NCBI GenBank assembly: GCA_946537835.1
Contig: CAMNGB010000006.1
Span: 1-36,558, forward strand
Reading direction: 5' to 3'
From: an uncultured Erysipelotrichaceae bacterium
GTDB taxonomy: Bacteria; Bacillota_I; Bacilli_A; Erysipelotrichales; Erysipelotrichaceae
Length of the DNA stretch: 36,558 nt
Numbering within the stretch: the first letter of the stretch is position 1; each line of letters begins with the position of its first letter. The position numbers and the translations under genes are program-made. The notes beneath the pieces were generated by a model, which searched no databases, was not told the origin of the DNA, and saw only the letters and a program-made list of their open reading frames with translations. Of the stretch, positions 1 to 36,558 are shown piece by piece.

Positions 1-79
1 CGACTTTTTTGGTCAAGTCCAAAAGACGGGTACCTCTTCCGCCTGCGAGGATCATGGCCGCCATAGTATTAGCTCTCAT
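1..79 (-). CDS. glgC: Glucose-1-phosphate adenylyltransferase, N-terminal fragment (runs off the window)
   Basis: Only the first 26 codons are inside the window. They read MRANTMAAMILAGGRGTRLL followed by DLTKKV, which is the nucleotide-binding start of bacterial ADP-glucose pyrophosphorylases (AGGRGTRL with the following Lys). The enzyme makes ADP-glucose from ATP and glucose-1-phosphate, the committed step of glycogen synthesis in the cytoplasm. The chosen start has an AGGAGG Shine-Dalgarno 8 nt upstream; Met codons 6 and 9 are less well placed. A TATAAT box about 40 bp upstream gives the gene its own promoter, separate from folC. The rest of the protein, and any glgD/glgA partner, would lie beyond the left edge. 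The family call rests on a short but highly diagnostic motif. Confidence 0.88.
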   Translation of the reverse strand, partial: MRANTMAAMILAGGRGTRLLDLTKKV

Positions 80-116
80 TATAATTGCCTCCTGCAACGA
101 TTCGCTTTGTATATTT

Positions 117-122
117 ATTATA
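117..122 (-). promoter_or_regulatory. Putative glgC promoter (-10 TATAAT)
   Basis: A perfect TATAAT on the minus strand lies 37 nt before the glgC start, so the predicted 5' leader is about 30 nt and contains the AGGAGG site. No good -35 is visible at 16-18 bp (closest is TACAAA). An inverted repeat TTACAG...CTGTAA (123-128 and 145-150) brackets the -35 zone and could be an operator. The folC end has no clear intrinsic terminator before it, so some read-through is possible. Confidence 0.45.
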
Positions 123-166
123 TTACAGAACACTTTGATTTGTACTGTAAAAACTCCCTTTTTGGC

Positions 167-1396
167 TTATTTCGCGCCATGATTCTGCCTGTTCAGGAGA
201 TATTCACGGACTTCGGAAATAAAATACAGCGATCCGGTGATCAGAACACTGCCGCCGCGGCAGTATCCTTCCGCTTCGGCAACGGCCTCTTTCCAGTCAT
301 CGCAGAGAACAGCTCCGTCCACGGCAAGATCTTCCATGCTGTCAGCCCGGTAATATTCAAAGCGGGTGACATACAGCCGATCGCAGTGCTCCTTCAGTAT
401 CGATGCCATCCTTCTTCCCGGCTTGTCACGCAGGGCACTGAAAACGATCCGCAGCGGTGAAGGAAGAACGGCGGCAGAGGCACAGAGAGCCCGGATGCCT
501 TCTTCGTTATGGGCACCGTCGATGACAGTCAGCGGATCAGTGCCGACCGTTTCGAAACGTCCCTGCCACTGCGAAGACGCAACTGCCTGAATGACCCGCT
601 CATCCGCAATGTCAATTCCCAGCAGCCAGGCACTGTGCACAGCCAGCGCCGCATTGTGCTTCTGGTAGGAAGCTCCCTGAATCGTATAGACATGATTCCT
701 GTACACAAACTGATCGGTTCCGAGATCACGGTAGAACCGCTTCGGGGAAGTGATGCCGGCATGTCTGCCATAGGCAGTTCTGCGGATCACATTCTCCGCT
801 TCGGGCAGAAGAAAACCGACGGCACAGGAAGTATACGGCATGATGATGCCGGCTTTCTCAAAGGCAATCTGTTCGATCCTGTCCCCCAGCATGTTCATGT
901 GATCCATTCCGATCGTTGTAATAATGCTGAGAAGCGGCTTCTTCATGACATTGGTATTGGAAAGACGGCCGCCGATTCCGCATTCCAGAATTGCGTAGTC
1001 CACCTTCTGTTCCAGGAACCAGCGCAGCGAGATCACCGTGTCGATTTCAAACATGCCGAGATCATATTGTTCAATATCATCTGCCATCTCTTCCAGATAG
1101 GCATTAAACCGTTCTTCCGGGATCCAGCCGCCGTTGATGCGGATGCGGTCAAAGTGATGGATCAGATGCGGCGAGGTAAAAGTGCCTGTCTTATAGCCCA
1201 TCGCCGTCAGAATATCCTTCAGATAATTGACCGTGCTGCCCTTGCCGTTTGTGCCGGCAACCTGAATCACCTGCATCCTGTCCTGTGGATTGCCGTATTT
1301 TTCCAGAACCGTGCGGATCGGCAAAAGGCCATGACTGCGGCTGTGCCGCGACATGACCCATTCAGCATTTCTTTTGATCATCTCTTTTTCACTCAT
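167..1396 (-). CDS. folC: Bifunctional folylpolyglutamate synthase/dihydrofolate synthase
   Basis: A 409-residue Mur-ligase-type enzyme that adds glutamate to folates in the cytoplasm. The P-loop GTNGKGST is at residues 48-55, SPHL follows near 75, the DHMNMLG motif near 165, EKAGI with the lysine expected to be carbamylated near 181, and DGAHN in the C-terminal domain. Length is normal for FolC (400-430). The family motif usually written GGRxDxTN is GGRLSNTN here, a mild deviation that probably does not abolish function. The ATG overlaps the stop of ung by 4 nt, so the two are translationally coupled and belong to a DUF885-ung-folC unit. It could favour only one of the two FolC activities; sequence alone does not settle this. 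Confidence 0.93.
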   Translation of the reverse strand: MSEKEMIKRNAEWVMSRHSRSHGLLPIRTVLEKYGNPQDRMQVIQVAGTNGKGSTVNYLKDILTAMGYKTGTFTSPHLIHHFDRIRINGGWIPEERFNAYLEEMADDIEQYDLGMFEIDTVISLRWFLEQKVDYAILECGIGGRLSNTNVMKKPLLSIITTIGMDHMNMLGDRIEQIAFEKAGIIMPYTSCAVGFLLPEAENVIRRTAYGRHAGITSPKRFYRDLGTDQFVYRNHVYTIQGASYQKHNAALAVHSAWLLGIDIADERVIQAVASSQWQGRFETVGTDPLTVIDGAHNEEGIRALCASAAVLPSPLRIVFSALRDKPGRRMASILKEHCDRLYVTRFEYYRADSMEDLAVDGAVLCDDWKEAVAEAEGYCRGGSVLITGSLYFISEVREYLLNRQNHGAK

Positions 1397-2067
1397 AAAT
1401 TCGGTATCTGCCAGTCTATTTCTTTTTTCCCGTGTTCCTTCAGAAAATCATTGGTTCTGGAAAAGTGCCGGCATCCGAAAAAACCGTGATAGGCACTGAG
1501 CGGGGACGGATGTGCCGCTTCCAGAACAAGATGCCTGCTTCTGTCGATCATCCCTGCCTTGTTCCTGGCATCCCTGCCCCAGAGCAGAAAGACAACCGGA
1601 TCTTCCCTGTCATTGATTTTCTGTATGGCATGATCGGTAAATGTTTCCCAGCCTCTGCCGGCATGTGAGCGGGGATGTGAATCCTCCACTGTCATGACCG
1701 TATTCAGCAGAAACACTCCCTGCTGTGCCCACGGCATCAGAAAGCCGTTGTTGGGAATATAGCAGCCGAGATCATCCTGCAGTTCCCTGAAGATGTTGAC
1801 CAGGCTGGGCGGAATCGCAATACCGGGATTGACGGAAAAGCACATGCCGTGTGCCTGGTGCGGCTGATGATACGGATCCTGGCCGAGAATCACAGCTTTG
1901 ATATCATTGATGTCACAGTTTTCAAAAGCAGCGAAAACCTGCTGCTTGGGCGGATAGATCCGCCCGTGTTCATAGGCTTCATGAACAAATGCCGCAAGCT
2001 TTCTGAAATACGGCTGCTGCCATTCCTGCTTCAGCCACGGTGTCCAGTTATTCTGTTTCATTTTCAA
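1393..2067 (-). CDS. ung: Uracil-DNA glycosylase, family 1
   Basis: Removes uracil from DNA as the first step of base-excision repair. The catalytic water-activating motif GQDPYH is at residues 62-67 (Asp64) and the DNA-intercalation motif HPSPLSAYHGFFG is near residue 186; 224 residues is the usual length. The listed first codon is TTG, 6 nt before an ATG. A GAGGAAAG Shine-Dalgarno is better spaced for the TTG, while the family would accept either start. The 5' end overlaps the upstream DUF885 gene by 20 bp and the 3' end overlaps folC by 4 bp, so it is the middle gene of a three-gene operon. Confidence 0.95.
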   Translation of the reverse strand: MKMKQNNWTPWLKQEWQQPYFRKLAAFVHEAYEHGRIYPPKQQVFAAFENCDINDIKAVILGQDPYHQPHQAHGMCFSVNPGIAIPPSLVNIFRELQDDLGCYIPNNGFLMPWAQQGVFLLNTVMTVEDSHPRSHAGRGWETFTDHAIQKINDREDPVVFLLWGRDARNKAGMIDRSRHLVLEAAHPSPLSAYHGFFGCRHFSRTNDFLKEHGKKEIDWQIPNL

Positions 2068-3955
2068 ACACTTTCCTCGTTCTGACTCTGCGCCGCCACA
2101 GCAGGCAGCCGATCAGTACCGCAAGGCAGATACCGCCGATGGTCAGCGGAATCCACGTATTGTTCTGCGGCGGCTGCGGATCGATGATCGGATTGACCGG
2201 CGAAACCGGCATGCTGCTGCCTCCTGCCGGAGTGCCGCCCTTGCTTTCGATATAAGCTCTGACATCCGCTTCCACCAGGGCAAACGGTCTGTCGCCGTGA
2301 TTCAGAAGCACGGTATTGAATTCCTTCAGATTGAACTGATCCTGCAGCGAGCTGACCGCCATGTCCTTCAGTTTCAGGAACTGAATCAGCCCGATGCCGT
2401 ACGGTGTGATCAGCGCCGGCTGCTGGCAGACGAATTCATAGAGAGACGCTGCCGCATCGGCAGTCAGACCGAGACCGGTCAGGTATTCTGCCAGTTTCTC
2501 CTGACTGTATCCCAGGCCGTTGACGGCAACATCGCAGACGGCATTGAGCATGTAGTTGACATTCTGATCCATACGCTGCAGTTCGGCTGACTCTGTACTC
2601 AGCCCGGAATTCTTCCAGGCCCAGTCCTGCACATACATGGCCCAGCCTTCGGTATAGCCCATATTGGAAATCTGGCTGCGCAGCGGATGCGGATTCTGAT
2701 TCAGGAACCAGGTGATCTGATAGCAGTGACCCGGGAATCCTTCATGCGCCAGAGTGGTATAGAGTTCATTCGTATCACCGACAAGATCGCCGTTGATGCG
2801 GATGATGTTTTCCGTCACATCATCAATCGGCGGGTTCATATAGTAGGCAACCGTGGACGGATTGGCGACACTCGGATCAAGATAGGATGCGGTGAATGTC
2901 ACATCCGGTCCGGCCGGGAAATCTTCCAGATGATCCTGCAGGAAATGCAGAACACTCTCGGCATCCTCTTCCGGTCTGGCTTCTTCAAAATCACCGGAGC
3001 CGGTATACATCATCACGATATAGTTCTGCAGTTCCTGATTGAGATATGCGTCCGCAAGATCAAAGATTTCCTGCGGTGAAAGATCGGTGCTGGTCTTGAA
3101 TTTCAGCAGTGATTCATAGTACTCCTTACCGCCTTCCAGATCATAGACAGAATCTCCGACCTTCCGGCTTCCCTGCAGTTTCTGCAGTTCTTCGCCGACT
3201 TTCCGGCAGGCGGGAATATATGCATTCAGAACGATATCGCGGTTGCGGTCCTTGTATTCCTGACGGTGTTCGTCACTGATTCCTTCCATGGCATCAATGT
3301 TCTTGTCGAAGATGATGATCAGTTCGTTGTCATCTGTCTTGGACGTAAACTTGTCGATGCTTTCCAGTGTCGATTTCAGTGCGGCATCGCACATGAAGTA
3401 TCCGTCAGCTGCCTGCCTGCGGGTGACCTCCAGGCATTCATCGAGATATTCGTCAATGGTGGACAGTATTTCCAGGTAATCATTGATATCCTCTTCACGG
3501 TAAAAGGCAAACTCGGTGAAATTGACTGTCAGATTATCCAGCACACCGTTCGGCGCAAATATAAAATCCAGTTCCGGCTTTGCATTCAGCGCATTCATGT
3601 TTTCAAGGAAGAACAGATAGGTATCATAATTGACCCTGTTTTCTTCCGAAAGCGCATCATAGTCAAAGGTTTTCAGTTCGGCAACCGTATCCACGCCTTC
3701 CTGATACGCTTCCTCATAGCTTTCCCATGTCGCATCGCCGACCGTCAGATCAGGCTTGTCAAATCCGGTCTTCGCAAAATCCTTCAGCGTGTAATGCATG
3801 GTCAGGTAATCGGATTCCATCATCTCCCGGAATTCACTGTCCATGAACTCTTCAAACGCCTTGTTTTCGTCCCTTTCGGCAGCAGTTCTGACAATGCCGG
3901 CAGGCATGCTCAGCAGCAGTGCCGCAGCCAGCAGTATATTCCTCATTTTCTTCAT
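2048..3955 (-). CDS. DUF885 family secreted or membrane-anchored metallopeptidase
   Basis: A 635-residue DUF885 protein. The start is an ATG 3 nt after an AGGTGAG ribosome site; it gives a typical signal peptide (MKKMRN, then a hydrophobic stretch to about residue 25). An in-frame extension of 69 codons exists upstream, but it runs through a terminator and into pulA, so it is rejected. The likely zinc site is HEGFPGH (404-410) with a downstream Glu in EGWAMY (436), the pattern of this gluzincin-like family. A Pro/Asn-rich linker near 585-597 is followed by one membrane helix (about 598-616) and an Arg-rich tail without LPXTG, so the enzyme is probably tethered outside the membrane. Substrate unknown; peptides or modified peptides are plausible. 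It heads the unit with ung and folC, without obvious functional connection. Confidence 0.85.
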   Translation of the reverse strand: MKKMRNILLAAALLLSMPAGIVRTAAERDENKAFEEFMDSEFREMMESDYLTMHYTLKDFAKTGFDKPDLTVGDATWESYEEAYQEGVDTVAELKTFDYDALSEENRVNYDTYLFFLENMNALNAKPELDFIFAPNGVLDNLTVNFTEFAFYREEDINDYLEILSTIDEYLDECLEVTRRQAADGYFMCDAALKSTLESIDKFTSKTDDNELIIIFDKNIDAMEGISDEHRQEYKDRNRDIVLNAYIPACRKVGEELQKLQGSRKVGDSVYDLEGGKEYYESLLKFKTSTDLSPQEIFDLADAYLNQELQNYIVMMYTGSGDFEEARPEEDAESVLHFLQDHLEDFPAGPDVTFTASYLDPSVANPSTVAYYMNPPIDDVTENIIRINGDLVGDTNELYTTLAHEGFPGHCYQITWFLNQNPHPLRSQISNMGYTEGWAMYVQDWAWKNSGLSTESAELQRMDQNVNYMLNAVCDVAVNGLGYSQEKLAEYLTGLGLTADAAASLYEFVCQQPALITPYGIGLIQFLKLKDMAVSSLQDQFNLKEFNTVLLNHGDRPFALVEADVRAYIESKGGTPAGGSSMPVSPVNPIIDPQPPQNNTWIPLTIGGICLAVLIGCLLWRRRVRTRKVFENETE

Positions 3956-3980
3956 AAGCTCACCTGTTTCTTTAAGGAAA

Positions 3981-3989
3981 AGTATAACA
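3981..3989 (-). promoter_or_regulatory. Putative extended -10 promoter of the DUF885-ung-folC unit
   Basis: The minus strand reads TGTTATACT, an extended -10 (TGn plus TATACT). It lies 25 nt before the DUF885 start and directly in the T-rich tail of the pulA terminator. The -35 position (TTCCAG) is poor, as expected for an extended -10 promoter. Position and context support it; no experimental signal can be seen. Confidence 0.45.
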
Positions 3990-4026
3990 AAAAGAAAAAG
4001 GTACTGGAAGATTCCCTCCTGTACCT
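3990..4026 (-). terminator. Intrinsic terminator after pulA
   Basis: On the minus strand AGGTACAGGA and TCCAGTACCT form a 10-bp stem with one A:A mismatch and an 8-nt loop, followed by TTTTTCTTTTTG. It begins 12 nt past the pulA stop and separates pulA from the DUF885 unit. Confidence 0.8.
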
Positions 4027-4037
4027 GTATGTATGTG

Positions 4038-6158
4038 TCAGCGTCCGCATACGACGGCAGAAAGACGCGGCACGCAGATTTCACTGCGTTCTCCGTCTTC
4101 GCTGTTGCCGTCACGGTTGAAGATGATATGCCAGCCCGGCTCGAATGTATAATACCGGTCATCGTAAGTCGGATTGAGAATCACCCTCAGAATATTGACG
4201 TGGTTTTCCGAATCGATGTAATTGATGTCATAGAAGACGATGCCGCCTTCGGCAACCGACAGGCGCACATACTTCTGAATGTCTTCCGTGCGCTTCAGCC
4301 GGAATCCCGGATACTTGGCCCGCAGCGCAATTGCCTTGCGGGTGAAATCGATGATTCGGCGGTTGGTATACGCTCTTTCCCAGTCCATCTGGTTGATGGC
4401 ATCACCGGCGTTATAGGAGTTGGAATTGTCATTTTTGGTGGCACAGAATTCCTCACCGGCATGCAGGAACGGAATGCCCTGGGCAACCAGGCCGGTAACG
4501 ATCAGCAGCTTCTGCCGCTGCTGTCTGGTGTCACGGTCCTCATTACTGCAGCAGGCTCTCATCTTGTCCCAGATCGTGGAATTGTCGTGGGTTTCAAGGG
4601 CATTGATCGACTGATCCGGCGTTGTGAACCGCTTGAAATACGGATCGCCCAGAACATTGGCGCTCAATGCGCTCAGCACCCCGAATGAGAGTCCGAGATC
4701 GCCGGTAATATAACCCTTTTCATATTTCTGATCGTCGCTGGTCTTGCCTTTGACAATATCCCGGAAATAATCATTGAAATGACCGATGAACGGCATCTTT
4801 CCCTGGTTCAGGATGGTTGCCTTGACCGATCCGTCAATGACCGTCGGCATATCCCATCCCTCGCCGTAAATCATGGCCTCCGGCTTGATCCGCCGGGCCG
4901 TGTCACGGATGGCATTCATGGTTGTCACATCAAGAATTCCCATCAGATCGAAACGGAAGCCGTCAGCCCCGTACAGATCCATGACCTTCTCGATGACATT
5001 GAGAATATACTTTCTTGCCATCGGTTTTTCCGAGGCAAAATCATTGCCGCAGTAAGTGCCGTTGGAAAGATATCCGGACGCATTGTAGCGGAAGAAATAA
5101 TACGGAACGGTATTCTGGAAAGGTGACATCTCGACATCGTATACATGATTGAAGACAACATCGAGATTGACCCGCAGCTGCCGGCGGTGAAGGGTGCAGA
5201 TCAGTTTCCGCAGTTCCTTCACACGGGCATAGGGATTGCCCGGATCGCTGGAATAGCTGCCCTCCGGCACCAGATAATGAGCCGGATCATAGCCCCAGTT
5301 ATATCCCCGTTCTGGATGGTTTTCATCCACTGTCGCAAAATCCATGACCGGCAGCAGCTGCACATGGGTCACACCGAGGGATGCGATATGATCCAGTCCT
5401 GTCGGCATATCCTTGTAGGATGTGCCTTCCTGGGCAAATGCTTCAAATGTGCTGTGGCGGTCTGTTCCGGTCAGCGGCGAAGCCGTCAGATCACGGACAC
5501 TTGTCTCATAGATCACGGCATCGGTGCCGGTTTTCTTCTCTTTCAGCGGATAATCACGGATCCTGCGGATTTCATTTTCGTCGATCACGGCGCTTTCGCC
5601 GCCGTTGGCGGTTGAACTTAAGGCATACGGATCGACAGTTTCAACGATAATGCCGTTGCGCTCCACCAGATAGGTATATGTCGTCCGTTTCAGATCACCG
5701 TAGATACGGGCCCGGTATACACCCCGTTCACTCCGCTTCATCATGTACGGCTTCACGGTGCGGCCGGAATGCAGCTTCAGAATGACGCTGACTGCCGTCG
5801 GTGCCCACAGGGCAAAGTCAGTATGGGTCGGCGTGTAGGTAGCTCCGAGGTCGTCGCCGCGGTACATGAAACGGTCGTTGAACTGTTTGGTATTGACGAT
5901 CATCCTGTGTTCCAGAGGTACATTCTGTCCATGCTGTTCACGGACGGTATAACGGCGTCCGAATTCCAGTCCGGCCGGAGCCGTCAGATTGTACCGGATA
6001 CTGCTTTCATGTTCCTCTATGCCGGTAATGATCAGTTCGCTCATATATCCGTCTTCGCCGGTAATATAGAAAGAATCGGAACGGCCGCCGTAAAAATTGC
6101 GGTTCATCCATACTTTGATCAGTCCGAAATCATCGAGGTAGGCATTGAAATTTGGCAT
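4038..6158 (-). CDS. pulA: Type I pullulanase (glycogen/alpha-glucan debranching enzyme)
   Basis: A 706-residue GH13 enzyme that hydrolyses alpha-1,6 branches. The N-terminal part holds a carbohydrate-binding CBM48-like fold (about 95-195). The type I pullulanase signature YNWGYDP is at 286-292, the catalytic nucleophile is Asp404 in FRFDLMG, the acid/base is Glu433 in YGEGWD, and the transition-state Asp is 525 in THDN. No signal peptide is seen, so it acts in the cytoplasm, presumably on limit dextrins left by GlgP. In this cluster it takes the place of GlgX. It follows glgP by 59 bp, with a hairpin in the gap, and has its own TGAGGA ribosome site. A terminator follows directly. Confidence 0.93.
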   Translation of the reverse strand: MPNFNAYLDDFGLIKVWMNRNFYGGRSDSFYITGEDGYMSELIITGIEEHESSIRYNLTAPAGLEFGRRYTVREQHGQNVPLEHRMIVNTKQFNDRFMYRGDDLGATYTPTHTDFALWAPTAVSVILKLHSGRTVKPYMMKRSERGVYRARIYGDLKRTTYTYLVERNGIIVETVDPYALSSTANGGESAVIDENEIRRIRDYPLKEKKTGTDAVIYETSVRDLTASPLTGTDRHSTFEAFAQEGTSYKDMPTGLDHIASLGVTHVQLLPVMDFATVDENHPERGYNWGYDPAHYLVPEGSYSSDPGNPYARVKELRKLICTLHRRQLRVNLDVVFNHVYDVEMSPFQNTVPYYFFRYNASGYLSNGTYCGNDFASEKPMARKYILNVIEKVMDLYGADGFRFDLMGILDVTTMNAIRDTARRIKPEAMIYGEGWDMPTVIDGSVKATILNQGKMPFIGHFNDYFRDIVKGKTSDDQKYEKGYITGDLGLSFGVLSALSANVLGDPYFKRFTTPDQSINALETHDNSTIWDKMRACCSNEDRDTRQQRQKLLIVTGLVAQGIPFLHAGEEFCATKNDNSNSYNAGDAINQMDWERAYTNRRIIDFTRKAIALRAKYPGFRLKRTEDIQKYVRLSVAEGGIVFYDINYIDSENHVNILRVILNPTYDDRYYTFEPGWHIIFNRDGNSEDGERSEICVPRLSAVVCGR

Positions 6159-6185
6159 AATATATCCTCACAGACATACTGAATA

Positions 6186-6207
6186 AGGCACCCTGAAAAA
6201 GGTGCCT
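6186..6207 (-). other. Intercistronic hairpin between glgP and pulA
   Basis: A perfect 7-bp inverted repeat (AGGCACC / GGTGCCT) with an 8-nt loop sits between glgP and pulA. On the minus strand it is followed by TATTC rather than a T-run, so it is a weak terminator at best. It may set pulA expression below glgP or stabilise the glgP mRNA end. Confidence 0.5.
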
Positions 6208-6217
6208 GTACATTATA

Positions 6218-8617
6218 TCAGATATTCAGCTTCTTTATATCCCAGATTTCCGACGCGTATTCTTCGATCGTACGGTCACTGGAGAAATAGCCGCTCTTGG
6301 CGATGTTGATCAGGCAGCTTCTGGCCCAGCCCGAACGGTCAAGATAGCGTCTTTCGATTTCATCCTGTGCTTTTACATAGGCATCGAAGTCAGCCAGGAC
6401 GAAGTATTCGTCATTCTTCATCAGCAGTTCATCAAAGATCACGCGGAAGTCATCATGATGATTCGACCAGGTGCCGTTGATGAAGGTATTCATGACATTG
6501 CGGATACGCTCATCGGAATCGTAATAATGATGAGCGTTGTAGGAATAGCGCATGTTGTTGATCTCTTCGACGGTCAGTCCGAAGATGACATCGTTTTCCC
6601 TGCCGACCAGTCCGTCGATTTCGACATTGGCACCATCCAGTGTTCCGAGTGTCAGAGCACCGTTGATCATGAACTTCATGTTGCCGGTGCCGCTGGCTTC
6701 CTTGCCGGCGGTACTGATCTGTTCGGATACATCCGTGCCCGGAACCAGGATTTCGGACATCGAAACATTGTAGTTCGGCAGGAAGACAACCTTCATTCTT
6801 CCCCTTACATCCGGATCGTTGTTGACGACTGCCGCAACCCGGTTGATCAGCTTGATGACTGCCTTGGCAAAGGTATAGCTGCTGGCAGCCTTGGCCGCAA
6901 AGATATAGGTATGCGGGAACATGCTGTAGTTCGGATCGCGCTTGATGCACTGATATCTGTAGATGATGTTCATCACATTCAGCAGCTGGCGCTTATAGGC
7001 ATGCAGACGCTTGGCCTGGGTGTCAAAGATCGAATTGGCATCAACCACAACATTGCAGGCATCGTTGATGTAATTGGCAAGAATCTCCTTGCGCTCATAT
7101 TTGACATTCAGGAAATCGCGCTGTGTCTTGGGATCATCGACATACCGCAGCAGCTTTTCAAAATCTTCGTATTTTTTATGATAGGAACGGCCGATTCTCC
7201 TGTCCAGCATATCCTTCAGCTGTGGGTTGTTGTACAGCATCCAGCGGCGCGGTGTGATGCCGTTGGTCTTGTTGTTGATACGGCCCGGATAGACTTCCAG
7301 GAACTCACGGAACAGGTCATTCTTCAGAATCTCAGAATGCAGAGCGGCAACACCGTTGACGCTGTGCGAACCGATGACTGCCAGGTTGGCCATGTGCACC
7401 TGTCCGTCACGGATGACGCGGGTTCTTTCCGCCATGCCGTAATTGTTGGTCTTCAGCATTGCATACTGGTAATAGCGGCGGTCAAATTCTTCAATGATCA
7501 TGTAGATACGCGGCAGAAGAACCTGAACATAATGCACCGGCCACTTTTCCAGGGCTTCGCTCATAACCGTGTGGTTTGTATAGGACATGACCGAGCGGAC
7601 GATCTTGAAGGCATCGTCCCACTGGTATCCGTAATCATCCAGCATGACACGCATCAGTTCCGGAATTGCCAGTACCGGATGTGTATCATTCAGCTGAATG
7701 GAAATCTTTTCTCCCAGGTTGTCCAGGCTCGGATATTTCTTCATGTGTGTCTCGACAATACTGCTGATGCCGGCACAGACAAAGAAGTACTGCTGCTTCA
7801 GACGCAGGAACTTGCCTTCTTCGGTGCTGTCATCCGGATAGACATTCAGACAGATATCATCAACGGAAGAAAGATAGCGGCGGTAGTCGCTTCCCTGCGG
7901 TGCAATGTCAGCCGGTTCCGCCGACCACAGACGGAGCGTGTTGGTCATCTTGGAATTGGCACCGATCATTGCCATATCATAGGGAACCGCAAGAATATGG
8001 GTGGCATTGACATGCTTGAAGCGCATGTCACCCTTTTCGTCATAGGACACTTCCAGATGTCCGTACAGCTTGACATCCACAGCATGCTTCGGCTTGCGGA
8101 TTTCCCACGGGTTGCCGATTTTCAGCCAGTTGTCAGGCATTTCCACCTGTTCACCCTTCTTGTTGATGATCTGGCGGAAAAGGCCGTAGCGGTAACGGAT
8201 GCAGTTGCCGTTGACCGGATAGTTCAGGGATGCGGCAGAGTCCATGAAGCATGCTGCCAGTCTTCCCAGACCGCCGTTGCCGAGTCCCGGATCAAGTTCC
8301 AGTCTTGCCAGACCGTCATAGTCAATACCGAGATCCTTGAGGCCTTCAACAACCACATCATAGATGCCGAGATTCTTCAGATTGCTTGTAAGCAGTCTTC
8401 CGAGCAGGAATTCCATCGAGAAATAATAGACCTGCTTGGCTTCCTGACGGGCGAGTTCTTCTTTTGTGTCTTTCCAGTTGACATTCACATAGTCTCTGAC
8501 CATGTTTCCGAGAGTCATATATTTCTCTGTCTGGTGAGTCTGATCAACCGTACATCCGTAAGTTTCGATCAGACGGCGGGTGAACTCTTTCTTGAACTCT
8601 GTTTTATTTTTGAACAT
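6218..8617 (-). CDS. glgP: Glycogen/alpha-glucan phosphorylase
   Basis: A 799-residue GT35 phosphorylase that releases glucose-1-phosphate from alpha-1,4-glucan ends. The pyridoxal-phosphate signature EASGTGNMKF is near the C-terminal third, with the Schiff-base Lys at 648. LDPGLGNGGLGRLAACF in the N-terminal domain and GTLDGANVEI after the PLP site are also intact. Length matches bacterial GlgP. It lies 32 bp after glgB with its own AAAGGGA site, and pulA follows; the trio branching enzyme, phosphorylase and debranching enzyme form one unit. In E. coli the PTS protein HPr binds and activates GlgP; ptsH lies nearby in this window, so a similar link is conceivable but unproven. Confidence 0.97.
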   Translation of the reverse strand: MFKNKTEFKKEFTRRLIETYGCTVDQTHQTEKYMTLGNMVRDYVNVNWKDTKEELARQEAKQVYYFSMEFLLGRLLTSNLKNLGIYDVVVEGLKDLGIDYDGLARLELDPGLGNGGLGRLAACFMDSAASLNYPVNGNCIRYRYGLFRQIINKKGEQVEMPDNWLKIGNPWEIRKPKHAVDVKLYGHLEVSYDEKGDMRFKHVNATHILAVPYDMAMIGANSKMTNTLRLWSAEPADIAPQGSDYRRYLSSVDDICLNVYPDDSTEEGKFLRLKQQYFFVCAGISSIVETHMKKYPSLDNLGEKISIQLNDTHPVLAIPELMRVMLDDYGYQWDDAFKIVRSVMSYTNHTVMSEALEKWPVHYVQVLLPRIYMIIEEFDRRYYQYAMLKTNNYGMAERTRVIRDGQVHMANLAVIGSHSVNGVAALHSEILKNDLFREFLEVYPGRINNKTNGITPRRWMLYNNPQLKDMLDRRIGRSYHKKYEDFEKLLRYVDDPKTQRDFLNVKYERKEILANYINDACNVVVDANSIFDTQAKRLHAYKRQLLNVMNIIYRYQCIKRDPNYSMFPHTYIFAAKAASSYTFAKAVIKLINRVAAVVNNDPDVRGRMKVVFLPNYNVSMSEILVPGTDVSEQISTAGKEASGTGNMKFMINGALTLGTLDGANVEIDGLVGRENDVIFGLTVEEINNMRYSYNAHHYYDSDERIRNVMNTFINGTWSNHHDDFRVIFDELLMKNDEYFVLADFDAYVKAQDEIERRYLDRSGWARSCLINIAKSGYFSSDRTIEEYASEIWDIKKLNI

Positions 8618-8649
8618 ATGGTTCCCTTTCTAAATACAGCGCGGTCAGA

Positions 8650-10527
8650 TCATTTCCGGCTCTCTGTATCCTTCACTGTTTTCTTTTTCTTCGGGCAGGT
8701 CAGCCAGATTGCCGACCATGGTGCAATGCGGATCGTGACGGAGTGTTCAAGCGCTCCCTGTGCATTCCTGTTCTTCCAGGCTTTCACCGGTTCAAAGTTG
8801 CACATGTTGCAGCCGTCATAGATATCCTTCTCACTGTTCAGGATTTCCGTATACTTTCCGCCCTGCGGCACTCCGATATCATAATTCTCATATGACTGTG
8901 CAGTCATATTCAGTATGCAGACCAGATATTCCTTATCATCCTCGCGGTAAAAGGAATAGATGCTCTGCTTTGCGTTATCGGCATCGATCCATCTGAATCC
9001 TTTCTGATAATCATAGTCATATTGATACAGACAGGGATGTGCCTTATAAATTCTATTCAAATCGGTCATATAACGCAAGAAGGAGTCATGCCGGGGATAG
9101 GAAAGCAGGAACCAGTCCAGCTCCTTTTTTTCGTCAAATTCCCGGAAGGAAGCAATCTCATTGCCCATAAAGTTCAGTTTTTTGCCCGGATGTGCATACA
9201 TATATGCATAAAGGTTGCGGGCCTGGGCAAACTTCATGTCATAATCGCCGAACATGCGGTCAACGATCGTTTTCTTGCCGTGTACATTCTCATCATGGCT
9301 GAGCGGCAGCAGAAAGCGCTCGCTGTAAAAGTAAGCCATGGAGAACGTCAGCTTGTGATGATCCCAGATCCTGTAGATCGGATCGGTCGCATAGTATTTC
9401 AGCGTGTCGTTCATCCAGCCCAGATCCCATTTGTAGTCAAAACCGAGGCCGCCGTCGAGTGTCGAAGCGGTGACTTTCGGGAAATCGGAACTGTCTTCAG
9501 CGATCAGCATGACCGAAGGATATTCCTTGTTCAGATAATAATTCATGCGCCGCACAAAGTTCAGAGAGCCTTCGTTGGTGCCGCGGTTGCTGTTGCCGCC
9601 CCAGTAGATCAGATTGGATACGGCATCAATGCGGATGCCGTCAATATGATATACATCACACCAGAAAACTGCCGCTGACATCAGGAAGGAGCGGACCTCT
9701 TCACTCCAGAGATCGAAGTTCATGGTGCCCCACTGCGACTCGGCATCATTTCTGTCCCGGTATTCATACAGGGGCTCTCCGTCAAAATAGCGCAGTCCGA
9801 AAGCATCCTTGACGAAGTGCACCGGCACCATATCCATGATGACACCGATATCATTCCGGTGGCATTCATTGACAAATGCGGCAAATTCCGTCGGATTGCC
9901 GTAGCGGGATGTCACGGAAAAATAGCCGCTGGCCTGATAGCCCCATGAACCGTCAAACGGATATTCATTCAGAGGCATCAGTTCGATATGCGTATATCCG
10001 TGTTCCTTTACATACGGAATCAGATTATCCTTCAGCATCGGATAGGTATACGGATATTCCCCGTTTTTCTTCCAGCCGCCGGCATAGACTTCATAGATAT
10101 TGACCGGTCTGTCAAAGTTTTTGGAACGCTTTTCCAGCCATTTTCTGTCCGACCACCGGATATCATCGAGATCGTAGATCTTGGATGCGGTTTCCGGTCT
10201 GGTCTCGCTGTAGAAAGCATAGGGGTCGGCTTTGTGAAGCATCTCCCCGTTCCGGCTTTCAATCAGATATTTATAGGATTCCCATTCTCTGATACCGGGC
10301 ACAAAAACGCTCCAGATTCCGTTGAAATCCGACCTCTGCATCGGTATCGGCCGGGCATCCCAGTCTGTAAAGGTGCCGATGACACTGACATTTCTGGCAT
10401 GCGGTGCATAGACCGTAAACCTTACACCCTCGCCTCCTTCATAGACAAAATGTGCGCCGAACATACGGTAGGCATTCGTGCACTGTCCCTGATGAAAGCT
10501 CTCTACGATTCTGGACTGATTCATCAT
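8650..10527 (-). CDS. glgB: 1,4-alpha-glucan branching enzyme
   Basis: Makes alpha-1,6 branches in glycogen. A 625-residue GH13 protein with an N-terminal CBM48 (about 20-115), the branching-enzyme block FDGSWGYQASGYFS near 191-204, the catalytic Asp301 in IRIDAVSN, the acid Glu344 in LIAEDSS, and LPLSHDENVHGKK containing the third carboxylate. Some positions differ from the E. coli-type family (VPVHF for VPGHF, IAEDS for IAEES). Two adjacent ATGs are possible starts; GGGAG is 4 nt from the first and 7 nt from the second, so the protein may begin one residue later. It is the first gene of the glgB-glgP-pulA unit and has a promoter in the gap after the pgm terminator. Confidence 0.95.
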   Translation of the reverse strand: MMNQSRIVESFHQGQCTNAYRMFGAHFVYEGGEGVRFTVYAPHARNVSVIGTFTDWDARPIPMQRSDFNGIWSVFVPGIREWESYKYLIESRNGEMLHKADPYAFYSETRPETASKIYDLDDIRWSDRKWLEKRSKNFDRPVNIYEVYAGGWKKNGEYPYTYPMLKDNLIPYVKEHGYTHIELMPLNEYPFDGSWGYQASGYFSVTSRYGNPTEFAAFVNECHRNDIGVIMDMVPVHFVKDAFGLRYFDGEPLYEYRDRNDAESQWGTMNFDLWSEEVRSFLMSAAVFWCDVYHIDGIRIDAVSNLIYWGGNSNRGTNEGSLNFVRRMNYYLNKEYPSVMLIAEDSSDFPKVTASTLDGGLGFDYKWDLGWMNDTLKYYATDPIYRIWDHHKLTFSMAYFYSERFLLPLSHDENVHGKKTIVDRMFGDYDMKFAQARNLYAYMYAHPGKKLNFMGNEIASFREFDEKKELDWFLLSYPRHDSFLRYMTDLNRIYKAHPCLYQYDYDYQKGFRWIDADNAKQSIYSFYREDDKEYLVCILNMTAQSYENYDIGVPQGGKYTEILNSEKDIYDGCNMCNFEPVKAWKNRNAQGALEHSVTIRIAPWSAIWLTCPKKKKTVKDTESRK

Positions 10528-10566
10528 ATTTCTCCCTTATGGTTCATGATCAAAAGTTGCGCTCAC

Positions 10567-10595
10567 ATTCTAACATTGATAGCCCCTCTTTTACA
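10567..10595 (-). promoter_or_regulatory. Putative sigma-A promoter of glgB-glgP-pulA
   Basis: On the minus strand TGTAAA is followed after 17 bp by TAGAAT. The -10 ends about 40 nt before the glgB start, leaving a leader with a GGGAG ribosome site. It lies between the pgm terminator and glgB, where a promoter is needed. The -35 matches 3 of 6 positions, so expression may need help or be modest. Confidence 0.45.
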
Positions 10596-10636
10596 CCCTT
10601 CAGGAAGAAAAAAAATCTGTATTGTCCACTTTACGG

Positions 10637-10670
10637 AAAAAAGGAGTACAGACTTTTGCGTCTGTACTCC
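10637..10670 (-). terminator. Intrinsic terminator after the phosphohexomutase gene
   Basis: A perfect 11-bp stem (GGAGTACAGAC / GTCTGTACTCC) with a 6-nt loop is followed on the minus strand by TTTTTT. It begins 18 nt after the pgm stop. It is one of the strongest terminators in the window. Confidence 0.95.
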
Positions 10671-10687
10671 CTTCGGTCGGTTATTCT

Positions 10688-12370
10688 TCAGGAAAGAATC
10701 GGCTTGCAGGCTTCAGCCAGAGCATCCTTCTCTGCCTGGGCTTCGGCAAGATCCTTGCCGAGTGTGGTGAAGTATGTCTTTACCTTCGGCTCGGTTCCGG
10801 ACGGACGGACGATGACCTTGGCGCCGTCTTCGAGTTCGTAGACAAGCACGTTGGCCTTCGGCAGACCGGTTTCTTCCGGCTTCAGATAGTCGATGACTTT
10901 TGCGACTTTCTTGCCGGCGAATTCTTTCGGCGGGTCGTTTCTGAGGCCTTCCATGATGCCCTTCATCTTGTCCATGCCGGACAGACCCGGGAATTCAAAG
11001 CTGTCGACCTTGTTCAGATAACGGCCGTACTGGGCATAGATTTCTTCCAGTCTCTGCTTGATGGAAGAACCGATGCTTCTGTAGTAGGCAGCCATTTCGC
11101 AGATCAGCATGGATCCGATGATGGCATCCTTGTCACGCACATACGGTCCGGCAAGATAGCCGTAGCTTTCTTCGAAGCCGAAGATGAAGCGGTCAACTTC
11201 ACCGGCAGCTTCCAGACGGGCAATCTGATCGCCGATCCACTTGAAGCCGGTCAGGGTATGTCTCAGTTCAACACCGTAATGCTCGGCAACCTTGTCAGCC
11301 AGCGGTGTAGATACGATGGACATGACAGCAACCGGATTCTTCGGCATTGTACCGTTTTCAATTCTGCCTGCACAGATGTAGTCCAGCAGCAGAACGCCCA
11401 TTTCATTACCGGAAACGAGTTCATAGGAGCCGTCCGGACACTTCATGGCAATACCGACACGGTCAGCATCCGGGTCGGTTGCCAGCATCAGGTCGGCACC
11501 GACTTCCTTGGCCAGATTCAGACCCTTCTCCAGAGCCTCGAAGATTTCCGGGTTCGGATACGGGCAGGTTGTGAAATATCCGTTCGGATATTCCTGCTCG
11601 GGAACGATCGTGATATCGGTGATTCCCATGTCATTCAGAACACGGGTAACCGGAACCAGACCGGTTCCGTTCAGCGGCGAATAGACAAGCTTCAGGCCGG
11701 CTGTACGGCAGAGACCCGGTCTTACCTGACGGGCTTCGATTGCCTCATACAGAGCGTTCTTGCATTCGTCGGACACGAATTTGATCAGGCCCTTTTCAAC
11801 GCCCTCAGCAAAGGACATATATTTGGCACCGGTCAGAACATCAGTCTTCTGAATGGAGTCATAAACAACGGCAGCAGCATCATCTGTCATCTGGCAGCCA
11901 TCCGGTCCGTAGGCCTTGAAGCCGTTGTATTTGGCCGGGTTGTGGGAAGCTGTCAGCATAATGCCGGCGTTGCAGTGATAGTAACGGGTCGCAAAGCTCA
12001 GTGCCGGAACCGGCATCAGCTCATCATAGATCACGACATTGATGCCGTTTGCGGCAAGTACACCCGCTGCATCTCTGGCGAAGTTCCAGCCCTTCAGACG
12101 GCTGTCATAGCTGATGGCAACCAGCTGTTTTCCGCCCTGTGTCTTGACCCAGTCAGCAACACCCTGTGTAGCCTGACGGACTACCCAGATGTTCATCCGG
12201 TTGGTGCCCGCACCGAGTGTTCCGCGCAGACCGGCGGTACCGAACTGCAGGGATACCGCAAATCTTTCCTTGATGGCATCATCGTCATCGGCAATGCCCA
12301 GAAGCTCCGGCTTCAGATCGCAATCGATCAGATCTGCCTCGAGCCAGCGCTTGTATTCATCTAAATACAT
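10688..12370 (-). CDS. pgm: Phospho-sugar mutase (alpha-phosphoglucomutase type)
   Basis: Interconverts glucose-1-phosphate and glucose-6-phosphate, linking glycogen turnover with glycolysis. The 560-residue protein has all four alpha-D-phosphohexomutase motifs: the phosphoserine loop TASHNP (Ser142), the metal loop DPDADR (299-304), the sugar-binding GFEESYG, and the phosphate-binding RPSGTEPK near the C-terminus. The N-terminal layout (QFGTAGLRG) is that of PgcA-like Firmicute enzymes. Specificity for mannose or ribose phosphates cannot be excluded. It is a single-gene unit between terminators, with an AAAGGACG ribosome site. Confidence 0.93.
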   Translation of the reverse strand: MYLDEYKRWLEADLIDCDLKPELLGIADDDDAIKERFAVSLQFGTAGLRGTLGAGTNRMNIWVVRQATQGVADWVKTQGGKQLVAISYDSRLKGWNFARDAAGVLAANGINVVIYDELMPVPALSFATRYYHCNAGIMLTASHNPAKYNGFKAYGPDGCQMTDDAAAVVYDSIQKTDVLTGAKYMSFAEGVEKGLIKFVSDECKNALYEAIEARQVRPGLCRTAGLKLVYSPLNGTGLVPVTRVLNDMGITDITIVPEQEYPNGYFTTCPYPNPEIFEALEKGLNLAKEVGADLMLATDPDADRVGIAMKCPDGSYELVSGNEMGVLLLDYICAGRIENGTMPKNPVAVMSIVSTPLADKVAEHYGVELRHTLTGFKWIGDQIARLEAAGEVDRFIFGFEESYGYLAGPYVRDKDAIIGSMLICEMAAYYRSIGSSIKQRLEEIYAQYGRYLNKVDSFEFPGLSGMDKMKGIMEGLRNDPPKEFAGKKVAKVIDYLKPEETGLPKANVLVYELEDGAKVIVRPSGTEPKVKTYFTTLGKDLAEAQAEKDALAEACKPILS

Positions 12371-12414
12371 ATTCTCGTCCTTTCAGTTATCAATTATGAT
12401 TTTCACTGTTCTTG

Positions 12415-12442
12415 AAAAAAAAGGGACACTTCAGAAGCGTCC
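12415..12442 (-). terminator. Intrinsic terminator after ptsH
   Basis: On the minus strand GGACGCTT and AAGTGTCC pair in an 8-bp stem with one G:T pair and a CTG loop, followed by eight T residues. It isolates ptsH from the mutase gene. Confidence 0.92.
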
Positions 12443-12467
12443 ACCTTTTGGCTGCATTTAGCACTTA

Positions 12468-12734
12468 TTAAGAAATGACTTTCTGCTGACGAAGTACTTC
12501 TTCGATTGTCTGAATCGCGACATCTTCATCCTCACCCTCACAGGATACTGTGATTTCGGACTGTGTCGGGATACCAAGTGACATAACGCCCATGATTGAC
12601 TTCATGTTGACGGAACGTCCCTTGTAAGCAACCTTTACTTCGCTCTTGAACTTGCTGGCTGCATTGACTGCTACAGTTGCAGGACGTGCATGTAATCCAA
12701 CAGGGTCAATAACTGTTACTGAAATCTCTTTCAT
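12468..12734 (-). CDS. ptsH: HPr, phosphocarrier protein of the sugar phosphotransferase system
   Basis: An 88-residue HPr. The PEP-dependent phosphorylation site is His15 in GLHARPA, and the HPr-kinase site is Ser46 in NMKSIMGVMSLG, so this is the Firmicute form that also serves as CcpA corepressor. The start has a GGGAGG site 11 nt upstream, slightly distant. Unlike the usual ptsHI operon, no ptsI follows: the gene ends in a strong terminator and stands alone among glycogen genes, so enzyme I must be elsewhere. A promoter and an overlapping cre-like site lie upstream, suggesting carbon-source control of HPr itself. Confidence 0.97.
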   Translation of the reverse strand: MKEISVTVIDPVGLHARPATVAVNAASKFKSEVKVAYKGRSVNMKSIMGVMSLGIPTQSEITVSCEGEDEDVAIQTIEEVLRQQKVIS

Positions 12735-12771
12735 ATGAAATTATACCTCCCGTTTCTTATTGACTACTTGT

Positions 12772-12800
12772 ATTTTAATACAATAGAGTTCTCACCGCAA
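12772..12800 (-). promoter_or_regulatory. Putative sigma-A promoter of ptsH
   Basis: Minus strand TTGCGG, 17-bp spacer, TAAAAT. The -10 ends 37 nt before the ptsH start. The -35 hexamer lies inside a 12-bp palindrome (ACCGC TT GCGGT, 12794-12805) and overlaps the cre-like site. Confidence 0.55.
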
Positions 12801-12810
12801 GCGGTTACAT
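12796..12810 (-). promoter_or_regulatory. Candidate CcpA operator (cre) over the ptsH -35 region
   Basis: The minus strand reads ATGTAACCGCTTGCG, which matches the relaxed cre consensus WTGNAANCGNWNNCW at 14 of 15 positions (last base G instead of W). It overlaps the ptsH -35 hexamer, so binding of CcpA with Ser46-phosphorylated HPr would be expected to repress. The match is seen; the binding is inferred. Confidence 0.45.
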
Positions 12811-12826
12811 TTGATTTTTGAAAGGC

Positions 12827-12862
12827 ACCGGAAAGCATGCAGGAAAATGCCGTTTTTCCGGT
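12827..12862 (-). terminator. Weak hairpin terminator candidate after malQ
   Basis: An 8-bp perfect stem (ACCGGAAA / TTTCCGGT) with a 20-nt loop begins 4 nt after the malQ stop. The minus strand continues GCCTTTCAAAAATC, so the T-run is poor. It may reduce rather than stop transcription into ptsH. Confidence 0.4.
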
Positions 12863-12865
12863 TCA

Positions 12866-14389
12866 TCAATGCTTCTCTGTCTTCTGAGGATGCCTGGCCT
12901 GCCAGTTGTTGCGGCAGTACAGCAGCATCTTCTCTTTCAGCTTCTCTGCCAGTTCCTTCGTAAAGACTCCCGGCAGGCAGCGCCATGTCCATGCCGGCGT
13001 CTTTCCGGCCGGATCATTGAAGCGTGCTTCGCTTCCCAGTTCCAGCAGGTCCTGCATCTGCACGATTGCCAGATCGCTGGTGCTGCTGTAGGCAGCTCTC
13101 AGCATGCCCCAGGTAAAACCTTCCTCTTTGTTCAGGCCGAGATATGCCTGCGCTCTTTTGATTCTGGCAGCCTGGTTCTTATCCTTTTTCCACCCGGTCA
13201 GGGTATCGTTGTCGTGCGTGCCGGTATAGACTACGGAATTATGATCATACTGGAACGGCATATAGACGGAACCCGGATCATTGGGATCAAAGGCATACTG
13301 CAGGATTTTCATGCCAGGATAGCCGCTCTCCTTGACCATTGCCATGAATTCCGGCGTCAGCTGGCCCAGATCCTCAACAATGATCTGCAGTTTTCCCAGC
13401 TTTTCTTCCATCTTTCGGAACAGTTCCAGTCCCGGACCGCTGCGCCAGTGTCCGTTGGTCGCATCCGGATCGTTTGCCGGTACGGCAAAATAGGAAAGAT
13501 AACCCTGGAAATGGTCAATGCGGATCATATCAAACAGGCGTGACTGATGGGCAGTGCGGTCGATCCACCAGCGGTAGTCTTCCTGCCGCATACGGTCCCA
13601 GTCAAACAGCGGATTGCCCCATTTCTGACCCTTCGGATTGCCGTAATCCGGCGCAAAGCCGGAAACAAATGTCATTTCATTCCGGTCGTTCATCTGGAAC
13701 TGCTCGGGATGTGACCAGACATCGATCGAATCGGCAGCGATGTAGAACGGAAGATCGCCGATGATCTGGACGCCGCTGTCATTGGCATATTTTTTCATCG
13801 CTTTCATCTGCCTGTAGAACAGATACTGGACACGCTCATAGAAGATGACATCCTGACGGCATTCTTCAGCCTTCTGTCTGACCTCTTCACTGTTATGACG
13901 GCGCAGCTCCTGCGGCCACTGTGTCCAGGGCTTTCCCTCAAAGTGATCCTTGATTGCCATAAAGACGGCATAGTCCTTCAGCCAGTGACCTTCCGTCCGC
14001 AGGAATTCCAGATATTCATGCGGATGCTTTACGGGAAGCCGCTCTGCCGCTTTCCGCAGCAGCCTGTTCCGTTCATTATAAAGAATGCCGTAATCGGTAT
14101 GTTCCGGATTCTTTCCCCACTTTACCGATGTCACTTCTTCTTTTGTCAGGAGCCCGTCGCTGATCAGATCATCCAGATCGATCAGATAGGTGCTTCCGGC
14201 ATAGGAAGACAGTGCCTGATAAGGAGAATTGCCGTATCCGGTCGGCCCTATCGGCAGGATCTGCCAGTATGTCTGACCGGCATCCGCCAGAAAATCTATA
14301 AATTCGCGTGCTGCCTTTCCCATCGTACCGATGCCGTACGGTGAAGGCAGCGATGTGACCGGCAGTAAAATGCCTGCACTTCTGATCAT
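12866..14389 (-). CDS. malQ: 4-alpha-glucanotransferase (amylomaltase)
   Basis: A 507-residue GH77 enzyme that transfers alpha-1,4-glucan segments between malto-oligosaccharides and releases glucose. The start is the ATG with GAGAGG 8 nt upstream, giving MIRSAGILLPV; a TTG six codons earlier is less likely because it lies before the ribosome site. The catalytic nucleophile is Asp292 (RIDHFQGY), the acid/base Glu339 (VEDLG), and the third carboxylate Asp393 (GTHDN). GNSPYQALSSYAG in the N-terminal region is typical. It would process short dextrins left by GlgP and PulA. It has its own promoter after the rlmH terminator. Confidence 0.96.
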   Translation of the reverse strand: MIRSAGILLPVTSLPSPYGIGTMGKAAREFIDFLADAGQTYWQILPIGPTGYGNSPYQALSSYAGSTYLIDLDDLISDGLLTKEEVTSVKWGKNPEHTDYGILYNERNRLLRKAAERLPVKHPHEYLEFLRTEGHWLKDYAVFMAIKDHFEGKPWTQWPQELRRHNSEEVRQKAEECRQDVIFYERVQYLFYRQMKAMKKYANDSGVQIIGDLPFYIAADSIDVWSHPEQFQMNDRNEMTFVSGFAPDYGNPKGQKWGNPLFDWDRMRQEDYRWWIDRTAHQSRLFDMIRIDHFQGYLSYFAVPANDPDATNGHWRSGPGLELFRKMEEKLGKLQIIVEDLGQLTPEFMAMVKESGYPGMKILQYAFDPNDPGSVYMPFQYDHNSVVYTGTHDNDTLTGWKKDKNQAARIKRAQAYLGLNKEEGFTWGMLRAAYSSTSDLAIVQMQDLLELGSEARFNDPAGKTPAWTWRCLPGVFTKELAEKLKEKMLLYCRNNWQARHPQKTEKH

Positions 14390-14418
14390 AATGATTACCT
14401 CTCTCAAAAACTTCCTAC

Positions 14419-14424
14419 ATTATA
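14419..14424 (-). promoter_or_regulatory. Putative malQ promoter (-10 TATAAT)
   Basis: A perfect TATAAT on the minus strand lies 29 nt before the malQ ATG, immediately after the rlmH terminator. The -35 position (TTTCGG at 17 bp) falls in the terminator loop and matches poorly. Confidence 0.45.
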
Positions 14425-14429
14425 TATTG

Positions 14430-14460
14430 AAAAAATGAATCCCGAAAGCAGGATTCATTT
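14430..14460 (-). terminator. Intrinsic terminator of the yybS-rlmH operon
   Basis: A perfect 10-bp stem (AAATGAATCC / GGATTCATTT) with an 8-nt loop overlaps the rlmH stop codon and runs into six T residues on the minus strand. It ends the eight-gene operon. Confidence 0.92.
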
Positions 14461-14931
14461 ATGATACGGTTCATGATTCAGAATACGGAAACAGCGGTAG
14501 ATCTGTTCCAGGACAATGATCCGGCAGAGCTGGTGCGGAAATGTATTGTCCGACAGTTTCCAGCGCATGTCGGCACGCCTGATCAGTTCTTCCGAAACAC
14601 CGAGGGATCCGCCGATCACAAAAACGATGCGGCTCTGGGAATGCAGGTACAGATCACTCAGTTTTTCACTCAGTTCAACCGATCCGCAGGGCTTTCCGGC
14701 CAGATCCAGCAGGATGACATATTCGCCGTCCCGGATCTGCTTCAGCAGCTTTTCGCCTTCCTTCTTCCTGACAATTTCATTTTCGGCAGCCGAATTGCTT
14801 TCCGGAGCCTTCTCATCTGCCACTTCAATTACTTCAATCTTTTCATAGGGACGGATCCTTTTCAGATATTCATCAATGCCGTCCTTCATCCATTTTTCGC
14901 GGACTTTTCCGCAGGCCAGGATCCGGATCAT
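14455..14931 (-). CDS. rlmH: 23S rRNA pseudouridine-1915 N3-methyltransferase
   Basis: A 158-residue SPOUT methyltransferase that methylates pseudouridine 1915 in helix 69 of 23S rRNA on assembled ribosomes. The SAM-binding knot region reads VFVIGGSLGVSEE, and the C-terminus LSDNTFPHQLCRIIVLEQIYRC is typical. Length is exactly the family norm. The start ATG overlaps the stop of the HtrA-like gene by 4 nt. In Bacillus the gene also lies near the wal/htrA region, and here it is the last gene of the operon. Confidence 0.97.
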   Translation of the reverse strand: MIRILACGKVREKWMKDGIDEYLKRIRPYEKIEVIEVADEKAPESNSAAENEIVRKKEGEKLLKQIRDGEYVILLDLAGKPCGSVELSEKLSDLYLHSQSRIVFVIGGSLGVSEELIRRADMRWKLSDNTFPHQLCRIIVLEQIYRCFRILNHEPYHK

Positions 14932-15953
14932 TGCAGCTCCGTGCTGAGGACAGTTTCCTCACCGTCCCTTAAGATCTGCAGTTCAGCCATTTCACCGGAA
15001 TTCACGTCGTAGAGTATGGTGCGCAGGGAACTGACATCAGCCACTGTCTGTCCGTTGATGCTCAGCAGCACATCGCCCGGCTTCAGTTCACTGCTGTCGC
15101 CGCCGGCTGTGATCAGTACGCCGCTGACAGCATCCAGCTGCAGACCGCGCGTACTCTTTTCATAGGAACGCAGATCGGCAACACTGCGGACGGTGATGCC
15201 CAGGGAACCGCGGCTGACCTTTCCTTCTTCCTTGAGTTCTTCCGCTGCCAGTCTGATTTCATTGATGCCGACCGCAAAGCTCAGTCTGTCATTCCCGTTC
15301 AGGCTCCGCGGCAGCAGCATCCCGACCACGGCACCGCCCTGATCGAGGAGCGGACCGCCGGCACTTTCCGGCGAAATCACGGCATCGGTTTCAATGACTC
15401 CGGCAAGCCATGAAGATGACGCATTCAGTCTCATCATGCCTGGTTCGGAAACAATTCCGAAGCTGACCGCACTGCTTCCGGTTTCTGCACTTCTGCCGCT
15501 GAGAGCAAGCACATACTCACCCTGCTGCAGCAGGTCGCTGTCACCGATTCGGCTGGTTCTGACTTCGAACCCCGGCTGCAGTCTCAGCAGCATGATTCCG
15601 GTCGCTTCATCACGTCCGGCAATGGCAGCGCTCATGCCGGCACTGCTGTCAAAATACACGGTCACTTCACCGCTGTCGGAATACAGATCGCTGGTTGTGA
15701 TCAGATACAGATTTTCATCCTCACGGCTGTAGACAAAGCCGCTGGCTGTGCGGCTGCCGCTGCTGACAGTCACAACCGCAGCCCGGGTATTGTCAATGAT
15801 ATCGGTCAGATCGGTCGTATAGTCGCTGACCGTTGTCTGTGTGATCTGCGGAACGGCAGGAGCACTCGGACTGTTCACCATCTCAAGCCGGATCGTCAGC
15901 CACAGATTCCATGCCAGCAAAACAGCACACAGTGCCATAATCCATTTCTTCAT
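14928..15953 (-). CDS. HtrA-like trypsin-fold/PDZ membrane protein lacking the catalytic triad (pseudoprotease)
   Basis: A 341-residue protein with an N-terminal membrane anchor (about 4-22), a linker, a chymotrypsin-fold domain (about 50-230) and a C-terminal PDZ domain (about 245-338, RGSLGITV...LKPGDVLLSINGQ). Aligned by eye to HtrA/DegP, the family TNNHV becomes TTSDL (His replaced by Asp89), the TDLAV-type motif becomes TGIMLL (Asp replaced by Gly119) and GNSGGPL becomes ESAGGPL (Ser replaced by Ala198). All three triad residues are therefore missing, while glycines, core and PDZ are intact, so it probably acts as a binding protein or sensor. It starts with a strong AAAGGAGA site inside the 3' end of walJ (71-bp overlap) and occupies the place of htrC in the Bacillus wal locus. 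Confidence 0.88.
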   Translation of the reverse strand: MKKWIMALCAVLLAWNLWLTIRLEMVNSPSAPAVPQITQTTVSDYTTDLTDIIDNTRAAVVTVSSGSRTASGFVYSREDENLYLITTSDLYSDSGEVTVYFDSSAGMSAAIAGRDEATGIMLLRLQPGFEVRTSRIGDSDLLQQGEYVLALSGRSAETGSSAVSFGIVSEPGMMRLNASSSWLAGVIETDAVISPESAGGPLLDQGGAVVGMLLPRSLNGNDRLSFAVGINEIRLAAEELKEEGKVSRGSLGITVRSVADLRSYEKSTRGLQLDAVSGVLITAGGDSSELKPGDVLLSINGQTVADVSSLRTILYDVNSGEMAELQILRDGEETVLSTELQ

Positions 15954-16701
15954 TGCCGTCTCCTTTCCTGATCATTTCATATTGCCCGGCGGCACAGATG
16001 ACAAGATCATCCGAGATCCTGTCCCTCTCCTGCATCAGCCTGTTCACGGCTGTCTGCAGAGCCTTCTCTCGGGTATTGGCTTCCTGGGATATATGTGCCA
16101 GGATGATCATTTTTGTATTTTTACTGATACAGCGGGCCAGAATCTCGGCACAGTCTTCATTGCAGAGATGCCCCTGGTCACCGTAGATACGGGCTTTCAG
16201 ATACTGCGGCCGCCGTGTCTGCATCAGCATCCCTACATCATGATTGCTTTCCATGACATAGTAGTCAGCCGACCGGATCAGCGGCAGATAGTTCTCGTTG
16301 ACATACCCGGTATCGGTGATATAGACAAGTTTTTCCGTTCCGTTTTCAAGGATGTACCCGCAGGTATTGCGGGCATCATGCGACAGGGCAAGCGGCGTAA
16401 TCCGCAGACTGCCCACCGAAAACGGCATGCGGTTGGTGACATTGGCCGTACAGATATCCTCGATATCCACCGGCGAATAGATATGATACGGCGCAAAGTG
16501 CCGGATCTGGGCAATATGATCGCTGTGATCGTGGGTAATCAGAACCGCATCGATATCTTCCCTTTTCAGCTGCAGTCCGGCAAAGGAAGCCTTCAGATGC
16601 TTCAGCGTCGAGCCGCAGTCGATGACAATCACGGTATCTTCGTTTCTGACTACGAAGCAGTTTCCTTTGGAACCGCTGGCAAGCAGTGCAAATTTCATCA
16701 T
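15883..16701 (-). CDS. walJ: MBL-fold metallohydrolase of the WalJ/YycJ family
   Basis: A 272-residue metallo-beta-lactamase-fold protein starting with MMKFALLASGSKGNC, the hallmark of the YycJ/WalJ family. The metal motif HDHSDH is at 57-62 and further ligands appear in SHDARNT, TDTGY and GHLCNED. Members are cytoplasmic and have been proposed to process nucleic acids; the exact role is unsettled. The start overlaps the stop of the M23 gene by 4 nt. The last 24 codons overlap the start of the HtrA-like gene in another frame; family homology appears to end near GQYEMIRKGDG, so this tail may be a run-on caused by loss of an earlier stop. Confidence 0.93.
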   Translation of the reverse strand: MMKFALLASGSKGNCFVVRNEDTVIVIDCGSTLKHLKASFAGLQLKREDIDAVLITHDHSDHIAQIRHFAPYHIYSPVDIEDICTANVTNRMPFSVGSLRITPLALSHDARNTCGYILENGTEKLVYITDTGYVNENYLPLIRSADYYVMESNHDVGMLMQTRRPQYLKARIYGDQGHLCNEDCAEILARCISKNTKMIILAHISQEANTREKALQTAVNRLMQERDRISDDLVICAAGQYEMIRKGDGNEEMDYGTVCCFAGMESVADDPA

Positions 16702-18203
16702 TGGTAAGGCACCGTATCACAGGCCAGGTAGCCGTTGCAGGCATCGACATTCTTATCATCAACTTCCACCATGAAGTGGACGTGCGGCCCGGTTGCCAGG
16801 CCGGTCATGCCGATATGGCCGATCATCTGTCCTTTCGTTACAACCGTTCCTACCTGGAGCTCGCTCTGTTCACGCATATGTCCGTAGTAGGTCTTATAGC
16901 CGTTGTTGTGATTGATCACGATATAGTTGCCGCTGATGCCGTCATAGGAATTTTTCTCGACGACACCTGTATCTGAGGCATAGACATCGCCCCAGCGGTC
17001 GTACTGGTTGACAATATCCGTTCCCTCATGTCCGAAATAGCAGCCGTAGCCGCAGGAAATGGCAGGGGTTTCAACCGGGAAACGGTAGACGCCCGTGCCG
17101 ACATCAGGCAGCTGCTGGGTACCAAGGGCAATGACTTCACTCTGCGGTTCCTGGATCATGACACTCGACTTCTCGGTACCGCTGACAAGAACACCGTTGA
17201 TCCATCTTTCGGCATAGAGCACATTGCGGGCCCCGTTGATGCCGTTCTGCCTGACTTCTCTTTCACCCAGCAGAAGATTGGAATCTTCCACATAGGCCGT
17301 CTCAAAATAGACCGGCATCTGACGGAAGCTGTCCTTTTCGACAATGACATCGATCGGCGGCGTGAAATAGGTTACACACAGTTCATCGCCTTCCTTCAGG
17401 AGCTGATCGACACTGGTGATCTTTTCCCGGTTGATGTTCATGACCTGGGTGGCAGACAGACCGTAATTCTTGGAGCCGACACCGGCAACGGTGTCATATT
17501 CCTGAACGGTGTAGTATTCCAGCTGCGGACTGTCACCGTACTTGAGATATTCGAGGACTTCATATTCCGTCTTCATGATTTCCTCGATCGGCGCATATTC
17601 CCTGCTGATGGTGATCGTCTGGGGAATGGACACGCTGTTGTCACGGCTGCCGTAGGTCGTCAGTGCCGGCTGGCTGCCGCTGTTGTTGATCAGACTGGAC
17701 TGATCGACAAAATAGGAAATATAGGTATTCATTGCCTTTTCGTAGATTTCCTGATTTCTGGCAAAGATACGGGCATAGATCTCTCCGTCTTCGGCAAAGC
17801 TGATCGCTGTTGCCTCCAGGGAAAACAGATGATTCTCATCAATGTAATTCAGGATCTCATCATCCGCATCCTCATAGACCAGATAGCTTTCCTCATCGGT
17901 CAGATATACATCGTTTCCGAGTGCCAGACGGGAATCGGGGAAATCATCCTCGTAGCGTTCGGCATATACATCCTTCAGCATCTTTTCCAGACGGCCGGTA
18001 TCGCGGATGATGCCGATCAGCCGGTCGTTCTGATACAGCATGTGACAGATCTGAGGGCGGTCGGACAATACCGAAGCCCGCTGATGAAACATGCCGGCTT
18101 CGCTGTCCTGCGGCTGTGTCTTTTCCTCAAAGAATCCGGTGCTGAAAAGCACGATGAAAACAGATGCCGCAAAGCAGATCGCTACAGTCAGAATCCTTTT
18201 CAT
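16698..18203 (-). CDS. Membrane-anchored M23 peptidoglycan endopeptidase with LysM-like and G5 domains
   Basis: A 501-residue cell-wall hydrolase. The N-terminus is a signal anchor (about 4-22). A long family-specific region runs to about 225, followed by a LysM-like segment (YYTVQEYDTVAGVGSKNYGL, 230-249 and on to about 280), a G5 domain (about 284-360) and a C-terminal LytM/M23 domain (about 370-495). Zinc ligands are visible: His392 and Asp396 in GHEGTD and His476 in GPHVHF, so it should be active, cutting peptide bridges outside the membrane. AAGGAGGAGAACG precedes the ATG. Between dnaB and walJ it sits where Bacillus has purA-walRKHI, so a cell-wall role connected to this locus is plausible. 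Confidence 0.9.
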   Translation of the reverse strand: MKRILTVAICFAASVFIVLFSTGFFEEKTQPQDSEAGMFHQRASVLSDRPQICHMLYQNDRLIGIIRDTGRLEKMLKDVYAERYEDDFPDSRLALGNDVYLTDEESYLVYEDADDEILNYIDENHLFSLEATAISFAEDGEIYARIFARNQEIYEKAMNTYISYFVDQSSLINNSGSQPALTTYGSRDNSVSIPQTITISREYAPIEEIMKTEYEVLEYLKYGDSPQLEYYTVQEYDTVAGVGSKNYGLSATQVMNINREKITSVDQLLKEGDELCVTYFTPPIDVIVEKDSFRQMPVYFETAYVEDSNLLLGEREVRQNGINGARNVLYAERWINGVLVSGTEKSSVMIQEPQSEVIALGTQQLPDVGTGVYRFPVETPAISCGYGCYFGHEGTDIVNQYDRWGDVYASDTGVVEKNSYDGISGNYIVINHNNGYKTYYGHMREQSELQVGTVVTKGQMIGHIGMTGLATGPHVHFMVEVDDKNVDACNGYLACDTVPYQ

Positions 18204-18218
18204 CGTTCTCCTCCTTTA

Positions 18219-19568
18219 TTACTGCTGGTCCAGTGCAATGTTGTACAGAGCATTGGTTGTGTTTTCAAAGGCAAGATATACCTTTCGCGTCGCACCGTTG
18301 CGGTGTTTGGCAATATTGATTTCCAGACGCTCATTGCCTTCCTTCTGTGCCTGTTCGCGGATGGCTTCATCATAGTAAGCCTCGCGGTACAGCATCAGAA
18401 CGATATCGGCATCCTGCTCGATGGCACCTGATTCACGCAGGTCACTCAGCATCGGATGCTTGTTGTCGCGCTGTTCCACCGAACGTGACAGCTGGGAAAG
18501 GGCAATGACCGGAACCTCCAGTTCTCTGGCAAGTGCCTTCAGGCTGCGGGAAATCTCGGAGATTTCCTGCTGTCTGTTCTCATTTCTGCTGCCTGATCCG
18601 GTAATCAGCTGAATATAGTCGATCAGGATCAGATTCAGTCCCACATCCGCTTTCAGGCGGCGGCACTTGGAAAAGATTTCCGGCACCTTGATCATGGATG
18701 TGTCATCAATATAGATGTTGGACATCTTCAGTTCTCCGGCAGCCTCATTCAGACGGTTCCAGTCGGAATCATCCAGACGGCCGGTACGGATCTTGTCACC
18801 GGGAATATGGCTCTTGGCACTCAGCAGACGCATGGCCAGCTGTTCGGCTGCCATTTCCAGTGAGAATATGGCGACTGCTCCGCGCGGCTGATAGGCTGCC
18901 ACATTCATGGCCATATTCAGTGCAACTGCCGTCTTGCCCATGGCCGGACGGGCTGCCAGTACGATCAGATCGCCCTTCTGCAGACCGTGCAGGGTATGAT
19001 CAAAATCATTGAATCCCGTTTTCAGGCCGGTAATATCGGTCCTGTTGTCCGACATCTTCTGAATATTCTCAAGCACTTCCGTCATCAGTTCCGGTGAATT
19101 GCGGAATTCACTGGTGCGGCGGTTGCGGGAGATTTCAAGAACTGCCTTTTCACAGGCATCCAGATATTCATTGATGTCAGTCTGGCCGCTGTATCCTTCT
19201 TCAGCCATCTTTTCGGTGGCCTCGATCATCTTGCGGATCACGGCCTTGTCATGAACCATGGCAACATAGCTTTTGACATTGGCACTGGTAACTGCCGCAT
19301 CGGAAAGATCGGTCAGATACGGCAGGCCCCCGCATTTATCCAGCAGGTCCATGTCGCTGAGGCGGGTCACGACCGTTGTCAGATCAATGACGCTGCCCTG
19401 CTTGTACAGACTGTCAATTGCCAGAAAGATCCTGCGGTTGGCTTCCGCAAAGAAATCCTCTTCGCTGAGTCCTTCCTCCATGGCAATTCTGGCAGCGGCC
19501 GGGTAAACCATCATATTGCCAAGCAGTGTGGCTTCTGCCTCCGGGGCAGACGGTAACACCCTGGCCAT
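18219..19568 (-). CDS. dnaB: Replicative DNA helicase
   Basis: A 449-residue hexameric 5'-3' helicase for the replication fork (called DnaC in Bacillus). The N-terminal primase-interacting domain covers about 1-150. The RecA-like domain has Walker A ARPAMGKTA (206-214), Walker B LILIDYIQLI, and the conserved SQLSRSVEQR and SGAIEQDADIV motifs. No intein is present. It begins 2 bp after rplI and ends 15 bp before the M23 gene, the classical rplI-dnaB order. Confidence 0.98.
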   Translation of the reverse strand: MARVLPSAPEAEATLLGNMMVYPAAARIAMEEGLSEEDFFAEANRRIFLAIDSLYKQGSVIDLTTVVTRLSDMDLLDKCGGLPYLTDLSDAAVTSANVKSYVAMVHDKAVIRKMIEATEKMAEEGYSGQTDINEYLDACEKAVLEISRNRRTSEFRNSPELMTEVLENIQKMSDNRTDITGLKTGFNDFDHTLHGLQKGDLIVLAARPAMGKTAVALNMAMNVAAYQPRGAVAIFSLEMAAEQLAMRLLSAKSHIPGDKIRTGRLDDSDWNRLNEAAGELKMSNIYIDDTSMIKVPEIFSKCRRLKADVGLNLILIDYIQLITGSGSRNENRQQEISEISRSLKALARELEVPVIALSQLSRSVEQRDNKHPMLSDLRESGAIEQDADIVLMLYREAYYDEAIREQAQKEGNERLEINIAKHRNGATRKVYLAFENTTNALYNIALDQQ

Positions 19569-19570
19569 GC

Positions 19571-20017
19571 TTACTCGCTCCCGACAAGCTGAACGCGGAT
19601 CGTTCCGATCACATTTTTGTGCAGTTCGATGCGCACCCTGGTAATGCCGAGTGACTGGATCGGAGCGGTATCAAGAATCTTGCGCTTGTCGATTCTGATG
19701 CCCTGCTTATTCAGAGCCTCGGCGATCTGCTTGGTGGAAACAGAACCGAATACCTTGCCTTCCTTGCCGGATTTGACATGGAATGTCAGCATCATCTTTT
19801 CCATCTGGGCAGCCTTCTCCCTGGCTTCTTCCTCGCGCTTTGCCTCTTCGGCAGCTTCCTCGGCCTTCTGGCCGGAAAGAATTTCCAGGCTCTTCTTGGT
19901 CTCAGCTACGGCAAGACCCCTGGCGATCAGAAAATTGCGGGCATATCCATCGGCAACATCGACGATCTCGCCGCGCTTGCCGACTTTTTTTACATCCTGT
20001 TTAAGAATCACTCTCAT
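19571..20017 (-). CDS. rplI: 50S ribosomal protein L9
   Basis: A 148-residue L9 with the conserved N-terminal globular domain (MRVILKQDVKKVGKRG, then GYARNFLIARGLA), a long central helix rich in Glu, Lys and Ala (about 42-78), and the C-terminal domain with GKVFGSVSTKQIAEAL. It binds 23S rRNA near the L1 stalk. An AAGGAGG site 9 nt upstream sits inside the 3' end of gdpP, and the two genes overlap by 17 bp. Confidence 0.98.
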   Translation of the reverse strand: MRVILKQDVKKVGKRGEIVDVADGYARNFLIARGLAVAETKKSLEILSGQKAEEAAEEAKREEEAREKAAQMEKMMLTFHVKSGKEGKVFGSVSTKQIAEALNKQGIRIDKRKILDTAPIQSLGITRVRIELHKNVIGTIRVQLVGSE

Positions 20018-21971
20018 CTGATTTTTCCTCCTTGAAATATTTATCCAGCGTACTGATCAGTTCCGTACGCAGGGCTTCAACGCTTGATTTCGGACGCTGC
20101 AGGGCTGCCGCAGCCAGATGGCCGCCGCCGCCCATCATTTCCATGATCCTCTGGACATTGATGGTTCCGTTGGAACGGGCGGAAATGCAGGTCTCGCCTT
20201 TTTCGTTATCGGCAATGACAAATGCCGCATTGACATCCTGAATGGACAGCAGACTGTCTGCCACCTGGGAAATCATGGAGCGGGATACCCCGCGTTCGCT
20301 GACCGGGGCGATCATGATGCCGCCCGGCAGCCGTTCGGATGCCGACATGATCGAACTCTTCAGGGCGAATTCATCATAGGAATCCTTCAGATAGTCATAG
20401 GCTGTCTGCGGATCCGCGCCCATCTTGCGCAGTTCGCTTGCGGCTTCATAGGTACGGGCTCCGGTACGCACACGCCATCTCTGGGTATCGATGATCATGC
20501 CTGCCAGCATGAATGTGGCAGCGGTCTCGCTGATGTCGGTGCGGCGGGAAACAAACGGAATCATTTCCGTCAGCAGTTCACAGGTCGAGCTGGCACCGGC
20601 TTCAATGTAGACGAGCACCGGCTTGACACCCATGTCGGTGGAACGGCGGTGATGATCGATAACCACAACCTTCTTTGCCAGTTCCAGCACCTTGGCGCCG
20701 TTGGACTGACGGACATTATGGTGATCGGTCATGATGACAAGCGTATTATCCTGCAGCTGATTGAGAGCCTCCCCTTCGGTTACGAAGGTGACTTCCTTCT
20801 TCAGTTCTGCTTCATTTGCCTTCATTGCGGCTTCCAGCTTTTCTTCGATGCCGCCGGTCTTGGCAATGATCACGCACTGCCGGTGCAGTGCCGCTGCCAT
20901 GCGGGAAAGACAGAGAGCCGAACCGATGCAGTCAAAATCGGCAGTCTTATGACCGCAGATGATCACATTGGAAGAATTCAGCATCAGATCACGCAGGGCA
21001 TGCGACATGACACGGACTCTGACACGGCTGCGCTTCTCGGCTGCTTCGGTGGAACCGCCGAAATAGCGGACTTCGCCGCCGGCTGCCTGTACCGCAACCT
21101 GGTCGCCGCCCCTTGTCGTCGCCAGATCCATCAGATTGGAAACCATTTCATCCATTTCCAGGAAATCGGAAGTGCCTCTGGCAAAAGCCATGGAAAGGGT
21201 AATGGAGACGTCCATCTTCTGGGCTGCCTTGCGGACCTTGTTCAGGATCGAGAAGCGGTCTGTGACCAGTTCATTGAAGATCTTCTCGTTGAGAATCAGC
21301 AGGTAGCGGTTGTTGTTCATGCGGCGGGCCAGAATGCCGTGGCTGGAACAGTATTCATTGACCGGTGTGCGGACGGCCATATTGACAGCCGAAGTTTCGC
21401 TTTCGTCAAGATACTGTGTGCTTTCTTCATAGTTGTCAAAGCTGAGCATGCCGATGACGACATGTTCGCTGCTGTACTTTTCCTTATAGGTATTGAGCTC
21501 GGTGATGTCCTTGAAGAAAATGATCTGGGCATCTTCCTTGCGCCGGATCTCATAAATGCGGTCATCCAGGGTAATCGTTACCGTATCGGATTTTCCGGAA
21601 ATCAGATCATCCGCTTCCGGCACCCAGGTCAGAAGCCGGTGGCCGACCCGGTCAATACCGCGCTCGGCAAACAGTTCGCTCATCCATGTGACAACGTAAT
21701 CGTCGTCATAGATCAGAATGCCGATGCCGCCGGCCAGATAGGCTTCCCTTGCCGTGCTTCCGAGGGCATTCTTGACACCGATCGACTGTTCTTCGGTCAC
21801 GCTTTCAAAGCGGTCAAACAGCCAGACCAGAGCGCCGATTTCAACCGCAACAATCACAAACGGGATGAGCACATCCTGTTTCAGTCCCAGCCAGAGGAAG
21901 GCAAGAACCAGAAGCTGCACGGCAGCGATAATGATCATGATCCGCTTCAGTCTGTTAATTTTCTGATGCAT
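20001..21971 (-). CDS. gdpP: Cyclic-di-AMP phosphodiesterase GdpP
   Basis: A 656-residue membrane protein that hydrolyses c-di-AMP, which controls osmolyte and potassium transport and wall homeostasis in Firmicutes. Two membrane helices lie at about 10-52, a PAS-like domain at about 75-155, a degenerate GGDEF domain at about 165-305, and the DHH-DHHA1 catalytic part at about 330-650. Metal-binding residues are intact: GHKTADFD (His341, Asp345, Asp347), TDHH (416-418), DHH (439-441) and GGGGH (614-618). AAAGGAGG precedes the ATG. It overlaps the upstream DUF2232 gene and the downstream rplI gene by 17 bp each, so all three are coupled. This yybS-gdpP-rplI order is conserved in Bacillus. Confidence 0.97.
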   Translation of the reverse strand: MHQKINRLKRIMIIIAAVQLLVLAFLWLGLKQDVLIPFVIVAVEIGALVWLFDRFESVTEEQSIGVKNALGSTAREAYLAGGIGILIYDDDYVVTWMSELFAERGIDRVGHRLLTWVPEADDLISGKSDTVTITLDDRIYEIRRKEDAQIIFFKDITELNTYKEKYSSEHVVIGMLSFDNYEESTQYLDESETSAVNMAVRTPVNEYCSSHGILARRMNNNRYLLILNEKIFNELVTDRFSILNKVRKAAQKMDVSITLSMAFARGTSDFLEMDEMVSNLMDLATTRGGDQVAVQAAGGEVRYFGGSTEAAEKRSRVRVRVMSHALRDLMLNSSNVIICGHKTADFDCIGSALCLSRMAAALHRQCVIIAKTGGIEEKLEAAMKANEAELKKEVTFVTEGEALNQLQDNTLVIMTDHHNVRQSNGAKVLELAKKVVVIDHHRRSTDMGVKPVLVYIEAGASSTCELLTEMIPFVSRRTDISETAATFMLAGMIIDTQRWRVRTGARTYEAASELRKMGADPQTAYDYLKDSYDEFALKSSIMSASERLPGGIMIAPVSERGVSRSMISQVADSLLSIQDVNAAFVIADNEKGETCISARSNGTINVQRIMEMMGGGGHLAAAALQRPKSSVEALRTELISTLDKYFKEEKSDESDS

Positions 21972-22899
21972 TTGTCATTCCTCCTTTCAGGACTCTCTGA
22001 TGAATGTCGGTCGTTATATACAGGAAACCGAAAATGGCAATCAGCGGTGCCGATGTCAGCAGCAGCAGAACGGCCGGGATGCCGATCCATTTTCTTGTGG
22101 AAGGCCACACCCGCGGCACCACAACCAGGATGCCGATAAAGCCGAAGGCAGCCAGATAGAATACCCCGATCATGCCGAATCCCTGCATGATATTCTGATA
22201 CAGTTCCTCGGAAAGCGGCCGGGCGATCGACCAGTAGAAGGCCGCAAACCCCGCCATGCCGAGATAGCCGCTCCATTTCGGCGGGAAGTATTCCCACAGC
22301 GGCGTCGAAGGCGGCAGTTTGAAGTGCAGGCGCTTCAGCATCATCCTTGAAACAAAATGGGTGATCAGCCCCTCCAGAACACCGGTCAGCACGATCGAAA
22401 CGATAAAGATATTCCGGATCATGCTGTCAAGATTGACAGCCATGCCGGGTTCTGCTCCGGTTGCCTGGAACATACTGCTGAAAAGCGTCTTGTATTCATT
22501 CAGTTCAGCCGTCATGTCATAGCCGAAAAAGGCAGAAAAGACAAACAGCGCCATGATTTCCAGAACCACGCTCATGAGAATGGTCCGGATCAGGATCCGC
22601 CGGTTGTCAGTGCCGCTGTAGATACCGGCACCGTATACGGTTCCGATCACCGCTTCCATGCCGACATAGAAGATCGACTGCGGCGTCCCGAGCATGAACA
22701 GCAGCGCAAATAATGCGGCCAGCACCGCCAGGCTGTTCTTCCATCCGTACTTTGCCGCATAGAAGACCATCGGCAGCGGAAACAGATATAACACGGTTCC
22801 GGAAATCGCGCCTGCCATCTGTCTGTCTATCAGCATGACTGCACCGATGATGGCAAGCATCATTGCTCCGTCCGTCAGTTTTCGTATGTTACGATTCAT
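21955..22899 (-). CDS. DUF2232 (YybS-like) integral membrane protein
   Basis: A 314-residue multi-spanning membrane protein with about seven to eight predicted helices (starting near residue 10 and ending near 300), recognisable as YybS/DUF2232 from its character and its place directly before gdpP and rplI. Biochemical function is unknown; members show some resemblance to membrane S-components. The start used is the ATG after GAGGAGA. A GTG six codons upstream (22917) is possible but has a weak ribosome site. It heads the eight-gene operon and is transcribed from an extended -10 promoter shared back-to-back with azlC. Confidence 0.8.
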   Translation of the reverse strand: MNRNIRKLTDGAMMLAIIGAVMLIDRQMAGAISGTVLYLFPLPMVFYAAKYGWKNSLAVLAALFALLFMLGTPQSIFYVGMEAVIGTVYGAGIYSGTDNRRILIRTILMSVVLEIMALFVFSAFFGYDMTAELNEYKTLFSSMFQATGAEPGMAVNLDSMIRNIFIVSIVLTGVLEGLITHFVSRMMLKRLHFKLPPSTPLWEYFPPKWSGYLGMAGFAAFYWSIARPLSEELYQNIMQGFGMIGVFYLAAFGFIGILVVVPRVWPSTRKWIGIPAVLLLLTSAPLIAIFGFLYITTDIHQRVLKGGMTNASEN

Positions 22900-22946
22900 A
22901 TTCTCCTCAGCCGGCACGACAAAAAGAACCTGCAGGCTTAGATAAG

Positions 22947-22955
22947 ATTATAGCA
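22947..22955 (-). promoter_or_regulatory. Extended -10 promoter of the yybS-gdpP-rplI-dnaB-M23-walJ-htrA-rlmH operon
   Basis: The minus strand reads TGCTATAAT, a perfect extended -10. Transcription would begin near 22940, 41 nt before the ATG. The -35 zone overlaps the -10 of the divergent azlC promoter. Confidence 0.6.
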
Positions 22956-22973
22956 TAGCCGCCGCCGAAACAG

Positions 22974-22982
22974 TGTTATAAT
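22974..22982 (+). promoter_or_regulatory. Extended -10 promoter of azlCD
   Basis: The plus strand reads TGTTATAAT, a perfect extended -10 with no clear -35. The predicted start (about 22989) lies after the ATG at 22984, which excludes that ATG as the azlC start and supports the one at 23029. Confidence 0.6.
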
Positions 22983-22988
22983 CATGGC

Positions 22989-23007
22989 AATGTCCGCTCC
23001 GGACATT
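22989..23007 (+). promoter_or_regulatory. Inverted repeat at the start of the azlCD leader
   Basis: Perfect 8-bp arms AATGTCCG and CGGACATT flank a CTC loop exactly where transcription should begin. It is followed by TTTAGC, so it is not a good terminator. It could be an operator for an Lrp/AzlB-like regulator or a 5' stabilising hairpin. Confidence 0.4.
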
Positions 23008-23028
23008 TTAGCAAGGAGCCAGAAGACC

Positions 23029-23748
23029 ATGCAAAAAGAGAACAGTGATGCCCTGCGGAGAGGAATCCGTGACGGCATGCCCATCTGCATCGGCTATGCG
23101 GCTGTGGCCTTTTCACTCGGAATCGCCATGCGCAATGCCGGCATGAATGCCTTCCAGGGTTTTCTCCTCAGCATGCTGAATATGGCCAGTGCCGGCGAAT
23201 ATGCCGGTGTCCAGGTCATCATGGCAGATGCTGCCTATATTGAAATGGCACTTGTCACACTGATTGCCAATGCCAGATATCTGCTGATGAGCACTGCCCT
23301 TTCCCAGCGTTTCAGCGAAAAGACGGCTTTCATTCACCGTCTGATTGTCGGCTACTGCATTACCGATGAGCTCTTCGGCATCGCCGTCAGTCAGAAAGGA
23401 TATCTGAATCCGTTCTATTACTACGGAGCCATGCTGGTAGCCATCCCCGGCTGGTCATTCGGCACGGCGCTCGGCATCATTGCCGGCAATATTCTTCCTG
23501 CCCATATTGTCAGTGCCCTGTCAGTTGCCCTTTACGGAATGTTTCTGGCCATTATTATTCCGCCGGCAAGAACCGACAAGGTCGTGGCTGCTTCCGTGAT
23601 CAGCGGCTTTGCCCTCAGCTGGTGCGCAAAGTACATACCGCTGCTGAAAGACCTGAATGCCGGCATGAAAACCATCGTTCTGACCCTGATCATTGCCGGT
23701 GCGGCGGCTGCCTTCTTCCCGCGCAAGGAGGAAAGCGATGAAGCATAA
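23029..23748 (+). CDS. azlC: Branched-chain amino acid exporter, large subunit (AzlC/YgaZ family)
   Basis: A 239-residue membrane protein with five or more hydrophobic segments. Family features are visible: GIRDGMPICIGYAAVAFSLG near the N-terminus, NMASAGEYAGVQ, and LIANARYLLMSTALSQRF. AzlC and AzlD together export leucine, isoleucine and related analogues. The start is MQKENSDALRRG, with AAGGAG 11 nt upstream; a longer start at 22984 is rejected because it precedes the predicted transcript start. It overlaps azlD by 11 bp. No azlB regulator gene is in the window. Confidence 0.93.
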   Translation: MQKENSDALRRGIRDGMPICIGYAAVAFSLGIAMRNAGMNAFQGFLLSMLNMASAGEYAGVQVIMADAAYIEMALVTLIANARYLLMSTALSQRFSEKTAFIHRLIVGYCITDELFGIAVSQKGYLNPFYYYGAMLVAIPGWSFGTALGIIAGNILPAHIVSALSVALYGMFLAIIIPPARTDKVVAASVISGFALSWCAKYIPLLKDLNAGMKTIVLTLIIAGAAAAFFPRKEESDEA

Positions 23749-24043
23749 TATCTATATTTATATTCTGATATCAGGCCTGGTTTCCTATCTGATCCGGGTT
23801 CTGCCGCTGACACTGATCCGGAAGCCCATCAGGAATGTCTTCCTGAAGTCATTCCTGTACTATGTCCCGTATGCAACACTTGCCGTCATGACCTTCCCGG
23901 CCATCATTGAGGCCACAAGTTCACCGGTTTCCGGCTGGCTGGCCCTGGCCGCAGGCACCATTCTTTCCTGGCAGAACCGAAGCCTGCCGACGGTTGCGGC
24001 AGCCTGCTGCATCGTTGTATTCATTGCCGAAACATTTCTCTGA
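23738..24043 (+). CDS. azlD: Branched-chain amino acid exporter, small subunit (AzlD/YgaH family)
   Basis: A 101-residue membrane protein with about three to four helices and the AzlD pattern SYLIRVLPLTL...FLYYVPYATLAVMTFPAI. The ATG used has AAGGAGG 6 nt upstream inside the end of azlC; an in-frame extension to 23693 is not needed. It is the partner of AzlC in the export complex. An intrinsic terminator begins within its stop codon. Confidence 0.93.
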   Translation: MKHNIYIYILISGLVSYLIRVLPLTLIRKPIRNVFLKSFLYYVPYATLAVMTFPAIIEATSSPVSGWLALAAGTILSWQNRSLPTVAAACCIVVFIAETFL

Positions 24044-24068
24044 AGACCGTCCGGTCTTCTTTTCTTTA
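24042..24068 (+). terminator. Intrinsic terminator of azlCD
   Basis: A 7-bp stem GAAGACC / GGTCTTC with a GTCC loop is followed by TTTTCTTT. It overlaps the azlD stop. Confidence 0.88.
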
Positions 24069-24070
24069 AC

Positions 24071-24094
24071 AAAAAAAGATACCTTCCGGTATCT
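24071..24094 (-). terminator. Intrinsic terminator of trmD
   Basis: On the minus strand AGATACC, loop GGAA and GGTATCT are followed by a T-run. It sits tail to tail with the azlCD terminator. Confidence 0.9.
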
Positions 24095-24804
24095 CATTCG
24101 TGTTCCTTCAGAAAAGTGATATCCTCTTCGCTCAGCGGATACTGTTCCAGCAGATCGGGCCGGTATTTCCTGGTCCAGAGCAGGGACTGCTCATGTTTCC
24201 AGCGGCGGATCTTTTCATGATCACCGCTCAGCAGCACCTCCGGCACCGTCTGTCCGTTCAGATCCCTGGGCTTTGTATACTGCGGATATTCCAGCAGTCC
24301 GTTTTCAAAGGATTCATCTTCGGTGCTTTCACAGCGGATCACCCCGGCCATGATGCGGACAAGGGAATCAATGACCGCCATCACCGGGATCTCGCCGCCG
24401 CTGAGAATATAGTCGCCCACGGAAATCAGCTCATCCACATGATCATAGACTCTGGCATCGATGCCTTCATAATGTCCGGCAATCAGGATCAGATGATCTT
24501 TTTCCGCCAGTCTCCTGACATCTTTCTGGGTATAGGGATGACCTCCTGCCGCCGTCAGGATCACATGACTGTTTTCGCTCCGGACTGCCGCCAGGGAATC
24601 CAGAACAGGCTGCGCCCGCATGATCATGCCGGCACCGCCGCCGTAGGGAGAATCATCAATATGCCGGAAGGATCCCCCGGCATATTTCCTGATATCCGCG
24701 ATTTCAATTTCCGCCAGCTGTTTTTCCCGTGCCCGCACAATCAGCGGCCCGTTCAGAAAACTGTCAAACATCTCCGGAAACATTGTCAGAACGGTAATTC
24801 TCAT
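24094..24804 (-). CDS. trmD: tRNA (guanine-37-N1)-methyltransferase
   Basis: A 236-residue SPOUT enzyme that makes m1G37 in tRNAs with G36-G37, preventing +1 frameshifts. Family motifs are intact: DDSPYGGGAGMIM, AGHYEGIDARV, ISVGDYILSGGE, and the C-terminal PQYTKP. In most bacteria trmD is in the rpsP-rimM-trmD-rplS operon; here it stands apart, overlapping a ferredoxin gene by 4 bp. The tRNA-Pro(CGG) encoded 3 kb away has G36-G37 and is an expected substrate. Confidence 0.97.
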   Translation of the reverse strand: MRITVLTMFPEMFDSFLNGPLIVRAREKQLAEIEIADIRKYAGGSFRHIDDSPYGGGAGMIMRAQPVLDSLAAVRSENSHVILTAAGGHPYTQKDVRRLAEKDHLILIAGHYEGIDARVYDHVDELISVGDYILSGGEIPVMAVIDSLVRIMAGVIRCESTEDESFENGLLEYPQYTKPRDLNGQTVPEVLLSGDHEKIRRWKHEQSLLWTRKYRPDLLEQYPLSEEDITFLKEHE

Positions 24805-25109
24805 TCTTCGATTTTTTCAGTTCTTGTCTTCCAGCCGATGGCATTGGTCGGACAGGCATCTGCGCAGCTTTCACACTGAACGCATACATCGTCATCAATG
24901 CTCGCAAACGGCGAGAAAGAAATGCACTGGGTCGGACAGACACTGCCGCAGGCCTGGCAGCCTGTGCACAGAGAACCGTCAACACCGTAGTATGAATAGT
25001 AACGCAATCCGTTTTTTTCGTAATAACCACCGGCCGCGTTTTTGACTGATTCGTCATTCAGATACTTTTTTTCTTCCACCACATTTTTCGGTGTGTTTCC
25101 TCTTATCAC
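24801..25109 (-). CDS. 2[4Fe-4S] ferredoxin-type protein
   Basis: A 102-residue protein whose C-terminal half carries two cluster motifs, CTGCQACGSVCP and CVQCESCADACP, the arrangement of bacterial 8Fe ferredoxins. The N-terminal 45 residues (VEEKKYLNDESVKNAAGGYY) are unlike a minimal ferredoxin and may be a docking segment. The start is a GTG after AGGAGAGGC; no ATG is available. It could serve as a soluble low-potential electron carrier. The stop overlaps trmD by 4 bp, so the two are coupled. It has its own promoter with a palindrome in the spacer. Confidence 0.88.
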   Translation of the reverse strand: MIRGNTPKNVVEEKKYLNDESVKNAAGGYYEKNGLRYYSYYGVDGSLCTGCQACGSVCPTQCISFSPFASIDDDVCVQCESCADACPTNAIGWKTRTEKIEE

Positions 25110-25149
25110 GCCTCTCCTCTCTGATATCGGGCAAAACCTTATGGATGAT

Positions 25150-25187
25150 ATATTGCCGTAAAGCTGTCGATTAAAGCTCTACAATAT
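25150..25187 (-). other. Imperfect inverted repeat in the early ferredoxin transcript region
   Basis: ATATTG and CAATAT arms enclose inner complementary blocks (TAaAGCT / AGCTcTA) with a 9-nt loop. It spans the predicted transcription start and the first part of the leader. No T-run follows. It might be an operator or a leader structure. Confidence 0.3.
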
Positions 25188-25211
25188 ACCTCTGATCAGA
25201 ATGACTGTAAA
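25183..25211 (-). promoter_or_regulatory. Sigma-A promoter of ferredoxin-trmD with a palindrome in the spacer
   Basis: On the minus strand TTTACA, 17 bp, TATATT: a near-consensus promoter in the 110-bp gap after capA. A perfect 10-bp palindrome TCTGATCAGA (25191-25200) fills the spacer. The same motif, ATTCTGAWCAGA, lies at the same place in the gpx promoter, which suggests a common regulator. Confidence 0.6.
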
Positions 25212-25219
25212 GCCTTTTT

Positions 25220-26422
25220 TCAGAAGCCTCCGACCTGGATGCTGTCATCCATGGCCGTGATGATCTTTGACATGCGGGCATATAGTTCCTGATAACCCGG
25301 ACAGAGCGATTCATCCAGCTCGGCAAAAGGAATGACACGGATATCATGCCAGTTGTTGACTTCGCCGTATGTCCAGTGCAGATCGGCCTTGACATCCGAC
25401 AGCGTGATCTCGGTCTTGCCGCCGGTCGTTTTCTTGTTGATCTTTACGGCCCCCATCATGCCTACGAGGGAATCGTCAAACTGGGCACTGAGCAGGTTGC
25501 CCATGGCATAGAAGCAGATCGTCTTGTGACCGTTGATCCACTGCACCGGCTGTATCATATGCGGATGATTGCCGATGATGATGTCACATCCGGCATCGGA
25601 CAGCTGCTGGGCAAGGCTGATCTGTTCGTCATTCGGATAGTCCGCATATTCCGTGCCCCAGTGGATGGCCATGATGACAACATCTGCCTTTTCCTTGGCC
25701 TGGCGCACCTGATCCAGCATTTCTTCTTCATGTCCGGTATAGCAGTTGACCAGATATTCCATGCCTTCCGGCGGCTGGAAACCGTTCATTCCGAACGTCC
25801 ATGACAGGAAGGAATAGGTTATGCCGTTGACTTCCCGCACCGGAATTTCATTTCTCTGCTCCCATGACAGGTTGGTACCCTGCATCAGGATCTCATCTTC
25901 ATGGGAATGCCAGAAGTTCCAGGAATTCTCAACACCTGCCACACCTGCGTCCAGCGTATGGTTGGTTGCCGTCGATACCAGATTGAATCCTTCTTCAATC
26001 ATATTCACACCGAATTCCTGCGGTGAATTGAAGGTCGGATAATGACTCAGCCCCAGTTCGCTGCCGCCCAGAATCGTTTCCTGATTGTAGTAGCGCAGGT
26101 CATACCCGCGGGCGATTTCACCGATCCTGTCAACCATCGGCTTGAATTCATAGCTGCCGTCCGGCTGCTGAACCCAGTAATAGACTGCTTCGTGAAGCAG
26201 ACCGTCACCGACCGCAAACAGCGTTGCCGAAGTTTCTTCCACTTTCGGCACATCAACGATCGGCACCTCAAGTTCATGAAGAGACGCTGTCCGGGTCTGC
26301 TTGTTCAGAACCGGAGGTCTGGTAAGCACCCAGGCCAGTACACCGGCCAGAGCCAGACACAGCGCCGAAACAATGCCGATGATAATCTTTCCTGTTTTCT
26401 TCATTTTCCTTTTTACTGCCAT
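25220..26422 (-). CDS. CapA family metallophosphatase-like protein, membrane-anchored
   Basis: A 400-residue protein with an N-terminal signal anchor (KKTGKIIIGIVSALCLALAG, about 8-32) and one CapA/PGA_cap domain. Calcineurin-like motifs are visible: FAVGDGLLH, ATNHTLDAG, AIHWGTEY and IGNHPHMIQP. CapA proteins are linked to poly-gamma-glutamate capsule synthesis, but many single members occur without capBC, as here, and their role is unknown. The domain would face outside the membrane. AAGGGGA precedes the ATG, which is 10 bp after the ogt stop, so it is in an operon with ogt. No clear terminator lies before the ferredoxin promoter. Confidence 0.88.
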   Translation of the reverse strand: MAVKRKMKKTGKIIIGIVSALCLALAGVLAWVLTRPPVLNKQTRTASLHELEVPIVDVPKVEETSATLFAVGDGLLHEAVYYWVQQPDGSYEFKPMVDRIGEIARGYDLRYYNQETILGGSELGLSHYPTFNSPQEFGVNMIEEGFNLVSTATNHTLDAGVAGVENSWNFWHSHEDEILMQGTNLSWEQRNEIPVREVNGITYSFLSWTFGMNGFQPPEGMEYLVNCYTGHEEEMLDQVRQAKEKADVVIMAIHWGTEYADYPNDEQISLAQQLSDAGCDIIIGNHPHMIQPVQWINGHKTICFYAMGNLLSAQFDDSLVGMMGAVKINKKTTGGKTEITLSDVKADLHWTYGEVNNWHDIRVIPFAELDESLCPGYQELYARMSKIITAMDDSIQVGGF

Positions 26423-26432
26423 AGTTTTCCCC

Positions 26433-26885
26433 TTATCTAACTGCTTCCAGATTCAGCAGAAACTGTTTTCTTTCCAGACCGCCGCCGTATCCCGTCAGGC
26501 TTCCGTTTTTGCCGATGACACGGTGACACGGTACAACAATTACAACCGGATTGACATGATTTGCCATACCGGCTGCCCGGACTGCCTTGGCATTGCCGGC
26601 AGCTGCCGCAATCTCACTGTATGAACGGGTTTCACCCCAGGGTATTTCAAGCAGTGCCTGCCATACCCGCTTCTGGAATTCCGTACCCTTCAGATCCAGC
26701 GGCAGGTCAAATTTTTTCCGGCGGCCTTCAAAGTATTCCTTCAGCTGCACTTCCGCTTTCTTCAGAAGCGGAACATCTGTGCTGCAGACTGCTTCTTCCG
26801 TATATGCAATACCGCTGATTCCCTGATCACCGGCAGTGATTTTCAGGTTGCCCAGCGGTGAACCAATGATACAGTACCTGTCCAT
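26433..26885 (-). CDS. ogt: Methylated-DNA--protein-cysteine methyltransferase
   Basis: A 150-residue suicide repair protein that takes alkyl groups from O6-guanine onto Cys120 in the active-site motif PCHRV. Other family features are GTEFQKRVWQALLEIPWGETRSY, the DNA-binding helix with AVRAAGMANHVNP, and GYGGGLERKQFLL. The N-terminus (MDRYCIIGSPLG) aligns with Ogt starts, so the ATG is right, yet no Shine-Dalgarno precedes it. A TATAAT box ends only 6 nt before the ATG, which suggests a leaderless transcript. It is followed by capA. Confidence 0.95.
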   Translation of the reverse strand: MDRYCIIGSPLGNLKITAGDQGISGIAYTEEAVCSTDVPLLKKAEVQLKEYFEGRRKKFDLPLDLKGTEFQKRVWQALLEIPWGETRSYSEIAAAAGNAKAVRAAGMANHVNPVVIVVPCHRVIGKNGSLTGYGGGLERKQFLLNLEAVR

Positions 26886-26891
26886 AACAGT

Positions 26892-26897
26892 ATTATA
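26892..26897 (-). promoter_or_regulatory. Putative -10 box of a leaderless ogt transcript
   Basis: A perfect TATAAT ends 6 nt before the ogt ATG. Transcription should begin at or next to the A of ATG. The -35 position (ACAGCC) lies in the gpx terminator and is poor, so the promoter may be weak or need an activator. Confidence 0.4.
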
Positions 26898-26903
26898 TTA
26901 ATA

Positions 26904-26937
26904 CAAAAAGAAGCGGCTGTGATGGTTTCACGGCCGC
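26904..26937 (-). terminator. Intrinsic terminator of gpx
   Basis: On the minus strand GCGGCCGTGA and TCACAGCCGC form a 10-bp stem (one non-canonical pair) with a 5-nt loop, followed by TTCTTTTTG. Confidence 0.9.
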
Positions 26938-26957
26938 ATTTCTCAATTCATAGATGT

Positions 26958-27497
26958 TCAGAGCAGCGATACTGCACAGGCTTCGACATCTGCCATGTCG
27001 GCTGTCGGCTCAAATCTTGCGACAGCATTGCCGCTGCGGTCAATCACGAACTTCGTGAAATTCCACTTGATTGCCGGATTGTTTTCAAAGTCCGGATCGA
27101 TCTTGGCAAGATGCTTGTTCATGAATTCAGCGGCAGTACCGGTGAATCCCTTGAAGCCCTGCTGGCTCTTCAGCCAGGTATACAGCGGCAGTTCATTCTC
27201 GCCGTTGACATCGGACTTATGCATCTGTTCAAACTGTGTATTGTAGTGCAGAGTGCAGAATTCATGGACTTCTTCGTCACTGCCCGGCGTCTGGGCACCG
27301 AACTGATTGCAGGGAATATCAAGAATCTCCAGACCCTGATCATGGTATTTCTCATACATTGCTTCAAGCGGTTCGTAATGCGGTGTAAAGCCGCATCCGG
27401 TTGCCGTATTGACCACGATGACAACCTTTCCTTCAAACTGCTTCATCGACACTTCATTGCCCTTGCGGTCGGTGACACTGTAATCATAGAATCCCAT
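26958..27497 (-). CDS. gpx: Glutathione peroxidase family thiol peroxidase
   Basis: A 179-residue peroxidase. The ATG has AGGAG 9 nt upstream and begins MGFYDYSVTDRKG; a 29-codon in-frame extension is rejected because it runs through the promoter. The catalytic Cys35 is in TATGCGFTPHY, with Gln/Asn in IPCNQFG (61-67) and Trp-Asn in WNFTKF (145-146) completing the active site. Cys81 (HEFC) is a possible resolving cysteine, so thioredoxin is the likely reductant. It reduces hydrogen or lipid peroxides in the cytoplasm. Single-gene unit with a good promoter that carries a palindrome in its spacer. Confidence 0.95.
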   Translation of the reverse strand: MGFYDYSVTDRKGNEVSMKQFEGKVVIVVNTATGCGFTPHYEPLEAMYEKYHDQGLEILDIPCNQFGAQTPGSDEEVHEFCTLHYNTQFEQMHKSDVNGENELPLYTWLKSQQGFKGFTGTAAEFMNKHLAKIDPDFENNPAIKWNFTKFVIDRSGNAVARFEPTADMADVEACAVSLL

Positions 27498-27529
27498 TTT
27501 CGTGTTCTCCTGTTCTTTCAGATAACCAC

Positions 27530-27559
27530 ATAATATTCTGTTCAGAATCTTTTTTTCAA
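27530..27559 (-). promoter_or_regulatory. Sigma-A promoter of gpx with an operator-like palindrome in the spacer
   Basis: Minus strand TTGAAA, 18-bp spacer, TATTAT (both 5 of 6 matches). A perfect 14-bp palindrome ATTCTGAACAGAAT (27535-27548) lies in the spacer and touches the -10. A protein bound there would block RNA polymerase. The motif resembles neither the PerR box nor the Fur box, and recurs in the ferredoxin-trmD promoter. Confidence 0.7.
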
Positions 27560-27571
27560 GGTTTCTGCTTT

Positions 27572-27585
27572 TTTGTGTGCACAAA
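27572..27585. promoter_or_regulatory. Second palindrome between gpx and tRNA-Pro promoters
   Basis: TTTGTG TG CACAAA, perfect 6-bp arms, lies just upstream of the gpx -35 and over the -35 zone of the tRNA-Pro promoter. It may be a protein-binding site for either gene. No family assignment is possible. Confidence 0.35.
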
Positions 27586-27596
27586 TGAAAATATTG

Positions 27597-27605
27597 TGCT
27601 AGTAT
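27597..27605 (+). promoter_or_regulatory. Putative extended -10 promoter of tRNA-Pro
   Basis: Plus strand TGCTAGTAT, an extended -10 ending 13 nt before the mature tRNA 5' end, giving a leader of about 7 nt. Confidence 0.45.
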
Positions 27606-27618
27606 TGTATGGCGGCAT

Positions 27619-27695
27619 CGGGGTGTGGCTCAGCTTGGTAGAGCGCTTCGTTCGGGACGAAGAGGTCGCGTGTTCAAATCCCGTCACCCCGACCA
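27619..27695 (+). tRNA. tRNA-Pro (anticodon CGG), CCA encoded
   Basis: A 77-nt cloverleaf can be drawn: acceptor CGGGGTG/CACCCCG, D-arm GCTC...GAGC, anticodon stem CTTCG/CGAAG with loop TTCGGGA (anticodon CGG at 27653-27655, G37 next to it), five-base variable loop, T-arm with TTCAAAT loop, discriminator A and encoded CCA. It reads CCG codons. The T-stem GCGTG/CCCGT contains a T:C mismatch at 27671/27681. G36-G37 makes it a TrmD substrate. Confidence 0.97.
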
Positions 27696-27701
27696 TACCG
27701 G

Positions 27702-27731
27702 AAGCTCTGGAAACAGAGCTTTTTCTTTTTT
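27702..27731 (+). terminator. Intrinsic terminator of tRNA-Pro
   Basis: AAGCTCTG, loop GAAA, CAGAGCTT: an 8-bp stem followed by TTTCTTTTTT, starting 7 nt after the CCA end. Confidence 0.92.
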
Positions 27732-27798
27732 GTCTTTCTCTCATAATGATCATCAAACTGCTTTTCCGGCTCCGGCAATTGTGATACCTTTATAGCCG

Positions 27799-28638
27799 AT
27801 GAAACGTGAACTGAGTGATATTCAGCTGATCGAACGCTCGATCATCAGAAAATACCGCAAACAGCTGTGGGCACCTTTTCTGACTGCAGTCAGAAAATAT
27901 GACCTGATTCAGGAGAATGATCATATCGCCGTATGCATTTCCGGCGGCAAGGATTCGATGCTGATGGCAAAACTGCTGCAGCTTCTGCAGCGGCACAGTG
28001 ATATTCCGTTCGAGCTGACCTTTCTGAGCATGGATCCCGGCTATAATGCCGCCAACCGGAAAAAGATCGAAGAAAATGCCGAACGCCTGCAGATTCCCCT
28101 GCAGCTCTTTGAAACAAGAGTGTTCGACATTGCCAACATGCAGACAAAAAGTCCCTGTTACCTGTGTGCCCGCATGCGCAGAGGCTATCTGTACAACGAA
28201 GCAAAAAACCGCGGCTGCAACAAGATTGCCCTCGGCCATCATCTCAATGATGTCATTGAGACAACGGTCATGGCCATGTTCTATTCCAGCAAGCTGGAAA
28301 CGATCGTTCCCAGATGTCACAGCGAAAACTTCGAAGGCATGGAACTGATCCGGCCCATGTACGGCATCAAGGAAGATGCCGTAAAGGACTGGTGCCGCTA
28401 TAACGGTCTGGAATTCATTCAGTGTGCCTGCCGCTTTACGGAAGAGAATGCCCGCGAAAATGCCGAAACGACATCAAAGCGGAAAGAGGTAAAGGAACTG
28501 ATCCGGCAGCTGAAGGAAAACAATCCGGAAATCGAAGACAATATTTTCCGGGCCCTGCACGCCGTTCATATCGAAACCTTCCCGGGATATAAAAAAGACG
28601 GAAGCCTGCACAGCTTCCTGGAGGACTACGATGAATGA
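27799..28638 (+). CDS. PP-loop ATPase of the TtcA/TtuA (tRNA thiolation) superfamily
   Basis: A 279-residue protein with the ATP-pyrophosphatase loop SGGKDS (48-53), a CxxC pair (Cys120, Cys123 in CYLCARMRRGYLY) and a further CAC (209-211), the layout of TtcA-like enzymes that use a [4Fe-4S] cluster to thiolate tRNA. GHHLNDVIETTVM is the conserved second ATP motif. TtcA itself acts on C32, but the neighbouring tRNA-Pro has U32, so it is not its target. The exact substrate is uncertain. An in-frame TAG 4-6 nt upstream fixes the ATG as the first possible start, and no Shine-Dalgarno is visible. It overlaps the NUDIX gene by 8 bp. Confidence 0.85.
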   Translation: MKRELSDIQLIERSIIRKYRKQLWAPFLTAVRKYDLIQENDHIAVCISGGKDSMLMAKLLQLLQRHSDIPFELTFLSMDPGYNAANRKKIEENAERLQIPLQLFETRVFDIANMQTKSPCYLCARMRRGYLYNEAKNRGCNKIALGHHLNDVIETTVMAMFYSSKLETIVPRCHSENFEGMELIRPMYGIKEDAVKDWCRYNGLEFIQCACRFTEENARENAETTSKRKEVKELIRQLKENNPEIEDNIFRALHAVHIETFPGYKKDGSLHSFLEDYDE

Positions 28639-29161
28639 AATGAAGCACTGCATGGTCTGCGGTGAAAAACTGCAGATGAAGTATCTCCCATCCGAAGGAA
28701 AGGAAATTCCTTTCTGTCCGGCCTGCAATGACTTCCGCTTTCCGGTCTTCAATACCGGCGTCTCCATGATCCTTACCAATCAGGAACGGACAAGGATCAT
28801 GATGATCCGTCAGTACGGAGGCAGTGAATACATTCTCTGCGCCGGCTACGTCAACCAGGGAGAGGATGCCGAAGATGCGGCTGTCAGGGAAGTCAGGGAA
28901 GAACTCGGATTTGACGTAAAGGAACTGCATTTCAACCGTTCCCATTACTTTGCGCCGTCCAATACCCTGATGTTCAATTTCACAGCCGTCATCGACGAAA
29001 CCGATGCCGTGCCGAATGAAGAAATCGACACCTGGTCATGGTTTGATATTCCCGAGGCAAGGGAAAAGGTCAGAAAAAACAGTCTGGCCAAAGCCTTCCT
29101 GCTCGGCTATCTGGACGGGGAATATCATTTCAGCGACAGCCCGGCAAAGCCATATAAGTAA
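28631..29161 (+). CDS. NUDIX hydrolase with N-terminal zinc ribbon
   Basis: A 176-residue protein. Cys7, Cys10, Cys29 and Cys32 form a zinc ribbon, and residues 72-94 match the NUDIX box exactly (G, five residues, E, seven residues, REVREELGF). The zinc ribbon resembles NudC-type NADH pyrophosphatases, but the protein is shorter and lacks a clear SQPWPF motif, so NAD(H) specificity is not supported. It would hydrolyse a nucleoside diphosphate derivative. The ATG follows GGAGG and overlaps the TtcA-like gene, so the pair is co-translated. Confidence 0.9.
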   Translation: MNEMKHCMVCGEKLQMKYLPSEGKEIPFCPACNDFRFPVFNTGVSMILTNQERTRIMMIRQYGGSEYILCAGYVNQGEDAEDAAVREVREELGFDVKELHFNRSHYFAPSNTLMFNFTAVIDETDAVPNEEIDTWSWFDIPEAREKVRKNSLAKAFLLGYLDGEYHFSDSPAKPYK

Positions 29162-29190
29162 AAAAACAAGACTTCAGCAGTCTTGTTTTT
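29162..29190. terminator. Bidirectional intrinsic terminator
   Basis: A 12-bp stem (AAAAACAAGACT / AGTCTTGTTTTT) with a 5-nt loop lies between the convergent NUDIX and ABC genes. It gives a T-run on both strands and serves both units. Confidence 0.92.
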
Positions 29191-29192
29191 CA

Positions 29193-31007
29193 TTATGCGG
29201 AAATGCTGTTGACGACCATCTCTTCATACTGTCTTGTATAGAGATCGTAATAATGGCCCTTCTTTCGCATCAGTTCCTTATGGGTGCCGCGTTCAATGAT
29301 CTTGCCGTCTCTGACAACAAGGATCACATCGGCGTCGACAATGGTGGACAGACGATGGGCAATGACGAAGGATGTGCGTCCTTTGATGACCGTCGCAATG
29401 GCATCCTGGATTGCTTTTTCCGTCAGTGTGTCGATGGATGCGGTCGCTTCATCAAGGACGAGAATCCGCGGATCGGCCAGAATGGCCCTGGCAAAGGAAA
29501 GCAGCTGTTTTTCGCCGGTCGACAGCAGATCGCCGCCTTCACCGACTTCACTGTCGAGACCTTTATCCATCTTTTCCAGAACCGGCCGGGCGGAAACTAG
29601 ATCCAGCGCGTTCATGATTTCTTCATCACTCGCATCCGGCTTGCCGTAGCGCAGATTGTCACGCACGGTTCCGGAGAACAGATGCGGTGTCTGCAGGACA
29701 TAGCCGATATTGGAATGCAGCCACAGCTGCGAACGTTCCCTGGCATCCCTGCCGTCGATCAGCACCTGGCCTTCCGTCGGTTCGAAGAAGCGGCATACCA
29801 GATTGACAAGCGTGCTCTTGCCGGCACCGGTCTCACCGACGATGGCAACATTGGTTCCCTTCGGCACTTTCAGATTGAAGTGCTCGAGAACCATTTCATT
29901 GCCGTCCGGATACTTGAAGCTGACATCCCTGAATTCCACATCACCTTCCAGCGGCTCCCAGTTTTCTTTCTTCGGGTCAAATGTTCCGCCGTATTTTTCA
30001 ATGACTTCCGGACTGTCGGCAACATCCGATTCCGTTTCCATCAGTCTGGTAAAGCGTTCGATATTGACCTGAATGGCAATCAGGGCCGAAACCGTTTCAA
30101 TGATCATCGTAATCGGTTCCATCATGCTCAGGGCATAGCTCATGAATACCGAAAGGGTGCCGATCTGCAGCAGACCTTCCATATTCAGCATACCGCCCTG
30201 CCACAGGATCAGTGCCAGCGCAATCGAACTCATCATCGTCCAGGTTGCCGAGAATACCGCCGAGTATCTTGTCGCATGGACAGATGTTCTGCGCATATCC
30301 AGCGTATCCTTGCGGAAATCCCTGCCGATCGTTTCCTCTACGACCAGCGTCTTGATGGATTTGGCACCGGTGATGCCCTCATTGAAATTGCCTGTGATCT
30401 TGGAGTTGATTTCACGGATCCGGCGGTTCAGCGTCACCAGATGTTTCTGGAAATAGGAAACAGCGACGACCGCAATCGGAACCAGAGCAGCGATATACAT
30501 TGTCAGCCTGGCATTGATGCCCAGCATGACGGCAAAGACAAACAGCAGATAGGAGCCGTTCCAGACAATGTCCATCAGGCGCCATGCCACCAGTTCACCG
30601 ATCTTGCCGGTATCACTCATGACCCTGGCATGGATATAGCCGACATTGTTCTGATTGAAATAGGCAAATGACAGTTCCTGCAGATGATTGAACGAAGCAT
30701 CCCGCAGATCCCTGTCCACATCCATTTCCGTCTTTCCCGCCCAGTACAGGCTGATATAGTTCAGCACAACCTGAACTGCCAGCACCAGCAGGAACAGAAT
30801 CACGAAGATGCCAACGGTATCCAGGGTCTGTTCACCGATAAAGTGGTCAATGGCATAGCGGTTGAACAGCGGGAAGATCGAATCGATCAGACTGGCAATG
30901 ATTCCCATCACAACCATGCTGATGATCCGCTTCTTGTATTTCTTTGCATAGGGAACGATCTTCGGTATTCCGAAGAAAGGCAGCTTCACATTTGTTTTCT
31001 CACTCAT
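29193..31007 (-). CDS. Heterodimeric ABC exporter, subunit with catalytic Glu (second gene)
   Basis: A 604-residue type IV half-transporter: six membrane helices (about 25-315) and an ATPase domain. Walker A is GETGAGKST (391-399), the signature is LSTGE (495-499) instead of LSGGQ, Walker B ends in the canonical Glu520 (VLDEATAS) and the switch His is 551. The start MSEKTNVKLPFFG has GAGGAGG 6 nt upstream and overlaps the partner gene by 8 bp; a longer frame into the partner is rejected. With its partner it would form one consensus and one degenerate ATP site, as in BmrCD, LmrCD or TM287/288. Substrate unknown; multidrug or lipid-like export is possible. Confidence 0.93.
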   Translation of the reverse strand: MSEKTNVKLPFFGIPKIVPYAKKYKKRIISMVVMGIIASLIDSIFPLFNRYAIDHFIGEQTLDTVGIFVILFLLVLAVQVVLNYISLYWAGKTEMDVDRDLRDASFNHLQELSFAYFNQNNVGYIHARVMSDTGKIGELVAWRLMDIVWNGSYLLFVFAVMLGINARLTMYIAALVPIAVVAVSYFQKHLVTLNRRIREINSKITGNFNEGITGAKSIKTLVVEETIGRDFRKDTLDMRRTSVHATRYSAVFSATWTMMSSIALALILWQGGMLNMEGLLQIGTLSVFMSYALSMMEPITMIIETVSALIAIQVNIERFTRLMETESDVADSPEVIEKYGGTFDPKKENWEPLEGDVEFRDVSFKYPDGNEMVLEHFNLKVPKGTNVAIVGETGAGKSTLVNLVCRFFEPTEGQVLIDGRDARERSQLWLHSNIGYVLQTPHLFSGTVRDNLRYGKPDASDEEIMNALDLVSARPVLEKMDKGLDSEVGEGGDLLSTGEKQLLSFARAILADPRILVLDEATASIDTLTEKAIQDAIATVIKGRTSFVIAHRLSTIVDADVILVVRDGKIIERGTHKELMRKKGHYYDLYTRQYEEMVVNSISA

Positions 31008-32832
31008 GTTCTGCCTCCTCTTCCACTTCGCTCTGCTGCATCTGCAGATCATAGATGCGGCGGTAGATGCCGTTCTGTTCCAGCAGTTCGTCATGGGTGC
31101 CTCTTTCGGCAATGCGTCCCTGATCCATGACAATGATCTGATCGGCATTCATCAGCGTCGTAATTCTGTGAGCAATCAGGATCACCGTTGCGTCACCGAC
31201 ATTTTCCTTCAGGGCCGCCCTGATCTTTGCGTCAGTTTCGGCATCCACTGCCGAAAGGGAATCATCAAAGATCATGACCGGCGGTTTTCTGATCAACATC
31301 TGGGCAATGGCCGTCCGCTGCTTCTGACCTCCGGAAAGAGTAACGCCGCGTTCTCCGACAAAGGTATCATAGCCTTCGCTGAAATGATCCACGGCTTCCT
31401 CAAGGGAAGCGATTCTTGCGGCATGCTGGATGTCCTTCATGTCGGAAGACTGTCTGGCAATGCGGATATTCTCCGAAAGCGTGCGTGAGAACAGGTACGG
31501 TTCCTGCAGAACCATGCCGATATTCTGACGCAGCCAGGATGTTTTGATATTTCGGATATCTGTTCCGCCGACGCTGATCGTTCCGCTTCCTTCCGGAATG
31601 TCATAGAGCTTGTCGAGCAGATACATCAAAGTTGACTTGCCCGAACCGGTCCCGCCGAGAATGCCAAGTGTCGTTCCGGCCGGAACTGTCAGACAGATAT
31701 CATTCAGGATTCCGGCGCTGCCGTTTTCATAGGCAAAGCTGACATGATCAAAATCAATGTCGGCATGCATATCCGGCGTTACTGCATCCAGCGCATCTTT
31801 CTCTTCTTCGCTGTTCATGATATAGCGCAGACGGTCCACGGAAATACCGGCCTTGGACATGTTGGCAATGACTCTGCCGAGACCTCTGACCGGCCATGTC
31901 AGCATCGTATTGTAGGACACAAAAGCCACATAGTTGCCGGCGGTCAGCTGACCTGTGACACAGAGATATGATCCGAACAGGATCACCGCCAGGTACTGCC
32001 CGTAGGAGAAAATATCACCGGTGGACCAGAACGCTGCCATCAGCTGCAGCAGCCTGATCCAGAGATCGGTATAAAAATGATTCTGTTTCTCGAAACGGTC
32101 GCGTTCATATTTTTCCCGTCCGAAGGCTCTGACAACACGCACTCCGGTCAGGTTTTCCTGGGCAATCGAGGACAGTTTTCCCTCTTCCTCATCAACGATG
32201 CGGAACTGGGCTCCGATTTTGCGGTGGAAATAGAAACTGTAGCCGATAATAATCGGAATAAAGGCAAACGAAAGTGCCGTCAGAGGACCGCTGATACTGC
32301 TCATGAACACCAGTGCCAAAAGGATCAGCATGATGCTGCGTATCAGCATGACCAGCTGTTCGGCCAGGAACATCTTGATCTGTTCAACGTCGGAAGTGCA
32401 TCTCTGAATAATGTCACCGGTGCGGTTCTCGCTGTGCCACTTGAACGGCAGTCTGAGAATATGATCGAACAGATTGTTGCGCATCCTCTGTACAAGGGTT
32501 TCCGCTGCCAGGGAATTGCACAGGCGGAACATGAAGCGGCAGAAGGCACTCAGCAGCGCAACAAAGAGGACGGCAAAAGCGACATAGAAAAGATGGCCGC
32601 GGAAAAACATCGGTCCTCCCATTTCCTCCAGCCCGGCATTGATAAAGGCAGGCAGTGAAGAAGGAAGACCGTTCAGAATCGTATCGATTGTATATCCGAT
32701 GATCTTCGGATTGATCAGATCCAGAACAGACACCATGCCGGCAAAAAAGACGGCAAGTGCGAACCAGCGCTTTGCCCCTTTCAGAAAATACAGCAGCAGT
32801 GATGCCTTGGTTTTGAAGTTCTGTTCTTTCAT
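31000..32832 (-). CDS. Heterodimeric ABC exporter, degenerate-site subunit (first gene)
   Basis: A 610-residue half-transporter with six membrane helices (about 20-330) and an ATPase domain with Walker A GGTGSGKST (393-401), canonical signature LSGGQ (499-503) and switch His555. The catalytic Glu after Walker B is Asp524 (IFDDSLSAVD), the known mark of the noncanonical site in heterodimeric exporters. The start is MKEQNFKTK with GCAGGT upstream; a TTG five codons earlier is less likely. It is first in the two-gene unit with a clear promoter. Confidence 0.93.
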   Translation of the reverse strand: MKEQNFKTKASLLLYFLKGAKRWFALAVFFAGMVSVLDLINPKIIGYTIDTILNGLPSSLPAFINAGLEEMGGPMFFRGHLFYVAFAVLFVALLSAFCRFMFRLCNSLAAETLVQRMRNNLFDHILRLPFKWHSENRTGDIIQRCTSDVEQIKMFLAEQLVMLIRSIMLILLALVFMSSISGPLTALSFAFIPIIIGYSFYFHRKIGAQFRIVDEEEGKLSSIAQENLTGVRVVRAFGREKYERDRFEKQNHFYTDLWIRLLQLMAAFWSTGDIFSYGQYLAVILFGSYLCVTGQLTAGNYVAFVSYNTMLTWPVRGLGRVIANMSKAGISVDRLRYIMNSEEEKDALDAVTPDMHADIDFDHVSFAYENGSAGILNDICLTVPAGTTLGILGGTGSGKSTLMYLLDKLYDIPEGSGTISVGGTDIRNIKTSWLRQNIGMVLQEPYLFSRTLSENIRIARQSSDMKDIQHAARIASLEEAVDHFSEGYDTFVGERGVTLSGGQKQRTAIAQMLIRKPPVMIFDDSLSAVDAETDAKIRAALKENVGDATVILIAHRITTLMNADQIIVMDQGRIAERGTHDELLEQNGIYRRIYDLQMQQSEVEEEAEHE

Positions 32833-32849
32833 TCCGATACCTGCCAAGA

Positions 32850-32879
32850 ATTATAAGGAAAAGCTGTATGAATTTGCAA
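32850..32879 (-). promoter_or_regulatory. Sigma-A promoter of the ABC exporter pair
   Basis: Minus strand TTGCAA, 18-bp spacer, TATAAT. The -10 ends 17 nt before the start codon of the first subunit, so the leader is short but includes the ribosome site. Confidence 0.6.
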
Positions 32880-32903
32880 CCGATATACCACTATTTCTGC
32901 ACT

Positions 32904-32928
32904 GAAAAAGATCCCTTCCGGGATCCTT
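32904..32928 (-). terminator. Intrinsic terminator of the GNAT-MsrA/kinase unit
   Basis: On the minus strand GATCCC, loop GGAA, GGGATC, extended by AAG/TTT pairing and followed by a T-run. It starts 5 nt past the kinase stop. Confidence 0.9.
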
Positions 32929-32932
32929 CTCT

Positions 32933-34594
32933 TCATACAAGAATACTGCCGCCGATGAATTCCCTGAGAATGGAATTGTTGGCAATCGCACTGTCATCCT
33001 CAATCGCCACAAAGAAGCTCAGGAATCCCAGCATGCGCTGTGCCTCACTGTATTCCGGCGTATCGGCAGGAATCTCCTTCAGCAGCGGTTCGGCATATTT
33101 TTTCAGCACCGCAAGTTCATACAGGCACTGGCTGTTGAAGAATACATCCGCTTCACTGTTGTAGGGGAAGATATAGACTTCTTCTCCGGCTCTGACATCC
33201 GGCCAGTCATGAATGGTCTGAGCTGCGCTGTGTCCTCTGGTGCGGTAGTCACGGACCATTCTTCTCAGCATTCTGGCATCGGTTGTCGGAATGCGGTGGT
33301 GCATGTCAATATTCAGCTGCGTCAGCGGGCTGATATAGATTTTGAATTTTTCGGCATCATCGATTCCCGTTGTCATGGCCGGATTCAGGCCGTGTATTCC
33401 TTCGATGACGATCGGCTGTCCCTCTTCCACGGAAGTGATGCGCTTTCCGTAGATCTTTTTGCCTTCGATGAAATCAAATGACGGAATATCGACTTTTTTC
33501 CCGGCCAGCAGATCATTCATCTGTTCCGCAAACAGATTCACATCCACGGCACTCAGGCTTTCATAGTCAACCTCGCCGTTCTCATCGGGAATCAGATCCT
33601 CGCGGTCAATGAAATAGTCATCCGTTCCCAGATACAGCGGCTTCAGGCCGATGACCCGCAGCTGGATGCACAGCCGCTTGGCAAACGATGTCTTGCCGGA
33701 AGATGACGGACCGGCGATCAGGATGATGCGGCGCTGCGATGCATGGATCATCTCGGCGATCTCTGCCACCTTCTTCTCATGCAGGGCTTCGCTCAGCATG
33801 ATCAGTTCCCGGTAATTATCGGTCAGAACCATCTGGTTCAGATCTGCCACAAAGCGGACATTCATCAGGTTTTCCCAATGGGTTTCTTCCGAGAAGGCTT
33901 CATACATCTGTTTCTGTTCTTCATAAGGCGGCACAACATCCGGATGCAGATAATGCGGAAAGCGCAGCAGCACGCCGTTGCGGTAGCGGCGCACATCAAA
34001 CAGTTTCAGATAACCGGCAGACGGCACCAGATGACAGTACGAAAGTCCGCTTTCTTCCCCGGCCTGCACCAGCAGACACTCCTGCAGGTCTGCGGCAGTG
34101 TCCACCAGCCGGTATTCTTCGGAATCCTTATCGCCCTTGAGATAGTCAAGCATCTCCTGGCGATTGATACGCTTTTCGGAAATCATCATATCGGCACTGA
34201 CCGTCTTCTTCATGCGCTCCGAAACCTTTCGGATGGATTCATCACTGATACCGGGAGAATGAATGACCGTAAACAGGCCCTTGGAGAGCGAGTTGGCAAT
34301 CGTTACCCGGGTATCCTTTCCGAAAACATGATGCACTGCTTCCAGATAGATCAGTGACAGTGAGGACTGATAGCACATGTTGCCGTAGGGCGAGCGCATG
34401 TCCAGCAGTTCCAGTTCGCAGTCTTCCTTCAGGGCGGCTGTCAGTCTTTCATTTACATTGTTTACACTGCAGGCAAGAACCTGATAAGGGCAGTGTTCGG
34501 GATGACGCTCTGCCAGCTGCTGCGGAGTGATGCCGGCTTCCGCTTCTGATTCTCTTGTATATCCGTCGGGATATTTCACTGTGATTCTGATCAT
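32933..34594 (-). CDS. Uridine kinase-like P-loop nucleoside kinase with TGS and ThrRS-like N-terminal domains
   Basis: A 553-residue three-part protein: a TGS-like ubiquitin fold (1-65, MIRITVKYPDG), a region resembling the second additional domain of threonyl-tRNA synthetase (about 70-240), and a uridine kinase/phosphoribulokinase domain with Walker A GPSSSGKT (295-302), TDDYF and FDFIEGKKIYGKR. Such fusions occur in Firmicutes and Thermotogae, annotated as nucleoside or uridine kinase-like; the role of the tRNA-synthetase-derived part is unknown. The zinc-binding residues of a ThrRS editing site are not evident. AGGAG lies 5 nt before the ATG, which overlaps the GNAT-MsrA stop by 4 bp. Confidence 0.87.
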   Translation of the reverse strand: MIRITVKYPDGYTRESEAEAGITPQQLAERHPEHCPYQVLACSVNNVNERLTAALKEDCELELLDMRSPYGNMCYQSSLSLIYLEAVHHVFGKDTRVTIANSLSKGLFTVIHSPGISDESIRKVSERMKKTVSADMMISEKRINRQEMLDYLKGDKDSEEYRLVDTAADLQECLLVQAGEESGLSYCHLVPSAGYLKLFDVRRYRNGVLLRFPHYLHPDVVPPYEEQKQMYEAFSEETHWENLMNVRFVADLNQMVLTDNYRELIMLSEALHEKKVAEIAEMIHASQRRIILIAGPSSSGKTSFAKRLCIQLRVIGLKPLYLGTDDYFIDREDLIPDENGEVDYESLSAVDVNLFAEQMNDLLAGKKVDIPSFDFIEGKKIYGKRITSVEEGQPIVIEGIHGLNPAMTTGIDDAEKFKIYISPLTQLNIDMHHRIPTTDARMLRRMVRDYRTRGHSAAQTIHDWPDVRAGEEVYIFPYNSEADVFFNSQCLYELAVLKKYAEPLLKEIPADTPEYSEAQRMLGFLSFFVAIEDDSAIANNSILREFIGGSILV

Positions 34595-35619
34595 AATGGC
34601 TCCTCGTTCAGTTTTCTTACTTCATCCAGTTCGGCTCTGGTGATATGGCAGTAGCCGCCGGGATTCTTATCCAGATACTTCTGGTGGTATTCCTCCGCCG
34701 TCCAGTAGCTGTGCAGCGGCTCCAGTTCAACCGCAAATACATCATGTTTCTGCTTTTCCTTTGCAAAGATTTCTTCCAGTTCCTTCCGGTCTTCCTCCTG
34801 CAGGTAATAGATGCCGGTCTGATACTGGCTTCCGATATCGTTTCCCTGCCGGTTGGCAACGGTCGGATCAACGCACAGGAAGAATGCCTTCATCAGCTTC
34901 CGCAGGGAAACCTTTCCGGGATCATAGGTGATCAGCACCGCTTCCCGGTACCCTGTCTCCCGGTTGCATACATCTTCATAGCGGGGATCCTCGGTATGGC
35001 CGTTGGCATATCCGCATTCCGTTTCAGCAACGCCGTCCAGCATCTGAAAGATTCTTTCCGTTCCCCAGAAACAGCCGCCGGCGGCACAGATCATCTTTCT
35101 GCCTTCAGGAACGGCCGGCAGTTTCCCTTCTGCCTTTTCCTTTCCGAAATAGACATATTCTTCTGCCGTTTCCGTTTCCGAAACCCTTTCAAAGCCGGTA
35201 TGCCGCAGCAGCCGCAGTGACCAGACATTGTCCTTCTCTGCCAGGGCTCTGATTTTTCTGATTCCCGCCTTTTCACAGAGATGGTGTGTCAGCAGATACA
35301 CTGCTTCGGTCGCATAGTGCCGGCCGCGCCACGGCTTTGCTGTCCGGTAGCCGATCTGAACAGTGTCATCGTCTTCACCCCGGATCTCTATGATGCCTTT
35401 GCAACTGCCGTCATCTGCTGCCGCAACTGCCAGGGCGCAACATTCGCCCCTCAGGCCGGCTGCCTGCAGTGACCGCACCAGTTCTTCAGCCTTTGTCAGA
35501 GAAAGCGGATGGTCATACAGTTCCTGCAGATCTGCCGCATCGCTCACTGCCAGGGGCCGCAGGATTACATATTCGTTTTCGGCATGCAGATCTGCCGCAA
35601 AAACAGGATGTGTCATCAT
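34591..35619 (-). CDS. msrA: GNAT acetyltransferase fused to peptide methionine-S-sulfoxide reductase
   Basis: A 342-residue fusion. Residues about 15-160 are a RimJ/RimL-like GNAT domain (VILRPL, QIGYRTAKPWRGRHYATEA, NVWSLRLLRHTGFERV). Residues about 175-335 are a complete MsrA: catalytic Cys183 in GGCFWG, GYANGHTEDPRYEDVC, DPTVANRQGNDIGSQYQTGIY and GGYCHI with Cys324 as a possible resolving residue. The usual TGHAEAV is TGYREAV. MsrA repairs oxidised methionine; what the GNAT half acetylates is unknown. No frameshift or internal ribosome site separates the halves. Two adjacent ATGs follow AAAGGAT. It is co-transcribed with the kinase-like gene. Confidence 0.93.
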   Translation of the reverse strand: MMTHPVFAADLHAENEYVILRPLAVSDAADLQELYDHPLSLTKAEELVRSLQAAGLRGECCALAVAAADDGSCKGIIEIRGEDDDTVQIGYRTAKPWRGRHYATEAVYLLTHHLCEKAGIRKIRALAEKDNVWSLRLLRHTGFERVSETETAEEYVYFGKEKAEGKLPAVPEGRKMICAAGGCFWGTERIFQMLDGVAETECGYANGHTEDPRYEDVCNRETGYREAVLITYDPGKVSLRKLMKAFFLCVDPTVANRQGNDIGSQYQTGIYYLQEEDRKELEEIFAKEKQKHDVFAVELEPLHSYWTAEEYHQKYLDKNPGGYCHITRAELDEVRKLNEEPL

Positions 35620-35657
35620 GATGATCCTTTCTGGTATTGAAAAACAGTCTCTTTCTG

Positions 35658-35663
35658 ATTATA
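35658..35663 (-). promoter_or_regulatory. Putative promoter of the GNAT-MsrA/kinase unit (-10 TATAAT)
   Basis: A perfect TATAAT lies 38 nt before the start, with only a weak -35 (TAGAAC at 17 bp). On the minus strand the box is flanked by two CAGAAAG direct repeats, half-sites resembling the palindrome of the gpx and ferredoxin promoters. Confidence 0.5.
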
Positions 35664-35684
35664 TCCTTTCTGCCGTTTCGGTTC

Positions 35685-35690
35685 TACAAT
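35685..35690 (+). promoter_or_regulatory. Putative promoter of pdxK (-10 TACAAT)
   Basis: TACAAT lies 26 nt before the pdxK ATG, with no good -35. It is back-to-back with the GNAT-MsrA promoter; the two -10 boxes are 21 bp apart. Confidence 0.4.
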
Positions 35691-35716
35691 ATGACCGTGT
35701 GCAAGGGAGGTTCTTT

Positions 35717-36547
35717 ATGAAAAAAGCAGTTACCATGCAGGATATTTCCTGCGTCGGAAAATGTTCACTGACGGTTGCCCTGCCGGTTCTTTCGGCCATG
35801 GGCATTGAAACTGCCGTCATTCCCACTGCCGTTTTATCGACTCATACGATGTTCAGAGGATTCACTTTCCATGATCTGACCGGCGAGATCGAGCCGATCA
35901 TGGCGCACTGGAAAAAGGAAGGATTTGCATTCGATGCCGTCTATACCGGCTATCTCGGATCCTTTGAACAGCTTCATATCGCCGCCGATCTGTTTGCCGG
36001 ATTCGGTGAAGGCGTATTCAAGATCGTCGATCCGTGCATGGCTGACAACGGAAAGCTGTACGCCGGATTTACAAAGGAATTCGCAGCCGCAATGAAGGAT
36101 CTCTGCGCAAAGGCAGACATCATCTGTCCGAACATGACGGAAGCTTCCTTCCTGCTCGATATTCCCTACCGTACGGAATACGATGAAGCATATGTGCAGG
36201 ATGTGCTGAAGCAGCTGACCGCACTCGGCTGCAAAAAAGCAGTCATTACCGGCATCAGCTTTGAAAACGGCATTCTCGGGGCATATTCCTATGACTCCGA
36301 ATCCGATCAGTTCTATTCCTACTTCACCCAGGAAGAACGTGAACACTTCCACGGCACCGGCGACATCTGGGCCAGCACCATGTGCGGAGCCCTGGTCAAC
36401 GGCAAAACCTTTGAGGAAGCGATCCGCATTGCCTGTGACTATGTCCGGGAATGCATCCGCGTCACTCTGGCCGAGGAAAACCACAATACCTACGGCGTCA
36501 ATTTCGAACAGGCAATCCCCTATCTGATTCAGCGGCTCAATGCCTGA
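35717..36547 (+). CDS. pdxK: Pyridoxal/pyridoxamine kinase (ribokinase family)
   Basis: A 276-residue vitamin B6 salvage kinase. It begins MKKAVTMQDISCVGKCS after GGGAGG at 6 nt; a much longer in-frame extension opposite the msrA gene is rejected. Family marks are the N-terminal SCVGKCSLTVALPVLSAMG, YTGYLGS, DPCMADNGKLY, CPNMTEA, and the catalytic loop HGTGD (Asp216 as base). It phosphorylates pyridoxal or pyridoxamine in the cytoplasm, supplying PLP, which GlgP at the other end of the window requires. No terminator is visible in the 11 bases left after the stop. Confidence 0.93.
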   Translation: MKKAVTMQDISCVGKCSLTVALPVLSAMGIETAVIPTAVLSTHTMFRGFTFHDLTGEIEPIMAHWKKEGFAFDAVYTGYLGSFEQLHIAADLFAGFGEGVFKIVDPCMADNGKLYAGFTKEFAAAMKDLCAKADIICPNMTEASFLLDIPYRTEYDEAYVQDVLKQLTALGCKKAVITGISFENGILGAYSYDSESDQFYSYFTQEEREHFHGTGDIWASTMCGALVNGKTFEEAIRIACDYVRECIRVTLAEENHNTYGVNFEQAIPYLIQRLNA

Positions 36548-36558
36548 CATTTCACAAA

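Follow-up and report, generated by a model that had tools for sequence, protein, structure and literature searches.

The htr gene lying between walJ and rlmH probably encodes a membrane-anchored descendant of HtrA proteases that no longer cuts, has been kept by selection and works as a PDZ adaptor, holdase or scaffold. This gene lies on the minus strand of the window (the whole 36,558-nucleotide stretch of DNA analysed here, from an uncultured Erysipelotrichaceae bacterium), where the relevant features are:

16698..18203 (-), M23 peptidase with a G5 domain, first gene of the conserved block
15883..16701 (-), walJ, metallo-beta-lactamase fold, upstream of htr in the operon, with a 4-base overlap with the M23 gene
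14928..15953 (-), htr, HtrA-type pseudoprotease of 341 aa (Trypsin_2 and PDZ; D89/G119/A198 on the triad columns; no His)
15882..15953 (-), htr N-terminal membrane anchor, aa 1-24 (MKKWI...WNLWLT), hydrophobic, dual-coding with the walJ 3' end
15318..15746 (-), htr trypsin-like domain with replaced triad, aa 70-212 (Pfam Trypsin_2, E 5e-16, above cut-off)
14934..15203 (-), htr PDZ domain, aa 251-340 (Pfam PDZ_2, above cut-off)
14455..14931 (-), rlmH, 23S rRNA methyltransferase, downstream of htr, with an ATGA overlap with htr

The operon order is M23/G5-walJ-htr-rlmH, all on the minus strand, with successive overlaps of 4, 71 and 4 bases. The htr reading frame runs uninterrupted from its ATG start (N-terminal sequence MKKWIMALCAVLLAWNLWLTI), and a Shine-Dalgarno-like AAAGGAG ends 6 bases before that ATG, within the 3' end of walJ, in agreement with the strong ribosome site that a sequence-only reading of this DNA had described. 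The htr anchor codons (15883-15953) encode the walJ tail (EEMDYG...GMES) in another frame. Since the anchor is dual-coding with walJ, its conservation is not counted as evidence here. Overlaps between walJ and htr span 50-119 bases in the catalytically dead clade described below and 65 bases in four separately dead orthologs, against only about 4 bases in most active orthologs. Downstream of rlmH, positions 8650-14407 hold 4-alpha-glucanotransferase-, HPr-, phosphoglucomutase- and glycogen branching enzyme-like genes, and HPr and phosphoglucomutase also come after rlmH in the genomes G078 and G072.

Like an active HtrA/DegP, the htr protein has a trypsin-like domain followed by a PDZ domain; the His-Asp-Ser triad of such proteases is missing. 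The PDZ domain starts at the LGI of the SLGI carboxylate-loop motif and contains a YEKS motif. The NCBIfam Do-family model TIGR02037 matched the protein with E 5e-39 and 134.6 bits (below its cut-off of 416.2), and phmmer aligned residues ~69-341 to solved structures of the DegP/MucD/DegQ type with E values down to 7e-29. The source is probably a gut bacterium, as is the genus: the closest named relative, at 64% identity, comes from a goat-ileum MAG labelled Solobacterium sp. RGIG2362. A scan of genome contigs turned up a single relative. An AlphaFold2 model built from two sequences only (the htr protein and L032) reached a pLDDT of 38, too low for use, and the fold is taken from sequence alone.

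Three alignments (phmmer against solved structures, MAFFT with the active paralog of the same genome and with orthologs, and hhalign profile-profile comparison) place Asp89, Gly119 and Ala198 on the His, Asp and Ser columns of the triad, the same replacements that the sequence-only reading had assigned by eye. In the hhalign alignment between htr and the active HtrA family of the genus (probability about 100%), TTSDLYSD pairs with TNNHVLED, ATGIMLL with KSDIGVI, and SPESAGGPLL with NSGNSGGGLF. The protein of the window contains no His at all and a single Cys, in the anchor; the absence of any His excludes a His-based triad elsewhere in the protein, which would have overturned the earlier claim. 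The retention of reading frame, anchor and PDZ domain was likewise confirmed by the intact 341-aa frame and its Trypsin_2 and PDZ_2 matches.

We surveyed 70 genomes of the genus, many of them fragmented and probably MAGs, and recovered 65 full-length htr copies at the locus, from 65 genomes, flanked by walJ and/or rlmH. The catalytic His was absent from every one of these copies, which excludes chance as the explanation for triad loss; the Ser was absent from 61 (4 keep it) and the Asp from 37 (28 keep it), and none carried a frameshift or internal stop. A conserved inactive clade at this locus was found across the genus, and the predicted position downstream of walJ and upstream of rlmH held both in the window and in these relatives. 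The expectation that the Asp/Gly/Ala replacements themselves would be conserved failed: letters vary freely at the triad positions, with S, D, Q, E, R, K, N, A, T or a gap in place of His and I, Y, A, T, E, V, N, S, L, M or D at the Ser position. As judged from these alignments, it is inactivity that is conserved in the genus, not the replacement letters.

The remaining genomes included two (G009 and G028) with htr only as contig-edge fragments, the former keeping a Ser and lacking the His region, and one (G012) in which rlmH was not found. In the reduced genome G078 (L113), only an open, anchor-like remnant of ~80 aa separates walJ from the nearby rlmH, and the reduced genome G072 (L114) showed no htr between its closely spaced walJ and rlmH. 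The remnant in the one and the lack of the gene at the locus in the other indicate that the role of htr is dispensable in reduced genomes.

Beyond the genus, 40 further loci, drawn from ~25 additional genera in the family and mostly sharing the walJ/rlmH context, kept the triad in 36 cases and lost it in four orthologs. Two of these carry Thr for Ser (L054 and L090) and are likely, though not certainly, inactive judging by their sequences; in the other two the triad reads Phe/Gly/Asn (L070) and Asn/Asp/Gly (L081). No HtrA gene was found between walJ and rlmH in the two order-level genomes checked, where walJ adjoins rlmH, and the HtrA copies read from this second family have intact triads and are located elsewhere.

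We built a maximum-likelihood tree without the triad columns, including only family and order sequences. The sampled sequences of the genus formed one clade (support 100/99, present in 100% of bootstrap trees), triad loss required five state changes, and a single clade of all dead sequences was rejected (AU p 6e-6); a larger, quickly computed tree that held 53 sequences of the genus agreed. These trees place an old loss at the base of the genus and four further losses elsewhere in the family, and by the same reading the active wal-locus orthologs of other genera represent the ancestral state. Local decay, which would have undermined the earlier claim, is ruled out, the dead copies of the genus being one clade with open frames throughout. 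The retention of the Asp in under half of this clade points to an earlier loss of His and Ser.

A search for a second, active htrA in the genome found one: an HtrA with the motifs NNHV, SDI and GNSGG is encoded elsewhere (G000:C29, L002). Close relatives of this paralog occur in 63 of the 70 genus genomes; its triad was read in its own genome and in twelve other genus copies, and eight copies from the family were read for the His and Ser motifs. The proposal that htr stands in place of an active HtrA was thus not upheld. Co-occurrence with an active paralog was also considered as an explanation for dead wal-locus copies and rejected, because the difference between dead lineages (5/5) and active ones (about 22/35) is not significant.

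Selection on htr was evident within the dead clade, where dN/dS in 16 pairs ranged from 0.025 to 0.31 for the whole gene, 0.01 to 0.31 for the protease domain and 0.03 to 0.44 for the PDZ domain, ratios that are rough for those pairs with dS near or above 1. Whole-gene values were comparable to those of walJ and above those of rlmH. Relative to active orthologs, the dead copies lost 0.79 bits of constraint per column in the loops of the catalytic shell and 0.17 elsewhere in the protease domain, with a gain of 0.09 in the PDZ domain; the difference between the shell and the rest of the protease domain was significant by permutation (p<1e-4), the loop set having been chosen by motif once the alignment had been seen. 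Fold core and PDZ domain keep their constraint; positions of the catalytic shell and of the activation relay have lost it. Mean pairwise identity of the protease and PDZ domains was 0.35 and 0.37 among dead copies and 0.48 and 0.34 among active ones. Together, dN/dS, survey, constraint and monophyly sustain the earlier view of a selected, intact and catalytically dead protein, and htr shows one hallmark of a pseudoprotease, the loss of catalytic residues in a monophyletic, constrained clade.

Four residues gained constraint and are near-invariant in the dead clade (D102 in 61/65 copies, R154 in 60/65, F129 and Y264 in 65/65; codons at about 15162-15650). For two of them, D102 and R154, active orthologs usually carry a different residue. 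Position 154, in the LD loop, is Pro in 86% of active orthologs. Three further positions (162, 173 and 188) match by motif Thr176, Arg187 and Gln200 of the DegP activation cluster, whose residues link neighbouring subunits in DegS/DegP (PMC11642142). At position 162 the Ser/Thr of active orthologs gives way to no consensus in the dead clade, at 173 Arg is replaced by Gln or other residues, and at 188 Gln is mostly replaced by Glu. Given these changes and the Pro-to-Arg exchange, the relay from PDZ domain to active site appears to have been dismantled together with the triad. Gly252 and Gly289 of the PDZ carboxylate loop are less conserved than in active orthologs.

We propose that the membrane-anchored htr protein would act outside the membrane as a non-cleaving binder, whose PDZ domain and/or dead cleft may hold exported or cell-wall proteins, with degradation performed by the separate active HtrA. 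Clients might come from the operon itself, the M23/G5 peptidase being one candidate. The C-termini of M23 peptidases were checked as possible PDZ ligands and showed no hydrophobic ending in common; in many family members the M23 protein ends in a conserved two-Cys motif (type CxGFLxC). A precedent for a Gram-positive HtrA that acts by binding alone comes from Bacillus anthracis, in which HtrA with a mutated catalytic Ser still induces NprA, a PDZ-dependent function (PMC6387919). As the sequence-only reading suggested, htr might serve as a sensor or scaffold in envelope stress. More tentatively, and with considerable doubt, a PDZ-based non-proteolytic job could be the core function of the family's wal-locus HtrA. 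Given a second HtrA, cutting would have been abandoned on five or more occasions and binding kept, and in one genus the protein would have turned into an adaptor marked by residues of its own (D102, R154, F129 and Y264).

The main rival to a free-standing adaptor ties htr to the active paralog, as a regulatory subunit or a partner that joins or contacts active trimers and tunes them. We regard this as unlikely, even though the paralog family is so widespread in the genus and all four genomes with a separate loss carry the paralog, each showing the NNHV and GNSGG motifs. The changed positions 154, 162, 173 and 188, which match by motif activation-cluster residues acting between subunits (PMC11642142), would also suit such contacts, and the pairing of MamO with MamE and the dead Deg7 domain (trimerisation) offer precedents. 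Against it, the htr protein and the paralog are only about 27% identical, and lineages with an active wal-locus copy frequently encode the paralog as well (about 22 of 35), leaving the co-occurrence short of significance.

Less probable still is a slowly disappearing relic, whose reading frame persists solely through the overlap with walJ and translational coupling to rlmH. The overlaps (50-119 bases with walJ, 4 with rlmH), the loss of htr in the reduced genomes G072 and G078 and its faster evolution relative to rlmH would fit slow loss; the low dN/dS of the protease domain (0.01-0.31), which overlaps no other annotated gene, the lack of frameshifts in 65 genomes and the newly gained near-invariant residues do not. 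A relic is already disfavoured, as it does not fit the selection data. That the protein is still a hydrolase using different residues is scarcely credible. The Gly pair after the lost Ser (G199 in 100% of copies, G200 in 86%) and D190 (97%) are still conserved, but the window protein has neither a His nor a Cys beyond the anchor, and the replacements drift at all three positions across the clade with no new catalytic set conserved there.

Magnetotactic bacteria and plants are already known to have HtrA pseudoproteases, and an early prokaryote survey included a count of inactive serine protease homologs. MamO and the inactive MamE copies of magnetotactic bacteria resemble htr in being HtrA pseudoproteases that arose by repeated, independent triad loss beside an active paralog, and MamO is required, without catalysis, for MamE activity (PMC4794232). 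In MamO, Thr stands in for Ser, surface histidines bind metal and a TauE transporter domain is present, whereas the htr protein has no His, no TauE domain in a Pfam scan and a retained PDZ domain; the NCBIfam MamO model scored it at 36.8 of 800 bits, far below its cut-off. Plant Deg6, Deg16 and the second domain of Deg7 are likewise HtrA domains with triad residues missing, and the dead Deg7 domain is reported to serve trimerisation (PMC3473262), but these proteins are eukaryotic, have other domain layouts and belong to no wal-type operon.

Bacterial HtrA pseudoproteases are rarely studied, MamO being the one found in the literature searched. That search, which covered few subscription papers, returned no description of a Gram-positive HtrA pseudoprotease, including at the wal/rlmH locus, and a wal-locus Gram-positive lineage with repeated losses appears to be unreported in the papers covered. 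The lineage is large, old and selected; other genera hold active orthologs, independent losses lie nearby, and the whole offers a natural experiment on the cutting versus binding roles of HtrA, including that of Gram-positives. Genes annotated as Do-like serine proteases in such genomes need not encode proteases.

The closest counterpart by position is the wal-locus HtrA of Bacilli (B. subtilis YyxA/YycK/HtrC), whose gene lies directly downstream of walJ (PMC4801191). The active orthologs of the family occupy the same position, by which they are likened to it, and htr itself sits directly between walJ and rlmH on the same strand. It differs from the Bacilli genes in the loss of the triad across the genus and in its surroundings, with an M23/G5 gene ahead and dnaB-like and rplI-like genes further upstream.
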